From the IMG/VR virus record IMGVR_UViG_3300047476_001269, positions 1 through 61,687 of that record: a DNA stretch of 61,687 nucleotides; one strand, written 5' to 3'. Source of the stretch: a virus. The position numbers and the translations under genes are program-made. Numbering within the stretch: the stretch's first letter is position 1; the number at the start of each line of letters is the position of its first letter. The notes under the pieces are model-generated. The model worked only from the letters and a program-made list of their open reading frames with translations. It ran no database searches and was not told the origin of the DNA. This document shows, piece after piece, positions 1 to 61,687 of the stretch.

Positions 1-1
1 A

Positions 2-28
2 AATCGCATAAGAGCAATGACCAAATGA
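2..28 (+). CDS. 3' end of an upstream gene (partial)
   Basis: An open frame enters from outside the window and ends at TGA 26-28. It overlaps the next start codon in an ATGA arrangement, the junction type used throughout this genome. Only eight codons are visible, so no function can be given. Confidence 0.3.
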   Translation, partial: NRIRAMTK

Positions 29-390
29 CAAGACTATCGGGGCGAGTAGAAAAAGGATGGGGCTCAGAAGAGATTTGGGCCACCAATGATCGATACTGTG
101 GTAAGATCATGCGTTTTGATACCAACGCAAAATTCAGCATGCATTTTCACTCAGAAAAAGATGAATCGTGGTACGTGCTGAGTGGCAGGTTTAATGTATG
201 GTATATTGATACCAAAGATGCCAGTTTGCATGTTAAAGTTCTAGGTCCTGGTGACACTTGGCACAATCCTCCATTATTACCACATCAACTGCAATGTCTG
301 GAAGCAGGAGCGATCATCGAAGTAAGTACTCCGGACAGTGTAGAAGACAATTACCGTGTGGCCCCAGGCGATAGTCAAGCAGCTCGTTAG
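25..390 (+). CDS. small cupin-fold protein
   Basis: A single-domain cupin of 121 residues. A metal-binding first motif is visible around residues 38-52 (H-F-H followed by E and SWYVLSG), and the second motif around residues 75-88 has the G-D-T-W-H-N-P-P-L-L-P-H pattern. Such cupins are related to the C-terminal domain of mannose-6-phosphate isomerases and to sugar epimerases, but substrate cannot be read from sequence. The start overlaps the previous stop (ATGA), so it is probably translationally coupled. It ends in TAG, a rare stop here; the next in-frame stop (TGA) is seven codons later. Its 3' end abuts the convergent methyltransferase gene. Confidence 0.75.
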   Translation: MTRLSGRVEKGWGSEEIWATNDRYCGKIMRFDTNAKFSMHFHSEKDESWYVLSGRFNVWYIDTKDASLHVKVLGPGDTWHNPPLLPHQLQCLEAGAIIEVSTPDSVEDNYRVAPGDSQAAR

Positions 391-1049
391 GATTGGCTTA
401 GCCTAACGTTCTGATCATTTTTATATCTACGCATCACAACATCATATCGGGCAGGATGAACCATTTCATGCTCATCAAATATGTCGTCAATCCAGTGAGC
501 TTTTATCGCACGTAAAATTTCTATATTTTGGCACAAAACTCCTAGCCCACCCGAGTGAATAAATCTCAACTTGGGTTGAGGTACTCGCAAGTACACCTGC
601 TCTACTGCTTCAAAACTTGACACATCATGCATGAGTACCACGGTGTTGGCATGAAAAAATCTGCTCCACGTTACCAAATCGTGCTCAACTGCTTCGCCGG
701 TGTGCAGTCCGTCAATATGCAGTATATCTATGGGTTGGTCCCAGGTGGCGTTAGTATTGTCAAATGTATCTTTAATCAATTGAACATTATCAAATTTGTG
801 CAGGGTTTTAAACTCTACTACTTTTTGATATTGATCAATGTCTCTCTGACCGGCATGTGCATCACCTTCGAATAAGTCAATTCCGTACACCTGACCGGGA
901 TTGTTTTGTGCAAGAACAAAGGTGCTGTATCCGTAATCTACTCCAAGCTCTACTGTAACCTTGGGTTGAAGATATTGCACTAACCAATGGGCAAAACCTC
1001 TGTGCCCTTTCCATGCGCTGGGCAATGTTTCAATAAAATCTGTGGTCAT
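387..1049 (-). CDS. class I SAM-dependent methyltransferase (Methyltransf_24 type)
   Basis: A 220-residue Rossmann methyltransferase. Motif I is VELGVDYGYST at about residues 33-43, followed by an acidic YGIDLFEGD strand near residue 55 that would hold SAM, and an ILHIDGLHT segment near residue 108 typical of the Methyltransf_24 family found in sugar and glycan clusters. The product would methylate a small molecule or glycan; the substrate is unknown. A perfect T4 late motif TATAAATA lies on this strand and ends five bases before the ATG, so the mRNA is predicted to be leaderless. The gene converges on the cupin gene with a 4-base overlap. Confidence 0.8.
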   Translation of the reverse strand: MTTDFIETLPSAWKGHRGFAHWLVQYLQPKVTVELGVDYGYSTFVLAQNNPGQVYGIDLFEGDAHAGQRDIDQYQKVVEFKTLHKFDNVQLIKDTFDNTNATWDQPIDILHIDGLHTGEAVEHDLVTWSRFFHANTVVLMHDVSSFEAVEQVYLRVPQPKLRFIHSGGLGVLCQNIEILRAIKAHWIDDIFDEHEMVHPARYDVVMRRYKNDQNVRLSQS

Positions 1050-1054
1050 GCTGA

Positions 1055-1062
1055 TATTTATA
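1055..1062 (-). promoter_or_regulatory. T4-type late promoter, methyltransferase gene
   Basis: TATAAATA on the minus strand matches the T4 late promoter consensus exactly. It ends five bases before the ATG at 1049, so transcription should start at or next to the start codon. Confidence 0.7.
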
Positions 1063-1090
1063 GCCCTGTAGGGGTATATCTTGTTTTCCC

Positions 1091-1097
1091 ATAAATA
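1091..1097 (+). promoter_or_regulatory. T4-type late promoter, tail fibre operon
   Basis: CATAAATA, 25 bases upstream of the ATG at 1123, matches the T4 late promoter core. It is divergent from the minus-strand late promoter at 1055-1062 and would serve the first fibre operon. Confidence 0.6.
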
Positions 1098-1122
1098 CTA
1101 AAATATTACGGGCAATAGATCT

Positions 1123-1620
1123 ATGCAAACAATTGAAGTTTTTTCATATAAAAACATCCTAGAAATCCAGATCATAGATCCCGCCATCTTCACAACGAGG
1201 AACAGGATCGTGTACAGCAGAACAATAAAAATCTACCAGGGAATTGATAATCCTATACACATTGTAACCAAAAATCAAGATCAAAAATCAGTTGATCTAA
1301 CAGGTTATGATGTACAAATTGACATACAAGATCCCGAGAACGAAGTTACTGTGGAGGCATTTACAGTGAATTTTATCACACAGAACAAAGGACTAGGAGT
1401 TTTTACTATTCCAGCTGGAGTGGTAAATGGACTAGAACAACGTTACTATGAACTTACTGCAAAACTCATAAACACCTCATCAGCTGATGAAACTCCGCTG
1501 TATATTGATGATAACTATGGTTTGAGAGTGCCATTGCAAGTGCTCAGCGGCTTCTATTCAAACACACCAATTGGCACTACAACCATTGAAGGCGTAATTG
1601 ACGCAGGATTATTAGGATGA
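1123..1620 (+). CDS. virion-associated protein upstream of tail fibre (unidentified)
   Basis: A 165-residue beta-rich protein with no cysteine and no membrane segment. The composition and strand pattern (DLTGYDVQIDIQDP, GLGVFTIPAG) resemble small Ig-like or baseplate-adaptor proteins encoded beside phage tail fibres, but I cannot place it in a family. It is expressed from a late promoter. Its TGA overlaps the ATG of the giant fibre gene, which suggests coupled synthesis and possibly a role as fibre connector or baseplate attachment protein; that role is inferred from position only. Confidence 0.6.
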   Translation: MQTIEVFSYKNILEIQIIDPAIFTTRNRIVYSRTIKIYQGIDNPIHIVTKNQDQKSVDLTGYDVQIDIQDPENEVTVEAFTVNFITQNKGLGVFTIPAGVVNGLEQRYYELTAKLINTSSADETPLYIDDNYGLRVPLQVLSGFYSNTPIGTTTIEGVIDAGLLG

Positions 1621-4600
1621 CCACAGCTAATATAAAAATAACCAAGGTACTGTTGGGACGAGGTAATACCGCGATAAGTACCAACTATACTGGTGTCATG
1701 GGCGAAGTAACCATGGACACCACGCTGAAAACTCTGCGTGTGCATGACGGTGTGGTAGTGGGCGGGACCAGACTAGCAACCTACAGCGAACTGGCCAATG
1801 TGTCAGTAGGCAACATTGATCTTTCAGGGTATGCAACCACAGCACAGATCACAGCGGCCAATGCCAATGCAGCCGTTCAAGCCGCAGCCATTGCCTCAAT
1901 TAATGCCAATGTTCTAGCTGCTAATGCAGCTATCACAGCACTACAAAGTAATGCTGCTGTGCAGGCAACAATACTAGATACTCTAACCAGCAATGCAGCC
2001 ACACAGGCAATCACACTAAACACACTGACCAGCAATGCTGGTGCGCAGGCAGATTCTTTAACAGCACTGTTGGCCAATGCTGCCACACAACAAAACAGTT
2101 TAACGGATCTGCTGGCCAACGCTGTGACTCAGGCACAACAGATTGCCAATGCTGGCACCAGTTACGGCAATGCCAATGTACAGAGTTATCTGGCTGCGTT
2201 TGACGGTAATATACTACCGAGCGCAAATGTAACTTACAGTCTTGGTGATGCCACACATCAATGGCGGGACTTATGGGTCAGCAACAATACCATCTATATT
2301 GGTAATACTCCTATTAGAGTAGACGGCGGAACACTATTGGTTAACAATGCGCCAATAACCGGTGGATCAACTTATGGTAATGCCAATGTGGCCACATACC
2401 TGACCAGAGGCAATGTCACTGTCGGCAACATAACCATACAAGACGAATATGATCAACAGTGGCGGTTTAGCAATGGTGCATTGATTTGGCCTGCTGGTGA
2501 TGGTACACCCACTGGACCATATATAGAAGGCAGTAGTTTGTTTACAGTATATCCTGAAAATGACGGCGAGTTCAGGATTCAGACTTATTCTACAACCGCT
2601 GTGGGATCTAGGCAGTGGAAATTTAATTCTGAAGGTAATTTAATTGTACCCGACGACGCTACTATCTGGAGCGATCTAGATCTAAGACTGTATGCCGAGA
2701 CAGGCAACATAGCCTTGGGCAATCAGAATGGCACTTGGATGTTCAACGCAGACGGTACTACTAATTTCCCAAATGATAGACTAGAGGTTGCTCAGGGTAA
2801 TACATTTACTATTGGTACAACAACCGCCGGTACCGATGACAACGAAATACAAGTTAATTCTAAAACCATTGATATTATTGCATCAAACATTAATGCTTAC
2901 AGTTGGTCCGAGTTGTTTTTAAACAATATAGATACTTCGGATCCGGTAGCACAAATTCGTGTTAACGCATATGGCGGCACTGAAAAGGTATGGACATTTG
3001 ACGGCACAGGCAACCTAACCTTCCCTACAGGTGCCAATACCAACGGTAGCAGTTACAACGGCGGATCTGCCAATGTGGCGGTGTCGTTAAACTCGACCAA
3101 CAGTAACGGCGATACAGTAAGCATAATAGCACAAGGTGCCAATTCACGAGCTGTGATTGAAACTTATTCCAATGCCGGAAATAATACTTGGCGTTGGATA
3201 TTTGACGAAACGGGCACACTGACCTTGCCTAGCAGTCCGACTTCAATACAGGGAGAGTCAAATCACGATTTTACCATTGGCACCAATAACGGCAATGTTG
3301 CCTATACCTTTACTTTTACTCAGTCGGGTAGCCTCAATGTTCCTGTTGATATTGAAGCGTCAGGTAATGTAGGTACACCAATTGTGACAGGATACGGATC
3401 CGGAAATCTAACAGTCATGGCCAACACACAGTCGTGGTTGTTTGATACCGATGGCATCTTGACCTTACCCAGCAACAGCCAGATTAGATCTGTTGGTAAT
3501 ACTGGAGTAAGACTCAGTGCTGGCGCCAGCGATGTCACTGGCATGTTGTTGAACAACACCGGTGATGCTGAGATCTACGCATTTGGTAATGTGTCTTTAT
3601 ATGCTGATAGCGATAATACATCAATGGGTTGGACATTTGGAATAGACGGTACTCTAACTGCTCCAGGCAATATCACAGCAGGCAATCTGGTACCAGCTGT
3701 TACAAATGATAGCAGTTTGGGCAGTATAGGCCAGGTGTGGAAAAAACTACATCTTGGTACTCAAGGCATTGCTCTTGGCAATGTGTCAATGTCAGAACTT
3801 GGATCTGAGAATCTGTTGCTAAATGTTGGCGAAACAGGCACCACTTCTTGGAAATTTGATACAGACGGAAACATTAAAGGTCCTCAAACTGCCGCGCTGT
3901 ATGGTAGAAATCCTGGTATAGTTTTCAACTATGCAGGCACAGGGCTTGATTTTACCAGCATGCTCACGGAAGGCAGTTTTATTGACCCAAACATAACCAT
4001 CAACACCGGAAATGCAAATACACTAGATCGTTACAAGTGGATTTTTGGCTCCAACGGAAACTTGACTGCTCCGGGCAATATCACAGCAAATTATTTTGTT
4101 GGTGACGGCAGTCAGCTTACCAATGTGACAACAGCTTATGGCAACACTCAAGTGGCCGCGTACCTAGCCAACTACGACGGTATCATCAACTTCACAGCCA
4201 GTCCTGCTACTATAAACACTGGGGAAATCACAGCGGCAAATGTGAGCAGTACCAATGGTTTCTTCTGGGGCAACGGTGTTGCCTACTCAACAGGTGGTGC
4301 TGGTACATATGGCAATACTGAAGTGGCTGCCTACATGTTGACATTCATCAATGCCAACTTTGATACCTTGTTGGCCAACAATTTTACATCTGGTAACGCA
4401 TTTATTTCTGGCGCAGGTGGTATTGGTTATACTCGTGCCAATGCTGTGAGCCGTATTGGCAATGTATACAGTAACTATGGTAACTTCTTGAATCTTACCA
4501 GCGGCAACATCTTCTTGTCGGGGGCAGGTGGTATAGGATACACAGCAGCCAATGCGGTGAGCCGAATTGGTAATGTTTACAGCACCTACGGCAATTTTAC

Positions 4601-5330
4601 CAACTTCAGCACTGCCAATGCCATCTTGACAGGTGGATACATCAATACAATGACCAATGTGGTATCCACATTGGGATCATTTACCAACTTTGAAAGTGGT
4701 AATGTATTGATCACTGGCGGTTACATCAGCAGCATTGCCAATGCCACGGTATCGGGCAATGTCACTGCCGGTAACTTGATTGGTTATGGTAGCAACACCA
4801 GTATTGTAGCAGGTGCATATACAAGCACATTTGATACTGCGGGTATGGTAACAGTGCCTAACTTAACTGTAACTGGTACAGCAAGTATTCCAAACATAAC
4901 AGTAAGTGGCAACGTCAACATCACCGGTGGTGAGTGGCAAGAGTATACACCTGTTTGGACATCAGCCGATGGCAATGCTGCACTTGGTAACGGATTTGTT
5001 GAAGGTAGATACAAGAAGATAGGTAAAGTAGTGCATGTGTACATATATGTAGGGTTTGGATCATCTACCACTTTTGGTTCAGGCGAGTACAAAGTCTCTC
5101 TACCGGTAGCTGGTAGATCAGTAGGCCAGGCCATGCTGAGTTTGGTCATGCACGATGTAGGAACAAGACTTTACAACTCGTTGGCTCACAATATCTATTC
5201 GACTTATGGTACTAATGTGTCATCGGTGACACTGTTCTGGGATACAGGAGTAGTAACACACAGCGCACCATTTACTTGGACTGACGGCGATTATTTTGTT
5301 ATCACTGGAACTTACGAAGCTGGATCATGA
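1617..5330 (+). CDS. giant tail fibre protein 1
   Basis: A 1237-residue fibre. The first 55 residues (KVLLGRGNT...GEVTMDTTLKTLRVHDG) form a short tail-attachment module like that of Mtd-type fibres, also present in the genes at 6455 and 51822. Residues of about 70-190 are an Ala/Asn-rich heptad-like repeat (SNAATQ...) expected to form a trimeric coiled coil. About ten W-x-F-D-x-x-G-x-L-T-x-P repeats follow, suggesting a beta-helical or knitted shaft. Residues of about 920-1040 hold repeated SGAGGIGY-ANAVSRIGNVYS units. The C-terminus (EYTPVWT...GRYKKIGKVVHVYI) is a compact phage tip domain. Its role is host recognition. Its ATG overlaps the upstream stop and its TGA overlaps the next ATG. Confidence 0.85.
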   Translation: MTTANIKITKVLLGRGNTAISTNYTGVMGEVTMDTTLKTLRVHDGVVVGGTRLATYSELANVSVGNIDLSGYATTAQITAANANAAVQAAAIASINANVLAANAAITALQSNAAVQATILDTLTSNAATQAITLNTLTSNAGAQADSLTALLANAATQQNSLTDLLANAVTQAQQIANAGTSYGNANVQSYLAAFDGNILPSANVTYSLGDATHQWRDLWVSNNTIYIGNTPIRVDGGTLLVNNAPITGGSTYGNANVATYLTRGNVTVGNITIQDEYDQQWRFSNGALIWPAGDGTPTGPYIEGSSLFTVYPENDGEFRIQTYSTTAVGSRQWKFNSEGNLIVPDDATIWSDLDLRLYAETGNIALGNQNGTWMFNADGTTNFPNDRLEVAQGNTFTIGTTTAGTDDNEIQVNSKTIDIIASNINAYSWSELFLNNIDTSDPVAQIRVNAYGGTEKVWTFDGTGNLTFPTGANTNGSSYNGGSANVAVSLNSTNSNGDTVSIIAQGANSRAVIETYSNAGNNTWRWIFDETGTLTLPSSPTSIQGESNHDFTIGTNNGNVAYTFTFTQSGSLNVPVDIEASGNVGTPIVTGYGSGNLTVMANTQSWLFDTDGILTLPSNSQIRSVGNTGVRLSAGASDVTGMLLNNTGDAEIYAFGNVSLYADSDNTSMGWTFGIDGTLTAPGNITAGNLVPAVTNDSSLGSIGQVWKKLHLGTQGIALGNVSMSELGSENLLLNVGETGTTSWKFDTDGNIKGPQTAALYGRNPGIVFNYAGTGLDFTSMLTEGSFIDPNITINTGNANTLDRYKWIFGSNGNLTAPGNITANYFVGDGSQLTNVTTAYGNTQVAAYLANYDGIINFTASPATINTGEITAANVSSTNGFFWGNGVAYSTGGAGTYGNTEVAAYMLTFINANFDTLLANNFTSGNAFISGAGGIGYTRANAVSRIGNVYSNYGNFLNLTSGNIFLSGAGGIGYTAANAVSRIGNVYSTYGNFTNFSTANAILTGGYINTMTNVVSTLGSFTNFESGNVLITGGYISSIANATVSGNVTAGNLIGYGSNTSIVAGAYTSTFDTAGMVTVPNLTVTGTASIPNITVSGNVNITGGEWQEYTPVWTSADGNAALGNGFVEGRYKKIGKVVHVYIYVGFGSSTTFGSGEYKVSLPVAGRSVGQAMLSLVMHDVGTRLYNSLAHNIYSTYGTNVSSVTLFWDTGVVTHSAPFTWTDGDYFVITGTYEAGS

Positions 5331-6316
5331 TAATTCAAGGTGCTACAATTTCTGGTATCAACATCTACGGCGAATCACCGCTGTATGAATTTACCACTTG
5401 GACCTTTACTAATGGTAATAGTGTAGGCCGTACTGGTCCCACTGTAGGCAATCTCAGGCTGTTGTATAACACCGTGGGCAACACTTGGATCAACAACGAT
5501 GCCTATTTTACCTCAGTGAATGGCATACAGTACTGGACTGTGCCTCGCACCGGAACTTATACTATTCGCGCCAAAGGTGCCCAGGGTGCTCCTGCTACTG
5601 CTACAGGTGGCGGATTGGGTGCAGACATGCAAGGTGATTTTGTTTTAACTCAAGGACAAAAATTACAGATCTTGGTTGGACAAAGTGGTGTTCCTCCTAG
5701 TTCAGCGTTCAGTTATGGTAATGCCAGTCCCGGCGGTGGTGGCTCATTTGTAGTCCTGAACAGTGGTGCAGTGACCACTGTGGCCAACACTGAAGTGATA
5801 CTGGTAGCTGGCGGTGGTGGCGGATCGGGTAATGTAATGTTGGCCAACAGTCAAGCCAATGCCAGCATAGGTGTTAATGGTAGAAATGCTTATTTTAGTG
5901 TTGTGGGTGGAACCAACAGAATGGGCGGTGCCAGTGGTTCATCCACCGACAGTGGAGCCGGCGCTGGATTTTGGGGCAATGGATCAGGATCTTCAGCAGG
6001 CGGTATTGCTTATAGATTCGGTGGTGCTGGTGGAGCAGTTAGTGCTCAGTATGCACCACAAGGAGGTGGCTTTGGTGGAGGTGGATCTGTCACACAAGGC
6101 CTATATCTAAGACACGCCGGTGGCGGTGGTTATTCGGGTGGTGCAGGCTCTACATCGGTTTCGGGCGTCAGCACGTTTGCCCCGGCCAATAACCAACCAT
6201 ATTTTGGCGGCGGAGGCGGCAGCTATAACGCAGGCGCCAATCAGACCAACCAGGGCAACGCACAAGGCAACTACGGAAACGGATCAGTCACCATAACATT
6301 TGTTAGTGCATCGTGA
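5327..6316 (+). CDS. glycine-rich tail fibre adhesin 1
   Basis: A 329-residue protein dominated by Gly-rich loops from about residue 95 onward (GGGGGSGN, GGAGGAVSAQ, GGGFGGGGS). The pattern matches the glycine-rich domain seen in ALK/LTK and in phage adhesins. An N-terminal part of about 85 residues (SGINIYGESPLYEFTTW... WTVPRTGTYTIRAKGAQG) probably binds the fibre tip. It follows the giant fibre with an ATGA overlap, a pairing like the gp37-gp38 arrangement of T-even phages, where the small protein caps the fibre and sets specificity. That analogy is inference; the fold may differ. Confidence 0.7.
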   Translation: MIIQGATISGINIYGESPLYEFTTWTFTNGNSVGRTGPTVGNLRLLYNTVGNTWINNDAYFTSVNGIQYWTVPRTGTYTIRAKGAQGAPATATGGGLGADMQGDFVLTQGQKLQILVGQSGVPPSSAFSYGNASPGGGGSFVVLNSGAVTTVANTEVILVAGGGGGSGNVMLANSQANASIGVNGRNAYFSVVGGTNRMGGASGSSTDSGAGAGFWGNGSGSSAGGIAYRFGGAGGAVSAQYAPQGGGFGGGGSVTQGLYLRHAGGGGYSGGAGSTSVSGVSTFAPANNQPYFGGGGGSYNAGANQTNQGNAQGNYGNGSVTITFVSAS

Positions 6317-6425
6317 GATGTTCCTGTAAGTTTGTAAACACCAAGGCACCGTGTCACAAAGCTAATTTTTGCATTAATTTCAAATAAGCGCATACAAGCT
6401 ACCCAGCTTGATGTTTTGTTTCCAA

Positions 6426-6432
6426 ATAAATA
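6426..6432 (+). promoter_or_regulatory. late promoter, fibre 2
   Basis: AAATAAATA precedes the second giant fibre gene by 22 bases. The 138-base gap from 6317 also contains a small AAGCT/AGCTT hairpin and T-rich sequence, which may act as a weak terminator for fibre operon 1. Confidence 0.5.
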
Positions 6433-6454
6433 ACATAATAACGGATCAAAAACC

Positions 6455-9400
6455 ATGGCAAAACAGATACAATTACGTAGAGGAACCACACAAGAACACA
6501 CCACATTTGTTGGAGCGGTGGGCGAAGTCACTGTTGACACAACTAAAGATGTAGTGGTAGTGCATGATGGAATCACATCAGGTGGTGTTCCAGGGGCAAG
6601 AGAACAAGATATCACAGCAGCAAATGCTGCTATTGCCACACTTACAGCAAATGTTGGGCTGCTGCGGGTTGATGTTAATGCACTTGATCCTGGGGGTGCA
6701 GCAGCAGGTCTAGCACAAGTACGTGCTAATGTTACTGCCGCAAATGTAAAAATTTCCAATTTAGAAAGTAATGCTGTAGTACAAGGCGTACAAATTGCAG
6801 GGCTAACCACAGACCTAGCCGGAGCTAATTCGGCTATAACCAGCGTACAAATTTCATTAGGTATTACCAACAACAACTTAGTACAACTACAAAATTCTGA
6901 TACCGCAGTAAATGCAGCTATTGTAAGTTTGGAAACATTTGCATATTCAAATGCAGCTACTCAGGGCTCGTTAATTGATGATTTAAGGGCTAATATCACC
7001 GCAGCCAATGCGGCTATACTTGTGAATACCAATCGGGTGGCAGCAGCTAATATTGAAATAGCAGCACTTGCAGCCAATATTACCGCAGCCAATGTTGAAA
7101 TAACAAATCTTTATAGTAATGCAGCTACACAATCCACACAGATTTCTAGTACCAATGCCAATGTCACAGCAGCTAATGTTGGCATCGCATTAGGAGTGAG
7201 TAGAAGTATTGCAGCCAATGTTGAAATTGAAGCCTTGCGTGGTAATATTACCGCAGCCAATGCTCAGATCATTACTAATACCAATAGATCCACAGCAGCC
7301 AATATTGAAATTGGTAACCTACGTGCAAACATAACAGCAGCTAACGCAGCCATAACCTCTGCCAATGTCTATAATATCAATTTAACAAACAGTACCTACA
7401 CAACTTTGTTAGGTGGTGCAGATAGCAATTTTAACACCTTAAACAAATTAGCCAATGCAGTGGCCGGTGATCCTGCGTATAGCAGCACTGTAAGTGCTAC
7501 CTTTGACAGTATCAGAGCCAATATCACAGCAGCCAATGCAGCCATAGTGGTAAACACAAATCGTGTGGATGCGGCCAATGCAGCCATAGTGCTAACACAA
7601 CAAGGGGTAGATGGTGCTAATGCTAGAGTTGCGGCGGCTAATGTACTCAATTCCGTAACTAATGCTAACTTAACTGCGGCCAATACACAGATAACCAATA
7701 TCAGAAACGTTGTTTCTAGTAATGGAAATGTTTACACCAGTAATGCCGTGATTGGTAATTTATATCTAGGGGATCATTTCTTTGCTAATGGCGCACAATT
7801 TATTGCCAACTCATCCAACTGGGTGTATGTGGTTGAATCACCAGACAACAATACCGCTTATAATATTCCTTATATTGGATCAGATCTAAACAGTACAGCA
7901 GTTTCAGATTCTTACAAACAGTTGTATAGTGATACAAACACACTCACATTTAATCCTGGCACCAACACCTTGACTTCTGGAAATATTTCCACCAGTTCAA
8001 ATGCTCAAGCCACATCAACTACCACTGGAGCCTTAAGAATCACTGGCGGTGCAAGTATTGCTGTTGGTAATCTTTACATCGGTGGCAGTGCTGGCAGAAG
8101 TATTACAGCTACTGGTAACATAGTGGTAACCGGTGATGCATCAACTGCGGCCAATACAGGAGCACTAGTGGTTGCTGGCGGTGTGGGGATTTCAGGTAAC
8201 GTTAATATTGGCACATCCTTGGGATTGATTGGCTCCAATGATCAAGCATTCCGAATGGGTGTAAACAGTCAAGGACAGCTGGAATTTGTTCCAAATCAAG
8301 TGGCTAGTGTGACCAATGGGGTACCAGTATTGATCATTGACGACGATGCTGGTGCAATTTGGGCAAACATTGCATTTGTAAGCAATTCAAATCTTTCAAT
8401 CACAGCCGCTACTAATAGTTTGTCTAGTTCAACTGGTGCGTTACAAGTAACAGGTGGTGCTGGTATTGGCGGTTCTCTGTACACAGCAGGAAATATTGTA
8501 ACTGAATCAACTACAGCTAGCACAGATACCGCCACAGGCGCATTGGTAATTGCTGGAGGTGCAGGAATTGCCGGGGCAATCAACATAGGCAGTGTGGGAA
8601 AAATTGCAGGTAATTTGGTAATTACCTCAACCACTAACACCACTTCCACTACCACAGGTGCATTGGTAATTGCTGGAGGTGCAGGCATAGCCAACAGTGT
8701 GATTGCTGGTGGTAATATAGTAGCCGCATCTGGAACAGAAAGTACCAATGCCACAACAGGTGCACTGGTAGTCACAGGCGGTGTAGGCATAGCAAATAGA
8801 TTGAATGTTGGCGGCAATATTGTAGCACTAGCTACGACACCTAGTACAAACAGCACCACAGGTGCACTGGTAGTTGCTGGCGGTGTGGGCATTGCTGGAA
8901 CAGTGATCGCTGGCGGGAACATAGTGGCATCGGCTGCTACAGCCAGTTTAAACACAAGCACAGGCGCACTGGTAGTTACAGGCGGTGCTGGTATTGGCGG
9001 AGCTTTACAAGTTGGAGGTAATACAGTGCTGGGCAGTGGTACTGCAACTTCTAGCACAACCACAGGCGCACTAGTGGTTTCCGGAGGTATAGGGCTCAGC
9101 GGCGACATTGTGGCAGGCGGCGCTATTGAAATTGCCGGAAACATTCTTTCAACTTCAGGACAAATTAAAGTAAACACCGGGACAGAAAGTACCAGTACCA
9201 CCACAGGCGCACTGGTAGTTACAGGCGGGGTGGGCATAAGCAACAGATTGAATGTTGGCGGTAACGTGGTAATTGATAATAACGCGACTAGTACAAACAG
9301 CACCACAGGCGCACTGGTAGTTACAGGCGGGGTGGGCATTGGTGGTAACCTAGTGGTTGCTGGAAATCTTAGTGTTGGTGGCGGTAGTTTGTCCAGCTTT

Positions 9401-10600
9401 GTAGCTGGCATGGATATGGTAAATTCTACAGACAGCACCAGCGGACATTATGTAAAATTGGCCACTATTCCGGTTATGCAAGCAGCTGACATGGCCGAAG
9501 TAGTAATCAGTTGTTTAGTTACTGGTAGATACTTGCCAGCGGTTGAAGCATATCGGGTGTTTGTGAGAGCAGTAGGATCAAGTGCAACAGGCGCAGTTCC
9601 GCAATTGTATGTGGAATCTTTATTGAATAATCAAGCCAAAGCGACCTTTGATGCCAGTGATTTTGTACTCAGTTATAATGGCAGCACCTATGCAGCCTAC
9701 GATTTATATTATCAATTTAATGATGCTAACCAAAGATTGTTTGCTAAATTTGATCTAGTCACCAGCGAAGACACCACTTATACTGGTAACTATTGGCAAT
9801 TGTTAAGCAGTCAAACCACCTCTGCTTCTATAACCAGTTTAGGAGTTACCTTAACTGGTATAGAAATGGGCAAGAGTGTAAGCAATCTTGTGGTAAGTTA
9901 CAGTGCTACAGTTATTTCGGCTAACACATCAACATCAACTGGCACAGGTGCACTGGTAGTCGCTGGAGGTGTAGGCATCGGAGACCGTTTGAATGTTGGT
10001 GGTAATGTGGTTGTCTCCAGCGGAACATCTAGCGCAAGCACATCAACCGGAGCACTGGTGGTCAGCGGCGGTGTTGGGGTGTCTGGTAACATTATTGTTG
10101 CTGGTAATATTATTAGTCAAAGCAGTTTTACCACACAGATAGCCGCTGGAACAACTGGTACTCGGCCTGGCGTACCAGCAGTTGGTATGATAAGATACAA
10201 TACCACATTACAAAGTTATGAAGGGTATGGCGCAGGCGCAGCTTGGTCCAGTCTTGGAGGAGTTAAGTCAGTTTCTGGAGATGCATATATTAGTGCAGAA
10301 CTGTCAGCTGCCAGCGGCGACGATGTGTTGAGATTTTATTCAGGTAGTGCTGGGCCTAGCCAACAGGTTGCTTACATGAGTGCAAGCAATGTTGGTATTA
10401 TTATCAATACAGCAGCAACCAGCAGCAGCACCGGAGCACTACAAGTTTCAGGCGGGATTGGATTGGTTGGAAACTTATATTCAGGTGGAAATGTGTATAC
10501 AAGTTCTAGAATTGGATTTACTTTTAGTGCAAATGCAACCAGCGTGGTTTATCAACAGTACAATCAGGCAACAAACAGTCTTGATACGGTGTTCGGATAA
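6455..10600 (+). CDS. giant tail fibre protein 2 with TTGALVV repeats
   Basis: This 1381-residue fibre begins with the same attachment module as fibre 1 (IQLRRGTTQEH...GEVTVDTTKDVVVVHDG). Residues of about 50-420 are an Ala/Asn-rich coiled-coil region built of ITAANAxI units. Fourteen copies of a 35-40-residue repeat centred on TTGALVVxGGVGI follow. The repeats are interrupted near residues 985-1150 by a non-repetitive, probably receptor-binding insert (ending near the YWQLLSSQTTS segment). Near the C-terminus is a TRPGVPAVGMIRYNTTLQSYEGY segment, a common motif of phage fibres. The product is a long fibre shaft and tip. It ends in TAA three bases before the next ATG. Confidence 0.85.
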   Translation: MAKQIQLRRGTTQEHTTFVGAVGEVTVDTTKDVVVVHDGITSGGVPGAREQDITAANAAIATLTANVGLLRVDVNALDPGGAAAGLAQVRANVTAANVKISNLESNAVVQGVQIAGLTTDLAGANSAITSVQISLGITNNNLVQLQNSDTAVNAAIVSLETFAYSNAATQGSLIDDLRANITAANAAILVNTNRVAAANIEIAALAANITAANVEITNLYSNAATQSTQISSTNANVTAANVGIALGVSRSIAANVEIEALRGNITAANAQIITNTNRSTAANIEIGNLRANITAANAAITSANVYNINLTNSTYTTLLGGADSNFNTLNKLANAVAGDPAYSSTVSATFDSIRANITAANAAIVVNTNRVDAANAAIVLTQQGVDGANARVAAANVLNSVTNANLTAANTQITNIRNVVSSNGNVYTSNAVIGNLYLGDHFFANGAQFIANSSNWVYVVESPDNNTAYNIPYIGSDLNSTAVSDSYKQLYSDTNTLTFNPGTNTLTSGNISTSSNAQATSTTTGALRITGGASIAVGNLYIGGSAGRSITATGNIVVTGDASTAANTGALVVAGGVGISGNVNIGTSLGLIGSNDQAFRMGVNSQGQLEFVPNQVASVTNGVPVLIIDDDAGAIWANIAFVSNSNLSITAATNSLSSSTGALQVTGGAGIGGSLYTAGNIVTESTTASTDTATGALVIAGGAGIAGAINIGSVGKIAGNLVITSTTNTTSTTTGALVIAGGAGIANSVIAGGNIVAASGTESTNATTGALVVTGGVGIANRLNVGGNIVALATTPSTNSTTGALVVAGGVGIAGTVIAGGNIVASAATASLNTSTGALVVTGGAGIGGALQVGGNTVLGSGTATSSTTTGALVVSGGIGLSGDIVAGGAIEIAGNILSTSGQIKVNTGTESTSTTTGALVVTGGVGISNRLNVGGNVVIDNNATSTNSTTGALVVTGGVGIGGNLVVAGNLSVGGGSLSSFVAGMDMVNSTDSTSGHYVKLATIPVMQAADMAEVVISCLVTGRYLPAVEAYRVFVRAVGSSATGAVPQLYVESLLNNQAKATFDASDFVLSYNGSTYAAYDLYYQFNDANQRLFAKFDLVTSEDTTYTGNYWQLLSSQTTSASITSLGVTLTGIEMGKSVSNLVVSYSATVISANTSTSTGTGALVVAGGVGIGDRLNVGGNVVVSSGTSSASTSTGALVVSGGVGVSGNIIVAGNIISQSSFTTQIAAGTTGTRPGVPAVGMIRYNTTLQSYEGYGAGAAWSSLGGVKSVSGDAYISAELSAASGDDVLRFYSGSAGPSQQVAYMSASNVGIIINTAATSSSTGALQVSGGIGLVGNLYSGGNVYTSSRIGFTFSANATSVVYQQYNQATNSLDTVFG
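8010..10480 (+). repeat. in-gene repeat array, TTGALVVxGGVGI type (14 copies)
   Basis: The repeat unit encodes about 35-40 residues, with a conserved S-T-T-G-A-L-V-V-x-G-G-V-G-I core followed by xNLxVGGN. Copies diverge at DNA level but keep long identical runs (for example acaggcgcactggtag), so they can serve as recombination substrates with the copies at 12319-13800. Confidence 0.85.
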
Positions 10601-10603
10601 TAC

Positions 10604-12199
10604 ATGAGTTACCTAGTACATAGATTAACATCCTCTGGTGATCTTGTTGTTTATGAAGGCAGCTTAGACGAAGTGTCTTCATCTAACATTAAAGTCAGTA
10701 GCACAGCCACAACATCAGCAGAGTTTGATGAAGTTAGCTTAGGTGGTGTAGTAAACGGTATAGTCAAAAAAGAATATGCTAATGGAAATTTATCCATAGC
10801 AGGAGCATTCAACGAAGTTGAGTATGAATCCGAGGAATTTTATACTGTACCAGGTGTGTATACCTGGACTTGTCCTTCTGGTATTTCGTCTGTAAGTGTG
10901 ATCTGCGTTGGTGCCGGAGGTGCCGGTGCAGCCCCGGGTGCGGGCGGTGCTGGTGGCGGGTTACGATACATAAATGATCTTGTAGTCACACCAGGTGCCA
11001 CTTATACTGTGATTGTTGGTGCAGGCGGAACTGCGGGTAACGGCAGTTCACCTGGTGGGTACAGTGCATTTGGATCCAATATTGTGTTTGCCAATGGAGG
11101 AGAATCTCTTGCAGCAGGATCATTACTAACTCCGTTGGGCGGCACCGGGAGTACTATAAGTGGTAACATAGGTGGCGGCAACGGCGGTGCTGGTGGTCCT
11201 TACCGTGGAACTCAGGGCGGGGGTGGCGGTGGTGGTGGCGCCGGCGGGTATGGAGGTAACGGTGGCGATGGTGGTGCCGGCGGAACATTTTCTCCACTCA
11301 CAAACGGAACACCAGGACAATCTAGTATTCTTGGAGGTGCCGGCGGTAGCGGCGGTAGCGGAGAGACTGTTGGAAATCCAACTGGACGTGGCGGCGGCGC
11401 CGGTGGCGGTGTGAGTTTGTTTGGCATACCAGGTCTAACAGCCACTGGAGGAGTAGCAGACATCAATGGTAATGGTAGTGGCGGTCTAGGCGGATATGGA
11501 GGTATCAACGGAGCGAACTATACTGGATCACAGACTGCCATAGGCGGGTTGTATGGTGGTGGCGGAGGTGGTGGTGCCATAGCAAATCATGGCGCAGCCG
11601 GCGCAAATGGTGCAGTAAGAATTATTTGGAGTTTAAGACAATTAAACAGACAATACCCAACACTTAATACCAAAACCATCACAGCCAATGAACCTATTGG
11701 ATTATCTACAATAGCAGGTGCATCAGGCAGTTATTCTACTCTTTGGAGAACTTCTCTAAGACACCGCGTGTCATTAGAATTTGCCAGTGTGACAGACATT
11801 AGAAATTTTTTCAAACTAGGAGGCAGCGTTATTACAAGTGTTGGTGCAATAGGTTCGCCGGCAAATAGTAAAACTAGTGATTGGTATAATTTTCTTAGAA
11901 CGTCAGGAACAGCATCTTATACAGCAAGTAGTTTTCGTAGAGGTGGTAATGTGGTAGTAAGATCTAAAACTTTTGTCAGTGGGTCTTACAGTGACAACTA
12001 TATTCAAGTGTGGGGCGAACTGGTTAATGATACTACTGTGATTATAACAACAATTTTTGATGATGCTTCTATAGATCCTTTATATGACGATTTTGTAAGC
12101 GGTATCAGTGTTTCCAGTGCGGTGAATTACAGTAGACCAGCAAGCGGAATAACCGGTCCAGCTCCAACTGTTAGTACAATTTATGGTTTAGCACCCTAA
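10604..12199 (+). CDS. glycine-rich tail fibre adhesin 2
   Basis: A 531-residue protein. Residues 1-80 look like an attachment segment. A sandwich typical of phage glycine-rich tip domains follows (FYTVPGVYTWTCPSGISSVS then VGAGGAGAAPGAGG) and runs to about residue 340, with dense G-G-G-G stretches. The last 180 residues are non-repetitive and Ser/Thr-rich. It sits directly behind fibre 2 exactly as adhesin 1 sits behind fibre 1, so the two fibre-adhesin pairs are probably separate receptor-binding devices. The glycine-rich domain recognition is by composition and pattern only. Confidence 0.7.
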   Translation: MSYLVHRLTSSGDLVVYEGSLDEVSSSNIKVSSTATTSAEFDEVSLGGVVNGIVKKEYANGNLSIAGAFNEVEYESEEFYTVPGVYTWTCPSGISSVSVICVGAGGAGAAPGAGGAGGGLRYINDLVVTPGATYTVIVGAGGTAGNGSSPGGYSAFGSNIVFANGGESLAAGSLLTPLGGTGSTISGNIGGGNGGAGGPYRGTQGGGGGGGGAGGYGGNGGDGGAGGTFSPLTNGTPGQSSILGGAGGSGGSGETVGNPTGRGGGAGGGVSLFGIPGLTATGGVADINGNGSGGLGGYGGINGANYTGSQTAIGGLYGGGGGGGAIANHGAAGANGAVRIIWSLRQLNRQYPTLNTKTITANEPIGLSTIAGASGSYSTLWRTSLRHRVSLEFASVTDIRNFFKLGGSVITSVGAIGSPANSKTSDWYNFLRTSGTASYTASSFRRGGNVVVRSKTFVSGSYSDNYIQVWGELVNDTTVIITTIFDDASIDPLYDDFVSGISVSSAVNYSRPASGITGPAPTVSTIYGLAP

Positions 12200-12226
12200 A
12201 TGCAAGTTGTTTATTTTTTTTTTTGA

Positions 12227-12233
12227 ATAAGTA
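12227..12233 (+). promoter_or_regulatory. late promoter variant, fibre 3 (leaderless)
   Basis: AATAAGTA follows a run of eleven T and ends five bases before the ATG at 12239, leaving no room for a Shine-Dalgarno sequence. It deviates from TATAAATA at two positions, but the same variant and spacing recur at 46485. Confidence 0.5.
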
Positions 12234-12238
12234 ATATT

Positions 12239-14164
12239 ATGGCAAAATTATTATCTGGTACTAGAATTTATGGTAACGTGCAAATTGACACTAATGCAAT
12301 TGTGCTAGGGTCAAATGTCAGCACATCTACCACCACAGGCGCACTGGTAGTCACAGGCGGGATAGGCACTAGCGGAAATCTAAATGTTGGCGGAGTACTA
12401 AGATCCAGCAACACTAATGTGAGCACCAGTTCAACCACAGGTGCATTGATAGTGGCAGGCGGAGTGGGCATAGCTGGCAACTTGTTTGCAGCAGGCAATG
12501 TAATACTTGGCACAGGAACCACAAGTAACGTGGTGATTGATGCCACCACAAGTTCATCTAGTACTACCACAGGTGCACTTGTAGTAAAAGGTGGTGTGGG
12601 AGTAGCCGGTACATTGACACTACAAAATGTTGGTGATGTGTCAGCAAACATCGGAAGTCTAACTGTGGCTGTAGGTGGTGGCACAGGATTAAGCGGCAAT
12701 TTGGGCGCTTTTCAAACCTATGCTAATAGTAAAATTGGTACTAACACAAACAGTAATTTGGTAGTGGTATCTAGTACAGCAAGTACAAACAGCACCACAG
12801 GTGCACTAGTAGTCACAGGTGGAGTAGGGGTTGGAGGCGCACTACAAGTTGGCGGTAACATAGTAGCTGCTTCATCAACACAAAGTTTTGATACCACACA
12901 GGGTGCTTTGGTAGCAATAGGAGGCGCGGGGATTGGTGGTCGGTTAACTGTTGGGGGAGTTAGCACATTCTCAAGCAACACCGCTAGCGTAAATTCAGGT
13001 ACAGGTACAATTGTAGTGTCGGCTCAAGGTGGAGTAGGCATTGGCGGACGTTTAAATGTAAGTGGTAATGTTTATTTTAACAGTGGAACAGAGAGCACTA
13101 ATTCTGGTGTGGGCGCACTAACTGTATTTGGTGGTACAGGAATTGCTGGACGTTTAAATGTAAGTGGTAATGTTTTATTCAGCAGCGGAACAGAGAGCAC
13201 TAATACTAGTGTGGGCGCACTGGTGGTTGTGGGTGGCGTAGGTGTAACTAATCGTTTAAATGTAGGCGGAAATGTAGTTGTGTCTTCAAGCACTTCAAGT
13301 ATAAACACAACCACTGGTTCAATTGTCACATTTGGCGGAATTGGTGCAGCCGGCGCAATTATTGCTGGCGGAAACATAGTGGCATCAGCTGCCACATTAA
13401 GCACAAACACAACAACAGGAGCACTGGTAGTAACAGGTGGAACAGGCATTGCCGGCCGATTGAATGTTGGCGGCGACGTAGCTTTTAATAGTACTACACC
13501 AAGTACAAGTTCTATTTCAGGGGCTCTAGTAGTAACAGGTGGAGTAGGTATTACCAGTCAGTTGAATGTGGCTGGTATTGTAAGCGTGTCTAATACTACT
13601 GCAAGCTCTAGTTCAACAACCGGAGCTCTAATAGTAACAGGTGGTATTGGCATTGGCGGTAATCTTCATGCTGTTGGCAATGTGATACTTGGAACAGGCA
13701 CTAACAGTAACCTTGTGGCGAATGCAACCACGGTGTCTACCAACAGTACCACAGGCGCACTGGTAGTAAGAGGTGGTGTAGGCATAGCCGGCGATGTAAA
13801 CAGCGCAGGTGCTATACGAGTAACCGCTAACACAGCCAGCATAGGATATGCCACAGGATCTGGAGGAGCAGTCACGCAACTCACAAGTAGAACCACAGGA
13901 GTGACTATAAACACTCCAACTGGCGCGATCACCTTGGTTTCTGCAAATGGAACACCCACATGGCAATCGTTTACAGTAACCAACAGCACAGTTGCAGCCA
14001 CAGACGTTGTAATAGTTAATCAAAGATCTGGCACAGATCTTTACATGATTAATGTAACCGCAGTAGCGGCGGGCAGTTTCCGTGTTAGTTTTGCGACCAC
14101 TGGTGGGACCACAGTAGAATCTCCAATTTTAAACTTTGCAGTGATCAAAGCAGTAGCAGCTTAA
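12239..14164 (+). CDS. tail fibre protein 3 with TTGALVV repeats
   Basis: A 641-residue protein made almost entirely of the same TTGALVVxGGVGI repeat as fibre 2 (13 recognisable copies), but lacking the N-terminal attachment module and the coiled coil. The last 90 residues (from ITLVSANGTPTWQSFTVTN) form a distinct C-terminal domain ending in hydrophobic VIKAVAA. It could be a distal fibre segment that assembles on fibre 2, or an alternative fibre part; repeat sharing suggests it arose by duplication. There is no Shine-Dalgarno sequence and the late promoter variant lies five bases upstream. Confidence 0.8.
   Translation: MAKLLSGTRIYGNVQIDTNAIVLGSNVSTSTTTGALVVTGGIGTSGNLNVGGVLRSSNTNVSTSSTTGALIVAGGVGIAGNLFAAGNVILGTGTTSNVVIDATTSSSSTTTGALVVKGGVGVAGTLTLQNVGDVSANIGSLTVAVGGGTGLSGNLGAFQTYANSKIGTNTNSNLVVVSSTASTNSTTGALVVTGGVGVGGALQVGGNIVAASSTQSFDTTQGALVAIGGAGIGGRLTVGGVSTFSSNTASVNSGTGTIVVSAQGGVGIGGRLNVSGNVYFNSGTESTNSGVGALTVFGGTGIAGRLNVSGNVLFSSGTESTNTSVGALVVVGGVGVTNRLNVGGNVVVSSSTSSINTTTGSIVTFGGIGAAGAIIAGGNIVASAATLSTNTTTGALVVTGGTGIAGRLNVGGDVAFNSTTPSTSSISGALVVTGGVGITSQLNVAGIVSVSNTTASSSSTTGALIVTGGIGIGGNLHAVGNVILGTGTNSNLVANATTVSTNSTTGALVVRGGVGIAGDVNSAGAIRVTANTASIGYATGSGGAVTQLTSRTTGVTINTPTGAITLVSANGTPTWQSFTVTNSTVAATDVVIVNQRSGTDLYMINVTAVAAGSFRVSFATTGGTTVESPILNFAVIKAVAA
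12319..13800 (+). repeat. in-gene repeat array, TTGALVVxGGVGI type (13 copies)
   Basis: The same protein repeat as in the gene at 6455. Conserved DNA runs such as agcaccacaggtgcac and ggcgcactggtag are shared between the two arrays. Confidence 0.85.
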
Positions 14165-14178
14165 CAAAACTGTAACGG

Positions 14179-14207
14179 TTGACCTTTTTTGGATTTCGTT
14201 ATATAAT
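14179..14207 (+). promoter_or_regulatory. early sigma70-type promoter, metallopeptidase
   Basis: TTGACC, a 17-base spacer and TATAAT form a near-consensus promoter, preceded by AACGG. An 8-base inverted repeat has arms ATCCTTGT (14206-14213) and ACAAGGAT (14228-14235). The first arm overlaps the -10 box and the second contains the Shine-Dalgarno sequence, a possible operator or RNA hairpin. Confidence 0.75.
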
Positions 14208-14239
14208 CCTTGTAGCTTTTATCTAGCACAAGGATCATT

Positions 14240-14653
14240 ATGGAATACGCTGTGAAATCTCGTAGCAAAAAATACAAGATGCTGATAGAAGCAATCTTGC
14301 CCTCTATTATTAAACAGTTAAAATTAACAAAAAGTAAACGATTTGTGCTAGTGGAGATTGGACACAGTGCAGGCGAAGGCAACGATGGTTGCACAGTGCC
14401 TTTGCCTGGTATAGACAGCTATGTGGTCACTATCAAGCCGGGACGATTGCATGAAATGGGCATCACACTTGCACATGAAATGGTGCATGTGAAACAGTTG
14501 GCCCGGGGAGTGTTAAAAACCAAAAACGGTACCAAGTATTGGAAAGGCAAACGCTACCCAAAGAACACCAAGTATTTGAACACACCTTGGGAGCTAGAAG
14601 CATTCGCCAAACAAGAAATATTATTTAGACGAGCAGTAGAAAGGTTATCATAA
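14240..14653 (+). CDS. SprT/WLM-like zinc metallopeptidase
   Basis: A 137-residue protein with the zincin signature H79-E80-M81-V82-H83 in the context TLAHEMVHVKQLARG. A later NTPWELEAFAKQ segment probably gives the third ligand. Small phage HExxH proteins of this type are common and their targets unknown; SprT-like or M48-like protease activity in the cytoplasm is plausible. It has a Shine-Dalgarno AAGGAT and an early promoter. Its TAA overlaps the next ATG (TAATG), so it forms an early operon with the metallophosphoesterase. Confidence 0.7.
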   Translation: MEYAVKSRSKKYKMLIEAILPSIIKQLKLTKSKRFVLVEIGHSAGEGNDGCTVPLPGIDSYVVTIKPGRLHEMGITLAHEMVHVKQLARGVLKTKNGTKYWKGKRYPKNTKYLNTPWELEAFAKQEILFRRAVERLS

Positions 14654-15249
14654 TGCCAGCAGTATTTTTAGTAAGTGACACACACTTTGGACACTTGGGG
14701 GTGTGCCGATTCATGCGCAACGATGGTGTGACCAAGTTGCGTCCTTGGGACACCCCTGAGGAAATGGACGAAGAAATGATTCGCCGTTGGAACGAGCGAG
14801 TGCGTCCGAATGACAAGGTGTACCACTTAGGCGATGTTGTGATCAACAGAAAGGCCTTGCCCACCTTGGCACGTCTAAACGGTGACAAAGTGCTGATACG
14901 TGGTAACCACGATATCTTCCGTGATGACGAATATAGAAAGTACTTTCGTGAACTACGTGCATACCATGTAATGAACGGAATGATACTGAGCCATATTCCT
15001 ATTCATTCGGACAGCCTAGGTCGTTTTGGTACTAACATACATGGGCATCTACATGCTAATCGTGTAATGCTTTATAATGAAAATCGTAGTCAGTATGGGC
15101 TTGAAAATGCATATATTGATACTCGTTATCACTGTGTGTGCGTGGAGCAAACGGATTTTGCACCTATCTTGTTTGAGGACGTTATCAAGCGTATTCAAGC
15201 AGAAGGTGGTACAGTTGGCTTTCAAAACGGCAACGGTCCTGCTATGTAA
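14653..15249 (+). CDS. calcineurin-like metallophosphoesterase
   Basis: A 198-residue phosphoesterase with all five motifs: D9-x-H11 (SDTHFGH), GD at 60-61, G-N-H-D at about 84-87, a later SHIPIH, and GHLH. These residues build the di-metal site of the family that includes YfcE and Ser/Thr phosphatases. The closest pattern is the short phage/bacterial phosphohydrolase group acting on nucleotides or phosphodiesters; exact substrate unknown. It is coupled to the upstream peptidase. Confidence 0.85.
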   Translation: MPAVFLVSDTHFGHLGVCRFMRNDGVTKLRPWDTPEEMDEEMIRRWNERVRPNDKVYHLGDVVINRKALPTLARLNGDKVLIRGNHDIFRDDEYRKYFRELRAYHVMNGMILSHIPIHSDSLGRFGTNIHGHLHANRVMLYNENRSQYGLENAYIDTRYHCVCVEQTDFAPILFEDVIKRIQAEGGTVGFQNGNGPAM

Positions 15250-15252
15250 CGG

Positions 15253-15281
15253 TTGACAAACCCGTTGTCGTTAACTAAAAT
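15253..15281 (+). promoter_or_regulatory. early sigma70-type promoter, Bax-inhibitor gene
   Basis: TTGACA, a 17-base spacer and TAAAAT, again preceded by AACGG. TGTCAA at 15283-15288 forms an inverted repeat with the -35 hexamer. Confidence 0.75.
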
Positions 15282-15306
15282 ATGTCAATTAACCAAGGAG
15301 TCTAAC

Positions 15307-15981
15307 ATGAGCTTCACTATTTCCGAATCCAATGCAGTAGGCAGCGGAGTTCAGAGTTTTTTTCGCGATGTGTTCATGCGCATGACCGTTGCTCTGCTGA
15401 TTAGTGCAGGTGCTGCTGCAATTGGTAGCACCATGCCGTTTTTGTACACCGGAGGCATTTTAACCTGGCTGATTATTTTGAGCCCATTAGCGTTTGTGTT
15501 TGCGATGAGTTTAGGTGCGGAACGATTCAGCACCAACACTATTATCCTATTGTTCCTGGGGTTTGCAGTTTCGGAAGGACTGAGCCTGGGCAGTATCTTT
15601 TTAGTGTACACAGGCGCAAGTATTATCACAGCGTTTTTAATTGCCGCGGTAGTGTTTGCTACATTTGCAATTCTAGGATTTACAACCAAACGAGATTTAA
15701 CCAGCATGGGAACCTTCTTGTTTGTGGGCTTGATTGGTATTATTGTTGCTAGTGTGATTAACATCTGGCTTGCATTACCAGTATTGGCACAAATCATTAA
15801 CGTGCTAGCAGTTGTAATCTTTGTGGGACTCACAGCATACGATGTACAAAAACTAAAAGAACTGTACTACGATGGACATGATGATGGTAAGATTCGTACT
15901 ATGGGCGCCTTGACATTGTATCTGGATTTTATTAATATATTCATTGCTCTTTTGCAATTGCTAGGTGGCAAAAAAGAGTAA
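15307..15981 (+). CDS. Bax inhibitor-1 (BI-1/YccA) family membrane protein
   Basis: A 224-residue, very hydrophobic protein with about seven transmembrane helices and the family's C-terminal signature (VFVGLTAYDVQKLKELYY, then the acidic TLYLDFINIFIALLQLL). Family members form pH-sensitive calcium-leak channels or interact with FtsH and membrane proteases in bacteria. The start at 15307 is chosen over an earlier in-frame ATG because AAGGAG lies at the right distance and the promoter occupies 15253-15281. It is a single-gene early unit followed by the tRNA array. In a phage it might alter host membrane homeostasis or block a host death response; this is inference. Confidence 0.85.
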   Translation: MSFTISESNAVGSGVQSFFRDVFMRMTVALLISAGAAAIGSTMPFLYTGGILTWLIILSPLAFVFAMSLGAERFSTNTIILLFLGFAVSEGLSLGSIFLVYTGASIITAFLIAAVVFATFAILGFTTKRDLTSMGTFLFVGLIGIIVASVINIWLALPVLAQIINVLAVVIFVGLTAYDVQKLKELYYDGHDDGKIRTMGALTLYLDFINIFIALLQLLGGKKE

Positions 15982-15989
15982 ATAACAAT

Positions 15990-16065
15990 CGCAGAGTATG
16001 GAAGTGGTCATCCGTCCGGTCTCATAAGCCGGGAATCGCAGGTTCGAATCCTGCCTCTGCAACCA
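15990..16065 (+). tRNA. tRNA-Met (CAT), initiator-like
   Basis: A full cloverleaf with encoded CCA. Acceptor CGCAGAG/CTCTGCA has a C1-A72 mismatch, the hallmark of bacterial initiator tRNA. The D stem is TGGA/TCCG, anticodon stem CCGGT/GCCGG with loop CTCATAA, and T arm GCAGG-TTCGAAT-CCTGC. The three-G/three-C anticodon stem of initiators is only partly present, so an elongator or Ile2 (lysidine) identity remains possible. Confidence 0.85.
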
Positions 16066-16080
16066 AACATAAAGGATGAT

Positions 16081-16230
16081 ATGGATAATCAAGAACATGT
16101 GCCTGGCACTTGTGGATGTGGTCGCAGTCCAACTGGTAATTGTATTGGTTGGCATGACCTAAACGAGGATGAATTTAGACAAGCTCTGGCAGAATATGAA
16201 GTGAAAATTTTAGAACAAAAGGACAAATAA
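16081..16230 (+). CDS. 49-residue CDGSH-like metal-binding mini-protein
   Basis: This short gene has a Shine-Dalgarno AAAGGA and a stop that overlaps the parvulin start. Its core is C11-x-C13 then C21-x3-H25 (TCGCGRSPTGNCIGWH). That is close to the CDGSH iron-sulfur signature C-x-C-x8-C-x3-H, but one residue shorter and lacking the D-G-S part. A 2Fe-2S or zinc site is likely; the rest is an acidic helix. Its occurrence in a genome that also carries IscU and IscA makes an Fe-S reading attractive, but it is not proven. Confidence 0.65.
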   Translation: MDNQEHVPGTCGCGRSPTGNCIGWHDLNEDEFRQALAEYEVKILEQKDK

Positions 16231-16499
16231 TGCAGGTAACAGCTAGACATATTTTGGTATCAGATTTAAACACCGCCTTGACTATCAAGGCCAAGATTAC
16301 TGAAGGTACTCAGTTTGGTGATTTGGCTAGAGCACACAGTTCGTGTCCTAGCAGAGCACGTGACGGAGATCTTGGTGTATTTGGTCCAGGCATGATGGTA
16401 AAACCATTTGAAGATGCTGCATTTGCTCTCGGCATTGGCGAAGTGAGTGAACCAGTACAAACACAGTTTGGTTGGCATTTGATTCAAAGAACTGGTTGA
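16230..16499 (+). CDS. parvulin-type peptidyl-prolyl isomerase (PpiC-like)
   Basis: An 89-residue single-domain parvulin, the same size as E. coli PpiC. Hallmarks are TARHILV at the start, FGDLARAHSSCPS, GDLGVFGPGMMVKPFEDAAFAL and the C-terminal TQFGWHLIQ. Catalytic histidines (H7 and the H of FGWHLI) and the Cys/Ser position are present. It has no signal peptide, so it acts in the cytoplasm, presumably in folding of phage or host proteins. Start and upstream stop share one base (TAATG), indicating coupling with the CDGSH-like protein. Confidence 0.9.
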   Translation: MQVTARHILVSDLNTALTIKAKITEGTQFGDLARAHSSCPSRARDGDLGVFGPGMMVKPFEDAAFALGIGEVSEPVQTQFGWHLIQRTG

Positions 16500-16523
16500 T
16501 CTTTATAAATATCGTGCTATAAT
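16496..16523 (+). promoter_or_regulatory. early promoter of the tRNA array
   Basis: TTGATC, a 16-base spacer and TATAAT precede tRNA-Thr by nine bases. A TATAAATA late-type motif (16504-16511) lies inside the spacer, so the tRNAs may be transcribed both early and late. AATACTGTATT just downstream is a palindrome. Confidence 0.65.
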
Positions 16524-16532
16524 ACTGTATTT

Positions 16533-16607
16533 GCTGGCGTAGCACAACGGTAGTGCAACTGATTTGTAATCAGTAGGTTGAGGGTTCGATTCCTTTCGCC
16601 AGCACCA
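16533..16607 (+). tRNA. tRNA-Thr (TGT)
   Basis: Acceptor GCTGGCG/CGCCAGC, D stem GCAC/GTGC, anticodon stem ACTGA/TCAGT with loop TTTGTAA, T arm GAGGG-TTCGATT-CCTTT, encoded CCA. Confidence 0.95.
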
Positions 16608-16813
16608 GAACCTCGGGGTCCCTACTCGTTAATAATAGGGGGTAAATTGGCTTCACCACAATGCCAGGGCTCATACGATAACAGCCTCAAAGCCCGCTTA
16701 TATGGGTGATAGAAAAATCGTAGGTGGAGTTCACGCTCTAGCCATAAGTAAAAATGTGCGGACAGAGTAACAGCTCAGTCTAGGGCTAGTGAGGACTAGT
16801 AGCTAGACAACAT
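16608..16813 (+). ncRNA. candidate structured RNA inside the tRNA array
   Basis: 206 bases without a convincing ORF between tRNA-Thr and tRNA-Gly. Visible pairings are: CCCTA (16620-16624) with TAGGG (16636-16640); GGGCT (16667-16671) with AGCCC (16691-16695); TACGAT (16674-16679) with ATCGTA (16717-16722), which would cross the previous stem as a pseudoknot; and CTAGCC (16738-16743) with GGCTAG (16784-16789), enclosing GACAGAG (16761-16767) paired to CTCAGTC (16774-16780) around the loop TAACAG. It does not look like a tRNA, and I could not find a tmRNA tag or resume codon. It is co-transcribed with tRNAs. Confidence 0.45.
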
Positions 16814-16888
16814 GCAGGATTAATTCAGTGGTAGAATGTCTCGTTGCCAACGAGAATGTCATCGGTTCGAATCCGATATCCTGCTCCA
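16814..16888 (+). tRNA. tRNA-Gly (GCC)
   Basis: Acceptor GCAGGAT/ATCCTGC, D stem ATTC/GAAT, anticodon stem TCTCG/CGAGA with loop TTGCCAA, T arm ATCGG-TTCGAAT-CCGAT, discriminator T, encoded CCA. Confidence 0.95.
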
Positions 16889-16895
16889 GGTTCGT

Positions 16896-16971
16896 GGGAA
16901 GTTAGCTCAGCTGGGAGAGCGTCTCGTTTACACCGAGAATGTCGGCGGTTCGATCCCGTCACTTCCTACCA
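16896..16971 (+). tRNA. tRNA-Val (TAC)
   Basis: Acceptor GGGAAGT/ACTTCCT with a G1-T72 wobble, D stem GCTC/GAGC, anticodon stem TCTCG/CGAGA with loop TTTACAC, T arm GGCGG-TTCGATC-CCGTC, encoded CCA. Its anticodon stem is identical to that of the neighbouring tRNA-Gly. Confidence 0.93.
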
Positions 16972-16994
16972 AACAGTTTTACAATGAGGCACAT

Positions 16995-17240
16995 ATGGAA
17001 AATCAAATTGCAGTGGAAGTAATTCAAGCAGCAAACTTTGTAACAGGCGCACTATTGATCAGTTTGGGTATCATTATTATTATTAGTGCTATTCTGTTGA
17101 TTAATAACATGTTTACTAGATTCTGGCGACCAATCAAAATATTCACTTACATTGCTGCCAAGATAAGTGCAGAAGATGCAGCCGCTATGGAAGCCGCGAA
17201 AGAACAACGCAAGCCAATCCAACCTACATTGATTAAATAG
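16995..17240 (+). CDS. small single-pass membrane protein in the tRNA array
   Basis: An 81-residue protein. One strong transmembrane helix spans about residues 17-38 (GALLISLGIIIIISAILLI), followed by a basic/aromatic patch and an Ala/Glu-rich cytoplasmic tail. The ATG at 16995 has GAGG eight bases upstream; earlier in-frame starts fall inside tRNA genes and are rejected. Function is unknown. It ends in TAG, with TAA four codons later. It lies between tRNA-Val and the second tRNA-Gly, so its mRNA is released by tRNA processing. Confidence 0.65.
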   Translation: MENQIAVEVIQAANFVTGALLISLGIIIIISAILLINNMFTRFWRPIKIFTYIAAKISAEDAAAMEAAKEQRKPIQPTLIK

Positions 17241-17247
17241 TTAAAAT

Positions 17248-17323
17248 GCGGGTAAAGTGTTTATGGTTACACGTCAGTCTTCCAAACTGAAATAGAGGGG
17301 TTCGAATCCCCCTTCCCGCTCCA
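17248..17323 (+). tRNA. tRNA-Gly (TCC)
   Basis: Acceptor GCGGGTA/TTCCCGC with one mismatch, D stem GTGT/ACAC, anticodon stem TCAGT/ACTGA with loop CTTCCAA, T arm AGGGG-TTCGAAT-CCCCC with one terminal mismatch, encoded CCA. Confidence 0.9.
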
Positions 17324-17324
17324 T

Positions 17325-17400
17325 GCGTCTGTAGCTAAGTGGAACAGCAGAAGCCTCTAAAACTTCAGAAGCGTGGGTTCGATTCCCACCAGACGCACCA
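17325..17400 (+). tRNA. tRNA with anticodon CTA (amber suppressor type)
   Basis: Acceptor GCGTCTG/CAGACGC, D stem closed by GCT/AGC, T arm GTGGG-TTCGATT-CCCAC, discriminator A and encoded CCA are all sound. The anticodon stem is GAAGC/ACTTC with a C31-A39 mismatch around loop CTCTAAA. With T33 fixed, the anticodon is CTA, which reads UAG. An Arg (TCT) reading would need a C at position 33, which tRNAs do not tolerate. The arm looks like that of a tRNA-Arg (GAAGC-CTTCTAA-GCTTC) with one T lost and one A gained. The variable loop has six bases. Confidence 0.75.
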
Positions 17401-17570
17401 GATTCTCCGTCGTTCCCGATAGACGAAAACTCATCGGCGAAGTAGGCCAACTGCGTGAAGAAATGGCTCGGGGTTAACAGTGTCCGCAATGATTGTTCGG
17501 CAGGTGGAGTCGTTAGACTCTGATGAAGTTGAGAATAACCAGAGTTATACATTGATTTTAGAGATTAATA
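17401..17570 (+). other. intergenic spacer after the tRNA array
   Basis: 170 bases without a credible gene. Two small potential hairpins are visible: CGTC/GACG near 17408-17425 and GAGTC/GACTC near 17507-17520. No T-run terminator and no tRNA features are seen. Confidence 0.4.
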
Positions 17571-17759
17571 ATGAACGAACACTTCGCAAAACAAATTGAA
17601 CAAGGTGCCACAGAAATGTTCTTCTATGGCCTAGAACGACCGGATCCGCACACTGTAAGCATTATGAGCCACAAAGGCACACTTGACTCTTTTCCAACCA
17701 ACTTGGAATATATCCGACATTTAAGCGAAGGTATGCCACTATTCAAGGAACCACAATGA
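17571..17759 (+). CDS. hypothetical protein (62 residues)
   Basis: A short soluble protein with no recognisable domain. It begins after an A/T-rich leader with only a weak ribosome site (GAGATTAATA). Its TGA overlaps the next ATG, which is the main support for it being a real gene. Confidence 0.55.
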   Translation: MNEHFAKQIEQGATEMFFYGLERPDPHTVSIMSHKGTLDSFPTNLEYIRHLSEGMPLFKEPQ

Positions 17760-17977
17760 ACGAACGAATTCGAGAATGTTGGATCAAGGCTGCTAGAGAA
17801 GATTCTGACCCAGATAATTGGGATACGCAAGAACAATTTATTGAACGATTTGCTGGGTTGATTGTGGCAGAATGCATGGATGTGTTTGGTCAAAATTTAC
17901 CAGAACCAGGCGATGGTAGAATGACCGAAGTAGTTGATAGAATCTGCCGTGTGGCAGAACATTTTGCAGTAGAGTAA
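17756..17977 (+). CDS. hypothetical phage protein (73 residues)
   Basis: Contains the pattern FIERFAGLIVAECMDV, which recurs in many small phage proteins of unknown role. Acidic, no membrane segment. Coupled by ATGA overlap to the gene at 17571. Confidence 0.65.
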   Translation: MNERIRECWIKAAREDSDPDNWDTQEQFIERFAGLIVAECMDVFGQNLPEPGDGRMTEVVDRICRVAEHFAVE

Positions 17978-18001
17978 ATATAATTTTAAGGAGAAACAAA
18001 A

Positions 18002-18697
18002 ATGTCATAGATTGAATTAGGTTGTAAAGATGTAGTATTTCATTTCAACAAAAAGCACTTAGAGGACGCAACAGTCCCTATGTGGATCATTAAAACCGGT
18101 GGCAAGACCTATTATGTCGAGCACGTGGAATGCACAGTTCCATGGAGTACCAAAGAAACCCCAGATAACAGCCATACCAAAGGATCTATCAAGGTCAAGA
18201 ATTGTCTGCTGACCATTGGCGAGGACAATGTGGCACATCTGCGAGAACTTACTGTAGATGACAAGTTTAGACTGCATAACCAGAACCAAGGCATCACACG
18301 AGTGATTGTGAAAGAAGGTACAGATGCATGGGACATGCGCAAGTATCTTAGAGATCTAGAAATTAAGCATGGTCCAATCAAGGGCATTGGTGGCGCATGT
18401 TCTAGCACATTCTATATCACAGATATTCTGGAACCCAGCCATTTCACAGCTCTAGGTTTGGCCATGGCAGGAACCACATTCCGTGAACTCATGCCCAATG
18501 AGCATTATTATCGCATATACGATAGTGGAAAGAATGCACCTGATGAACACTTATGGGAAGAAAACTATGAAGAAGATGACGAAAGCGACGAGGAAGAAAC
18601 AGAAAACTATCTACGGGCTTGCCAGCGTGGGGAAGAAGCACTATCGTTTGGTCAAAAGCTCCTTAAACGAATTAGGGATAAGGTACGGTCGTTTTGA
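18002..18697 (+). CDS. hypothetical protein with in-frame amber codon at position 3
   Basis: An ideal Shine-Dalgarno AAGGAG (17988-17993) stands eight bases before ATG 18002. The frame then reads Met-Ser-TAG (18008-18010) and stays open for 228 more codons to TGA 18697. The next in-frame ATG (18080) has no ribosome site, and the 23 codons between look coding (IELGCKDVVFHFNKKHLEDA). The protein has a mixed alpha/beta body and a strongly acidic stretch at about residues 185-205 before a basic tail (KLLKRIRDKVRSF). I do not recognise the family. Full-length synthesis would need suppression by the CTA tRNA at 17325, or the TAG is a mutation or sequencing change of CAG. Confidence 0.7.
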
Positions 18698-18704
18698 GAT
18701 AGGC

Positions 18705-18836
18705 ATGTTGGATAGTAGATTATGGGCAGACAAGTATTTCTTTGACGTATACGATCATCCAGCATTGCCGTTTTTGATATTGAAGTTGGCAAATACAGAT
18801 TTTGAACTGCGCTCAAATAGCTTGACAATTTTATGA
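18705..18836 (+). CDS. possible small protein (43 residues)
   Basis: A short ORF with a weak ribosome site (GATAGG) directly after the previous stop. Its 3' end overlaps the promoter of the next gene. There is no similarity I can name, and it may be spurious. Confidence 0.3.
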   Translation: MLDSRLWADKYFFDVYDHPALPFLILKLANTDFELRSNSLTIL

Positions 18837-18850
18837 GGTTGTACTATACT
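18822..18850 (+). promoter_or_regulatory. sigma70-type promoter with flanking inverted repeat
   Basis: TTGACA, a 17-base spacer and TATACT. ATGAGGTT (18833-18840, inside the spacer) and AACCTCAT (18865-18872) form an 8-base inverted repeat around the -10 box and start site. CCTCATGAGG (18867-18876) is itself a palindrome that contains the ribosome binding site. Confidence 0.75.
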
Positions 18851-18882
18851 CTAGCAGTAATTATAACCTCATGAGGATCAAA

Positions 18883-19041
18883 ATGTTTGAAAATATTGAA
18901 TTGCGGAAAGTTGCCAACGGTTTTATCATGGTGTTAAACACCGACGATGGTGACACAAGAGAATATGTTTATGACACTGCCCGTAAACTCATGCGAGCAG
19001 TAAAACAGCATCTTGACGCTAACGATAAGGCTGAAGATTAA
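18883..19041 (+). CDS. conserved small phage protein (52 residues)
   Basis: Short acidic protein with the pattern ELRKVANGFIMVLNTDDGDTREYVYDT. To my recollection this resembles small uncharacterised proteins of T4-like phages of marine bacteria. It has its own strong promoter and a GAGGATC ribosome site. Its stop overlaps the end of the convergent epimerase gene by four bases. Role unknown. Confidence 0.7.
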   Translation: MFENIELRKVANGFIMVLNTDDGDTREYVYDTARKLMRAVKQHLDANDKAED

Positions 19042-19862
19042 TTGCGGTACTGCTCAAAGCCCGCAATTAGTCCTTTGAATGTAAAATTGTTTGACCCTAG
19101 ATGAAAACCATTTCCGGTGAAGTTATTTGCACCGGTATCTTCCACAATAATTCTGCTGTGTGGGATATTGTGTACATCGGCAAACATGTGAGCATACTCG
19201 CTCAGCAAATATTTTTGCATGTAAACAATATTGATATCGTACTCATTGATACTAGGCCCTTCTAGTATGGAATCAATCACTGGCACAAGATCTTCAAGAT
19301 TCACAAAATCAAATTGGTGATCTTGAAAAATACGAAACGGTGCGGAATCAGTTGCATGCAGCAGTCTCTTGAAAAATCTCTTGTCAGACTCAGTATGATG
19401 AAACACTCCAAACAGTCGTAGATTGTAGAAGTCTTGTGTGCTGGCAATCAACCTAGCAATGATGTTTTTGGCATAACCATAACTGGCCATGGGCAAGTGA
19501 TTGTAAAATTCATGTTCGGGGGCAATGTTAATATTGGTACTGGTATCAAATTCATTTCCGGTACCCATGTTGATAAATTTTGTGAAGTGCGCACGATTGC
19601 GCCACAGGTTGTTGAACATTTCAAGATTGGCAGTGACCAGAGCAGGATCAACTGCGTTGATTCTATCACGACCTGCTAGGGCACAGTGTATCACGTAATC
19701 CACTTTATAATCAGCAAAAAACTTGTCAACTGATTGTGCGTTGGTGAGGTCCAACACACTGTGTCCTGGTGCGTAGATCTTGTATTTGTTGGTGTAGTGA
19801 TTGCGGAGAAACGACCCAATAAAGCCGTTGCCTCCAGTGATTAGAATACTTTTTCTATCCAT
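19038..19862 (-). CDS. NAD-dependent epimerase/dehydratase (GDP-fucose synthase/RmlD-like)
   Basis: An extended short-chain dehydrogenase of 274 residues, from MDRKSILITGGNGFIG. The N-terminal GGNGFIG binds NAD(P). The catalytic Tyr-Lys pair is in SYGYAKNIIAR, with an upstream Met-Gly-Thr segment. It would epimerise, reduce or dehydrate a sugar nucleotide. The start at 19862 is chosen because the glycine motif must be near the N-terminus; it overlaps the upstream minus-strand gene by 22 bases, so the two form an operon. It is part of the surface-sugar cluster extending to 28.9 kb. Confidence 0.8.
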   Translation of the reverse strand: MDRKSILITGGNGFIGSFLRNHYTNKYKIYAPGHSVLDLTNAQSVDKFFADYKVDYVIHCALAGRDRINAVDPALVTANLEMFNNLWRNRAHFTKFINMGTGNEFDTSTNINIAPEHEFYNHLPMASYGYAKNIIARLIASTQDFYNLRLFGVFHHTESDKRFFKRLLHATDSAPFRIFQDHQFDFVNLEDLVPVIDSILEGPSINEYDINIVYMQKYLLSEYAHMFADVHNIPHSRIIVEDTGANNFTGNGFHLGSNNFTFKGLIAGFEQYRN

Positions 19863-20635
19863 TCTGTTGCTAGCTTCAGTCCCTTGGCTGCGCGAATCTC
19901 GTTCCATTTGAGAATTTTTTCTTTGTCTTGGTTTCTTACTGCTTCGTGCTTTAGATTGCCCAGCTCATGCACGTACGGAACAAATGCTGATATGTTCATG
20001 TGAAATTGACATTTGACCAAATAGGTGCTGATCAGTCTTTCGCATATGAAACCGGTATAATCCAATGCAGGATTTGGTTCGTATCCTGCACTTGAATATA
20101 ACATTTTTTTATGTTCATCGTCAAGTTTGTCTATAGCAGCAACATACCGATCTAGAAATTCCAATAGTCCGTCCCAAAATTTAGCAGTACCCACAAAGTA
20201 GTTTGCAGCACAGTAGGTACTGCGATCCATGGGCAGATAAACTAGATCTGGGTTTTCTCCCATTAGTTCCAGCAGTTTTCTTCCTAGTACCACAATGTAA
20301 GGATGGCTCCATGCTCCTTGCTCCCACACATTGTATGCCACAAGTTCATCTGCAGGGTAAGCATTAAAAATCAAAACTTCTGCATCTGAAACTTGTTCAG
20401 TCATGCCTAGTACAGCTGAAGATTCAATGTGCTGTAGTTTTTTACGCCATTGCCAACTAAACACGCCCCAACGATCTACACCTTCTGCTAGCGCACGTTT
20501 GCGCACCTGATGATAGATATAGTGTTCGTATAGGTTTTTAACTGGGTTGGCAGTGTTGTCAAATGGTTCAAATTCTGCATCCAGATGTTCTTTTTGATCT
20601 TCACGATAATAGGCTTGATAAATTTTTATGTTCAT
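19841..20635 (-). CDS. glycan-cluster protein, possible glycosyltransferase
   Basis: A 264-residue soluble protein rich in Trp and Tyr. It begins MNIKIYQAYYREDQKEHLD, followed by EPFDNTANP. This opening resembles phage and bacterial proteins of capsule or LPS gene clusters that handle sugar transfer, but no DxD-type catalytic motif is certain. A good ribosome site (TGGAG) and a late motif CTAAATA lie upstream on the minus strand. It is divergent from the UDP-galactopyranose mutase gene. Confidence 0.55.
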   Translation of the reverse strand: MNIKIYQAYYREDQKEHLDAEFEPFDNTANPVKNLYEHYIYHQVRKRALAEGVDRWGVFSWQWRKKLQHIESSAVLGMTEQVSDAEVLIFNAYPADELVAYNVWEQGAWSHPYIVVLGRKLLELMGENPDLVYLPMDRSTYCAANYFVGTAKFWDGLLEFLDRYVAAIDKLDDEHKKMLYSSAGYEPNPALDYTGFICERLISTYLVKCQFHMNISAFVPYVHELGNLKHEAVRNQDKEKILKWNEIRAAKGLKLATEWIEKVF

Positions 20636-20637
20636 GC

Positions 20638-20666
20638 TAGACTCCAGGAATATTTAGTAGTATAAT
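20638..20666 (+). promoter_or_regulatory. sigma70-like promoter of glf, leaderless
   Basis: TAGACT, a 17-base spacer and TATAAT end five bases before ATG 20672. There is no ribosome site, so the transcript should start at the ATG. Confidence 0.5.
20651..20657 (-). promoter_or_regulatory. late promoter, minus-strand sugar genes
   Basis: CTAAATA on the minus strand, followed by TGGAG and the ATG at 20635. Confidence 0.5.
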
Positions 20667-20671
20667 AGATC

Positions 20672-21811
20672 ATGTTTGATAACTTCAACCTTATTGTAGT
20701 AGGCAGCGGACTGTTTGGCAGTGTAGTGGCCGAACGTGCTAGCAGAAACGGATACCGTGTGGCAGTAATTGAAAAACGATCACATATTGCCGGCAACTGT
20801 TATACAGAAGATGATACTGCCACTGGTATCAATGTGCATAGATACGGACCTCACATATTTCATACCAGTAATAGAGAAATATGGAATTACATAAATCAGT
20901 TCACAGAATTCAATCACTATCGTCACAAGTGTTTGAGTTCAGTAGAAGGTAAACTGTACAGCATGCCCATCAATCTCGGCACACTGAACAGTTTTTATAA
21001 TACTACCTATACACCTGCACGAGCTGAAGAGTGTCTGAATCAAATGCGAGAACGCTATGCCAACAGTGATCCAAAAAACTTTGAAGAGCAGGCATTGGCT
21101 TTGGTAGGTCCAGAACTGTATCATGCTTTTATTCGAGGCTATACGCAAAAGCAATGGGAAACTGATCCCAAGCAGTTGCCAGCCAGCTATGCCAGACGCT
21201 TGCCAGTGCGCACTAATCATAACGACAGATACTACAACGACCTCTATGAAGGCATACCAGTAGATGGGTACACTCCTATTTTTGAACGCATGCTGAATCA
21301 CGAAAACATAAAAGTGTTTTTGAACACCGACTGGTTTGAAGTGCAGGATCAAGTGCAGAATCAGTTGGTGATTTACACAGGGCCAATTGATCGTTATTAC
21401 AATTATCAATTTGGTAGACTGAACTGGAGAACCATAGACATTGATTTTCAGATCAAAATGGTTAAAGACTATCAAGGGGTAACGCAGGTTAATTTTCCAG
21501 AAACATCAATATCCTGTACTAGGATCATTGAACACAGACATTTTCATCCGGAGAAAAAGTATCCAGACGATAAAACTGTGATTGGTATAGAATACAGTCG
21601 TGCCGCACAAGGAGACGATACGGTGTACTACCCAGTGAACACCCCAGAGGATCAAGAACGATATGCAAAATATAGAGAACTAGCAGATGCAGAGCCACGC
21701 ACTATCATTGGCGGCAGATTGGGCGAGTACATGTACTATGACATGCATCAAGTGATTGGAGCCGCACTCTCTTGCTATAAAAACAAAATACAGGTAAAAT
21801 TGCAACAATAA
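20672..21811 (+). CDS. glf: UDP-galactopyranose mutase
   Basis: A 379-residue flavoenzyme converting UDP-galactopyranose to UDP-galactofuranose. The FAD-binding VVGSGLFGSVVAE is at residues 9-21, with a dinucleotide acidic residue in AVIEKRSHIAGN. The family fingerprint GPHIFHT is at about residues 56-62, and the DRYYNYQFGRLNWRT and GGRLGEYMYYDMHQVIGAAL segments match the substrate and C-terminal FAD sites. Length equals the bacterial enzymes (about 370-390). It implies that galactofuranose is made for a surface glycan during infection. A -10 box five bases upstream suggests leaderless mRNA. Confidence 0.93.
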   Translation: MFDNFNLIVVGSGLFGSVVAERASRNGYRVAVIEKRSHIAGNCYTEDDTATGINVHRYGPHIFHTSNREIWNYINQFTEFNHYRHKCLSSVEGKLYSMPINLGTLNSFYNTTYTPARAEECLNQMRERYANSDPKNFEEQALALVGPELYHAFIRGYTQKQWETDPKQLPASYARRLPVRTNHNDRYYNDLYEGIPVDGYTPIFERMLNHENIKVFLNTDWFEVQDQVQNQLVIYTGPIDRYYNYQFGRLNWRTIDIDFQIKMVKDYQGVTQVNFPETSISCTRIIEHRHFHPEKKYPDDKTVIGIEYSRAAQGDDTVYYPVNTPEDQERYAKYRELADAEPRTIIGGRLGEYMYYDMHQVIGAALSCYKNKIQVKLQQ

Positions 21812-21814
21812 ATA
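21808..21814 (+). promoter_or_regulatory. late promoter, sugar operon
   Basis: AATAAATA directly downstream of glf and 31 bases before the TTG start at 21845. It would place the plus-strand sugar operon in the late class. Confidence 0.5.
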
Positions 21815-21844
21815 CATTATCAATTACTCATTGGAGAATTCAAA

Positions 21845-22876
21845 TTGTCTAAGAATGTCTTAATCACCGGCAGCGCCGGATTCATTGCCCACCATGTGAT
21901 TGACCGTATTCTTCGTACCACAGATTGGAACGTGGTATGTTTGGATCGGTTGGATTTTAGTGGAAACCTTAATCGTCTTGCAGACATGATGCAGGATCAT
22001 GATCCAGAAGTTAGAAAACGTGTACGAGTGGTATGGCACGATCTCAAAGCAGAAATTTCACCACTTACCGCAGGCATGATTGGCGAAGTACACTATGTGC
22101 TGCATTTAGCCGCAGGGTCACATGTGGATCGCTCAATCGAGTATCCAATGGAGTTTGTGATGGATAATGTAGTAGGCACTGTGAATCTTCTACAGTGGGG
22201 TCGTACTCTCAAACAGTTGGAACGTTTTGTTTACTTTTCAACTGACGAAGTGTTTGGTCCCGCGCCACATGGCGTAAACTATAAAGAGTATGATCGTTAT
22301 AACAGTACCAATCCATACAGTGCTAGCAAAGCAGCAGCAGAAGAGCTGTGTGTGGCATTTGAAAACACATACAATTTGCCTATTGTGGTAACACATACTA
22401 TGAATGTGTTTGGCGAAAGGCAACATCCAGAGAAGTATATCCCCATGGTGATCCAGAAGGTACGTGATGGCGAAGTGGTTACTGTACACAGTGATCCAAC
22501 TCGTACACAAGCAGGATCGCGTCACTATATTCATGCCAAAGATGTGGCAGACGGACTGATGTTTATTCTAGACAACCTGCAGGACTACAAACACTCAGGT
22601 GATTACGGTCATGCCAAGTGTCCTAAGTTCAACCTGGTTGGACCAGAAGAGATTGACAATCTTGAGCTAGCACAAATTATTGCACGAGCACAAGGCAAAG
22701 AACTCAAATACGAAATGGTTGACTTCCACAGCAGTCGTCCGGGACACGACCTGCGCTATGCATTGGACGGTGGCTTGTTAGAAAGTCTGGGATGGATTCC
22801 TAAAATCAAACTAAGCGAGCGTGTGAAAGAGGTAGTGGATTGGACACTGGCCAACGATCGGTGGCTGCGCAAATGA
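21845..22876 (+). CDS. sugar-nucleotide 4,6-dehydratase (RmlB-like)
   Basis: A 343-residue extended SDR. The TTG start follows GGAG by eight bases. NAD-binding ITGSAGFIAHHV is at residues 6-17. The T-D-E triad of 4,6-dehydratases is in FSTDEVFGPAP, and the YSASK motif (Y-x3-K) supplies the catalytic pair. The substrate could be dTDP-glucose or another NDP-sugar, giving a 4-keto-6-deoxy intermediate for the downstream enzymes. Its stop overlaps the next ATG. Confidence 0.88.
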   Translation: MSKNVLITGSAGFIAHHVIDRILRTTDWNVVCLDRLDFSGNLNRLADMMQDHDPEVRKRVRVVWHDLKAEISPLTAGMIGEVHYVLHLAAGSHVDRSIEYPMEFVMDNVVGTVNLLQWGRTLKQLERFVYFSTDEVFGPAPHGVNYKEYDRYNSTNPYSASKAAAEELCVAFENTYNLPIVVTHTMNVFGERQHPEKYIPMVIQKVRDGEVVTVHSDPTRTQAGSRHYIHAKDVADGLMFILDNLQDYKHSGDYGHAKCPKFNLVGPEEIDNLELAQIIARAQGKELKYEMVDFHSSRPGHDLRYALDGGLLESLGWIPKIKLSERVKEVVDWTLANDRWLRK

Positions 22877-23598
22877 ATGCACTAGTCATTGTAACCAGTG
22901 CAGTGGAAAGTAGATTTGGCATTTATAATGCTGATCAAAGACTTGCCATGACTCTAGATACTATAAAAAATCTAAGAGAACGCATACCAAATGTTAAAAT
23001 AGTTGTAAATGAAGTTAGTGGCAACGGATTACATGTTGACAAAGAATCTGCGTTGCTAGAGGCCTGTGATATCTTTTTAGATTTCACTACCAACAAAGAA
23101 GTAAACTGGATATATAACAATCCTGCCTGGTACGACAACTGGGACATAGTAAAAAACTTAACCGAACTTACAACTTTTCCTTTGAGCCTACGCAGTCTGA
23201 TAGACTCAGATGAACTGAATGGTATTGATAGAATTTTTAAAATGTCTGGACGATATCTTTTGAACGAACAGTTTGATATTGATTTTTATTCAACAAATCA
23301 AGTTAAAGATAAAATTGTCATAGGCAAAAGAGTTCCTAGTCAGTTTCCGTTTCAGGTGACTCAACTTGCAGAACAGTACATGGCACGATTGCTCAGTTGG
23401 CCATCTAGTATGCATGCAGACATGATCAATTATTATGTTAATGCTCGCAATTACATGCGCGAACGCATGAAGGCAGGCGGGTATGCTGATATTGAACACT
23501 GTTTGTTTTATGCATTACCAAAAGAACATGTGCTAGAAGTTGATCAAGTGGGAGTTTATGGAACCATTGCACCCAACGGACATCCAATTGTAAATTAA
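22873..23598 (+). CDS. glycosyltransferase-like protein, family unclear
   Basis: A 241-residue protein starting MNALVIVTSAVESRFG; this ATG overlaps the previous TGA. It has a Rossmann-like opening, a long FLDFTTNKEVNWIYNN segment and an IDRIFKMSGRYLLN motif similar to phage proteins predicted as sugar transferases. No definite donor-binding DxD is seen. Operon context supports a glycan role. Confidence 0.5.
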   Translation: MNALVIVTSAVESRFGIYNADQRLAMTLDTIKNLRERIPNVKIVVNEVSGNGLHVDKESALLEACDIFLDFTTNKEVNWIYNNPAWYDNWDIVKNLTELTTFPLSLRSLIDSDELNGIDRIFKMSGRYLLNEQFDIDFYSTNQVKDKIVIGKRVPSQFPFQVTQLAEQYMARLLSWPSSMHADMINYYVNARNYMRERMKAGGYADIEHCLFYALPKEHVLEVDQVGVYGTIAPNGHPIVN

Positions 23599-23600
23599 AT

Positions 23601-24395
23601 ATGCAAAAATTTCTAACAGATAGAAACTGGCGAGCACTACAAGAACAGTTTCTTAGCAATCAACCATTCAACCATGTTGTGATTGATGATTTTTTCTTAC
23701 CAGAAGTGGCCAAACGACTGGTGACAGAATTTCCTGCATATGATAGCCCAGTTTGGAACGCTCATTACAACAATCCTATAGAAAACAAAAAGGCCTGCAA
23801 TCACTGGGACAAATTTCCTCAGACAACCTATGCTGTGTTTCATTATCTGTGCGGCACAGGATTTGAAAATATTGTGTCAGAGATCACAGGCTATCAAGGT
23901 GTGCAGGCCGATGTGGGGTTACACGGGGGTGGCTGGCATGCTCATGCAACCAGTGGAAAGTTAAATGTGCATCTTGACTACAGCATACATCCCAAGTTAC
24001 AATTAGAACGTCATTACAATCTAATCGTGTACATCACTCCGGACTGGAATCCAGCATGGGGTGGTGGATTGGAACTATGGAGTCATGATTATGAAACCAA
24101 CACAGCCCGAGAACTTGTTACCACGGTTGAAAATAGATTCAATCGTGCAGTGCTTTTTGACACCACCCAATATTCATGGCATGGTTTACCCCAAGATCTC
24201 GTTTGTCCTGAAGGTGTCATGCGACAAAGCCTTGCTGTGTACTACGTCACAGAACCAGCAGACAATGTCAGCAGCAGAGGAAAAGCACTGTTTGTGCCAC
24301 GCGAAGATCAAAAAGAAAACGCGGAAATCCTAGAGCTAATACAAAAACGCAGCCAAGTGGCTACAGCAGAAAGTGTTTATAAAGGACTAAAATGA
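23601..24395 (+). CDS. 2OG-Fe(II) oxygenase, copy A (prolyl hydroxylase-like)
   Basis: A 264-residue oxygenase. Iron ligands are H124 and D126 (NVHLDYS) and H194 (SWHGLP), with R209 (MRQSLAVYYV) to bind 2-oxoglutarate. The AWGGGLELWSHD segment is the typical core strand. Related enzymes in glycan clusters hydroxylate sugars, fatty acyl chains or proteins; the substrate here is unknown. It is the paralog of the gene at 26038, with conserved sequence over the whole length. The stop overlaps the next ATG. Confidence 0.88.
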   Translation: MQKFLTDRNWRALQEQFLSNQPFNHVVIDDFFLPEVAKRLVTEFPAYDSPVWNAHYNNPIENKKACNHWDKFPQTTYAVFHYLCGTGFENIVSEITGYQGVQADVGLHGGGWHAHATSGKLNVHLDYSIHPKLQLERHYNLIVYITPDWNPAWGGGLELWSHDYETNTARELVTTVENRFNRAVLFDTTQYSWHGLPQDLVCPEGVMRQSLAVYYVTEPADNVSSRGKALFVPREDQKENAEILELIQKRSQVATAESVYKGLK

Positions 24396-25129
24396 AAATC
24401 AAAATTTATGTACATCTAAATGATTTACCGGGAGCATTTGATCTAATGAGCGAACAAATGACATTGGCCAGCGAAGTGGGATTACTAGATGCAGCAGATC
24501 AAGTGGTATTATGTACCAATGGTCGTGAAGGCAGTTTTACTGCTGCCAAAGAAGTTCTAAATCCAACAGATTTTCCCAATGTGCAATTTGTACATACCAG
24601 CGATGATACCAAATTGTGGGAATATCCCACACTGAATCAACTTAAAAAAGATTGCGATAGCACAGATGAAGAATTCTACATCTGCTATTTTCATCTAAAA
24701 GGTCTCAGCAGACTGGGAGATACTCGTGTGTCTGATTGGCGTGAATACATGCAATACTGGTGCATTGAACGCTGGCAAGATAATGTGGCCAAGCTAGATG
24801 AGGGTATGGACACTGTGGGTGCAAACTTTATTGAAGCGCCATGGCCACACTATTCAGGTAATTTTTGGTGGGCACGAGCTAGCTATGTTCGTAAATTGGA
24901 TCCAATGGTGCATCCTCGGGATTTACCATGGGGCCAGCAGAGCAAATACATTGATGCAAAACTTGACGAAGGCAACTTTCGTTACGAGCATGAAGCCTGG
25001 ATAGGAAGTAAAAATCCAGTATGGGCAGAACTACATGCCAGTCCAGGCAAACACACGCCCGGTTGGCATTTTGAACACACTTACCCAAGAGAACTGTATG
25101 CAATTGAAACCAGCGAAATTACAAATTGA
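24392..25129 (+). CDS. glycosyltransferase-like protein (rhamnan-synthesis F type)
   Basis: A 245-residue protein beginning MKIKIYVHLNDLPG. It contains YFHLKGLSRLGD and a later PHYSGNFWWARASYVRKLD, patterns found in glycosyltransferase-like proteins encoded beside rhamnan/capsule genes. A role in transferring a sugar is likely but not proven. It is coupled on both sides by overlaps. Confidence 0.6.
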   Translation: MKIKIYVHLNDLPGAFDLMSEQMTLASEVGLLDAADQVVLCTNGREGSFTAAKEVLNPTDFPNVQFVHTSDDTKLWEYPTLNQLKKDCDSTDEEFYICYFHLKGLSRLGDTRVSDWREYMQYWCIERWQDNVAKLDEGMDTVGANFIEAPWPHYSGNFWWARASYVRKLDPMVHPRDLPWGQQSKYIDAKLDEGNFRYEHEAWIGSKNPVWAELHASPGKHTPGWHFEHTYPRELYAIETSEITN

Positions 25130-26054
25130 TGATCCAACTAGAATTCTAGTTGATAGAAGAAAAGCAGTAGGCGATGTGATTATGATCACCCCAGTTCTGC
25201 GAGAACTAAGACGTCGTTATGGATCCGATGCATTTATTCAAGTGGTAACCGAAGAAACCAATGTACTTGAAAACAATACAGATATTAATCGTGTGGTTAC
25301 TCCACAAAACATGCAGGCAACCGATGCATGGGACTTGTATTTGAATCTTAATGATGCATACGAGCAAAATGTAAAATCTCATTATGTTGAAGCTTATCTA
25401 TACAGAGCGTTTGGCATGCAGATTGAAAACATTGACAGAACCTTGATACTCAACACCACTCAAGAAGAAAAACAAGCAGTAGACGAAGCATTAATAGATA
25501 TTGGTGGACCTTATGTTGTGCTTCACATGAGACGTTTTGCTTGGGAAAATAAAAATGTTGATCCTACACTGTGGACCATGCTCATGGCCTGGATCGAAGC
25601 CAGTTATCCTGACATGCGTATAATTTCTATTGGAGCACAGTATGATCTTAGAGTACCAGGACAACTTGGGTCAAGATACATTGATCTAGTAGAACAGTTG
25701 AGTCTTGGCGAAATCAAATATCTTATTGAAAACGCTGATGCGTTTATTGGCGGCGATAGTGGTCCGTATCATATTGCATGTACTACTAGTACACCCATAG
25801 TAGCACTGCTGACTCACCTAGATCCAGAACAGATACTGCCCTGGAGAGATGGAGAATTTGGCAAAGATGTGCATGTGGTTAAAAGTCGTGTGCCATGCAC
25901 TGGCTGCTATGCAAGACAAAAGCCACCAGTGCGAGCATTGGTGTGCGAACAACCCAAAGACCAAGAATGGGTGTGTAATAAAAGTTTTGATTTTAATGAG
26001 ATTACCGTGGCCTTGACTAATGCGATTGGAAAAACACATGTTGAACTCGCATAA
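25098..26054 (+). CDS. GT9 glycosyltransferase (heptosyltransferase-like)
   Basis: A 318-residue protein; the ATG at 25098 is preferred because the N-terminal strand DPTRILVDRRKAVGDVIMITPVLREL must begin the first Rossmann domain. GGDSGPYHIACTTSTPIVALL near residue 225 is the GT9 donor-site signature. A Cys-rich C-terminus (CTGCYARQ, ALVCEQ, WVCNKSF) may bind metal. In bacteria GT9 enzymes add heptose to LPS core; here it may modify host LPS or a phage glycan. It overlaps the upstream gene by 32 bases and the next by 17. Confidence 0.8.
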   Translation: MQLKPAKLQIDDPTRILVDRRKAVGDVIMITPVLRELRRRYGSDAFIQVVTEETNVLENNTDINRVVTPQNMQATDAWDLYLNLNDAYEQNVKSHYVEAYLYRAFGMQIENIDRTLILNTTQEEKQAVDEALIDIGGPYVVLHMRRFAWENKNVDPTLWTMLMAWIEASYPDMRIISIGAQYDLRVPGQLGSRYIDLVEQLSLGEIKYLIENADAFIGGDSGPYHIACTTSTPIVALLTHLDPEQILPWRDGEFGKDVHVVKSRVPCTGCYARQKPPVRALVCEQPKDQEWVCNKSFDFNEITVALTNAIGKTHVELA

Positions 26055-26814
26055 CTGGCAAGAACTGTACAGCGAGTTTTCAACTGCTGAACCTTTCAAT
26101 CATGTGGTAATTGATAATTTTTTTACTCCGCAGGTGGCAGATTTATTGTATAACGAATTTCCTGCCTACGACAGCGAACAGTGGATTTATTACCACAATG
26201 CACTAGAAGACAAAAAAACCTGTAACCACTGGGACAAGTTTCCTCTTGCTACCTATAGAGCTTTTGAATTTTTAAACAGTAACATTTTTGTAGACCAGCT
26301 GAAAATTATTACAGGAATACATGATCTCAAAGGAGACATTGGGTTGCACGGAGGTGGGTGGCATGCCCACAGCAAAGGTGGCAAAAACAACATTCATCTG
26401 GATTACGATATTCACCCGAAGCTTGGACTACAGCGCAAGATCAATATCATTGTGTACATGACTCCCGAGTGGGACTCTACGTGGGGCGGTGGATTAGAGT
26501 TATGGAGTCATGATCCAGACACTGGTAGACCAAAACAAATGGTCAAACTGGTTGAAAATCAATTCAATCGTGCAGTGATCTTTGATACCACACAAAACTC
26601 ATGGCACGGACTGCCTAGAGAATTGATTTGTCCACCTGGGGTTGTAAGACGCAGTCTAGCCGTGTATTATCTTACAACTCCTGCTGCCACTGTGACTGAC
26701 CGTAAAAAAGCACTGTTTGCTCCTTACGGAGATCAAGCAAACGATCCTGAAGTACTAGAACTCATAAGAAAAAGAGCAAACATAGAACAAGCGTCAAGCG
26801 TATATAGAAAATGA
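26038..26814 (+). CDS. 2OG-Fe(II) oxygenase, copy B
   Basis: A 258-residue paralog of the oxygenase at 23601, with shared blocks EPFNHVVIDNFF, CNHWDKFP, GLHGGGWHAH, HLDYDIHPKL, WGGGLELWSHD and SWHGLPRELICP. The two-His-one-carboxylate site and the distal Arg are conserved, so both copies should be active. The start at 26038 (MLNSHNWQEL) aligns with copy A. Two copies separated by two transferases suggest two different substrates or two positions on one glycan. Confidence 0.87.
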   Translation: MLNSHNWQELYSEFSTAEPFNHVVIDNFFTPQVADLLYNEFPAYDSEQWIYYHNALEDKKTCNHWDKFPLATYRAFEFLNSNIFVDQLKIITGIHDLKGDIGLHGGGWHAHSKGGKNNIHLDYDIHPKLGLQRKINIIVYMTPEWDSTWGGGLELWSHDPDTGRPKQMVKLVENQFNRAVIFDTTQNSWHGLPRELICPPGVVRRSLAVYYLTTPAATVTDRKKALFAPYGDQANDPEVLELIRKRANIEQASSVYRK

Positions 26815-28052
26815 AAACTAACGTCACTGAAATTATTGAATGTCTAGCATGCGGTAACAATTATTTGGTGCCTATATTGGATCTAAATGATCAACCTCTA
26901 GCCAATGCATTCAAACAAGAAAGCCAAGACTCTGAACCATATTTTCCTCTAGCGGTAAACATGTGTTCCAACTGTCATCATTTGCAACTTACACATGCAG
27001 TGGATCCTGCATTGATCTATAAACATTATTTGTATGTGAGTGGAACCAGTAAAACCTACTTGCATTACATGCACTGGTATGCAAAATTCACTGAAGAAGT
27101 TTTCATGACACATGCCAAGCGATTGCCACGAACTGTGCTAGACATTGGCTGCAACGATGGCAGTCAGTTGAACTTCTTTGCAGATGATGGCTTAAAAACC
27201 ATTGGCGTGGATCCTGCTGAAAATCTATATCCTATCAGCACACGCAGTGGACATCATGTGGTTATGGATTTTTGGAACAAGGACGCACAGAACAGTGTTG
27301 CACAAGCAGCAGGCATCAGTGGCATTGACATCATAACCAGTCAAAATGCCTTTGCGCACATACCTGATCCATTAGGCTATTTGCAGTTGGTTCGCGATAT
27401 CATGCACGAAAACAGTCTCATGTTTATCAGTACCAGCCAAGCTGACATGGTGTTGAACAATGAGTTTGATACTATCTACCATGAGCATATCAGTTTTTTT
27501 AATGTAAAAAGCATGCAAGCGTTAGCTGAACGTGCTGGGCTATATTTAATAGACACTATCAAGACTCCTATACATGGTGTAAGCTATATCTTTGTACTGA
27601 GCAAACGACCACGTGTTCAACGAGTTAAAAACATCATTGCCATGGAACAAGCAGCAGGATTGTACACAGACGAAACCTATGCAGCTTGGGCAGCAAATAC
27701 CCTCAAGCTGGTTGCAGATCTCAAGGTGTTTGTGGAACTGTATCGTAACAAAGGATACGTACTGGGCGGGTACGGTGCTGCTGCCAAAGGTAACACACTA
27801 TTAAATTTTAGTAAAATTAAACTAGATTTTATTATTGATGACAATGAGCTCAAGCAGAATCATTACAGTCCGGGCATGAGCATTCCTGTGGTTCCTATTG
27901 ATCACTTGGATCAATATGCTGCGGATCAAAAAATACTGTTTATTCCATTAGCATGGAACTATTTTGATGATATCCAAAAGAAAATTCTAGCCAAGAGAAA
28001 CAACGAAAACGATAAGTTTCTCAAATACTTTCCTAAGGTAGAAATACAATGA
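26811..28052 (+). CDS. SAM-dependent C-methyltransferase with zinc domain
   Basis: A 413-residue protein of the NovU/TylC3-type family. An N-terminal zinc site is formed by C11-x2-C14 and C52-x2-C55. The SAM motif VLDIGCNDGSQL is at residues 109-120. The C-terminal Methyltransf_14 domain is marked by GYGAAAKGNTLLNF. Such enzymes put a methyl group on C-3 or C-5 of 4-keto-deoxy sugars, fitting the 4,6-dehydratase upstream. It overlaps the genes before and after. Confidence 0.88.
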   Translation: MKTNVTEIIECLACGNNYLVPILDLNDQPLANAFKQESQDSEPYFPLAVNMCSNCHHLQLTHAVDPALIYKHYLYVSGTSKTYLHYMHWYAKFTEEVFMTHAKRLPRTVLDIGCNDGSQLNFFADDGLKTIGVDPAENLYPISTRSGHHVVMDFWNKDAQNSVAQAAGISGIDIITSQNAFAHIPDPLGYLQLVRDIMHENSLMFISTSQADMVLNNEFDTIYHEHISFFNVKSMQALAERAGLYLIDTIKTPIHGVSYIFVLSKRPRVQRVKNIIAMEQAAGLYTDETYAAWAANTLKLVADLKVFVELYRNKGYVLGGYGAAAKGNTLLNFSKIKLDFIIDDNELKQNHYSPGMSIPVVPIDHLDQYAADQKILFIPLAWNYFDDIQKKILAKRNNENDKFLKYFPKVEIQ

Positions 28053-28888
28053 GCACATTAAAAGATGTTACACTAGTAACAATTGAAACACACTATCACG
28101 ATCTTGCTGCTCGTGCGCTAGAAGAAACTGTAAAACGATTACCAGTTGGCAAGGTAGTCACTTTTAGTGATCGTGAACTGCTTGCAGGTGCAACCAACAT
28201 TCCCACCGTCCCTATCAAAAGTATCACAGACTATTGTGATATCATGCTCAAGAGCTTTTGGCCATTTATAGATACAGAGTTTATTATTTTTGCACAATGG
28301 GATGCCATGGCATTTGATCCATCATTGTGGACAGACGACTTTTTAAACTACGATTACATTGGTGCAATCTGGCCTTGGGAACCACCGGGGCAGAATGTGG
28401 GCTGTGGCGGGTTTAGTTTGCGCAGTATGAAACTGCTACAAGCTCTGCGCTATCCAGTTATACAAATGAGTGAAACCCACAGTCTTGGACTTAAACATGA
28501 AGATACTTACATAGGTGTGGTTCATAGAAAATTGTTAGAACAAAAATTCAACATAAGATTTGCGCCGCAAGAAACAGCCAGTAGATTCAGTTACGAGCTT
28601 GGTGCCTATAACGGTAGTATGAGTTTTCATGGATTCTGGAACATTATTAATTTTATGCCTAATGATGTGACGGACTTTTTTGTTACGCATCGTCCGCCTG
28701 GGATGTTTGACGAGTTGCATCGGGCTCACCACACCATTGTTGCTTTAGCAATGGCCGATCGGTTGGATCTGTTAGAACAGTGTGCAGATGAAATACGCAA
28801 TGGCACCGATTATCAAAAGGTATTTGCTTGGTTAAGCAACGAGAACTTTGACAACAAAACAGCAGTGTTAGACTTAATAAAAAGTTAA
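28049..28888 (+). CDS. DUF5672-type glycosyltransferase-like protein
   Basis: A 279-residue protein. It opens with KDVTLVTIETHYHDLAARALEETVKRL and has FIIFAQWDAMAFDPSLWTDDFLNYDYIGAIWPW, the central segment of the DUF5672 family of predicted glycosyltransferases. QWDAMAF probably corresponds to the donor/metal-binding loop. It is the last gene of the sugar operon and is followed by a strong terminator. Confidence 0.75.
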   Translation: MSTLKDVTLVTIETHYHDLAARALEETVKRLPVGKVVTFSDRELLAGATNIPTVPIKSITDYCDIMLKSFWPFIDTEFIIFAQWDAMAFDPSLWTDDFLNYDYIGAIWPWEPPGQNVGCGGFSLRSMKLLQALRYPVIQMSETHSLGLKHEDTYIGVVHRKLLEQKFNIRFAPQETASRFSYELGAYNGSMSFHGFWNIINFMPNDVTDFFVTHRPPGMFDELHRAHHTIVALAMADRLDLLEQCADEIRNGTDYQKVFAWLSNENFDNKTAVLDLIKS

Positions 28889-28913
28889 TAAAGTAGCAAA
28901 AAAACAACAAAAT

Positions 28914-28939
28914 ACCCTAGCATTTGCTAGGGTTTTTTT
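28914..28939 (+). terminator. rho-independent terminator of the sugar operon
   Basis: An 8-base-pair stem ACCCTAGC/GCTAGGGT with a 4-base loop, followed by seven T. Confidence 0.9.
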
Positions 28940-28943
28940 ACGG

Positions 28944-28972
28944 TTGACCATATTACCCCATTTTGCTATACT
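28944..28972 (+). promoter_or_regulatory. early sigma70-type promoter
   Basis: CGG-TTGACC, a 17-base spacer and TATACT. GTTGAC (28943-28948) and GTCAAC (28982-28987) form an inverted repeat around the whole promoter. Confidence 0.8.
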
Positions 28973-29005
28973 AGCGGTGTTGTCAACTACAAAGGAGCGT
29001 TTGCA

Positions 29006-29473
29006 ATGTCCAAACTTTTTACTTTTGCTGGCACTTGTACTGAAAACGGTGCCGTTGTTTACAAATTTGCTAACGATGCAAAACGTGCCAAAGCACTAGA
29101 GCGTTTTGGTTGTACAAATGTAAACATGATTGAGCTGCCAAGTGCAATGGATAAAGAAGCCGCAGTTGCATTTCTTGCAACAAAAGGCATGACAGCAGGC
29201 AAAGCACCCAAGGTTGCTAAAACTGCAAAAGCAGCAACAGTCAAAGTCACTATGCCCAAAGGCAAAGTCAAGGTTGCTAAAACTGCAACCGCTGATGCAC
29301 TGAGCCGCGAGGCCTATGATCAGGCAGTGCTCAATTGGGAAGCTAACGAACTGCCTGTGCGCTCATTTGCCGAGTGGAAGCGTGATGTAGTAGCAGCAGA
29401 CAAGTTCTTTGCCAAGTGCGAAGACAAGTTGGCTAAAAAAATTGCAGTTGGTAAATGGTTCAAGGAGGCCTAA
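29006..29473 (+). CDS. basic Lys/Ala-rich early protein
   Basis: A 155-residue protein with an excellent ribosome site (AAAGGAG) and early promoter. Residues of about 60-95 form a Lys/Ala/Val-rich segment (KAPKVAKTAKAATVKV, PKGKVKVAKTA) resembling histone-H1-like tails, flanked by small globular parts. It may bind nucleic acid; not recognised otherwise. First gene of an early unit reaching 30938. Confidence 0.65.
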   Translation: MSKLFTFAGTCTENGAVVYKFANDAKRAKALERFGCTNVNMIELPSAMDKEAAVAFLATKGMTAGKAPKVAKTAKAATVKVTMPKGKVKVAKTATADALSREAYDQAVLNWEANELPVRSFAEWKRDVVAADKFFAKCEDKLAKKIAVGKWFKEA

Positions 29474-29477
29474 TCAT

Positions 29478-29636
29478 ATGAAATCCGCAGAACAGCAGCG
29501 ATTAGAACATCGCCTGTTCTGCGTTCGTGAAGCACGATCTCGCGGACGCAGTTCCTGGGCAAGAGATTTTTGGAGCCTGGTTGAAAAAAATCTTGTACGG
29601 CGTTATAATCTTCAACAAGGATTAAAAAATGTCTAG
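29478..29636 (+). CDS. small basic protein (52 residues)
   Basis: Starts at ATG 29478 with AGGAGG about ten bases upstream, at the 3' end of the previous gene. It is Arg-rich and helical (RLFCVREARSRGRSSWARDFWSLVEK). It ends in TAG (29634-29636), overlapping the next start by eight bases. No family recognised. Confidence 0.6.
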   Translation: MKSAEQQRLEHRLFCVREARSRGRSSWARDFWSLVEKNLVRRYNLQQGLKNV

Positions 29637-30024
29637 TGTCACGCTCATGCAAATAATAGAACGCTGTGGCGCCAGAGTATGCGGCGGTGTCGTTTACCAG
29701 TGGCATTGTTATGGTGATTCTGCACGATACATGGATTTTGTTGATGTTGTGGGCAATGAGTATGCTCATGTTGTGCATGACACTGCCACACATCGTGTGT
29801 ACGAAGTGTGTGTTCACGTGCCTGGGCAGGAGCAGGCATTTGCTTGGTATGATTCAGAATTCCACGAAGCATATCTGCAAGAGTGCAAACAGAGAAACAT
29901 TGATCCCTATGTGGCCTGGGATAACCTTAATTATACTCTAGTAGACGCAGAAACTATCATGCAGTATGCTAAAGACATAGGCGAACTGTACTACGACGAT
30001 TTACCCATACCAGAAAATGCGTGA
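29629..30024 (+). CDS. hypothetical early protein (131 residues)
   Basis: Soluble acidic protein with several Cys and aromatic residues. A ribosome site (AAGGA) precedes the ATG, and the gene overlaps both neighbours. No known domain is visible. Confidence 0.65.
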   Translation: MSSVTLMQIIERCGARVCGGVVYQWHCYGDSARYMDFVDVVGNEYAHVVHDTATHRVYEVCVHVPGQEQAFAWYDSEFHEAYLQECKQRNIDPYVAWDNLNYTLVDAETIMQYAKDIGELYYDDLPIPENA

Positions 30025-30478
30025 AACATATTACAAAAAAGTTGGTCGGCGATACGTACCTGTGGCAGAGTATGACAGTTATCTAATGGATTCTTTTCCA
30101 AAAGGTTCTCATCTTGTGCAGACATATCCAGGTGGACAGTTGAGAAAATTTAATATTGATCCTGCGTATGCTCCTATGATTGCAGCCGGAAGAGTAGCCG
30201 AAGACGCTATATGTGAAATATTAAGAAAAGCCAGCGATCTAAGACCAAGTCGTGGTCCAATAACAGAAGGACAACGCAAAGCATGGGAGAAGCTTTCTAA
30301 AGAATTTGGCGACGATATCCATGTACTACAATGGCCGTCTGCAAGAGAAGCCAGTGAGAAAGCAGTACAGGCTATGGTTAAGGAAGCAGAGAAACTGTTG
30401 GATAACCCTGGTGTGCGAGCAGCATATGATCATTTTATCTTGATGTGCGAACTGACAAAAAAACATGAACAATCATAA
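30017..30478 (+). CDS. hypothetical early protein (153 residues)
   Basis: Starts MRETYYKKVGRRYVPVAEYDS, a type of N-terminus I recall from uncharacterised proteins of T4-like phages. The C-terminal half is a helical region with conserved-looking EGQRKAWEKLSKEFG. It overlaps the genes on both sides. Confidence 0.7.
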   Translation: MRETYYKKVGRRYVPVAEYDSYLMDSFPKGSHLVQTYPGGQLRKFNIDPAYAPMIAAGRVAEDAICEILRKASDLRPSRGPITEGQRKAWEKLSKEFGDDIHVLQWPSAREASEKAVQAMVKEAEKLLDNPGVRAAYDHFILMCELTKKHEQS

Positions 30479-30938
30479 TGAACTTATACAACATCTAAAG
30501 GGTGTGCGCAAGGTAGTGATCAACAACTGCCACGGTGGCTTTGGTCTCAGCCATGAAGGTATTATGGCTTATCTTGACAAGTGTGGCGTTCCGTACTGGA
30601 CCGAGGTCAACGAGCGATTCAGCCGCTTAATCCCATTCAAATACTATCTAGTTCCCCCAGAAGAACGCATCAAAGGTGACCCAGACAATTGGCACGAAAT
30701 GACACTGGCAGAACGTGCCGCACACAATGCCGCATACAGCAAAACAGTATTCACTGACCGTGACTTGGCACGTGATGATCCTTATCTTGTTGCAGTGGTA
30801 GAAGAGCTAGGCAGCGAAGCAGCCAGCGGAGATCATGCTGAGCTAAAAGTGGTTGTGATACCTGCAGATGTGGATTGGTATATTGAAGAATATGATGGAG
30901 CAGAATGGGTAGCAGAACAGCACAGAACCTGGCGCTAA
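30465..30938 (+). CDS. conserved phage protein with CHGGFGLS motif
   Basis: A 157-residue protein whose features are KVVINNCHGGFGLSHEGIMAYL near residue 17 and a C-terminal VVVIPADVDWYIEEYDGAEWVAEQHRTW. I recall this pair from unnamed but widespread proteins of T4-like and other environmental phages. Biochemical role unknown. Its end is followed by an AGGGCT/AGCCCT hairpin without a T-run. Confidence 0.75.
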   Translation: MNNHNELIQHLKGVRKVVINNCHGGFGLSHEGIMAYLDKCGVPYWTEVNERFSRLIPFKYYLVPPEERIKGDPDNWHEMTLAERAAHNAAYSKTVFTDRDLARDDPYLVAVVEELGSEAASGDHAELKVVVIPADVDWYIEEYDGAEWVAEQHRTWR

Positions 30939-31018
30939 TAGCAAAAAAAACAACAAAAGTTGCAAAAAAGCAACAAAAATCGCCCATGTTTACTAGGGCT
31001 TACAGCCCTGTGCAGCGG

Positions 31019-31047
31019 TTGACCATTTATTCCAATATCTATATAAT
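31019..31047 (+). promoter_or_regulatory. early sigma70-type promoter, AAA+ ATPase
   Basis: GCGG-TTGACC, a 17-base spacer and TATAAT, with ATACGAAGTAT immediately downstream at the start site. Confidence 0.8.
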
Positions 31048-31079
31048 ACGAAGTATATTAACTAATAAGGAGCCCAACA

Positions 31080-32123
31080 ATGTCAACAGCATTTGTTCGT
31101 ATCAAAGCCGGTGCGTATCGTAATTTTGATGCATCTGGTCGTGTGTTCCAACTTGTAGAACAGTTTAAACAAACAGCCAAAGGCGGCTATGTTACTGTTA
31201 AAAACGGTGGCAAGTTTCCTGGCTTTCCTGAAGACATTCGCATCAAAGTTGACAGCATGACTGCCTACGAGTTTGTGGGCGCGGACGAATTTGATGGCGA
31301 TATTGTGCCTGTGGATGCGGATGTGCAGAGTACTATCAATGACAGCAAAACTGACGAAGAGCGTATTGCAGAAATTGCAGAACGATTCTCTATTCTGCAG
31401 GACATGACTAAGGCTTGTGTTAACGGTGACATTCGTGCCATGATTGTATCAGGCCCTCCGGGTGTGGGCAAGAGCTTTGGTGTTGAACACGAGATTGAAA
31501 AAGTGCAGATGATGCAGATGCTGGGCAGCCAACGCCTGCGAGCTGAAGTGGTCAAAGGTAGTGCTAGCCCTATTGGCCTGTACCAAACTCTGTACAAGTA
31601 TTCTGACCCTAACTGTGTGGTTGTGTTTGACGACTGTGACTCAATCTTGCTTGATGATGTATCGCTTAACTTGCTCAAAGGTGCTTTGGATTCAGGCAAG
31701 AAACGCAAGATTAGTTGGCTGTCAGAAAGCCGTGTGCTGAAGGACGAAGGCATTCCAGACAGTTTTGATTTCAAAGGTTCGGTTATCTTTATCACCAATC
31801 TTAAGTTTGACAAGATGAAAAGCCAAAAGCTCAAGGACCACTTGGACGCTTTGCAGAGTCGCTGCCACTACTTGGATCTTACTCTTGACAGCATGCGTGA
31901 CAAGATCTTGCGTATCAAACAAATTGCAGCAACAGGCGAACTGTTCAAGGACATGGACATCAGTGAAATTGGTGCAGATGAAATTGTGCAGTTTATGGAT
32001 GATAACAAGAATACATTGCGCGAAGTGAGCTTACGCATGGCAATCAAAGTTGCTCAACTGTACAAGAGCTTTCCTAATCGTTGGCAGGCAATGGCTTCAA
32101 CCACTTGCATGAAGCCCATGTAA
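31080..32123 (+). CDS. AAA+ ATPase
   Basis: A 347-residue protein with Walker A GPPGVGKS at residues 125-132, Walker B VVFDDCD at 181-187 and a sensor-1-like VIFITN about 45 residues later. The N-terminal 85 residues are specific to the phage group. Similar single-ring ATPases occur in T4-like phages of marine bacteria without a known partner. It has a strong early promoter, an AAGGAG ribosome site and its own terminator, hence a monocistronic unit. It is not a clamp loader by motif (no SRC arginine finger). Confidence 0.8.
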   Translation: MSTAFVRIKAGAYRNFDASGRVFQLVEQFKQTAKGGYVTVKNGGKFPGFPEDIRIKVDSMTAYEFVGADEFDGDIVPVDADVQSTINDSKTDEERIAEIAERFSILQDMTKACVNGDIRAMIVSGPPGVGKSFGVEHEIEKVQMMQMLGSQRLRAEVVKGSASPIGLYQTLYKYSDPNCVVVFDDCDSILLDDVSLNLLKGALDSGKKRKISWLSESRVLKDEGIPDSFDFKGSVIFITNLKFDKMKSQKLKDHLDALQSRCHYLDLTLDSMRDKILRIKQIAATGELFKDMDISEIGADEIVQFMDDNKNTLREVSLRMAIKVAQLYKSFPNRWQAMASTTCMKPM

Positions 32124-32192
32124 AGAATTAAACGGGCAACGTCCCGTTTGATGGTTGTGGTTTGTTAGCTCCTTTCCACAATCACCTTTTAT

Positions 32193-32219
32193 GCCCTACC
32201 CGATGGTAGGGCTTTTTTT
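32193..32219 (+). terminator. rho-independent terminator after the AAA+ gene
   Basis: Stem GCCCTACC/GGTAGGGC with loop CGAT, then seven T. Two further hairpins precede it: AAACGGG/CCCGTTT at about 32130-32149 and GGTTGTGG/CCACAATC at about 32153-32186. Confidence 0.9.
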
Positions 32220-32246
32220 GACTTCTTAAATAGTATACGTTACAAT
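32218..32246 (+). promoter_or_regulatory. early promoter of HARP-like gene, leaderless
   Basis: TTGACT overlaps the terminator T-run, then a 17-base spacer and TACAAT ending five bases before ATG 32252. No ribosome binding site is present. Confidence 0.65.
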
Positions 32247-32251
32247 ACACT

Positions 32252-33385
32252 ATGAAGATAACCTTTCCACATGTTGAAGACTACCTGGAAGTAATTGCTG
32301 GCAAAAAAGCATTACCGGGTTCGGTTGCTTTGGTCAGTCAATTTTGGAGCGTCTATGCTCCTATCATTAGTCTAGCTAGATACGATAACAATTTTTTGGA
32401 TAATGTTACAGACCAAACCATAAACGGTGGTGCACTTACAGATCGACAGGCCGAACTGGCGGTGAAGTTGATAACCAAGTATCGTAGACAGTTGCATGCA
32501 CATAATGTAGACGTGCCAGACATGACTGTGCCAACGTTTCGGCGTGCTCTTAGAATAGTTGACCGAAGCAAAAGTGCAGGTGTGGTTGATGATAGGATAT
32601 ACTTAAAGTTTCCATATGACTCCAAGACTATTGATGTGATAAGATCCATGAGCAAGCAAAGTCAAGGCAGCATGCTGTTTGACCGCGAAAACAAGATTTG
32701 GAAAATGGCTTTAACCGAATACAATGTAAATTGGGTCTATGAGTATGCCAAGCAAAATGATTTTACCATTGATCAACGTTTGCAGGATCTAATGCAAAAG
32801 ATAATCGTGGCTGAAAATCAAGGATATGAAATTCTCTTGACCAAGCAAGATCATAAACTGCAAATTACCAATGCTCATGAAAATCTAATAAAATATCTAG
32901 AGAAAAAAATTGGACCTTTTGAATCACATAACACAAATCGCTTGATAGACTATGCTAGCATACTAGGATATCAGGTGAGCCAGGATCTTGTGGACCAAGC
33001 AGAAGAGCAATTTGGTGGCAGCACTCTGTTGCTCATGATGAATAGAGAATACGATTTCAACCAAGGCGAAAATATAGAACAGCGTGTGATTGACTATGCA
33101 AGTGTGGTGAATAGATATCCTATTGTGGTTTTTAATCCTACTGCAACACAAAATCAAGAACAATGGACCAAGAAATTTAACGAGTCTGAGGTGCAGTTTA
33201 TAAACAACACAAGCACTGTTGAAATAGATCCTAATGCCAAATTAATATACACTCAAAAAGCACTTAAAAACATGAGCAGTATTCCATTGCTGGTGTCTTA
33301 TGTGGGCATGATGATAGGCACTGAAAAACAGTTAATGAGTGTAGCAGCAGAAAAGATATTTTTCACTGCCAAGAAATTAAAGTAG
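32252..33385 (+). CDS. HARP-domain-like protein upstream of UvsW
   Basis: A 377-residue protein. Residues of about 114-165 (DRIYLKFPYDSKTIDVIRSM ... MLFDRENKIWKMAL) match the HARP substrate-binding pattern found N-terminal to annealing helicases such as SMARCAL1: hydrophobic strand, F-P-Y, then W-D-like turn and K-x-W. The rest is helical and unidentified. It probably helps a helicase to act on forked or annealing DNA. It ends in TAG 33383-33385, and the same frame continues without a stop into the UvsW helicase. Transcription is predicted to be leaderless. Confidence 0.6.
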   Translation: MKITFPHVEDYLEVIAGKKALPGSVALVSQFWSVYAPIISLARYDNNFLDNVTDQTINGGALTDRQAELAVKLITKYRRQLHAHNVDVPDMTVPTFRRALRIVDRSKSAGVVDDRIYLKFPYDSKTIDVIRSMSKQSQGSMLFDRENKIWKMALTEYNVNWVYEYAKQNDFTIDQRLQDLMQKIIVAENQGYEILLTKQDHKLQITNAHENLIKYLEKKIGPFESHNTNRLIDYASILGYQVSQDLVDQAEEQFGGSTLLLMMNREYDFNQGENIEQRVIDYASVVNRYPIVVFNPTATQNQEQWTKKFNESEVQFINNTSTVEIDPNAKLIYTQKALKNMSSIPLLVSYVGMMIGTEKQLMSVAAEKIFFTAKKLK

Positions 33386-33388
33386 TGG

Positions 33389-33418
33389 TTGCACTTGCGA
33401 CTACAGGTGTGTTATAGT
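33389..33418 (+). promoter_or_regulatory. possible promoter of uvsW, leaderless
   Basis: TTGCAC, an 18-base spacer and TATAGT end six bases before ATG 33425. No ribosome site is visible. This is weaker than the other early promoters. Confidence 0.45.
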
Positions 33419-33424
33419 GTCAAC

Positions 33425-34879
33425 ATGTTTGCAAAATTATTAATCAAAGATGAAGTCAACGTAAAGATAGAAGGACTGGAACTTGGTGATAGAAAGGCCC
33501 TGGTAGACAAATACAAATATGAAATACCAGGTGCTAGATATTTGCCCGCGGTGCGATTAGGTCGCTGGGATGGCAAGGTCAGTTATTTTCAACTGGGTGG
33601 CAGTACCTATATTAATCTGCTGCCTGAAGTTCTAGCGTATCTACACAATCGTGGCTACGATATTGATCTAGAAGACACTAGAACCTATCGCACACAGTTT
33701 GACTTTACTCCGGTTAACGAAAACAGCTACAACCATATAGCCTGGCCCAAGGGTCATCCCAAAGCGGGCGAACCCATGGTGCTGCGCGACTATCAGCCTG
33801 AGATCATCAATAGGTTTTTTGAAAACCCACAGAGTGTACAAGAGATTGCTACAGGCGCAGGCAAGACTGTGATCACAGCAGCACTCAGCGATGCAGTTAG
33901 CCAGTATGGACGCAGCATAGTTATAGTTCCTAACAAGAGCTTGGTCACACAAACTGAAGCGGACTATATCAACATGCAGCTGGATGTGGGTGTGTTCTTT
34001 GGCGATAGAAAAGAGTTTGGACGTACACATACCATATGCACTTGGCAGAGCCTGAATGTGCTGCTCAAGAACACCCGGAACCATGAAGCAGATATTACCA
34101 TACAGGAGTTCTTGGAAGGTGTGGTGTGCGTGATCGTGGATGAAGTACACATGGCCAAAGCCGATGCACTCAAGACTCTGCTCACAGGTGTTATGGCAGA
34201 AATTCCCATCCGCTGGGGACTCACAGGAACCATACCCAAAGAAGAATACGAACGCATGGCCTTGAAGTGCAGTATTGGCGAAGTAGTAGGCAATCTCAAG
34301 GCAGCGGAACTGCAAGAAGCCGGGCATCTGGCACAGTGTCATGTAAACATTGTGCAGCTGGTTGATCACGTGGAGTACAACAACTATCAAAGTGAACTAA
34401 AATATTTGTTAGAAACTGATGGACGCCTGGACTATATAAGTAGATTGGTTGAGACTGTGAGAGAAAGTGGTAACACTCTTATACTGGTAGACCGTGTGGC
34501 AGCAGGGCAAGCTCTAGTGTCTAGAATTCAAGATGCTGTGTTTGTGAGTGGCGCAACCAAAGCAAAGGATCGCAAATCAGAATATGATGAAATTGCAACA
34601 AGTGATGACAAGGTTATTGTGGCGACTTACGGTGTGGCCGCTGTGGGTATTAATATCCCTAGGATTTTTAATCTGGTTCTTCTGGAGCCCGGAAAGAGCT
34701 TTGTCCGCGTTATACAAAGCATTGGACGAGGAATCCGTAAGGCAGAGGACAAGGACTTTGTCCAAATCTGGGATATTACCTCCACCTGTAAGTTTGCCAA
34801 AAGACACCTTACCAAGAGAAAGGCTTTCTACAAGGAAGCCAACTACCCGTTTGCGGTAGAGAAAGCAGAGTGGCAATGA
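33425..34879 (+). CDS. uvsW: UvsW-type DNA/RNA helicase (SF2)
   Basis: A 484-residue helicase, close to T4 UvsW (about 500). The N-terminal domain (residues 1-115) includes the family's GRWDGKV segment at 46-52. Motif I is ATGAGKT at 142-148, motif II DEVH at 239-242, motif III LTGT at 266-269, and motif VI is the QSIGRGIRK segment in the last quarter. UvsW unwinds branched DNA and R-loops and drives branch migration, switching T4 from origin- to recombination-dependent replication. The ATG at 33425 is chosen because sequence before it overlaps promoter-like elements. It is the first of eight genes with overlapping start/stop codons. Confidence 0.9.
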   Translation: MFAKLLIKDEVNVKIEGLELGDRKALVDKYKYEIPGARYLPAVRLGRWDGKVSYFQLGGSTYINLLPEVLAYLHNRGYDIDLEDTRTYRTQFDFTPVNENSYNHIAWPKGHPKAGEPMVLRDYQPEIINRFFENPQSVQEIATGAGKTVITAALSDAVSQYGRSIVIVPNKSLVTQTEADYINMQLDVGVFFGDRKEFGRTHTICTWQSLNVLLKNTRNHEADITIQEFLEGVVCVIVDEVHMAKADALKTLLTGVMAEIPIRWGLTGTIPKEEYERMALKCSIGEVVGNLKAAELQEAGHLAQCHVNIVQLVDHVEYNNYQSELKYLLETDGRLDYISRLVETVRESGNTLILVDRVAAGQALVSRIQDAVFVSGATKAKDRKSEYDEIATSDDKVIVATYGVAAVGINIPRIFNLVLLEPGKSFVRVIQSIGRGIRKAEDKDFVQIWDITSTCKFAKRHLTKRKAFYKEANYPFAVEKAEWQ

Positions 34880-35067
34880 AATTTGACATAGAAGATCGTG
34901 GCAACGGTATTACTTGGATACGAGTATACGATTACCGGTCCCATGTTAAAGTAGCTGATTGGTGTGAAACCACCGGCTGCGGTAAACGAGTTAATCACAC
35001 TGCTTTCAGCTTCAAACGAGAACAAGATCTCACCGCATTTTTATTAAGGTGGCAAGGACAAGAATGA
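34876..35067 (+). CDS. hypothetical protein (63 residues)
   Basis: Small protein with two cysteines (DWCETTGCGKRVN). The start overlaps the uvsW stop as ATGA, and the stop overlaps the next start. The aromatic-strand pattern suggests a small beta domain. Function unknown. Confidence 0.65.
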   Translation: MKFDIEDRGNGITWIRVYDYRSHVKVADWCETTGCGKRVNHTAFSFKREQDLTAFLLRWQGQE

Positions 35068-35564
35068 GAATACTAACACTAGAAAATACCGCATTTGAAA
35101 TGAACGAAATTCCGGACGAAGTTGATGATTTACGCTTTTGCGTGTTTGACAACAGCGACCCAAAAGATCCAGACTACTTTTTCATTCCTCTTATATTCCT
35201 AGAGAGCTTTAACTCTCCTGCACTGGTGTTGCGCATAGGAGAACATACCATACGTATGCCTGTGGATTGGCAGATACTCATAGGTGAACCAGACCTCGGT
35301 GACCTAGAAGTGGTACCGCTTACATCAATTAATGATCGTGGGTTCAGCGTGTTTACATTTAATCCTCGTAGCAGTTTTCGTCCAGAATTTCAACCAGTAG
35401 AAATTATAGATATCTATCAAGATGTCAAATGGTACTTTCCTAAACTCAAGCCAGGGCAGATGTTGGCAGTACCACTTAGCATAGGAGAGGATCCTGTGTG
35501 CGCATATTTTATCAAAGACGTAAGTAGACAAAGTGAAGTTGTTGATTATGGAAAGGTGTGGTGA
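35064..35564 (+). CDS. hypothetical phage protein (166 residues)
   Basis: Soluble beta-rich protein. The block LRIGEHTIRMPVDWQILIGEPDLGDLE stands out and looks like a conserved core. No enzyme motif is seen. Overlapping start and stop codons place it in the uvsW operon. Confidence 0.7.
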   Translation: MRILTLENTAFEMNEIPDEVDDLRFCVFDNSDPKDPDYFFIPLIFLESFNSPALVLRIGEHTIRMPVDWQILIGEPDLGDLEVVPLTSINDRGFSVFTFNPRSSFRPEFQPVEIIDIYQDVKWYFPKLKPGQMLAVPLSIGEDPVCAYFIKDVSRQSEVVDYGKVW

Positions 35565-35908
35565 TGCAAATCAAATACAAAAAAACTGACATTGGTGGCG
35601 ACATTGTAAAAGACAACGAAGTGTATCAATTGAAAGATAATAAAACTCTAAATAATCTGGTACTCAGCAGTACTCGTCTTTATCGTGGGCAGCAAACACG
35701 AGGACATCGCCATGAGGGACAGGAAGAAGTTTACTTCTTTGTTGGAGGATACGGTGAAATGATCGTAGGCGACGAAGACTCGGAACCGTTTGGAGTGGCA
35801 GCCGGAGACATAGTGCTTATACCAGACGGTGCATTCCATCGTGTGATCAATACCGGTGATCTGGACATGCTGTTTAACTGTGTGTTTGACGGCAAGAGGA
35901 ATCACTAA
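35564..35908 (+). CDS. cupin-domain protein
   Basis: A 114-residue cupin with motif 1 GHRHEGQEEVYFFVGGYGEM (metal ligands H, H, E) and motif 2 around AAGDIVLIPDGAFHRVINTG. Likely a small sugar-isomerase-like or regulatory cupin; substrate unknown. It starts at the ATG sharing a base with the upstream TGA; AAGGTG lies upstream. Confidence 0.8.
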   Translation: MQIKYKKTDIGGDIVKDNEVYQLKDNKTLNNLVLSSTRLYRGQQTRGHRHEGQEEVYFFVGGYGEMIVGDEDSEPFGVAAGDIVLIPDGAFHRVINTGDLDMLFNCVFDGKRNH

Positions 35909-36201
35909 TGGGACGCCTTAGACCCGGTGCAGAGTACGTCTACGAAAAGGCAAATGGCATAACCTATGCTAGAGAGGTGGGCGCACATCCTGGCGATAGG
36001 TTTGAAATTGGGCGTGATTGGAATTACACTGATGAACCCAAGATACTGGGCATGCCATTGAACCAAGTGGCTGTGTATGTTGACATGGTGCGTGAAGCTG
36101 AGCATAATCCTGCTTTACAAGCAGCACTAGAACATGCTAGAATAGTCTATGAACTGTGTCGTGACCACAGCAATAACGAAGTAAAATGGCATCCGGTATG
36201 A
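35908..36201 (+). CDS. hypothetical phage protein (97 residues)
   Basis: Begins MGRLRPGAEYVYEKANGITYAREVGA; the second half is helical. No enzymatic motif. The ATG shares a base with the preceding TAA, and its own TGA overlaps the next ATG. Confidence 0.68.
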   Translation: MGRLRPGAEYVYEKANGITYAREVGAHPGDRFEIGRDWNYTDEPKILGMPLNQVAVYVDMVREAEHNPALQAALEHARIVYELCRDHSNNEVKWHPV

Positions 36202-36662
36202 GCGATAAACTAAACATCAACAATGAAATGGCACAGCTAGATCGTAAGAATCGCCGCTTCTACGATGAACTCACAGATGAAGAACGTAAAAAGTTCAGTA
36301 CCTTTTTGATGTTACGGTGGGGCAGTAGTGTGCAAGCAGACGGTGATATTCAGGCTTACTATGTGATGAGTTGTAATGAAAATCTTAACAAACACTTTTT
36401 CAATATCAGTCGCCATCCAAAATTGCAATGGTTGTGTGCCACAGCAGTGAGCCCGGGTGTTGGTACATTTCGGCATCAGTGGATTGCTCTAAAAAAACGA
36501 GAAGGTACAGACAACAAAGCCACCAAGTTTCTAAAAGAAATATATCCATTGGCCAAGGATGACGAAATTGAATTACTCAGACAGCTTAACACTAAAGACG
36601 ATCTTAAGCAATTGGCAAGAGCACATGGATGGGATGACCGACGAATCAAATCCGACCTTTAA
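36198..36662 (+). CDS. possible clamp-loader small subunit (gp62-like)
   Basis: A 154-residue helical protein. The pattern YYVMSCNENLNKHFFNISRHPKLQWLCATAVSPGVGTFRHQWI and the C-terminal KFLKEIYPLAKDDEIELLRQL recall T4-like gp62, the small subunit of the gp44/62 sliding-clamp loader. The identification rests on remembered pattern and replication context, not on a diagnostic motif, and gp44 is not in this window. The start at 36198 gives an ATGA overlap with the previous gene. Confidence 0.45.
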   Translation: MSDKLNINNEMAQLDRKNRRFYDELTDEERKKFSTFLMLRWGSSVQADGDIQAYYVMSCNENLNKHFFNISRHPKLQWLCATAVSPGVGTFRHQWIALKKREGTDNKATKFLKEIYPLAKDDEIELLRQLNTKDDLKQLARAHGWDDRRIKSDL

Positions 36663-37335
36663 ATGTCGATACTGCAACAAAGACTTTCGCAAGGAAAGCA
36701 CTCTTGCAGTGCATCTGTGTGAAAACAAAAGACGGTGGCAACAGGAAAAAGAAACAGGTGTGCAACTGGGGCTTAGATCGTATTTGCAGTTTTATGAAAC
36801 AACACAAGGCAGCGCAAAGCTGAAAAGCTATGAAGACTTTGTTAACAGCCCTTATTATAATGCTTTCGTTCGTTACGGCAGACATCTGGTTGCTATCAGG
36901 GCTATCAATAGCAGTAGTTTTACTGCATGGCTCTTAAAGAATAACAAGAAGCTGGACCAGTGGTGCAAGGACAGCTTCTATGACGAGTGGCTGCAGGACT
37001 ATATAAAGAAAGAGGCGGTGCAAGATGCACTTGAGCGCGGTCTCAAGGAGATGCAGGAATATGCAGAACATAATAGAGACCTTAGAAATGGTTTTGTTGA
37101 TTATTTTCGGTATGGTAATTCTAACCGTGTTTGCCATCACATCACTAGTGGTCGTATTAGTGCTTGGGTGGTTTTTAACTGTGACAGCGGCGTATCTTTT
37201 CTTGAAGGATTGGATAGCGGCCAGATTGACATGATCATGCCTTATATAGATCCGGACTATTGGCAACGTAAGTTTCACGACTACATGGCAGACACAGAAT
37301 GGGCCAAACATGTGCTCAAGGAAGCAGGACTATGA
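36634..37335 (+). CDS. C2H2 zinc-finger protein of T4-like phages
   Basis: About 233 residues. An N-terminal zinc finger C-x2-C-x12-H-x3-C is visible (KCRYCNKDFRKESTLAVHLC), followed by KRRWQQEKETGVQLGLRSYLQFYE and a long helical domain. To my recollection, proteins of this layout occur in T4-like phages of marine bacteria; DNA or RNA binding is likely, exact role unknown. Two ATGs (36625, 36634) are possible starts. It overlaps the upstream gene by about 29 bases and the next by four. Confidence 0.7.
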   Translation: MTDESNPTFKCRYCNKDFRKESTLAVHLCENKRRWQQEKETGVQLGLRSYLQFYETTQGSAKLKSYEDFVNSPYYNAFVRYGRHLVAIRAINSSSFTAWLLKNNKKLDQWCKDSFYDEWLQDYIKKEAVQDALERGLKEMQEYAEHNRDLRNGFVDYFRYGNSNRVCHHITSGRISAWVVFNCDSGVSFLEGLDSGQIDMIMPYIDPDYWQRKFHDYMADTEWAKHVLKEAGL

Positions 37336-37922
37336 AATTTCGCAGTGATATTGACATTGACTTCGCTGACCGTACACAAATATTAGGCTATATTAAGCAT
37401 ACTGTGGCCAGTCAACAACGAGATAACGAGCTAGCTCCTCACAACACAGGTGTGTATGTAACCAACATACCTGTGGATCCTATCAAAGACATAGCCAGTA
37501 TAGACTATAATGCAGCAGAAGATCGCGGCTACATCAAACTGGATTTTCTAAATGTAAACTTATATCAGCAGGTATGCAACGAAGCTCATCTAGAACAGCT
37601 CATGCATACCGAGCCAGATTGGAACAGATTCAACACAGACCAAGAGTTTTTTGAACAATTAATACATGTAAACAATCATTGGGATCTGTTGAAAAAAATG
37701 CCCGAGCCTGTGAATACTATTCCTCGCTTGGCCATGTTTCTTGCAATAATACGTCCGGCCAAACGACACCTAGCAGGACAAATTTGGGCCGAGGTATCAA
37801 AAACAGTATGGGATAAAACAGAAGATGTGTACTATTTTAAGAAGGCGCATGCAATCAGTTATGCTCATCTAGTTGTTGTGAACATGAATTTATTAACCAA
37901 TCTTGCGCACCAGAGTAATTGA
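37332..37922 (+). CDS. miniature DnaE-like protein (DNA polymerase III alpha motifs)
   Basis: A 196-residue protein that carries compressed versions of the C-family polymerase motifs in order. SDIDIDFADR is at residues 5-14, matching the catalytic P-D-x-D-x-D-F segment. HNTGVYVTN is near 37-45. SIDYNAAEDRGYIKLDFLNV is near 56-75, matching the DnaE D-M-K...G-x-x-K-x-D-F-L-G block. A VYYFKKAHAISYAHLV is at 166-181, matching DnaE F-N-K-S-H-A-x-A-Y-A. The normal enzyme is over 1000 residues, so most of the palm, fingers and thumb are missing. It is either a regulatory or decoy relic or a distinct minimal fold. Last gene of the uvsW operon. Confidence 0.6.
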   Translation: MKFRSDIDIDFADRTQILGYIKHTVASQQRDNELAPHNTGVYVTNIPVDPIKDIASIDYNAAEDRGYIKLDFLNVNLYQQVCNEAHLEQLMHTEPDWNRFNTDQEFFEQLIHVNNHWDLLKKMPEPVNTIPRLAMFLAIIRPAKRHLAGQIWAEVSKTVWDKTEDVYYFKKAHAISYAHLVVVNMNLLTNLAHQSN

Positions 37923-38294
37923 TCTGCGTTTGCTTTTTTTAGAAGCAATTTCTTTTAGGCTAATATAAGGACCAAACTTGATAGTAACATCGCGACTGTT
38001 AAGAGTTTTCAAACAGTACTTAAAAGGCATCCATTCGTGTCTTAAAAACACATTAATGGGCATAAGTCTGTTGCTTTCCCACCACCACACATCTCCTAGT
38101 TGAAGAAACTGTGTTTTTTCTTCTTCGGTGCGAAGGCAACCAAAGTCGTACACCGAGGTGAGATAATCGTCAACGTTTTGAATGATACCAATATACTCGG
38201 AACCACCGTAGCCGATGTAGCTTATAAAAGGATATTTTTCTAACAGAAGTTTATGGTATTCTGTTAGTTCTGGGGCTATTTTTTTAGATGCCAT
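37893..38294 (-). CDS. conserved phage protein (133 residues)
   Basis: Encoded against its neighbours and overlapping the DnaE-like gene tail by 30 bases. The C-terminal half (FLRHEWMPFKYCLKTLNSRDVTIKFGP ... SKRRSITLVRK) is a pattern I recall from small uncharacterised proteins of T4-like phages. A consensus late promoter TATAAATA lies six bases upstream of the ATG on this strand, with no ribosome site. Confidence 0.7.
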   Translation of the reverse strand: MASKKIAPELTEYHKLLLEKYPFISYIGYGGSEYIGIIQNVDDYLTSVYDFGCLRTEEEKTQFLQLGDVWWWESNRLMPINVFLRHEWMPFKYCLKTLNSRDVTIKFGPYISLKEIASKKSKRRSITLVRKIG

Positions 38295-38300
38295 ACGGTT

Positions 38301-38308
38301 TATTTATA
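38301..38308 (-). promoter_or_regulatory. T4-type late promoter, leaderless
   Basis: TATAAATA on the minus strand, six bases before the ATG at 38294. It is divergent from the early promoter at 38320. Confidence 0.65.
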
Positions 38309-38319
38309 TTTTGGATATC

Positions 38320-38348
38320 TTTACATTATAAATGATCAAGTGTATAAT
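38320..38348 (+). promoter_or_regulatory. early promoter of primase, nearly leaderless
   Basis: TTTACA, a 17-base spacer and TATAAT end nine bases before ATG 38358, which has no ribosome binding site. Confidence 0.65.
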
Positions 38349-38357
38349 GTATCAAGC

Positions 38358-39455
38358 ATGAATATCATACAGACCGAAGTTAATAGTTTATTGCCAGCAC
38401 AGCGCAAGACTGCAAATAAATGGATCAGTTTTAACGCTCCTTGCTGTGTGCATACAGGCGAAACACAGGATCGGCGCAGGCGCGGCGGCGTGCTGTATGC
38501 GTCTGACGGTGGAGTGAGCTATCACTGTTTTAATTGCGGATTCAAAACCAGTTATCGCCCTGGGCGAGCTCTTAGCTACAAGTTCAAGCGTTGGTTGGAA
38601 TGGATGGGCGCAGATCACAATCTGGTGCAACGCCTGGTTATTGAAGCTCTGCGTATAAAAGAACAATCACCAGAACAGATACAAGCACAAAGCAAGAGCA
38701 ACACTATTAGTTTTGCTCCTAGGTCTTTGCCCGAGAACAGCGCCACTCTTAGACAGCTAGGCTTGACCATGGCACTAAAAATGCAGTGGAACGAAAACAA
38801 TCAAATTCTTTGGGACGAAACACTGGTACCATCTGATGTTCTAGCAGTGTTAGACTATGTGGGCACTCGTTACACTGATAGATCAAAAAATTATGATTTC
38901 TATTACACAGACGAAACCAGTTACAATCTACATCGCAGAGTGATCATACCCTTCTATTGGCAGAATCAATTGATTGGATACACAGCTCGTGCTGTGTATC
39001 CAGATGTCAAGCCCAAGTATCATTCTAATTACGAGCCAAACTATGTGTTTAACATGGATCAACAGACTGCAGAAAAACAGTTTGTGATTGTGGTTGAAGG
39101 ACCTTTTGATGCCATGGCAGTGGATGGTGTGGCTGTGCTCAGCAGTGAAGTCAGTGAATTGCAGGCCGATATCATAGACAGTCTTGGTCGTGAAGTGATT
39201 GTGGTTCCGGACTTTGATGCACATGTTAACGAGAAGACTGGTAAAAAAGTTTGGGCCGGTCGTAGTCTAATTGAAGCAGCATTGGATTATGGATGGAGTG
39301 TGAGCTTTCCGGTATGGTACGAAAATTACAAGGATGTGGCAGAGGCAGCCACTGCATTAGGCAGTTTATTTGTGCTCAAGAGTATATTGGATGCACGACA
39401 ATCTAATCCCTTAAAAATTGAACTGCAAGCAAAACAAATATATAATAAACTATGA
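38358..39455 (+). CDS. 61: DNA primase (gp61-like)
   Basis: A 365-residue primase. The N-terminal zinc-binding site is formed by C29/C30, H32, C57 and C60 (PCCVH ... YHCFNCGF). The toprim core near residue 240 has VIVVEGPFDAMAVDG, with the catalytic Glu, then the VVPDFDAH acidic motif. It synthesises RNA primers for lagging-strand replication with the helicase encoded directly downstream (4-base overlap). The start at 38358 is preferred over an earlier in-frame GTG (38340), which lies within the promoter. Confidence 0.88.
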   Translation: MNIIQTEVNSLLPAQRKTANKWISFNAPCCVHTGETQDRRRRGGVLYASDGGVSYHCFNCGFKTSYRPGRALSYKFKRWLEWMGADHNLVQRLVIEALRIKEQSPEQIQAQSKSNTISFAPRSLPENSATLRQLGLTMALKMQWNENNQILWDETLVPSDVLAVLDYVGTRYTDRSKNYDFYYTDETSYNLHRRVIIPFYWQNQLIGYTARAVYPDVKPKYHSNYEPNYVFNMDQQTAEKQFVIVVEGPFDAMAVDGVAVLSSEVSELQADIIDSLGREVIVVPDFDAHVNEKTGKKVWAGRSLIEAALDYGWSVSFPVWYENYKDVAEAATALGSLFVLKSILDARQSNPLKIELQAKQIYNKL

Positions 39456-40852
39456 CCACAGAATACAACACAGAAGTACAACGACTGTTTCTTGAAATGA
39501 TGTTACACGACGCCGAATGCTATATTCGTGTGCAAAACATTTATAATGACGAAAATTTTGATCGTAGTCTTAGATCTGTGGCACGTTTTATTAAACAACA
39601 TGTAGACGAACACAAGAGTCTACCTACACTAGATCAGACACGAGCAGTCACTGGCACCGAACTCAATCCTATGCCAGACATGGGAGAAGGACAAACCAGC
39701 TGGTTCATGAAAGAGTTTGAACAGTTTACCAAACAAAAAGAACTAGAACGTGCTATTCTCAAAGCCGCAGACCTTCTAGAAAAGGGAGATTTCAATCCTG
39801 TGGAAAAACTGATCAAGGATGCTGTGCAGATCAGTATTACCAAGGATTTGGGCACAGATTTCTGGGCTGATCCCGAAGGCATGTTTGCCAAGTATTTTGA
39901 CGCAGGCGGACAGGTGAGCACAGGTTGGCCGCAGTTGGACAAACTGCTCTACGGTGGCTTTAGTCGCGGAGAACTAAACATCTTTGCAGGTGGATCGGGC
40001 TCGGGTAAATCCTTGGTTATGATGAACATTGCATTGAACTGGGTACAGGCAGGTTTGCATGGTGTGTACATCACACTGGAATTGAGCGAAGAACTCACAG
40101 GCTTGCGTACAGCGGCCATGCTGGCCAACATGAGTACCAAGGATATTCGCAAGGACAAAGAAACAGCAGCACTCAAGGTCAAAATGGTGGGCAAACGAGC
40201 AGGCAGTTATCAGGTCAAGGCACTGCCAGCGCAAAGCAACATCAATGACATTCGTGCTTTCTTGAAAGAATACCAGATACAAACCAATCGTAAAATTGAC
40301 TTTATTATGATTGATTATCTAGATCTGCTCATGCCAGTAAGTGCCAAGGTTAGCCCTAATGACTTGTTTGTTAAAGACAAATATGTAAGTGAAGAATTGC
40401 GTAATCTAAGCAAAGAGTTAGGCATACTCATGGTCACCGCTAGTCAGCTGAACCGTAGTGCTGTTGAGGAGATTGAATTTGATCACAGCCATATTTCCGG
40501 TGGTATCAGTAAGATTAACACAGCAGATAATGTGTTTGGTATCTTTACTTCACGTGCAATGCGTGAGCGTGGACGCTATCAAATACAGTGTATGAAGAGT
40601 CGTAGTTCCACAGGTGTGGGCATGAAAGTGGACTTGGAATACAATATTGAAACCATGCGTATCACTGACCCAGGAGAAGATGCAACTCCAGGTACATCGC
40701 ATCCGGATTCAATCATGAATAAAATCAAGATCAGCAGTAGAGTAACTGAAACCACAGATATGGAAACTGGAGAAGTTACACCTATAAAAGCTGATGCTAA
40801 TGGCAGCAAGCTCAAAAGCATGTTGGCAGGAATCAAAGCCAAGAGCGTTTAA
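39452..40852 (+). CDS. 41: replicative DNA helicase (gp41/DnaB family)
   Basis: A 466-residue hexameric helicase. The N-terminal helical domain covers residues 1-130. The RecA-like domain has Walker A FAGGSGSGKSLVMM (180-187 core), a GVYITLELSEE segment, Walker B FIMIDYLDLL and MVTASQLNR with the later arginine-finger region. It unwinds the fork 5'-3' and binds the primase. It ends 55 bases before the late operon at 40908. Confidence 0.92.
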   Translation: MTTEYNTEVQRLFLEMMLHDAECYIRVQNIYNDENFDRSLRSVARFIKQHVDEHKSLPTLDQTRAVTGTELNPMPDMGEGQTSWFMKEFEQFTKQKELERAILKAADLLEKGDFNPVEKLIKDAVQISITKDLGTDFWADPEGMFAKYFDAGGQVSTGWPQLDKLLYGGFSRGELNIFAGGSGSGKSLVMMNIALNWVQAGLHGVYITLELSEELTGLRTAAMLANMSTKDIRKDKETAALKVKMVGKRAGSYQVKALPAQSNINDIRAFLKEYQIQTNRKIDFIMIDYLDLLMPVSAKVSPNDLFVKDKYVSEELRNLSKELGILMVTASQLNRSAVEEIEFDHSHISGGISKINTADNVFGIFTSRAMRERGRYQIQCMKSRSSTGVGMKVDLEYNIETMRITDPGEDATPGTSHPDSIMNKIKISSRVTETTDMETGEVTPIKADANGSKLKSMLAGIKAKSV

Positions 40853-40879
40853 AATGGATCCAGTTAGAACAGTCGGGCG

Positions 40880-40886
40880 CTAAATA
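40880..40886 (+). promoter_or_regulatory. late promoter, LysM/nucleotidyltransferase operon
   Basis: CTAAATA 21 bases before the TTG start at 40908, with CTGGAG as the ribosome site between them. Confidence 0.6.
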
Positions 40887-40907
40887 TACTAAGATCTGGA
40901 GTAAATC

Positions 40908-41171
40908 TTGCTTAAACGCACTCGCAGCATTTTAGATGAACTTGATAGCCATTTGATTACCAAGGACCGTGAGCACCTGCTGGAAAGCCGTGCTGGACAT
41001 GTGATACAAGGAGCTATCAATCTAATCAACATGATTAGAGAAAACTATGATGCAGACGCTGCTGCTGAATTAGAGCGCAGACTATTGAATAGTATCCGTG
41101 CGCAAGACCCCGCAAAGTTTACTCGAGGAGTACGGAGACTAAAAAGTGAAAACCCAACATCTAACGATTAA
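40908..41171 (+). CDS. hypothetical late protein (87 residues)
   Basis: Starts at TTG with GGAG upstream. It is entirely helical and charged (SILDELDSHLITKDREHLLESRAG). The LLE-S and LDE sequences resemble T4 prohead-protease sites. It overlaps the next gene by 26 bases. Role unknown; probably virion assembly. Confidence 0.6.
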   Translation: MLKRTRSILDELDSHLITKDREHLLESRAGHVIQGAINLINMIRENYDADAAAELERRLLNSIRAQDPAKFTRGVRRLKSENPTSND

Positions 41172-43371
41172 CACTGCATTATACCAACACCCAGTATTTA
41201 GAGAATTTTACGAAGAGGTTCAACGCTGCAATCGTGTGCTTGCAGAAGCTCGCAAACGTTTGCTTACTGAAGATCAGCTGAATGCTCAGCAGATTGATCA
41301 GATTTTTAGACTGGTAGCAGATGGTGCCGCTGCTGGTAAAAACACCGACAGCGGCGAAGTTGATATGGGCAGCAATAAGACTGCACTTGGTAAGGTTACC
41401 GGTGCAGTGGGCGATGCTATGTCCAAGCTCAAAAGCAAATGGGAAAGTTTAAAGGACTGGGTGAGCAAGAGTGGCCCAGTACAAGGATTTGATGTGGCAT
41501 TTGATCAACTGCAAGGCAGCTTGTTAAATGCCATGGGCGGCGAGGGCGGCAAGGTTGCCAACGCCATGCAAAAGTATAGACAGTTTGCAGTTAAACACCC
41601 TGTGGCACAAGGATTTATTCTAGTTGCACTTGCAGCACTTGCAGGCACAGCCATGGGTGGCGGCGCAGCAGCAGTTGCTGGTGTGACCTTTGGAATTAGA
41701 ACCATTGATGCATTATTAAAAGGTCACAAGTTTAGTAGCAGTGTGTACAAAGGTGCAAAGGCCGCTGCGGTTATGACTGTTGCAAGTCTTGGTATAAATG
41801 CGATCATTGATAATTTTAATCCAGATCCAACACCGGGTCCTGGACCATCGCCAACACCAGATGTGCCACCAAGCCCAACACCAAGCCCAGACGTACCGCC
41901 ATCACCAGATGTACAACCTGTGCCAGATCTAACTCCAACAGACTATACCATTCGCGCCGGAGACACACTGAGTCAACTGGCTTCAGACAATGGTATTACT
42001 GTTCAGGACATCATGGATGCCAATCCAAACATTACTAATCCCAATGGCATGACCGATGCAGGTCGTTTGCTTCAACCGGGTGATACTATCAAGATACCAC
42101 AGTCCATGGACTTTAGTCCTCCTCCGGTATACGCAGGTGGTACAGGCACACTAGCAGACACCATTCAGAAAATGATGACCGGTCAATACAGCGGCGATGC
42201 CAATATTGCATTAAACGCTTTAAAGAATGACCCATCGCAATTAAAGTTATTAAGTCCAGAACAAGCAGCTTGGGCCAAATCTCAAATTACCAAACTGGCA
42301 GAGAGTGCCAGAAGAGTACAATGGATTGATCGTGATGCTACTGTTCGCACATGGGCACTGAATGAAAGCCTTGGTCGTACTAGAGGTGGTGTAATGCTTA
42401 CCGAAGCAGGCGTAAATGAAGTGTTCCGCAGAGTTGAAGAAGGTGTATGGGATAGTATCAAGAAAGGTGCTGGTGCAGTAGCCGGGGCAGTCGGTAACGC
42501 TGCCAAGAAAGGTTGGAATTCGGCCACCAACAAGATCACCTATGACAGTCTTGGCATGAACTGGCGTTCTATTAATCCTAACAGACTAAAAGGCAATGCC
42601 ACTGGCATGACTGCTGATAGCAGAGATATTGAAGTATTTTTGCGACGCCAAGGAGTTAAAGATCCTTTAATTTTCAGCGTGTACAAACAAATGGGTATTC
42701 CTATCAGCACCATTGCTACTACACAAGATGATACAGACGTGGCAGGACAACCGGCAGACGATAAAACACAAGCTCAAGCAACACAAGCAGCCGCTGGCAG
42801 CACAACTGCACAAGCAGGTGGTGCAGGAGCGACACAAGCAGGTGGTGACAAGGTTGGAGATGCAAATGATCTTATTAGAGACCTTGAGGCAGACCAAGCT
42901 AGAAAAGCAGCAGGTGGAGCAGCAAAAACTGGTACCGCAGGCGCTGGTAGTTCTTCTCAAGCCAAGAATCCTTATGCATATGATTATGCAGCAGCGGCTA
43001 AAATAGCAGGTATTAAACCAGCGGCTGCTAAACCTGACTATAGCAAGATGATGCCAGGATACAGCAGTCAGAAGATGACTATGAAAACTCCTACAGCAGC
43101 AAAACCAGCAGCAGCCGCCCCAGTTACAGGCAAACCAGGAGTGCAAGGTGCGGTACCCAAGACACAAGCACCGGCGCAACAGACAGCAAGTGCTGCAACT
43201 GAAAAAGAGCTAGATGATTTTGTAAAAGCCTCAGATGAGTTAGCTAATTACGCAAAAAATCAGCAAGTCGCCGCAGAAGGTCGTCGCATGTATGGTGGCA
43301 AGTACATTCGTGAAAGTGCAGCACAACGAACTGCACGTGAGTTTGAACACTATCTAAAAAATCTAGGCTAA
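41146..43371 (+). CDS. large LysM-domain protein, probable virion protein
   Basis: A 741-residue protein starting at GTG with CGGAG upstream. A hydrophobic Ala/Gly-rich stretch lies at about residues 155-195. It is followed by a Pro-rich linker (about 225-265) and one LysM domain at about 266-325 (YTIRAGDTLSQLASDNGITVQDIMDAN ... LLQPGDTIKIPQ), which binds peptidoglycan. The second half is Ala/Gln-rich and low complexity, with several L/I-x-E-S/A sites (LNES, LTEA, IRES) like T4 gp21 cleavage sites. It may travel inside the head or tail and meet the cell wall; the exact position is inference. Confidence 0.7.
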   Translation: MKTQHLTINTALYQHPVFREFYEEVQRCNRVLAEARKRLLTEDQLNAQQIDQIFRLVADGAAAGKNTDSGEVDMGSNKTALGKVTGAVGDAMSKLKSKWESLKDWVSKSGPVQGFDVAFDQLQGSLLNAMGGEGGKVANAMQKYRQFAVKHPVAQGFILVALAALAGTAMGGGAAAVAGVTFGIRTIDALLKGHKFSSSVYKGAKAAAVMTVASLGINAIIDNFNPDPTPGPGPSPTPDVPPSPTPSPDVPPSPDVQPVPDLTPTDYTIRAGDTLSQLASDNGITVQDIMDANPNITNPNGMTDAGRLLQPGDTIKIPQSMDFSPPPVYAGGTGTLADTIQKMMTGQYSGDANIALNALKNDPSQLKLLSPEQAAWAKSQITKLAESARRVQWIDRDATVRTWALNESLGRTRGGVMLTEAGVNEVFRRVEEGVWDSIKKGAGAVAGAVGNAAKKGWNSATNKITYDSLGMNWRSINPNRLKGNATGMTADSRDIEVFLRRQGVKDPLIFSVYKQMGIPISTIATTQDDTDVAGQPADDKTQAQATQAAAGSTTAQAGGAGATQAGGDKVGDANDLIRDLEADQARKAAGGAAKTGTAGAGSSSQAKNPYAYDYAAAAKIAGIKPAAAKPDYSKMMPGYSSQKMTMKTPTAAKPAAAAPVTGKPGVQGAVPKTQAPAQQTASAATEKELDDFVKASDELANYAKNQQVAAEGRRMYGGKYIRESAAQRTAREFEHYLKNLG

Positions 43372-43372
43372 C

Positions 43373-44470
43373 ATGCGAGTACGTGAAATCATTCTAGAAG
43401 GCGGCAATGTGCAGATTGGCACACAATCTGCACAGCGTCTAGACCTAAAAAAACTCAAACGAGATCAACTGATACCTGTATTGGATCAACTGCTACAGGC
43501 TATCAATGTTGGTTTTGCTAAGATGCACAAGAAACCGCTATGGAGTCCAAGATTGGTTGCTAGCCGTAAGTTTTTAAGTGGCAGTGCGTTTCATTTTTTT
43601 AATGTAGCAGGCATTCCTAGTGATCAATTTGTTAAATTCAAACCCACAGTAGGCGATATAGACACACAAGTTGATCAAACTCTACTGGAACCTGCCAAAC
43701 AGTTTTTGGATGCTGCTACCGGCAAACAGTTTGGTCCTGCCACATTGATAGGATACAAGGCCAGTGTAGAACAGTTGATCACATTGTGGGCTTTCAGCGA
43801 TCCTCCGGTAAATGTGCAAATTGATCTAGAGTTTGTAGAATATGAAGGCGATGAACCAACAGAATGGGCACAGTTCAGTCACAGCAGTGCATGGAATGAT
43901 ATCGAAGCAGGTATTAAAGGAGTGTTCCACAAGTACCTATTACGAGCACTTAGCACACCCAGTCTACGTGATGTTGTAATTCTCAGTGGTAAGAAGGAAA
44001 CTCCTAAAATAGTTAAAACTACCGACCTTGCATTTGCAGTAACTCGTGGGTTGCGATATAAACTTCGTCCAGTAATGGATGGCAATGTGCAAAGAGAAAT
44101 GGATGGTCTCAAAGTATACAAAGAAATTCCTACCAAGGAAAGTACATATGAAACCAACCTGTACATAATTGCCAAGATATTCTTTGGTAACCAATTTGAT
44201 GCTGATGATATAGAAAAGTTTTGGAGTTATTTAGGTACACTAGAACTGGTTAAAAAATATTTTGATAAATCTCAGCAGGCGGCTGTAATAACAGGATTTG
44301 TTTACACACTGTTTGGACCAGGTGCACAGGAACTGTATCGTGGCGATCCTGAACAGGATGCTCAGGATAAAAATGCTGCACTAGATATCATGGTTAAAAC
44401 ACTTGGCGTTCCTTACGATAAAAAATCAGTTGATGCCATGCGCAAAGACTATTATTCCACTCAAACATGA
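43373..44470 (+). CDS. DNA polymerase beta-superfamily nucleotidyltransferase
   Basis: A 365-residue protein with the Pol-beta nucleotidyltransferase pattern: LSGSAFHFF (G70-S71), then D95-x-D97 in VGDIDTQVD, and the third carboxylate D151 in VQIDLEFVEY. The C-terminal 150 residues are helical. It would transfer nucleotides to DNA, RNA or protein. The first residues (MRVREIILEG) contain an I-x-E-G site and resemble T4 capsid-targeting sequences. It starts one base after the LysM gene and overlaps the ligase-like gene, so both are made together, late. Confidence 0.7.
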   Translation: MRVREIILEGGNVQIGTQSAQRLDLKKLKRDQLIPVLDQLLQAINVGFAKMHKKPLWSPRLVASRKFLSGSAFHFFNVAGIPSDQFVKFKPTVGDIDTQVDQTLLEPAKQFLDAATGKQFGPATLIGYKASVEQLITLWAFSDPPVNVQIDLEFVEYEGDEPTEWAQFSHSSAWNDIEAGIKGVFHKYLLRALSTPSLRDVVILSGKKETPKIVKTTDLAFAVTRGLRYKLRPVMDGNVQREMDGLKVYKEIPTKESTYETNLYIIAKIFFGNQFDADDIEKFWSYLGTLELVKKYFDKSQQAAVITGFVYTLFGPGAQELYRGDPEQDAQDKNAALDIMVKTLGVPYDKKSVDAMRKDYYSTQT

Positions 44471-45948
44471 TGTTTAATATAGACAGTTTGTTTTTTGAAA
44501 GTGAAGTTGCGGCCACAACAAGGTCAAACATGCTACACCTGCAAAAAATGACCGACACTGCATTTGTACAGTTTGTACAAGACGTAAAACAAAATCTTCA
44601 AGGCAAGTTGCAAGGCATCCCTGTAAGTCTCAAGGTTGATGGTCTGGGTGCAAGATTTGGACGTGACAGTACAGGACGTCCTTTCTTTGAAGGCAGTCGT
44701 ACAGGTGCTATCTTTGAGCCGGGTGCATTCAGCAAGTATACAGCATCCAAAGGTGGCACTCCTGAAATGATTTCTCGTGCGCAACACTACGATGATATTT
44801 TTGATACTATTACCAAGAGTAATTTTATTAAGACTCTTCCCAAGGATACCAAGATAGTTTGCGAGATATTCTACAATCCACTTGGTGAGATGGTTGAAGG
44901 GGGTATAAAATTTGTAAACATTGCATACGATCCTAGTCGTTTGGGCCAACTGATGACCATTGTGCCATTCAAAGCCTTGCTGGCTAGCACAGGAGAAACA
45001 CACCCTAACAGTGATCTCATCATAGACTCACTGTTTCAGCAGAGTACTCAACAGATTAAATTTGTAGACACCCGACTGGAAATTAAAGGCAGCATTGATA
45101 TTAGCACTGTGGTGGATCCGGTGACCAGTCTGGATGCTCAGGCTATTGCTACATTAAACAGTCGTAAACATAGTGATGCAGATGCCAAGGCTTATCTTAA
45201 ACAGATTGTGCAACAAACCAAAGAATCCCTGGCAGATTTTATTTTAACCAATCCACAAATAGTAGATCGTTTCAAACTAGGACCTAATATAGAAGGTATT
45301 GTATTGAATATCAATGGTAGAGACATTAAGGTAACTACCAGCGAATTCAAGCAGGCAATTGCAGCCAAAAGAGCACAGACAAATGAAAGCACAGGTTTTT
45401 TACAAGAGCTCGTGGAAGCCAGAATGTTTGTGTATCCCGAAAATCTCAAAGGCAAAGACGCTGTGACCATGTCCAGATTGTTATTTTGCAGTTTGTTGGC
45501 CTTGGAAATTCTGCGATATGAAAATGAATACAAAGCACAAGAGTACGTGAACCGTACTATGACATTTAATGATTTTGATCATTTGCGCCCTAGTGCTACA
45601 GATCTAGCCAATTTGATTTCAGTTGTGTCCAATCAAGATCGTTATTTAGATGGTGTTAAAACCAAGATAGGTTTGTATGCACCTGAGCTACAGATAAAAG
45701 CACATCTAAGAACTTTTGCAGGAGCAAAAAATGATACTTCAAGAATAAGACAGTTTTTGTTGAAACTTGATGATGCTCTAATGATTGCCGGCGCAGACCT
45801 GCGTCAAGCTCGTAGAATCATAGGTGATTGGGAAAGAGCCAGCGAAGGTGAAAAGAAAGCGGCATGGGCTACATTAACTAGGGTTTTTATTAGTCACGGT
45901 TCACAGCTGGATATCTATCTGTTGGCAAAGCAATTTTTCATATTCTAA
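44467..45948 (+). CDS. covalent nucleotidyltransferase (DNA/RNA ligase-like)
   Basis: A 493-residue protein with all motifs of the ATP-dependent ligase/capping superfamily. Motif I is K56-V-D-G59 (SLKVDGLG), motif Ia SRTG at 77-80, motif III KIVCEIFYN with E133, motif IV EGIVL at 276-280, and motif V DIKV with K288. A C-terminal helical domain of about 180 residues follows. K56 would be adenylylated. It could seal nicks or act on RNA ends; the pairing with the adjacent nucleotidyltransferase suggests end repair plus ligation. T4 gp30 and the T4 RNA ligases look different, so this is probably a separate branch. Confidence 0.75.
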   Translation: MMFNIDSLFFESEVAATTRSNMLHLQKMTDTAFVQFVQDVKQNLQGKLQGIPVSLKVDGLGARFGRDSTGRPFFEGSRTGAIFEPGAFSKYTASKGGTPEMISRAQHYDDIFDTITKSNFIKTLPKDTKIVCEIFYNPLGEMVEGGIKFVNIAYDPSRLGQLMTIVPFKALLASTGETHPNSDLIIDSLFQQSTQQIKFVDTRLEIKGSIDISTVVDPVTSLDAQAIATLNSRKHSDADAKAYLKQIVQQTKESLADFILTNPQIVDRFKLGPNIEGIVLNINGRDIKVTTSEFKQAIAAKRAQTNESTGFLQELVEARMFVYPENLKGKDAVTMSRLLFCSLLALEILRYENEYKAQEYVNRTMTFNDFDHLRPSATDLANLISVVSNQDRYLDGVKTKIGLYAPELQIKAHLRTFAGAKNDTSRIRQFLLKLDDALMIAGADLRQARRIIGDWERASEGEKKAAWATLTRVFISHGSQLDIYLLAKQFFIF

Positions 45949-45971
45949 TCAACAGATTTAATTTCCAAATC

Positions 45972-45978
45972 ATAAATA
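45972..45978 (+). promoter_or_regulatory. late promoter of gene at 46018
   Basis: CATAAATA with a 39-base leader that ends in a strong ribosome site (TAGGAG). Confidence 0.6.
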
Positions 45979-46017
45979 TTTACAAGCGTAACACGCTAAA
46001 CTTATAGGAGAAATAAA

Positions 46018-46425
46018 ATGCCAGCAATTGGAGTAACAAGAGTCCACGGCGGTGTGGGCGTAGAGGGTGCAATCAACGGCGAAGCCGGTACCCAACTAGG
46101 TGGTAGTCTTTCATTCTACCACATTCAAGTACGTGGCGCAGGTCTAACAGCAGTTGATGTGCGTCCAGAAATGGCAGCCAACCCAGACGGCGGCTTAGGA
46201 CTAGGTGTAGAAGCGATTCTGCGCAGTTCACCACAAGGTATCTTGGCCTACAATGTAGCCAATACAGCCAATGGTAACATCTATATCATCACTGATGGTG
46301 TTAACAGTCCAACAGCAGCTGAACTACAAACCACAATTCGTAACCTAGGTACATCAGTTGGTACCAACGGTATTGATGTAAGTGGTAGCCTAGTAACCAA
46401 GGGTACAGGTTTCGTAGTATCTTAA
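46018..46425 (+). CDS. probable abundant virion protein (135 residues)
   Basis: A Gly/Ala-rich, beta-type protein without Cys (VTRVHGGVGVEGAINGEAGTQLGG... GNIYIITDG). It forms its own transcription unit between a late promoter with a strong ribosome site and a rho-independent terminator, which suggests high-level late expression of a structural component such as a decoration or tail protein. The family is not recognised. Confidence 0.7.
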   Translation: MPAIGVTRVHGGVGVEGAINGEAGTQLGGSLSFYHIQVRGAGLTAVDVRPEMAANPDGGLGLGVEAILRSSPQGILAYNVANTANGNIYIITDGVNSPTAAELQTTIRNLGTSVGTNGIDVSGSLVTKGTGFVVS

Positions 46426-46452
46426 TTTACGTTTGCAGTTATTAAGAACAAC

Positions 46453-46478
46453 AAAGGCACTTTCATAGTGCCTTTTTT
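46453..46478 (+). terminator. rho-independent terminator after gene at 46018
   Basis: Stem AAAGGCACT/AGTGCCTTT with a 5-base loop, running into a T tract. Confidence 0.9.
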
Positions 46479-46484
46479 GTTGAC

Positions 46485-46491
46485 ATAAGTA
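46485..46491 (+). promoter_or_regulatory. late promoter variant, leaderless
   Basis: CATAAGTA ends five bases before ATG 46497. A TTGACA sequence at 46480-46485 overlaps it but has no -10 at the proper distance. Confidence 0.5.
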
Positions 46492-46496
46492 ATAGT

Positions 46497-46931
46497 ATGC
46501 AACCATATACTTTCTTTTCAGGTTACACTCTAGTTGATATCACAGAAACAGGTATCACCAGAGATCGTAACAATCAGGAACTAGAGCGCAATCAACAGCG
46601 TAATTGGGAAACTGTGTTGCAGTGTATAGGACTTCGTGCTCAACCCATGCACATGGTAACCAAGTACGAAACAACTGACCTTGATTATTATGAATTTGGC
46701 GAAATGTATAAAGGCCAGCACCGTGTGTGGAGTTTTGCTTTCACTGTAGAACATGAAAATGTTTTTAAGAAAAACCAGGATCAATTGTATTATCTAGATC
46801 AAAGTTTTGATCAAGTGCCTGTGATTACAGGGTTAAACGAAACAGCTCGTTTTATACTGCCAATTTTTTACACAGCAGGTGCCATTAAAAATATATACTT
46901 TAAAATAGAACGAATTAGTGTAAATAACTAA
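46497..46931 (+). CDS. phage protein (144 residues), probable structural
   Basis: Begins MQPYTFFSGYTLVDITETGITRD, with Arg/Gln-rich helix then RNWETVLQCIGLRAQP and beta-rich remainder. I recall this opening from T4-like phages of marine bacteria, where the protein has no assigned role. There is no ribosome site; the late motif is five bases upstream. Confidence 0.68.
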   Translation: MQPYTFFSGYTLVDITETGITRDRNNQELERNQQRNWETVLQCIGLRAQPMHMVTKYETTDLDYYEFGEMYKGQHRVWSFAFTVEHENVFKKNQDQLYYLDQSFDQVPVITGLNETARFILPIFYTAGAIKNIYFKIERISVNN

Positions 46932-47018
46932 CGTGATGCGCAGGCATTTCTTAGGCACCCATTATGGCTCATATCAAGGCAGTTATTTGCATCCTCTAAT
47001 ATAATAGGAGTAGTTGTA

Positions 47019-47276
47019 GTGGCGACCGCAATTGAAAAAGAAAACCTAGAAGCACACGTTGAGCTGTGCGCGGAAAGGTATGCTAAATTGGAAACAAAAT
47101 TAGAAACAGTAGAAAAGAAAGTGGAAGCCCTGGAAGAGCATATCATCGCCATCAAGGAAACACTGGCTGGTGCTGGGGAAAAACAAAGCAAGCAGATAAT
47201 CGCCATTGGAACAGCAATTATCACAGTGCTGATAACAGGTATAATCACACTAACTATAAATTTTATTAACAAATGA
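47019..47276 (+). CDS. coiled-coil protein with C-terminal membrane anchor (XhlA/holin-like)
   Basis: An 85-residue protein with a GTG start and TAGGAG upstream. Residues 5-55 are a Glu/Lys heptad coiled coil (LETKLETVEKKVEALEEH). Residues 62-83 form one transmembrane helix. The layout is that of XhlA-type lysis-associated proteins. A holin-accessory role is possible; a simple membrane scaffold is the alternative. Its stop overlaps the next ATG. Confidence 0.6.
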   Translation: MATAIEKENLEAHVELCAERYAKLETKLETVEKKVEALEEHIIAIKETLAGAGEKQSKQIIAIGTAIITVLITGIITLTINFINK

Positions 47277-47482
47277 AAATTATAGAACTAGTAAACCAAA
47301 TAAAAGTTCCAATTACCAACGAGGAGCACGATCTCATGCTCCTGTTTAGAAATCAAGATCAAGTGAATCGCAAGGATCTCAATGAAAGACAAGTACAGAT
47401 TGCTAATAACCTAGTGATCAAGGATGTACTTTATCGTAAAAATCAAGATGGCAAAATCACGTACTTCAAAAAAACGAATTAA
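47273..47482 (+). CDS. hypothetical phage protein (69 residues)
   Basis: Contains TNEEHDLMLLFRNQDQVNRKDLNERQVQIANNL, resembling a small winged-helix-like element. Overlaps its neighbours on both sides. Function unknown. Confidence 0.65.
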   Translation: MKIIELVNQIKVPITNEEHDLMLLFRNQDQVNRKDLNERQVQIANNLVIKDVLYRKNQDGKITYFKKTN

Positions 47483-47984
47483 ACATTTGGCCTATCGCAT
47501 GGCCGAAGCAGAAGTTGTAGAAAATCTTTTAAATTATTATCTTACCTGGTGGACCAAACAAGAAATACAAAATCTTGTAAAACAAGGCAATCTGGTGATT
47601 CTTCCATTAGAAAATAATGGACTGCAAGTAGCACATTTTAAAATTTTACCGTACCATAAGATATGGAAAGTGATAAACTTTAGAAGTAGTCAAGAATTGT
47701 GTTTTAATGAAAAGCTCTCTGCATTGTTCTACTGCTTGTATGAGCATAAAAAAATGTATCGTAGCAGTGCAGAACTGTTATTACAAGATACCCTACTGGG
47801 CAAGTTGGAAAATGACGAACAGTTTTACCGGCATAAGTATACGATAGCTCTAAAAAAGCAAGACTGTTTCAAGCAAGATCTGTGGGAAGCACGTTTGAGT
47901 TTTACAGCACCACACGTGAATCTAGCCAGAGAACAATTGCAGAAAATGATCAAAAGAGCTAAATACATTAAAATTTGGGACTAA
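47448..47984 (+). CDS. hypothetical phage protein (178 residues)
   Basis: Basic N-terminus (AKSRTSKKRIKHLAYRMAEAEVVENLL), then a mixed domain with WKVINFRSSQELCFNEKLSALFYCLYE and a helical tail. No motif I can name. The start at 47448 overlaps the previous gene by 35 bases. Confidence 0.62.
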   Translation: MAKSRTSKKRIKHLAYRMAEAEVVENLLNYYLTWWTKQEIQNLVKQGNLVILPLENNGLQVAHFKILPYHKIWKVINFRSSQELCFNEKLSALFYCLYEHKKMYRSSAELLLQDTLLGKLENDEQFYRHKYTIALKKQDCFKQDLWEARLSFTAPHVNLAREQLQKMIKRAKYIKIWD

Positions 47985-47988
47985 CACC

Positions 47989-48675
47989 ATGCGATTACAA
48001 GAACTAGGCGGTAAAATTACAGCCAAACGTATTAACAAAATCAATGAAAGCCGTTTTGGTTTTAACATTGATTTTGACAAACTCACAGTGGCCAAAGCCA
48101 AAGTTTTGGCACGTGCGCTAAGTGAAAATCTAGACCGTCTACGCCGTAGCTACGGTTTGCACACAGCAGAAAAAAATCCAAAGTACATGGAAATGCTCAT
48201 GGTGCGAGAAGGACTGGTTCGCTGGGTTGACGAGCGTCGTGCTCTAACCGAAAGCGAAATGGGCAAATCAGAAGCTATTCTAGCTGCCAAGGACATGGTA
48301 GATTCAATTCAGGACATGATTGAAGATGTGAGTCGCATGCAGAATGAACAAATGCCTGCGCTGATTGACACAATCCGTGATCAAATTGGCAGCGAGCAAG
48401 CTGACATGTTTAAGAGCCAAGTAGGCGGTGTACTAGGCACAATCCTACAACAGCTAACTGATGCACGTGAACAAACTGACAACGCTGCACGTGGATTGGC
48501 CGGCGAAGGTTCTCCTGATATGGGCATGGGTAGTGCAGATATGGGTGCAATGCCTGGAGCAGCACCTACAATGGGCCCAGGCAGCGACATGGACAGCGAA
48601 ATACCCGGCGATGAATTTGGCGCAACAGATGCTGCCGCAGGCGGCGATCTAGGCCTAGGCAGAGAAAAACGCTAA
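47989..48675 (+). CDS. probable capsid-interior or scaffold-type structural protein
   Basis: A 228-residue protein. Residues 1-20 (MRLQELGG...INE-S) resemble a capsid-targeting peptide ending in an I-x-E site. Residues 40-165 are long helices (LTESEMGKSEAILAAKDMVDSIQDMIEDVS), and the tail is Gly/Met/Asp-rich and disordered. To my recollection similar proteins occur in T4-like phages of cyanobacteria. A head core or head-tail role is inferred. Confidence 0.65.
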   Translation: MRLQELGGKITAKRINKINESRFGFNIDFDKLTVAKAKVLARALSENLDRLRRSYGLHTAEKNPKYMEMLMVREGLVRWVDERRALTESEMGKSEAILAAKDMVDSIQDMIEDVSRMQNEQMPALIDTIRDQIGSEQADMFKSQVGGVLGTILQQLTDAREQTDNAARGLAGEGSPDMGMGSADMGAMPGAAPTMGPGSDMDSEIPGDEFGATDAAAGGDLGLGREKR

Positions 48676-48676
48676 C

Positions 48677-49057
48677 ATGCGAATCTGCGAGTTGCACGAA
48701 AGCACAGATGGTGATGCTAACCTCATCACCATTTTGCAATTTTTACGCAACAGAAGTCATAATAAAAAAATCACTCCAACGATCAATACACAGAGTTTGA
48801 TCAACATGGTTAAAAATCAAGGTGGATCTGAATGGTTCACTTATGATAATCTTGTTGCAGCTCAAACAGCCAATCCAGCAGTGTCTGGTTTGATCAAAAG
48901 TCTAGACAATGAAAAAGTCACCCTCAATGGATTTGGCGATGAAATTGACGCCAGTGAAGTGGACAAAGCACAGGCCGGCAAGAATCAAGCTAAAACACCA
49001 GACCCACAGAAAACTGTAAGTGCAATGGCCAAACGTGCCGCTGCCAATCGCTCTTAA
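48677..49057 (+). CDS. probable virion protein with capsid-targeting-like N-terminus
   Basis: A 126-residue protein starting MRICELHES, with an L-x-E-S site at residues 6-9. The centre contains NMVKNQGGSEWFTYDNLVAAQTANPAVSGLIKSLD. The C-terminus is basic. It follows the previous gene by one base and belongs to the same late unit. To my recollection such proteins occur in T4-like phages; no enzymatic motif. Confidence 0.65.
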   Translation: MRICELHESTDGDANLITILQFLRNRSHNKKITPTINTQSLINMVKNQGGSEWFTYDNLVAAQTANPAVSGLIKSLDNEKVTLNGFGDEIDASEVDKAQAGKNQAKTPDPQKTVSAMAKRAAANRS

Positions 49058-49079
49058 CCCGCAAGCAAGTGCGCCAATC

Positions 49080-49086
49080 ATAAATA
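49080..49086 (+). promoter_or_regulatory. late promoter of HNH gene, leaderless
   Basis: CATAAATA ends five bases before ATG 49092. Confidence 0.55.
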
Positions 49087-49091
49087 CTTGT

Positions 49092-49691
49092 ATGAAACAC
49101 AAGTATAATAAAATTAAAAATTGTTTATTCTGCAATCAAGAATTCTATACACGCCCTAGGTTTGTAGATTATTGTTCTCAGAAATGTAAGAATCCTTTGA
49201 ATAGAGGAGAATATGATCCTTGGAATAAAGGTAAAAAACTTACAGAAGAACAAAAAGCAAAATTAAACACAGACGGACTTAAAAAAGGGTGGGGGTGGAA
49301 TAAAGGACGGCCTAACGAGGTAGCTCGTCGTCGTATGTTGTTGGACAATCCAAATAAAGATGGCAAAGTAAATAATGCTAGACCTAAAAAGCCTTGTAAT
49401 GATAAGTTAAAACAGTATAGAGGATTAGTCAGACGGGCAACTTACCGAACACTAAAAGAAATGAAGAACAATGGCGAATGGGTTCCAACAACAGGAAAAG
49501 GCCCAGACGATTGGCAAGTTGATCATATAATACCGCACAAACAAGGATATGATTTAGGTATTGATCCTGCTTTACTTGGAAGTAAAAATAATATACAATT
49601 TCTTAAAGGTAAAGAAAACAGAAAAAAATGGGATTCATATCAGACTTTAGAAATAGTTGAATTAATTACTGGAGGAAAATATGGCGTATAG
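49092..49691 (+). CDS. HNH homing-type endonuclease with NUMOD3-like motifs
   Basis: A 199-residue nuclease. An N-terminal zinc ribbon is formed by CLFCNQEF and YCSQKC. Two NUMOD3-like DNA-binding motifs (DPWNKGKKLTEEQKAKL and WNKGRPNEVARRR) precede the HNH core (WQVDHIIPHKQG ... SKNNIQFLKGKENR). Such free-standing HNH genes are mobile and cut a site near their insertion point in relatives lacking them. It overlaps the start of iscU by 11 bases and ends with tandem TAG-TAA. The base composition is A-richer than the neighbouring iscU. Confidence 0.85.
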   Translation: MKHKYNKIKNCLFCNQEFYTRPRFVDYCSQKCKNPLNRGEYDPWNKGKKLTEEQKAKLNTDGLKKGWGWNKGRPNEVARRRMLLDNPNKDGKVNNARPKKPCNDKLKQYRGLVRRATYRTLKEMKNNGEWVPTTGKGPDDWQVDHIIPHKQGYDLGIDPALLGSKNNIQFLKGKENRKKWDSYQTLEIVELITGGKYGV

Positions 49692-50077
49692 TAATGCTGT
49701 GATGGATCATTATAATAATCCAAGAAACGTTGGAAAAATGGACAAAGGAGATACGCACGTTGGAACCGGCTTAGTCGGTGCTCCGGCGTGCGGTTAGAGG
49801 CGATGTGCTTCAACTTCAAATTCGTGTAGAAAATGAAATTATCACCGATGCCAAATTCAAGACATATGGCTGTGGCTCGGCGATTGCAAGTTCGTCGCTG
49901 GTCACTACGTGGCTTAAAGGAAAGAGTCTTAACGAAGCGGCTGCGATTAAGAATACGGAAATTGCGCAAGAACTCGCGCTTCCTCCGGTTAAAATACACT
50001 GTAGTATTCTAGCTGAGGACGCAATCAAATCTGCACTAGCAGACTACAAACAAAAACAACAAGGAGCTATCACATGA
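49681..50077 (+). CDS. iscU: IscU iron-sulfur scaffold, interrupted by +1 frameshift and TAG
   Basis: The sequence encodes a near-complete IscU (about 128 residues in bacteria) in two frames. Frame 1 runs MAYSNAVMDHYNNPRNVG ... GAPAC37G and hits TAG at 49795-49797, exactly where the conserved Asp39 should be. Seven extra bases (TAGAGGC, 49795-49801) lie there. The frame then continues from GAT 49802 as GDVLQLQIRV with the second and third cluster ligands (YGCGSA, KIHCSI) and the LPPVK chaperone-binding motif. A +1 shift (skip one T after GGT) would give APACG-RG-DVLQ. It may be a programmed frameshift, a recent indel or a sequencing error. The rest is intact and looks under selection. Confidence 0.85.
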
Positions 50078-50625
50078 AACAAATGATTGACAAAGCAACA
50101 GGAAAAACACTTACACGCAGTGAAGCAGAAGCAAAAATCAAAGACAAGGCCGGTTGGGTAATCACGGTAATTGCTTTGTTATTAGCCGTGAACACATACC
50201 TGGCTAATGGCTTCAGCAGCAAGGTTTTAAACAACACCATTGCAGCTAACAATGTGTGGGCGTTCTATCAGGCCAAGAGTATCAAACAGGCGCTGGCAGA
50301 ACAGAATCTTGATGATGCACTTTCACGTGGCGACAAAGCTAAAGCAGAAAAGATGAAAGCCAAGATTGAGCGTTATGAAAGCGATCCAGAAAAAGGCGAA
50401 GGCAAAAAGGAACTGATGGCCAAAGCACAAAAGCTAGAAGCCGACAGAGATCAAGCCAAGCGTCATGGTCCATGGATGACCTTTGCAGGCACTTCATATC
50501 AGCTGGCAATTGTGTTACTGTCGGCTAGTATCTTGGCAGTGAGCATGAGCATGTTTTGGGCCAGCATTGGTGTAGGAGCCATCGGCGCACTTCTCATGAG
50601 TCAGGGCATTTGGCTTTGGATTTAA
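50074..50625 (+). CDS. DUF4337-type membrane protein
   Basis: A 183-residue protein. One transmembrane helix lies at about residues 28-45. The family-like NNVWAFYQAKSIKQ segment follows, then a charged coiled coil (about 75-130) and two hydrophobic segments near the C-terminus (about 145-180). DUF4337 proteins are bacterial membrane proteins of unknown role. It overlaps iscU by four bases, so it is part of the Fe-S operon. Confidence 0.75.
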   Translation: MKQMIDKATGKTLTRSEAEAKIKDKAGWVITVIALLLAVNTYLANGFSSKVLNNTIAANNVWAFYQAKSIKQALAEQNLDDALSRGDKAKAEKMKAKIERYESDPEKGEGKKELMAKAQKLEADRDQAKRHGPWMTFAGTSYQLAIVLLSASILAVSMSMFWASIGVGAIGALLMSQGIWLWI

Positions 50626-50798
50626 AAAATCCATGTAATAACATTTGCACACTGGATCGAGATAAAATTTGCATAGGTTGTAAGAGAACCATAGAAGAGA
50701 TTTGTTTTTGGACTAAATTCAGCAGTGTTGAAAAACAAAATGTACTAAACAGAATCCATGATAAATTTGACCGAACGAGCTGCAAAAAAAGTTATTAA
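50616..50798 (+). CDS. DUF1289 cysteine-rich protein
   Basis: A 60-residue protein starting at TTG 50616, overlapping the previous stop. The pattern NPCNNICTLDRDKICIGCKRTIEEICFWTKFS gives four cysteines spaced as in the DUF1289 family (C-x3-C ... C-x2-C) and the R-T-x-x-E-I tail; these are thought to bind an Fe-S cluster or zinc. It overlaps iscA by 41 bases. Confidence 0.7.
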   Translation: MDLKNPCNNICTLDRDKICIGCKRTIEEICFWTKFSSVEKQNVLNRIHDKFDRTSCKKSY

Positions 50799-51084
50799 AA
50801 GTCTTGAACATCGTGGACACGGTGTGGGCATTCGCATAGGTGTTAAGACCACAGGTTGCAGTGGTCTTGCCTATGTGCTAGAATACGTTGACGCCCCGCC
50901 TGTTACACGTGACTGGTTCCGTTACGAAAGTCACGGTGCAACTGTTTGGGTAAACGGTAAAGATCATGTTTACGTAAACGGACTAGAAGTAGACTATGTA
51001 AGACAAGGACTCAATGAAGGGTTCAAGTTTCGTAATCCCAATGAACGAGATCGTTGTGGTTGCGGTAAAAGTTTCCGGATATAA
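50758..51084 (+). CDS. iscA: IscA/SufA A-type iron-sulfur carrier
   Basis: A 108-residue protein, the usual family length. The three cluster ligands are C34 (TTGCSGLAYVLEYVD) and C100-x-C102 in CGCGKSF. It begins INLTERAAKKVIKSL, typical of IscA. It receives clusters from a scaffold such as IscU and passes them to target enzymes. Intact, in the same overlapping operon as iscU. Confidence 0.93.
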   Translation: MINLTERAAKKVIKSLEHRGHGVGIRIGVKTTGCSGLAYVLEYVDAPPVTRDWFRYESHGATVWVNGKDHVYVNGLEVDYVRQGLNEGFKFRNPNERDRCGCGKSFRI

Positions 51085-51795
51085 ATGATAATTCAACGAT
51101 ATGACTACAAGCCCTTGAACAGAACCACTGTTGAGGGCAAGAGGCACTATTGCCTCCCTAACGGCGAAAAGGTACCCAGCGTTACCACTATCCTAGATCG
51201 TACCAAGCCACAAGAAAAAATTGATGCTCTAAACAACTGGAAGAAACGTGTGGGCGAGCAACAGGCACAGCAGATTGTTACAGAAGCTGCCAATCGCGGT
51301 ACTAGAATGCACGCCTACTTAGAACAGTATATTCTCAGCAGCGATTTCAAGCCCTTGCCAGACAACCCTTATGCACACCCAAGCTGGTTCATGGCAGCAG
51401 AAGTGGTGCTCAGAGGCTTGTGTCATGTGGATGAATTCTGGGGTACAGAAGTCCCAGTGTACTACAGCGGATTATATGCAGGTACCACAGACTGTGTGGG
51501 AGTGTGGAAAGGCCGCCCGGCTATCATGGATTTCAAGCAGACCAACAAGCCTAAAAAACGCGAGTGGATTGAAGACTACTTTTTACAGCTGGCAGCCTAC
51601 GCAGAAGCACACAATGACACACATGGTACTGACATACAGGACGGGGTGATTTTGATGTGCGCACAGCCTAAATTACAAGAAGATGGCACCTATAACACCC
51701 CAGAATACCAGGAATTTGAAGTCACAAGGGACGAATTTGCACACTGGAGAGAAGAGTGGCTCAAGCGAGTAGAGCTCTACTACCTAATGAACTAA
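51085..51795 (+). CDS. PD-(D/E)XK exonuclease (RecB/Cas4-like)
   Basis: A 236-residue nuclease with H76 in RGTRMHAYLE, E122, D136 in YAGTTDCVG, D149-x-K151 in AIMDFKQT, and the Q168-x3-Y172 motif (FLQLAAYA). This order is that of RecB-like nucleases in phages, used for recombination or end resection. It starts one base after iscA. No Fe-S cysteines of the Cas4 type are seen. Confidence 0.85.
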   Translation: MIIQRYDYKPLNRTTVEGKRHYCLPNGEKVPSVTTILDRTKPQEKIDALNNWKKRVGEQQAQQIVTEAANRGTRMHAYLEQYILSSDFKPLPDNPYAHPSWFMAAEVVLRGLCHVDEFWGTEVPVYYSGLYAGTTDCVGVWKGRPAIMDFKQTNKPKKREWIEDYFLQLAAYAEAHNDTHGTDIQDGVILMCAQPKLQEDGTYNTPEYQEFEVTRDEFAHWREEWLKRVELYYLMN

Positions 51796-51798
51796 ATA
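51792..51798 (+). promoter_or_regulatory. late promoter of tail spike gene
   Basis: CTAAATA overlapping the stop of the nuclease gene, 23 bases before ATG 51822 with AGAGG between. Confidence 0.55.
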
Positions 51799-51821
51799 CC
51801 TAATAACAGAGGTTTTAGCAC

Positions 51822-53447
51822 ATGGCAATCGTACAGATAAGCAGAATTCAGCACCGTAAGGGTTTGCAACAGGATCTACCACAGTTGGCCAGCGCAGAGT
51901 TGGGCTGGAGCGTGGATACCCGCCAACTATACATAGGAAATGGAACTATTACAGAAGGTGCACCTACGGAAGGTGTCACTGAAATTCTAACAGAATTTAG
52001 TGATCTGTTGAACATTGGTAACCAATACATATTCAAAGGTAGTCAGTCAGGATACACTTCACAAACCGGTGCAACCACACTAGCTCCTATCACACGTACT
52101 TTGCAACAAAAACTTGATGACACAGTGAGTGTAAGAGATTTTGGTGCAGTAGGCGACGGTGTTACTGATGACACCGCAGCCATACAACGAGCTATTGATG
52201 AAATTGTGTTTGGTAGTTTTGCATTAAATCAATCACGCCTGAGAAGAAGAATTCATTTTGCGCCGGGCACTTATATTATTAGTTCCAGTCTAAAACTGCC
52301 GTCTTATGTGACCTTGGTGGGAGCAGGACTAGAAAAAACCATATTACAAAGCAGTTCGGCTATATCACCTCTCATGCAATTGAAAGACAGTTCAACTCAA
52401 GTAGACGGTGCGTACGGCACTCTAGGAGCGCAAACTGCCAAATACATTAACATACAAGACATGACTCTAGAACACCAAGGATCAAAAAACATAGTGCAAT
52501 TGGACAGTACGGATAATGTGAATTTCACACGAGTTTTGTTCAAAGGAGGTCAGTCTGCCCCAAACAGCACCAGTACTGTTCTACAAAATGCTGTGTATGC
52601 TGTACCAACTGATTCAACAAAAGATGTAAACAATATAACCTTTATTGATTGTGTAATCACACGTTGTACACAAGGACTAGTATTGTGTGCCAACAATGTT
52701 AAAATCATTGGCTGCGACATCAGTAATGTGAGCCGAGGTGTTTGGGTTGATGCTACCTTGAGTGCAGGGGCTGAATGCAAAAATATTAAAATAGCCAGTT
52801 GTGCATTTGAAAACATTGCCAAGTCAGCAGTGTATGTTGTGGCTGCATCAAACACCGCTAGAACCAACGTGATCAGCATCGGCAACTATTTTGGAGAAGT
52901 AGGAACTGCTTATTCTGGCGCCGGCTCAACCAGTGCACCAGTAATCAGTTTTGGTGGTAGTGGAAATTACAGTATCAGTGATGCGTTTGAAAGAACTGAT
53001 GCAGATTCTGCTGTGCATGCTAGAGTGTTTCATGCAGACAACAGTGTTAATACCAGCATTGATGCAAATGTAGGTGTGACCACTGGTATGATCACAAGAG
53101 GTACCGGTAAGGTGCTGACCATTACAGCAGCACAAACAGATGCCAACACTGGAATCATTCTCAGCGGTGTTAGTAGTGGGTCGGCTTCGGTGCATTACAT
53201 ATTAGAGCGACCTGATGCCAGTGCGTATCGACATGGAAAAATAGATGTGGTGTTTACAGGAACCGATATTCAATATATTGATGAATACATTGAATATCCT
53301 AATAATACTGTGTTTACCTATCCAGGGCCAACCGGAGTAACATTCAGTGTTACCAGTGTTTCTAGTGGAGTAGCAAAAATTAATTATACCAGTGACGCTA
53401 GTGGCACAGGTACATTTACTTACAGTGTTACAAAATTTCAAATCTAA
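51822..53447 (+). CDS. tail spike with pectate-lyase-like beta-helix
   Basis: A 541-residue protein. The N-terminal 50 residues form the same attachment module as the giant fibres (IQHRKGLQQDLPQLASAELGW ... LYIGNG). The pectate-lyase superfamily entry VSVRDFGAVGDGVTDDTAAIQRAID begins at about residue 103, followed by right-handed beta-helix repeats with N-x-I/V periodicity to about residue 390. The C-terminal 150 residues form a separate tip or trimerisation domain. It may cleave or bind a surface polysaccharide. Confidence 0.85.
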   Translation: MAIVQISRIQHRKGLQQDLPQLASAELGWSVDTRQLYIGNGTITEGAPTEGVTEILTEFSDLLNIGNQYIFKGSQSGYTSQTGATTLAPITRTLQQKLDDTVSVRDFGAVGDGVTDDTAAIQRAIDEIVFGSFALNQSRLRRRIHFAPGTYIISSSLKLPSYVTLVGAGLEKTILQSSSAISPLMQLKDSSTQVDGAYGTLGAQTAKYINIQDMTLEHQGSKNIVQLDSTDNVNFTRVLFKGGQSAPNSTSTVLQNAVYAVPTDSTKDVNNITFIDCVITRCTQGLVLCANNVKIIGCDISNVSRGVWVDATLSAGAECKNIKIASCAFENIAKSAVYVVAASNTARTNVISIGNYFGEVGTAYSGAGSTSAPVISFGGSGNYSISDAFERTDADSAVHARVFHADNSVNTSIDANVGVTTGMITRGTGKVLTITAAQTDANTGIILSGVSSGSASVHYILERPDASAYRHGKIDVVFTGTDIQYIDEYIEYPNNTVFTYPGPTGVTFSVTSVSSGVAKINYTSDASGTGTFTYSVTKFQI

Positions 53448-53454
53448 TTAAGGT

Positions 53455-53904
53455 ATGTGGAAGTTAAATCCTGATGGTCGTTTTGACCACTGGAAGTCTT
53501 TTAGATCTCATATTGGATCAATGGACTTGGAACGAGCCATTCAAGAATGCAATGATTTTTGGCAAAGAGCTCCGTTCACTCCATTTTATCTTGATCATAA
53601 AGAAATTGATTCTTGGCCCGACCCTTGGCAACTAATTTATGAAAATTGCTATTGTGACCTTGCAAAAGCCTTGGGTATAGTGTATACTCTACATCTAAGT
53701 GCGCACAAAAACAGTGTGGATTTATCCATACATATTTGCCAAGATGCAACAACCAGAGCACAGTATAATTTAGTTTGGATCAATCAGGGAAAATATGTTC
53801 TTAATTTTATTACAGATGAAATTGTAAATAGAACACAGGTACCAAACAGCATGAAAACATTATTCAAACTTTCTAGTAAAGATTTGAAGCTAGATAATTA
53901 TTAA
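53455..53904 (+). CDS. hypothetical phage protein (149 residues)
   Basis: Trp-rich (MWKLNPDGRFDHWKSFRSHI ... PFTPFYLDHKEIDSWPDPWQLI), soluble. The block from FDHWKSFR to DSWPDPW is the most conserved-looking part. It lies between spike and nrdA; role unknown. Confidence 0.7.
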   Translation: MWKLNPDGRFDHWKSFRSHIGSMDLERAIQECNDFWQRAPFTPFYLDHKEIDSWPDPWQLIYENCYCDLAKALGIVYTLHLSAHKNSVDLSIHICQDATTRAQYNLVWINQGKYVLNFITDEIVNRTQVPNSMKTLFKLSSKDLKLDNY

Positions 53905-53922
53905 GTCAATTCAGGAAGATCA

Positions 53923-56226
53923 ATGAGTCAAATACAAGTCACCAAAAGAGATGGCAATCGAGAACAATTAGATTTAGAAAAGTTACACAAGGTTGTGTTC
54001 TGGGCCACAGAAGGAATCACAGGCGTTAGCGCCAGCGAAGTAGAAATAAAAAGTCATATTCAGTTTTACAACGGAATTAAAACAGCAGATATTCAGGAAA
54101 CACTGATCAAGAGTGCTGCTGACCTGATCACAGAAGAAACTCCTAACTATCAATACGTGGCCGGCAGGTTGATCTGTTACCATCTGCGCAAACAAGTGTA
54201 TGGACGCTATGAGCCATGGCCCCTGCTGGACCTCGTACGTAAGAATGTAGAGGCCGGATTTTATGATGCAGGTCTTCTCGCCGCTTATTCAGAAGAAGAA
54301 TGGGCACGTTTAGACAATTTTGTTCATCATGAGAGAGATGAACATTTTACCTATGTGGCTATGGAGCAATGGCGTGGCAAGTATCTGGTGCAGAATCGGG
54401 TGATTGGCGAAATCTACGAAACGCCACAGGTAGCATACTTATTAATTGCAGCAACACTGTTTCAAAACTATCCAGAAGAAACTCGCTTGCAGTGGGTAAA
54501 GGATTACTACGATGCTATTAGCCTTCATGATATTTCTCTGCCTACTCCTGTTATGGCCGGTGTACGCACTCCGCAAAAACAATTCAGCAGTTGTGTACTC
54601 ATTGAAACTGACGATAGCTTGGATAGCATTAATGCTACTACCAGCAGTATTGTTAAGTATGTTAGTCAAAAAGCCGGAATTGGTATCGGAGGAGGAAGAA
54701 TACGTGCCCTTGGAAGTCCCATACGTAACGGTGATGCTTACCACACCGGCGTTATACCCTTTTACAAGCTGTTTCAGAGTGCTACCAGAAGCTGTAGCCA
54801 AGGAGGTGTCCGCAATGGAGCCGCTACCTTGTATTACCCAATATGGCACTACGAAATTGAGGATTTGATTGTTCTCAAGAACAACAAAGGAACAGAAGAC
54901 AATCGTGTGCGTCAAATGGATTATGGCGTACAATTTAACAAATTGATGTATGAAAGATTGATTACAGGTGGTGATATCACCTGCTTCAGTCCACATGATG
55001 TACCTGAGCTGTACTCTGCTTTTTTCAATGACCAAGATAGATTCAAAGAGCTGTACGAACGAGCAGAGCGTAATACCAAGCTGAGAAAGAAAACTTTCAA
55101 AGCGGCTGATTTGTTTAGTAGATTCATGCAGGAACGCAAGGATACTGGTCGTATCTATCTCCAGAATGTTGATCATGCGAACACACATTCACCATTTGAC
55201 GAGAAGGTTGCACCAATCAAGATGAGTAATCTTTGCGCTGAAATAGATTTGCCAACTGTACCGTTAAACGATGTCAACGACGAGGATGGTAGGATCGCCC
55301 TGTGTACTCTATCAGCGATCAATTGGGGCAATGTAAAAAGCCCACATGACTTCGAGAAGATGTGTCGGTTAGCAGTGCGAGGACTAGATGCACTATTAAG
55401 CTATCAAAATTATCCTATACGTGCCGCAGAATTGGCCACACGAGAATTTAGGCCTCTAGGTGTTGGTATTATTAATTTTGCCTACTTCCTTGCAAAACAT
55501 GATGTTGGTTATAGTGATCCACGAGCCTTGACTTTGGTTGATGAGTATGCTGAAGCATGGTCATACTACTTGATCAAGGCCAGTGCAGATCTTGCTGAAG
55601 AACAAGGCGCTTGTGAGCGTTGGCAAGATCTTAAGAGTGCTCGTGGAGTTTTACCCATTGACACACGTAAGCCAGACGTGGATGAACTGGTGCCCTACCA
55701 AGAGCGCATGCCTTGGCAATCACTACGCGAACAAGTTCAACGCACAGGTCAGCGCAATGCTACACTCATGGCTCTGATGCCAGCAGAAACATCTGCGCAG
55801 ATCAGCAATGCTACCAACGGAATTGAGCCACCACGTTCCTATGTGTCAATTAAAGGTTCCAAGCATGGACAACTCAAACAGGTTGTGCCTGAATATCGCA
55901 AGTTAAAAAATCGATATGAACTGCTTTGGGATCAACGCACACCGGAAGGTTATCTTAAATTGTGTGCTGTGCTGCAAAAATACATTGATCAAGGTATTAG
56001 TGTAAACACTTCATACAATCCACAATTCTACGATGATGAAAAAATACCCATGAGTGAAATGCTACAGCACCTGTTGATGTGCTATAAGTATGGACTCAAG
56101 CAACTTTATTATTTCAATACCTTTGACGGTCAAGGCGAAATCAATGTTGACAAGTTGATGGAAGCCAAGCCAGTTGAAACTGAACAGTATCAAGCTCAAG
56201 AAGACTGCGACAGTTGCGTGATCTAA
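53923..56226 (+). CDS. nrdA: class Ia ribonucleotide reductase alpha subunit
   Basis: A 767-residue protein, similar to E. coli NrdA (761). The N-terminal ATP-cone (QIQVTKRDGNREQLDLEKLHK) is present. Active-site residues include the Cys of SSCVLIETDDS, the N-x-C-x-E of SNLCAEID, the Cys of LCTLSAINWG, the Tyr-Tyr of QLYYFNTFDG and the C-terminal redox pair C-D-S-C. It makes dNDPs for phage replication with the NrdB at 56679. AGGAAG is the ribosome site. Confidence 0.97.
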   Translation: MSQIQVTKRDGNREQLDLEKLHKVVFWATEGITGVSASEVEIKSHIQFYNGIKTADIQETLIKSAADLITEETPNYQYVAGRLICYHLRKQVYGRYEPWPLLDLVRKNVEAGFYDAGLLAAYSEEEWARLDNFVHHERDEHFTYVAMEQWRGKYLVQNRVIGEIYETPQVAYLLIAATLFQNYPEETRLQWVKDYYDAISLHDISLPTPVMAGVRTPQKQFSSCVLIETDDSLDSINATTSSIVKYVSQKAGIGIGGGRIRALGSPIRNGDAYHTGVIPFYKLFQSATRSCSQGGVRNGAATLYYPIWHYEIEDLIVLKNNKGTEDNRVRQMDYGVQFNKLMYERLITGGDITCFSPHDVPELYSAFFNDQDRFKELYERAERNTKLRKKTFKAADLFSRFMQERKDTGRIYLQNVDHANTHSPFDEKVAPIKMSNLCAEIDLPTVPLNDVNDEDGRIALCTLSAINWGNVKSPHDFEKMCRLAVRGLDALLSYQNYPIRAAELATREFRPLGVGIINFAYFLAKHDVGYSDPRALTLVDEYAEAWSYYLIKASADLAEEQGACERWQDLKSARGVLPIDTRKPDVDELVPYQERMPWQSLREQVQRTGQRNATLMALMPAETSAQISNATNGIEPPRSYVSIKGSKHGQLKQVVPEYRKLKNRYELLWDQRTPEGYLKLCAVLQKYIDQGISVNTSYNPQFYDDEKIPMSEMLQHLLMCYKYGLKQLYYFNTFDGQGEINVDKLMEAKPVETEQYQAQEDCDSCVI

Positions 56227-56235
56227 GAGATAATA

Positions 56236-56682
56236 ATGAATTTACGAAAATACATAAATTTATTTGAAGACCAGACCATCAACGATCAATGGTTTGAACA
56301 AGGGTCGTTCAAAACATATAAAAAACCTAACCCAGAAAAATATGAAATGGCGCAGCAAGATGGTACTATACAAACTCTAGAAGGCCCGGTAAATTATAAA
56401 AAAGGTTACTATATTCTCACAGGGCCAAAAGGCGAAACCTATCCAATACCGCCAGAAAAATTTCACGAATTAAAAGATGATGCCGGCACCGGAGTTTGTT
56501 ATCCTAAAAAAATTATCAAACTGGCCAAACTTGCAGATCATAGTGGTTCAGTGCCAACCAGCTGGGGAGAAGTGTTAAATTATACAACAGGAGAAGATTA
56601 CATTGTAAGACATGGTTCAAATGATTACGGTGTGGTTAAGAAAGATATTTTTGCAAAAACTTATGCACAGGAACAACAATGA
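56236..56682 (+). CDS. hypothetical protein between nrdA and nrdB
   Basis: A 148-residue protein. The first residues MNLRKYINLFED carry an L-x-E-D site and look like T4 capsid-targeting peptides. The body (KKGYYILTGPKGETYPIPPEKFHEL) is a small domain I recognise from uncharacterised phage and bacterial proteins handling no known substrate. It overlaps nrdB by four bases. Insertion between nrdA and nrdB is unusual compared with bacteria. Confidence 0.6.
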   Translation: MNLRKYINLFEDQTINDQWFEQGSFKTYKKPNPEKYEMAQQDGTIQTLEGPVNYKKGYYILTGPKGETYPIPPEKFHELKDDAGTGVCYPKKIIKLAKLADHSGSVPTSWGEVLNYTTGEDYIVRHGSNDYGVVKKDIFAKTYAQEQQ

Positions 56683-57806
56683 GCGTTTTTAATATTAAAA
56701 ATAAAAAGAATCATACCGAAAGTCTAGCATTTCTAGACGAGTCTGGAACACAACCAGTTCAACGATATGACGTACTAAAGTATAGACAGTTTGATAAACT
56801 AACAGACAAACAGTTGGGATTTTTTTGGCGTCCTGAAGAAGTTGATGTATTAAGAGATGCCAAAGATTTTAAAGACCTAACACCATATGAGCAACATATC
56901 TTTACTTCAAACCTTAAACGACAGATACTTCTTGACTCTGTCCAAGGCCGTAGCCCTAACCTGGCTTTTCTTCCTATTGTATCATTACCTGAGTTGGAGA
57001 CATGGATTCAAACTTGGAGTTTTAACGAAACAATCCATAGCCGTAGCTATACTCATATTATTCGGAATGTATATGCTGACCCTAGTGAAATATTTGATCA
57101 GCTTATGGACATTAACGAAATCGTTGAATGCGCTACCGATATCAGTAGATACTACGATGATCTTATACAAGCAGCCGCATGGTATAACCTACTGGGAACA
57201 GGAACACACACAGTAAACGGAAAAGAGATCACAGTTGATCTCTATGAACTTAAGAAAAAATTATGGATGGCAGTGAATTCTGTTAATGCGCTGGAAGGCA
57301 TAAGATTTTATGTGAGCTTTGCCTGCTCATGGGCCTTTGCTGAATTGAAAAAGATGGAAGGCAATGCCAAGATTATTAAATTGATTGCACGAGACGAAAA
57401 TGTACACTTAGGATCCACACAAACCCTGCTGAAATTGCTGCCGCAGGATGATCCCGACTATGCCCGGATCAAAGAAGAAACTCGTGCAGAGTGTGAACAG
57501 ATGTTCCTGGATGCAGCAGCACAAGAAAAGGCATGGGCACACTATCTGTTCAAGGATGGCAGCATGATTGGTCTTAATGAACAACTGCTGTGTGATTACG
57601 TTGACTGGCTCACTTGCAAACGCATGACCGCAGTTGGTCTCAAGTGTGGTATCAAGACAGGCAGCAATCCATTGCCATGGACAGCCAAGTGGATCGCCGG
57701 TGCCGAAGTTCAAGTGGCACCACAGGAAACAGAGATAAGTAGTTACGTGATTGGTGGCACCAAGCAAGACGTCACCACCGAAACTTTTAAAGGATTTACA
57801 TTATAA
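56679..57806 (+). CDS. nrdB: class Ia ribonucleotide reductase beta subunit
   Basis: A 375-residue subunit, the same length as the E. coli protein. The di-iron/tyrosyl site is visible in LLDSVQGRSPN, SLPELETWIQTWSFNETIHSRSYTHIIRN (radical Tyr in RSYTH) and IARDENVHLGSTQ. The sequence is of the proteobacterial type. It supplies the radical for NrdA. Confidence 0.97.
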   Translation: MSVFNIKNKKNHTESLAFLDESGTQPVQRYDVLKYRQFDKLTDKQLGFFWRPEEVDVLRDAKDFKDLTPYEQHIFTSNLKRQILLDSVQGRSPNLAFLPIVSLPELETWIQTWSFNETIHSRSYTHIIRNVYADPSEIFDQLMDINEIVECATDISRYYDDLIQAAAWYNLLGTGTHTVNGKEITVDLYELKKKLWMAVNSVNALEGIRFYVSFACSWAFAELKKMEGNAKIIKLIARDENVHLGSTQTLLKLLPQDDPDYARIKEETRAECEQMFLDAAAQEKAWAHYLFKDGSMIGLNEQLLCDYVDWLTCKRMTAVGLKCGIKTGSNPLPWTAKWIAGAEVQVAPQETEISSYVIGGTKQDVTTETFKGFTL

Positions 57807-58049
57807 ATGTTAACTGTGTATTCAAAGAACAACTGTCCGTTTTGCGTTCAGGCAAAACGTCTATTAGAAAGTAAAAATGTACCTTACCAAGAAGTGAACA
57901 TTGAAGACCAACCTGACGCAAGACAAATGCTGTTGGATCGTGGTCTAAGAAGTGTGCCACAAATTTTTAACAACGAAGAACTAGTGCCAGGTGGCTTTCA
58001 AGGTCTAAGCAAACAATCTGCAGATTTTTTTAATCAATTTCAAGGATAA
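57807..58049 (+). CDS. glutaredoxin
   Basis: An 80-residue thioredoxin-fold protein with C10-P-F-C13 and the TVP-like SVPQIFNNEE and GGFQGL loops. It is the likely electron donor for the adjacent ribonucleotide reductase and may also serve Fe-S cluster transfer. It starts directly after the nrdB stop. Confidence 0.95.
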   Translation: MLTVYSKNNCPFCVQAKRLLESKNVPYQEVNIEDQPDARQMLLDRGLRSVPQIFNNEELVPGGFQGLSKQSADFFNQFQG

Positions 58050-58051
58050 AA

Positions 58052-58366
58052 ATGTTAATTTCAAACAACAAGTACGATGATGGTGATGTAGTTAGTTTTA
58101 AATTGGTCAACGGCGATGAGATTGTGGCCAAGATAGTTGAAGACCAATCAGATGCTTGGGTATTGAGCAAACCTTGTACAGTGTTGCCTAGTCCCAAAGG
58201 CATTGGTTTGGTACAAAGTTTATTCACAGCTGACCAAAACAAAACAATCATACTCAAAGATCAGCACGTGATCATGCATCAATTGTGTGTTAAAGAAGTA
58301 GGCAATCACTATTTTGAAGTTACAACAGGAATCAAACCTGTCACAGGTGGGAGCATAGTAATCTAA
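58052..58366 (+). CDS. hypothetical Sm-like small beta protein
   Basis: A 104-residue protein whose opening GDVVSFKLVNGDEIVAKIVEDQSDAWVLSKP has the strand pattern of Sm/Hfq-like barrels (K-L-x-N-G-x-x-x-x-G/A-x). I recall similar proteins from T4-like phages of cyanobacteria, where the role is unknown. RNA binding is a possibility only. It shares one base with the PAAR gene start. Confidence 0.6.
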   Translation: MLISNNKYDDGDVVSFKLVNGDEIVAKIVEDQSDAWVLSKPCTVLPSPKGIGLVQSLFTADQNKTIILKDQHVIMHQLCVKEVGNHYFEVTTGIKPVTGGSIVI

Positions 58367-58626
58367 TGCCGGGGGCAGTTCGTCAGAGTCAAGACAGCGC
58401 CGGAGGCATTCTTGTAGCTGGCAGTCCAAATGTGATCACCAACGGAACACCACAAGTGCGTATTGGTGATGCAGTGCAAGGACATGCTCCTGGAGAACAT
58501 GCCGGACCTACCATGGCAGAAGGTTCTTCTAATGTGATTGTGAATGGTATTCCGGCGTGTAGAGCAGGAGATAAAGCCACATGTGGACACCCAGCATCAG
58601 GTAGTCCTAACGTGATTATTAACTGA
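58366..58626 (+). CDS. PAAR-domain tail spike tip protein
   Basis: An 86-residue protein with repeated SPNVITNG, SSNVIVNG and SPNVIIN strands plus His/Cys residues (GHAPGEHAG, CRAGDKATCGH) that coordinate the metal of PAAR tips. PAAR proteins sharpen the central spike of contractile tails and pierce the outer membrane. It lies upstream of a large structural gene. Confidence 0.88.
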   Translation: MPGAVRQSQDSAGGILVAGSPNVITNGTPQVRIGDAVQGHAPGEHAGPTMAEGSSNVIVNGIPACRAGDKATCGHPASGSPNVIIN

Positions 58627-58627
58627 T

Positions 58628-60463
58628 ATGACATATTCTGCATCACAACTTATAGCGGTAAGTGGGTTTAGTCAAAATCTAGGTCTACAGGTTTCGTCTG
58701 CTATGTTGGCACGAATAGCCGATTGCCAGGATACTTCTGTGCTATCCGGAAAACTTAGACAGTTATTAACTCATCCAAACAGCACCACTAATGTGATAAC
58801 CATATGTAGGACCAAGATTCCAGGAATCAGCATGACAGTGCCATCGTCGTTTGAAACAGTTCCTGAAGGATTCGTATTCCATAATCTGTCAGATAATGTC
58901 AAAGAACTGGCACAGATTTATTTTAACAATGGAGTGGCTGGTTATCTAAACCGTCTTGGCCTGGCTACTAATGCTTGTAGGGCAGCAAGAGAAATTCTTG
59001 GCAGTGTTTATTTTCTAGAGGCTGAAGGATTTAGTGGTGTAGCCCCAGATGTGAACAATCATAATGATTTAATCACTGGTGGCATTACCAGCAAGTTTGG
59101 TCCATTAGCTGTTGGCAGTCAAGATTATTTACGAGCTTCAGGATTATATACCGGTGGCAGCGCAATTTCAACCACGTCTGTAGACATAAAAAGAAGTATA
59201 AATGCTGTGGCTGACGCTATTGACAATCTTGGCACTTTGTATGATTTCACAAAACCTGAATCTTTGGGCACAGCCTATGGGCTGATCAACAATCTTTTAT
59301 TACAAGGCTTGATAAAAAATGAATTCATACAAACATTTGAAAATCAAAATGTTGATATCAATGCATTGCAGCAAGCAAGCGAATCTGTATTGATTTCTAT
59401 TTTAGAACAAATTCAAGGCAAAGATGTACAAAGAATCATAACCGGTACTGGCCTCAAACAACCTACCAACAGTATCATACAAAATGCAGCAGATCTGCTC
59501 AAAACTGACAAAGTAATAACCATAGCTGCTATAAACGCTATTCCTGGTGGTAAATTAACTGATTTATCCGCTGCCCTGGTCAGTCTCAACGTGAATTATG
59601 AAACCAAACAAGACTTAATCTCTAGTTTGAAAAATATTGAGCTGTTAGACACTCCAGCATTATCATCACTGTCTAAGCCGGTGCCCACAGTGGACACTGA
59701 GTCAATTAGATCATCATTTCCTTCAGGATCTGGAGATTTTGGATCTCCGTTTGTTCAAGAGATTATTGGAACCCCGTCTGGCTATGTACACACGGAAACC
59801 TTTTCAACTGTGTTTAGAGTGTGCAGCTCTATTGCAAGCACAGCTGAAACTGTTGCACTAATATCTGCTTGTGATGCTGTGTTGGCTGCGTATGATACTG
59901 ACGCAGATCCAAGCACAGTAGAAAATACATTTGAAACAGCGGTGGATAATTTGATTGCTGCGTCTGCTATTAGCAGTTTGTTAGATGAAGCAAACACAGC
60001 AATAGGTCTTTCTGTTGCTCAGGTGATTTTAGAGGAAAACAATCAAATCAAAGGCGGTATTGATATTCAAAGTTACATACCTGGTAGTGCCACATTGAGT
60101 CAATTGACTGCTCTGTTAACTTCGCTGGGCACAGATGCTTTTAACAGTGGCACCACACCCATGTTACTGGACATGCTGACAGATGACATCTATGGCGAAG
60201 CCACAAAAGCAGTTCTGCTTCAAGGAAAAAATGAACAAACACTAAAACTGATTGGTAAAGAAACTATCGGTATTTCTGATATTGAAAGATTGGCATTGGG
60301 TGTACGTGCAGCAGAAGGAGAAGGACTCACTGCACAACAAAGAGAAAACGTGATTGACGATGCAAGATCAAGGAATCTTGATATCAATACAGCTTTGGCC
60401 AACGCTGCATTTTATGGGTACAATAATCAATATTATATCAGTAGAGGTTATCCCAAAGCATAA
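58628..60463 (+). CDS. large structural protein, probable baseplate component
   Basis: A 611-residue protein, mostly helical and Ser/Thr/Ala-rich, without Cys-based motifs or membrane segments. It follows the PAAR gene by one base, so a baseplate hub or spike-associated role is likely. The C-terminal 60 residues (LAANAAFYGYNNQYYISRGYPKA type) may anchor it. Family not recognised. Confidence 0.6.
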   Translation: MTYSASQLIAVSGFSQNLGLQVSSAMLARIADCQDTSVLSGKLRQLLTHPNSTTNVITICRTKIPGISMTVPSSFETVPEGFVFHNLSDNVKELAQIYFNNGVAGYLNRLGLATNACRAAREILGSVYFLEAEGFSGVAPDVNNHNDLITGGITSKFGPLAVGSQDYLRASGLYTGGSAISTTSVDIKRSINAVADAIDNLGTLYDFTKPESLGTAYGLINNLLLQGLIKNEFIQTFENQNVDINALQQASESVLISILEQIQGKDVQRIITGTGLKQPTNSIIQNAADLLKTDKVITIAAINAIPGGKLTDLSAALVSLNVNYETKQDLISSLKNIELLDTPALSSLSKPVPTVDTESIRSSFPSGSGDFGSPFVQEIIGTPSGYVHTETFSTVFRVCSSIASTAETVALISACDAVLAAYDTDADPSTVENTFETAVDNLIAASAISSLLDEANTAIGLSVAQVILEENNQIKGGIDIQSYIPGSATLSQLTALLTSLGTDAFNSGTTPMLLDMLTDDIYGEATKAVLLQGKNEQTLKLIGKETIGISDIERLALGVRAAEGEGLTAQQRENVIDDARSRNLDINTALANAAFYGYNNQYYISRGYPKA

Positions 60464-60531
60464 TCTGGGCATATAATTGCCGTAATAACCCACTAGATCC
60501 ACCTTAATATACCCACTTTATGGGCTTGAAC

Positions 60532-60597
60532 GATATTTAAGTTGACATAGCACAACTTATATTGTATTATTACCTGGATCCTGTGTTCTTAAATATC
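60532..60597. repeat. 10-base inverted repeat flanking the lysis promoter
   Basis: GATATTTAAG (60532-60541) touches the -35 box, and its exact reverse complement CTTAAATATC (60588-60597) lies just downstream of the start site. The promoter is enclosed between the arms, suggesting an operator for cooperative repressor binding. Confidence 0.7.
60542..60570 (+). promoter_or_regulatory. sigma70-type promoter of endolysin gene
   Basis: TTGACA, a 17-base spacer and TATTAT, followed by a 50-base leader with ribosome site AAGGAGGAAG. Confidence 0.8.
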
Positions 60598-60628
60598 ACT
60601 ACGTCTAAAACTAAGGAGGAAGTAAATT

Positions 60629-61219
60629 ATGACTCTGACCAATAGATCTTGGCAACGATGGATTCCAGGTATTACCAAACTGGTAATCGGAATCGCAGGA
60701 TTTACATTTTGTGCGACCATGGCAGTTAAAGTCACAGTGGCCAAAATGGATCAATTGAGAACAGCAAACAGTCAAGCACAAACAGTGTTTGTGACCGCTG
60801 CTGTTCGCGAAAGACAGTTGACCTGTCTTGCAAGAAATATCTATCACGAAGCAGGTTACGAGCCTTTTGAAGGCAAAGTGGCTGTGGCTCAAGTGACCAT
60901 TAACCGCGCCAACAGCGGACAGTTTCCTAATGATATCTGTGCTGTGGTATATCAGAAAGGCGTGATCTACGACAAGGTGATCTGCCAATTCTCCTGGTAT
61001 TGTGAACAGCCAGGCAAGATGCGCCCAGTGAATCCTGCTGCTTACGCAGAAAGCTATGCTGTGGCCAAAAAGGTGTTGCTGGAAAATTTTCGGCTTGACG
61101 GATTGAAACATGCACTGTATTATCACGCAGACTATGTAAACCCGCAATGGGGCAAGGAAAAAATTGCCAAAATTGGACGGCATATTTTTTACTCAGATCG
61201 CAAAGCAAAAGGCACATGA
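60629..61219 (+). CDS. SleB-type cell wall hydrolase (endolysin) with N-terminal membrane anchor
   Basis: A 196-residue protein. A hydrophobic, weakly polar helix at residues 14-32 (ITKLVIGIAGFTFCATMAV) resembles a signal-anchor-release segment. The Hydrolase_2 (SleB) domain starts at about residue 60 with LARNIYHEAGYEPFEGKVAVAQVTINRA, whose Glu is the likely catalytic acid. It would cleave peptidoglycan glycan strands at lysis. It has an excellent ribosome site, and its stop overlaps the holin-candidate start. Confidence 0.88.
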   Translation: MTLTNRSWQRWIPGITKLVIGIAGFTFCATMAVKVTVAKMDQLRTANSQAQTVFVTAAVRERQLTCLARNIYHEAGYEPFEGKVAVAQVTINRANSGQFPNDICAVVYQKGVIYDKVICQFSWYCEQPGKMRPVNPAAYAESYAVAKKVLLENFRLDGLKHALYYHADYVNPQWGKEKIAKIGRHIFYSDRKAKGT

Positions 61220-61536
61220 TGAAAAAGTTTAGTGTTGAGCAATTTCGTGAAGGCACACTTGCCTGGTTCCGTGCGCATCTTACTCATGTAAGTGCCGAGA
61301 CGCTGGGCTGGATGGCCAGCTTGCTTATTCATTTTAGTATCATTCCCAGCTTGCTAGCGGCCATGGCAGGACTCACTGATAAAATGCCCCCTGTGGACAT
61401 GGTGTTGTTCTGCTGGGGCGCACTGGCCTTGCTGTTTGTCAAAGCTGTGATGATGCGTGACAGATTGAACATTCTCACCATTGGTGTAGGCTTTATTGTG
61501 CAGTGTGTTCTTATGGGGCTCATGTTGTTCAAATAA
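61216..61536 (+). CDS. three-helix membrane protein, holin candidate
   Basis: About 106 residues with three hydrophobic segments (near residues 30-50, 60-78 and 85-104) after a charged amphipathic N-terminus. Two adjacent ATG codons (61216, 61219) precede KKFSVEQFREG, a dual-start arrangement often seen in holins. Location directly after the endolysin supports a holin role, although the sequence is not of a holin family I know. Confidence 0.65.
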   Translation: MMKKFSVEQFREGTLAWFRAHLTHVSAETLGWMASLLIHFSIIPSLLAAMAGLTDKMPPVDMVLFCWGALALLFVKAVMMRDRLNILTIGVGFIVQCVLMGLMLFK

Positions 61537-61539
61537 ATA
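61533..61539 (+). promoter_or_regulatory. late promoter of last gene
   Basis: AATAAATA overlapping the preceding stop codon, with AGGAGG and ATG 61566 downstream. Confidence 0.55.
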
Positions 61540-61565
61540 ATACAGCAGTTTAGGAGGCTGCACAC

Positions 61566-61687
61566 ATGAGCAAAATCTCCCAAGACACACAAGAAGAGCA
61601 AGAACTAAGCCTAGAAGAAGAACTGGGCATTGATGGCGAAAACGATTATGGGTTTGTTATAGGTGCAGATGGAGAGCTAAAACATCT
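61566..61687 (+). CDS. conserved T4-like phage protein (5' part)
   Basis: The first 40 codons of a gene running out of the window. It has a very acidic N-terminus, then NDYGFVIGADGELKH, which I recall from a small uncharacterised protein of T4-like phages. The ribosome site AGGAGG is strong. Confidence 0.65.
   Translation, partial: MSKISQDTQEEQELSLEEELGIDGENDYGFVIGADGELKH

Follow-up and report, generated by a model that had tools for sequence, protein, structure and literature searches.

A conserved early in-frame stop codon in a phage FHFN/PTH2 operon is matched by a phage-encoded suppressor tRNA

An early in-frame stop codon in a phage operon encoding an FHFN-domain protein and the peptidyl-tRNA hydrolase PTH2 is paired with a phage suppressor tRNA. 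At the level of sequence, this pairing is conserved, linked by strand and matched codon to anticodon, and selection acts on the frame that read-through would produce. We consider it very probable that the early TAG is a built-in translational lock, so that the FHFN or PTH2 protein would be made only via suppression by the phage tRNA. An earlier note on one viral contig had proposed that the suppressor tRNA is needed for expression; this proposal is supported by the conservation of the stop, the presence of CTA tRNAs on the same contigs, a joint switch to TGA and UCA in one phage, and the confinement of the stop to the operon's first gene.

The stretch analyzed (the window), a viral contig of 61.7 kb, contains the following features.

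17325-17400, plus strand: suppressor tRNA with anticodon CTA, detected by ARAGORN
17988-17993, plus strand: Shine-Dalgarno sequence AAGGAG, 8 nt 5' of the ATG
18002-18007, plus strand: leader ATG-TCA
18008-18010, plus strand: in-frame amber TAG, the proposed lock; the next base is A
18011-18697, plus strand: gated ORF, 228 codons past the TAG plus TGA
approx. 18011-18250, plus strand: conserved FHFN domain, the N-terminal ~80 aa of the gated ORF
18080-18082, plus strand: downstream in-frame ATG, within an invariant PMW motif

The tRNA lies 602 nt upstream of the leader ATG on the same strand, in agreement with the roughly 600 bases originally given. Re-reading the sequence also confirmed AAGGAG followed by ATG-TCA-TAG at 18002, the 228 open codons that run from the amber to the TGA at 18695-18697, and the next in-frame ATG at 18080, 23 codons on.

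We scanned IMG/VR, keeping the best 80 of 311 relatives; another query yielded 62 loci, the majority not seen in the first scan. An in-frame TAG follows a short leader and stands directly ahead of the conserved domain in 91 of 105 distinct FHFN homologs, a raw count that overstates the evidence, as the lineages are not independent. Because the TAG recurs at the same place in these homologs, the one at 18008 is not due to chance. Leader sequence and length differ between homologs (40 of 46 sequence clusters have 2-3 codons, and a few have more), while the position of the TAG beside the domain is fixed. The trivial alternative, a CAG (Gln) codon changed to TAG, is refuted: none of the homologs examined has CAG at the place of the TAG, and conservation of the TAG excludes a sequencing error or C-to-T change as its source. 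Among the homologs lacking the TAG, some have an ATG where it would stand or one codon past it, and the others are preceded by a gated PTH2 gene.

When gated starts were located by motif, the stop was TAG in 113 of 113. It was followed by A in 103 starts, by G in 9, and by T in 1; a purine right after a stop codon favors suppression. The codon after the stop was ATT in 77 starts and AAT, AAC, AAA, ACT, GTA, or TTT in others. We also scanned ~3.8 Mb of sequence on both strands for a Shine-Dalgarno sequence and ATG with TAG in codons 2-5 and then at least 60 open codons. The matches were limited to the FHFN gene, PTH2, and one ORF with a copy of this gated beginning. The same scan with TAA or TGA as the early stop yielded isolated cases only. 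The copying ORF (contig L035, 3119-3787) carries a NUMOD3 motif of the homing-endonuclease type, begins MA(TAG)IEY, with the stop codon in parentheses, and lies just upstream of the FHFN gene.

CTA tRNAs missed by ARAGORN were recovered with a covariance model and patterns. Counted among contigs with a gated gene, 85 of the 91 TAG-bearing cases had a CTA tRNA on their own contig; none was found on six TAG-bearing contigs (L024, L088, L089, L094, L107, and L112), all of which are fragments. All 79 CTA tRNAs detected by ARAGORN are on the strand of the gated gene, most of them less than 1 kb away, and in some genomes the distance is 8-100 kb. The first set comprised 51 distinct CTA tRNAs, with compensatory changes in 15 of 19 stem pairs and an invariant TCTAA in the loop. 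At eight loci (L013, L032, L052, L054, L063, L065, L068, and L078), tmRNA genes lie a few kb from the gated gene.

ARAGORN labeled the window tRNA as tRNA-Pyl, which reflects the anticodon only. Pyrrolysine tRNA-Pyl (CUA) has a 6-bp anticodon stem and a small D loop, whereas the window tRNA is an ordinary phage-type cloverleaf with an anticodon stem of 4-5 bp; the anticodon is alike in both. The window tRNA has A73 and a C31.A39 mismatch in its anticodon stem. This 31.39 pair is mismatched in 63 of 105 suppressors, most commonly as C.A, compared with 13 of 440 other tRNAs of the same loci (Fisher P = 6e-41, a value inflated by related sequences). A tRNA-Trp with a shortened anticodon stem can promote stop read-through, but the pair lost in that tRNA usually comes from the opposite end of its stem (PMC13092985), and the 31.39 mismatch is therefore only a lead. 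The nearest tRNA relatives of the suppressors are mostly tRNA-Lys (52 of 109), at only about 0.7-0.8 identity.

The operon partner of FHFN in other phages is PTH2, and the TAG-less FHFN homologs point to a rule for the placement of the stop. For the 14 such homologs traced, the start of the upstream PTH2 gene carries TAG in 12 and TGA in 1, and the remaining homolog (L143) is truncated where its contig stops. In the 12 TAG cases, PTH2 lies directly or shortly upstream of the FHFN gene. As a gated PTH2 precedes these TAG-less FHFN genes, the stop goes with whichever gene, PTH2 or FHFN, comes first in the operon. The gated PTH2 proteins begin MT(TAG)INNQKL, MTH(TAG)IDNKL, MK(TAG)VNEKL, MA(TAG)ITEQ, MK(TAG)IDGKHY, MKNM(TAG)IKSNEKL, and, in phage Phosso, MKY(TAG)VEEK. 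Their identity as PTH2 is based on alignment and on PF01981 matches above the curated cut-off (E-values of 1.6e-20 in Atu_ph07, 3e-20 in Phosso, 3e-7 in L131, 2.5e-5 in L124, and 1.8e-5 in XacN1 ORF364). The PTH2 and FHFN genes overlap or abut in the L124 clade, Phosso, and Atu_ph07, so the lock may also act on downstream genes. In one metagenomic contig (L312, ~3950-4000), PTH2 is out of frame with a Shine-Dalgarno-ATG leader that ends CAG-TAG-G, and the only tRNA found is Arg(TCT); this arrangement is either an indel introduced by sequencing or a frameshift variant.

The cultured phages GAP32, CBB, XbC2, ME3, Arash, CM1, XacN1, Phosso, and pT24 also have PTH2 genes gated by an early stop; for several of these genes, the annotated start lies too far into the reading frame. 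Early-TAG PTH2 genes occur in uncultured huge phages as well. PTH2 starts with MAQ(TAG) or MAH(TAG)NEKTWIYVFVRTDL in GAP32, CBB, and XbC2, with MT(TAG)IHENK in ME3, where a CTA tRNA lies about 0.5 kb upstream, and with ML(TAG)NKHW in Salmonella phage Arash. In CM1 and XacN1, PTH2 forms the C-terminus of a longer protein that starts MK(TAG), and in Tenacibaculum phage pT24 it starts MK(TAG) and a tRNA-Sup is annotated. The authors of the XacN1 report found no target for its CUA tRNAs (PMC5852040); judged by its sequence, the gated PTH2 gene ORF364 is one. The cultured Rhizobium phage RHph_I1_18 has a gated FHFN gene that is unannotated, with a CTA tRNA directly 3' of it. The PTH2-like gene of Aeromonas phage avDM6 is unlocked, and a search of its genome found no CTA tRNA. 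A second in-frame TAG, ELDTG(TAG)GDP, is conserved within a gene lying downstream from PTH2 in GAP32, CBB, XbC2, and relatives (loci L292, L293, L295, and relatives); a sense codon occupies this position in Arash. In the mycobacteriophages Phabba and Cane17 (L220 and L221), PTH2 is preceded by (A/G)TG-TAG-GTG and a CTA tRNA lies ~0.5 kb downstream. The GTG right after this TAG is a plausible start, and the spacing favors it.

Of all the arguments for the tRNA reading the stop, the strongest comes from Agrobacterium phage Atu_ph07, in which stop and anticodon have changed together relative to Phosso. Phosso, a relative, combines TAG with a CTA tRNA. PTH2 of Atu_ph07 begins M-I-G-E-H-F-TGA-I-N-Y-E-E, with TGA in place of TAG, and past the TGA the frame continues into a KLRIYSIVRDDLEM segment left out by the start as deposited. 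The whole Atu_ph07 genome, scanned in pieces, contains no CTA tRNA and a single tRNA with a TCA anticodon, at 430713-430787; the UCA suppressor tRNA of this phage was reported by its authors (PMC6102473). The cognate suppressor tRNA is thus encoded in the same genome, and its anticodon switches with the stop.

Could the amber be bypassed by another start? One reading is that the protein begins at the ATG at 18080, with the upstream part untranslated or decayed and the TAG a mutation or sequencing error. We regard the probability of this as close to nil, for beyond the existence of that ATG, the evidence runs the other way. The TAG is kept across dozens of assemblies and in cultured genomes, and among 38 homologs pN/pS is 0.137 across the 23 codons that lead up to the next Met compared with 0.231 in codons 25-70, at equal pS. 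The suggestion that these 23 codons look coding is thereby borne out, with purifying selection stronger there than in the following codons, and the early stop lies within a conserved, selected frame. Of 46 sequence clusters, 32 have a Shine-Dalgarno core ahead of the leader ATG; for the next in-frame start, only 4 of 42 have one. Translation starting at 18080 was rejected on this selection and ribosome-site evidence, and the ATG there is probably not the start. A leader mini-ORF, ATG-NNN-TAG, acting as an attenuator, with ribosomes reinitiating on the codon that follows the stop, is improbable. It would draw on the ATT that follows the stop in so many gated starts, since ATT may serve as a rare start codon, and two-codon mini-ORFs are known regulators. 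However, the other post-stop codons form no start series, and their variety argues against a start codon at that position. Nor would a mini-ORF need to share its frame with the conserved ORF, or its TAG to match a CUA tRNA and its TGA a UCA tRNA.

Two further readings concern how the stop is read. If TAG were a sense codon throughout the phage (code 15), the amber would merely be one such codon, and the presence of a phage CUA suppressor tRNA in the window (17325-17400) agrees with this. Against it, the long genes of the window have no in-frame TAG and stay open without read-through, and TAG closes 5 of the 60 window ORFs of at least 100 aa (TAA closes 36 and TGA 19), which together indicate the standard code. 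Neither in-frame TAG across many genes nor the absence of TAG as a terminator was found. An early in-frame TAG ahead of a long ORF is moreover confined to the FHFN/PTH2 operon. Stop usage in the window rules out genome-wide TAG recoding, and we consider code 15 highly improbable. A second candidate for read-through, two same-frame ORFs split by a TAG at 32252-34879 of the window, was rejected; relatives carry TAA in that stretch too, so it probably holds two adjacent genes. The stop may instead act as a sensor of stress or termination that is read mainly via RF1 shortage or near-cognate misreading, with the tRNA setting the sensitivity only. Peptidyl-tRNA drop-off and its clean-up by PTH are concentrated in early elongation, in the first codons (PMC10192219), PTH2 is itself a gated gene, and several loci have tmRNA genes nearby. 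We nevertheless regard such a sensor as unlikely, as it does not by itself explain the joint switch to TGA and UCA.

In the preferred reading, that of a lock opened by the phage tRNA, ribosomes would initiate at the strong site at 18002 and encounter UAG at codon 3, where RF1 would release them unless the phage CUA tRNA encoded 0.6 kb upstream decodes the codon. Such decoding would yield the FHFN-domain protein. The operon would stay closed until the phage provides a stop-reading tRNA of its own, which is presumably charged and active, and the switch may turn on only after synthesis of that tRNA. The same module, a stop in the operon's first gene (PTH2, else FHFN) with a suppressor tRNA of matching anticodon in the same genome, is general in large phages. 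The gated products may act in tRNA or peptidyl-tRNA metabolism, and the gate may tie the operon to phage tRNA or release-factor status. The early-elongation drop-off described above (PMC10192219) and the neighboring tmRNA genes make a feedback or sensing role plausible. We tentatively suggest, with less than even confidence, a two-part module of a suppressor tRNA with a specialized anticodon arm and a stop-locked peptidyl-tRNA operon, in which decoding at codon 3 would report on the tRNA, release-factor, or peptidyl-tRNA pool and feed back on PTH2 and FHFN.

This arrangement resembles known systems in part. Phages with a recoded stop (TAG=Gln in code 15; crAss-like phages, Lak, and others) likewise have a phage CUA tRNA that reads UAG in a standard-code host, and regulation of lytic genes has been proposed for them. 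TAG is scattered through many genes in those phages, whereas here the code is standard and one conserved stop lies in the first codons of one operon. The prfB gene (RF2) also has an early in-frame stop, a UGA, that gates a gene of the translation machinery. It relies on a programmed frameshift, in contrast to the zero-frame suppression by a dedicated tRNA proposed here, and the gated gene here is PTH2 or FHFN. CUA or UCA suppressor tRNAs, the same kind of tRNA gene, have been reported in XacN1 (PMC5852040), RsoM2USA (PMC8504454), and Atu_ph07 (PMC6102473), with no specific target named; in XacN1 and Atu_ph07, the gated PTH2 gene would be that target. Our search of the open-access literature found recoded phages and orphan suppressor tRNAs and no stop-locked operon, and earlier mention elsewhere is possible. 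The stop-codon lock thus looks like an undescribed way of gene control. The orphan suppressor tRNAs of standard-code jumbo phages, so far without known purpose, would gain a specific conserved target and, if the reading is true, a stop codon and its matching tRNA would form a natural gene-control system. As the module occurs in cultured phages of common bacteria, it is directly testable. There is also a systematic annotation error, in that gated genes, among them PTH2, lose their first residues in annotation because the in-frame stop comes after their real start.

The gated window protein had no match in Pfam, PHROG, or NCBIfam, and a search of bacterial genomes confirmed no FHFN protein. Its AlphaFold2 model (pLDDT 84) and a model of the N-domain of FHFN homologs (pLDDT 92) had no PDB match below an E-value of 0.001. 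The C-terminal part is predicted to form a mixed alpha/beta domain and a long helix. Profile comparison of the window protein with PTH2 (PF01981) revealed no relation and did not support the idea that this part is a hidden PTH2. In three other contigs (L083, L084, and L011), a small helical protein or N-terminal extension of the EEYLAYRAEWKK type lies between PTH2 and FHFN or is fused to FHFN, and is possibly a third operon partner.

Follow-up and report, generated by a model that had tools for sequence, protein, structure and literature searches.

A Pol-beta-fold nucleotidyltransferase and an RNA-ligase-like protein encoded as neighbors in a viral contig: a candidate prohead-loaded end-repair module of T4-like phages

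Two overlapping plus-strand genes encode proteins P0001 (365 amino acids [aa]) and P0002 (493 aa) in a viral contig of 61,687 nucleotides (IMG/VR record IMGVR_UViG_3300047476_001269, positions 1 to 61,687), referred to below as the window. Their open reading frames (ORFs) share 4 bases (positions 44467 to 44470). The locus is laid out as follows.

40908 to 41171, plus strand: small virion structural protein, phrog_11854 (head and packaging; E 1.3e-17)
41146 to 43371, plus strand: LysM protein, directly 5' of P0001 (PF01476, E 3.4e-11; six [LI]xE[AGSD] sites)
43373 to 44470, plus strand: P0001, Pol-beta-fold nucleotidyltransferase (NTase), 365 aa, phrog_19290 (assigned from ORF, homologues and predicted fold)
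44467 to 45948, plus strand: P0002, RNA-ligase-like covalent nucleotidyltransferase with a C-terminal helical region, 493 aa (assigned from ORF, homologues and predicted fold)
46453 to 46475, no strand assigned: terminator-like hairpin 3' of the first gene after the ligase (pattern match only)

The overlap of the two genes and the LysM gene upstream agree with a first-pass annotation of this DNA. That annotation had also placed the pair next to the LysM gene rather than the replication genes, which is half right: the LysM gene does adjoin P0001, yet replicative primase/helicase genes (38340 to 40852) lie just upstream, separated from the pair by the phrog_11854 and LysM genes. The late promoter that it had invoked was not recovered, as TATAAATA occurs three times in the window, a chance number, with no copy near the operon. 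Virion structural proteins (phrog_11854 and phrog_14154) flank the pair. The LysM gene is partially conserved in relative L007, and its product is possibly a co-processed virion protein.

Neither P0001 nor P0002 had a match in Pfam, and both fall into groups of unknown function (phrog_19290 for P0001 and, weakly, phrog_12709 for P0002). PADLOC and NCBIfam yielded nothing useful for either protein, and sequence searches against solved structures gave no meaningful match. The assignments rest on conserved residues and predicted structures. In P0001, the following elements stand out.

43373 to 43399, plus strand: putative capsid-targeting propeptide MRVREIILE, aa 1-9, with a predicted cut before G10 ([LIV]xE/GGN in relatives; a slash marks a predicted cut here and below)
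43580 to 43585, plus strand: NTase motif G70-S71, invariant in 41 sequences
43655 to 43663, plus strand: NTase motif D95-I-D97, with D95 and D97 invariant in 41 sequences
43823 to 43831, plus strand: third carboxylate D151 (with E153), invariant in 41 sequences
43913 to 43936, plus strand: family signature I-K-G-V-F-H-K-Y, aa 181-188, with all eight of eight columns invariant in 41 sequences

The GS...DxD...D pattern read earlier from the sequence is thus upheld by invariant residues (G70-S71, D95-x-D97, D151) in the 41 homologues, in which E153 is invariant too. The order of these elements fits the catalytic core of the Pol-beta superfamily, with an insertion enlarging the spacing between G-S and D-x-D. 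The AlphaFold2 model of P0001 has a mean pLDDT of 93.3, and its sole segment below 50 is residues 1-10 (pLDDT 40). Foldseek matched the model to Pol beta/mu with probabilities mostly of 0.96-1.00, and the top solved structures were DNA polymerases mu, lambda, and beta. The best VIA-align match was Pol mu, with a moderate Z value of 8.6 (178 residues, 3.9 A) that does not by itself prove homology. Because the Z values are moderate, the fold calls in this study rest on Z together with the invariant motifs. On these grounds, P0001 is predicted to be a Pol-beta-fold nucleotidyltransferase.

The features of P0002 are those of a covalent ligase core followed by a less well-defined C-terminal region.

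44467 to 44499, plus strand: putative propeptide, aa 1-11, ending ...LFFE/S, with P3 = F off-consensus (from alignment; aa 1-10 mean pLDDT 47)
44632 to 44643, plus strand: ligase motif I, K56-V-D-G, with K56, D58, and G59 invariant in 47 homologues
44863 to 44865, plus strand: ligase motif III, E133, invariant in 47
45292 to 45297, plus strand: ligase motif IV, E276-G277, invariant in 47
45328 to 45330, plus strand: ligase motif V, K288, invariant in 47
45409 to 45417, plus strand: second protease-type site, L315-V-E317/A318, at the junction of the ligase core and the C-terminal region (from the site list; low pLDDT at 317-324 and 326-328)
45418 to 45945, plus strand: C-terminal helical region, aa 318-493 (low confidence; no relative beyond the closest contig)

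Ligase motifs I, Ia, III, IV, and V had been proposed for this protein, and the key residues proved invariant in the 47 homologues, including S77 of the Ia-like S77-R and R63. The model is confident to approximately residue 310, and the helical C-terminal region, for which a search gave no convincing relative, is of low confidence. The best structural match of the core was the Naegleria RNA ligase (Z 10.4, 190 residues, 3.5 A), followed by T4 Rnl2 (Z 9.1), with Foldseek probabilities of core matches up to 1.00; DNA ligases were also matched, at lower values (Z about 8 [8.2]). None of the RNA-ligase families of Pfam and NCBIfam matched P0002. From the invariant motifs and the model together, P0002 has a predicted RNA-ligase core, which would be adenylylated at its motif I lysine and seal strands. 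The nucleotidyltransferase folds that the first-pass annotation had proposed to check by structure prediction are thus supported by the AlphaFold models of both proteins.

Relatives of the NTase were collected by tblastn from phages of Vibrio, Campylobacter, Xanthomonas, and Stenotrophomonas and from 80 viral contigs, in most of which the NTase and the ligase form a single polypeptide that continues into a further domain. Starting from the ligase alignment, a second scan delineated 55 non-redundant ligase loci. The two enzymes are almost inseparable: the NTase was found in cis at 54 of the 55 loci, and the remaining contig ends before the NTase position. At 37 of the 55 loci, the NTase, the ligase, and a domain with an HxGH motif form single ORFs; 11 have adjacent NTase and ligase genes, and a few show mixed arrangements. 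In phages X1 and Mendera, the three enzymes are encoded by separate neighboring genes, and a short way downstream of the NTase of Vibrio phage Va1 is a ligase-like protein with KTDG, joined to a CTP_transf_like domain. The association is thus widespread and probably ancient. The module is normally three enzymes in one fused polyprotein, which goes beyond the two-enzyme kit described earlier. The module has no recognized kinase, phosphatase, or 2H enzyme, and other enzymes would therefore have to process the ends that metal-independent RNases leave. Among cellular genomes, the NTase had a match in only one, a metagenome-assembled genome; this copy equals that of L015 in length and N-terminus and is probably a phage contig.

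The N-termini of these proteins provided clues about their fate. A capsid-targeting-like peptide had been suspected at the start of P0001, and the comparison strengthens that suspicion: MRVREIILE/GGN consists of a disordered tag (aa 1-10) and a structured GGN start in the model, and [LIV]xE/GGN was retained in 40 of 40 propeptide-bearing NTases (all 40 have L, I, or V at P3 and all 40 have the E; P0001 has IILE/G). Five NTases without the tag (Va1, phiKT1024, X1, Mendera, and L085) begin exactly with M-GGN and have no usable upstream start, the pattern expected of a removable propeptide before a fixed mature start. The ligase and HxGH partners, where examined (Va1, X1, and Mendera), are likewise untagged, and tags tend to co-occur, or to be jointly absent, across module partners. 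The tag-less versions (Vibrio Va1, X1, Mendera, and L085) indicate that packaging is not universal, and the module of these lineages may stay unpackaged.

Tags of separately encoded enzymes, such as MKSFKQYILE/GG (L008) and MLRFKQFIIE/GG (L221) in NTases and MIISFKEFIAE/S (L230) and MTTFKEYLVE/S (L242) in ligases, are nearly identical to the N-terminus of T4 IPIII (MKTYQEFIAE/A). Cleavage by T4 gp21 follows L/I-x-E, and the propeptides of T4 internal proteins (IPs) are capsid-targeting sequences (CTSs) of 10-19 residues (PMC9026906). A CTS-like N-terminal shape was found in 16 of 171 genes in separate-gene loci (a count that includes the near-duplicate loci L015 and L217), compared with 0.13 expected from internal positions. 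In P0002 itself, FFE/S aligns with LTE/, LVE/, and INE/ of relatives, and P3 = F occurs in 2 of 47 sequences. Across the whole window, [LI]xE[AGSD] occurred at the starts of 11 genes (5.1 expected); as this enrichment is weak, the case for packaging rests on the family and not on the window alone.

Potential cut sites also occur inside the fusions. Relative to expectations from shuffling, [LI]xE[AGS] in 38 non-redundant fused proteins (related sequences, with kinship uncorrected) was enriched in propeptides (36 versus 2.9 expected) and NTase-ligase linkers (28 versus 3.2 expected) and depleted in the NTase (3 versus 23.3 expected) and ligase (13 versus 22.9 expected) cores. The letters of the linker site differ among fusions (ITEA, LSEA, INEA, LAEA, and LQEA), which argues against mere inheritance of one string. 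The ligase/HxGH junction usually lacks the motif, so the predicted mature parts are the NTase and a ligase-HxGH protein. A gp21-type protease (PF03420) was detected in 6 of 12 carrier contigs, including a 355-kb relative whose NTase is 96% identical; it is absent from the window contig, which is a fragment. The gp23 precursor of the 355-kb relative has LAE/S at the expected place (LSE/S or LHE/A in other carriers), and further genes of this relative begin with MKTFKTYLQE/S and MKSLKEYIAE/S.

The domain that follows the ligase in the fusions carries GSFVGHxGH and G[MIV]SxTxLR-like motifs and resembles NadR/NMNAT (TIGR01526, E 1.5e-5), suggesting that it is an NMNAT-like HxGH nucleotidylyltransferase. 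It belongs to the cyanophage cytitidyltransferase family, which comprises 532 phage records. The window contig gave no HxGH partner, and of three PF01467 matches in the 355-kb relative, two look like sugar-nucleotide-type enzymes. Members of the family have been seen in virions: T4-GC190 was detected in those of S-SM1 (PMC3037559), and NMNAT-like/cytidylyltransferase proteins were detected in those of S-SCSM1, S-CBWM1, S-SZBM1, and S-CREM2 (PMC9602691, PMC10665884), with the caution from the authors of the cyanophage proteomes that purification may carry proteins of this sort along (PMC10665884). The Syn19 homologue starts with MKKFSAFLNE/A and sits after a KWDG protein of family DUF6267 (PF19782), which occupies the ligase position in Syn19 and Melnitz; no P0001 homologue was found among the Syn19 and Melnitz neighbors tested. 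The L219 protein has DUF6267 attached behind a ligase of the P0002 type. Homology of DUF6267 to P0002 was not accepted, since the profile comparison aligned the motif I segment only (probability, 28%). DUF6267 is kept as a lead, a candidate second ligase family.

These observations can be combined into a model. The N-terminal peptides would act as CTSs that bring P0001 and P0002 into the scaffold core of the prohead, where a gp21-type protease would trim the tag after [LIV]-x-E and leave an NTase starting with GGN. In polyprotein relatives, the linker site would also be cut, releasing the NTase from the ligase part. The mature enzymes would leave the head together with the genome; the NTase would replace nucleotides lost from a broken 3' end, after which the ligase would seal the nick. 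Such repair would most likely restore, ahead of phage gene expression, RNA (such as tRNA) cleaved by an anti-phage nuclease of the host. The analysis itself shows the predicted folds, the intact active-site residues, the linkage of the genes, and the conservation of the tag and cut motifs; from these we infer packaging in this phage, as well as cleavage, ejection, enzymatic activity, and substrate. Head packaging of the module across the family seems likely, being supported indirectly but consistently by the CTS-like N-termini, the N-terminal and linker cut sites, the protease of carriers, and the third-partner homologues in virions. We hold packaging of P0002 in the window phage to be less likely than this, because its own N-terminal site is FFE/S. 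The substrate is probably RNA, given that RNA ligases rank first for P0002 and that pairs of RlaP and RNA ligase are predicted to repair tRNA. That P0001 and P0002 together form a prohead-loaded nucleic-acid end-repair module of T4-like phages is, in our judgment, an evenly balanced proposition.

A packaged pair might instead act on the incoming phage DNA, repairing nicks or gaps in the packaged molecule or its ends. Large eukaryotic DNA viruses, which package repair enzymes in their virions, offer a parallel; co-delivery with DNA would fit, the best solved matches of P0001 are DNA polymerases (mu, lambda, and beta), and DNA ligases are among the matches of P0002. However, P0002 ranks RNA ligases (Z 10.4 and 9.1) above DNA ligases (8.2), no recognizable DNA-binding domain was identified, and T4-like phages normally produce their own ligase and repair proteins early. 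We regard a DNA substrate as unlikely. Somewhat more improbable is that the module works on nucleotides or proteins as an injected counter-defense, by rebuilding NAD or by AMPylation/NMPylation of host targets. Since the recovered contig of the window phage encodes the NTase and the ligase without an HxGH gene, NAD synthesis is unlikely as the shared function of the pair, and nick-sealing RNA ligases come first among the fold matches of P0002. The appeal of this reading lies in the resemblance of the HxGH domain to NadR/NMNAT, its frequent fusion straight onto the ligase without an intervening cut motif, the reviewed phage NAD-synthesis enzymes and their role in conflicts (PMC9503650), and the proposal that Pol-beta NTases of polyvalent proteins modify proteins (PMC5512222).

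An equally doubtful explanation dispenses with packaging: the proteins would be ordinary cytoplasmic end-repair enzymes, and the N-terminal motif would be a structural or regulatory peptide. Tag-less homologues in isolated phages, the off-consensus P0002 site of the window phage, and the failure to find the late promoter motif near the operon are compatible with it. It leaves out of account the independent [LI]xE motifs at linkers and their depletion in both cores, as well as separate-gene N-termini near-identical to the CTS of T4 IPIII. The model, in which the tag is disordered and the GGN start is structured, and the tendency of tag presence or absence to match among module partners likewise speak for a packaging tag.

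Each ingredient has been described before (internal proteins, polyvalent proteins, and repair by an NTase with an RNA ligase), and the first-pass description of a new kind of internal protein system was too strong: packaged polyvalent proteins (PMC5512222) and NTase-RNA ligase (RlaP) pairs (PMC7824862) are precedents. What we did not find in the literature searched was their combination, the near-universal linkage, or a polyprotein with linkers of the prohead-protease type. With a confidence just short of even, we suggest that many aquatic T4-like phages carry, already loaded in the head, an end-repair kit (NTase, RNA ligase, and often an NMNAT-like enzyme) encoded as a CTS-tagged, protease-cut polyprotein, which would answer damage to host RNA or NAD loss before phage gene expression. 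Phage RNA repair is known as a response begun after the onset of infection; a repair module that arrives with the genome would, if real, be a prophylactic counter-defense. It would also broaden the range of T4 internal proteins, which comprises small inhibitors and an ADP-ribosyltransferase, to include a multi-enzyme kit encoded as a polyprotein. In addition, phrog_19290 gains a testable role, a reason is suggested for the recurrence of NMNAT-like proteins in cyanophage virions, and the [LIV]xE cut motifs together with CTS-like N-termini may provide a way of listing injected proteins by sequence alone.

Several known systems share parts of this design. RlaP (PF10127) is a Pol-beta-superfamily NTase tied to an ATP-grasp RNA ligase and predicted to restore nucleotides before ligation, and such pairs are predicted to mend tRNA cut by defense RNases (PMC7824862). 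The genetic coupling of a Pol-beta NTase to an RNA ligase is the same here, but RlaP systems are not described as head-packaged in PMC7824862. P0001 was rejected as an RlaP (no PF10127 match at E <= 5; hhalign probability, 0.1%), and a profile search found no PF10127 in the 12 carrier genomes. Polyvalent proteins (Iyer et al. 2017, PMC5512222) combine unlike enzymes in multi-domain proteins predicted to be packaged and injected; the relatives here encode NTase-ligase-HxGH fusions with predicted packaging, but in the window the genes are separate. In the passages of PMC5512222 consulted, the minimal NTase is mainly one of Firmicute mobile elements, no packaged RNA ligase appears, and processing is mainly by built-in metallopeptidase domains, whereas here it is ascribed to the prohead protease. 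The cyanophage cytitidyltransferase/NMNAT-like T4-GC190, members of which were found in virions, is homologous to the third enzyme of the module; Syn19 and Melnitz differ in having at the ligase position DUF6267, whose alignment to P0002 is limited to the motif I segment. With the nick-sealing T4 Rnl2 and Naegleria RNA ligase, P0002 shares its predicted fold and motifs I, III, IV, and V. The T4 internal head proteins (IPI, IPII, IPIII, and Alt) share a propeptide of approximately 10 residues ending in L/I-x-E, the gp21 consensus; compared with them, the payload here would be a nucleotidyltransferase and an RNA-ligase-like enzyme, mostly encoded as a polyprotein with internal cut motifs.

Three genes of the window may encode further virion components:

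47989-48675, predicted virion structural protein
48677-49057, adjoining gene
41146-43371, LysM protein, GTG start

The products of the adjoining pair begin MRLQEL...INE/S and MRICELHE/S, respectively (MLIRELHE/S in the relative's counterpart of the latter; slashes mark predicted prohead-protease cuts). Both starts resemble that of the nucleotidyltransferase (NTase) P0001, and the two are candidate co-packaged proteins. The LysM protein has six [LI]xE[AGSD] sites, lying close to the N-terminus, the middle and the C-terminus, with partial conservation in the closest relative, and could likewise be a virion protein that undergoes processing.

A tRNA cluster in the window includes an ARAGORN-called tRNA-Pyl (CUA anticodon; 17325-17400), which may resemble a suppressor tRNA or have been miscalled.

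Further observations concern these loci outside the window:

L003:10358-11812, QAU04508.1 of Vibrio phage Va1
L013:5761-11982, 2,073-aa fusion
L219:6001-7950 and L117:3830-4801, DUF6267 (PF19782)
L242:5291-5959, GNAT acetyltransferase
L311:13609-14247 and 17290-17910, two function-unknown genes of a 355-kb relative

QAU04508.1 joins a KTDG ligase-like region to a CTP_transf_like domain, and in the 2,073-aa protein NTase-ligase-HxGH is followed by NTP_transf_2, Amidoligase_2 and DUF6934 domains. Ligase-like motifs (K-W-D-G, E-G-[YF]-V and K-[LI]-V-D-R) occur in cyanophage DUF6267, which in L219 is joined to the C-terminal side of a P0002-type ligase; DUF6267 may be a covalent nucleotidyltransferase family that has gone unrecognised. 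The GNAT acetyltransferase, encoded between the NTase and ligase genes, has its own capsid-targeting-like start (MTSFKEYLQE) and is perhaps one more packaged enzyme. The L311 pair begins MKTFKTYLQE/S and MKSLKEYIAE/S, almost canonical T4-type capsid-targeting sequences.
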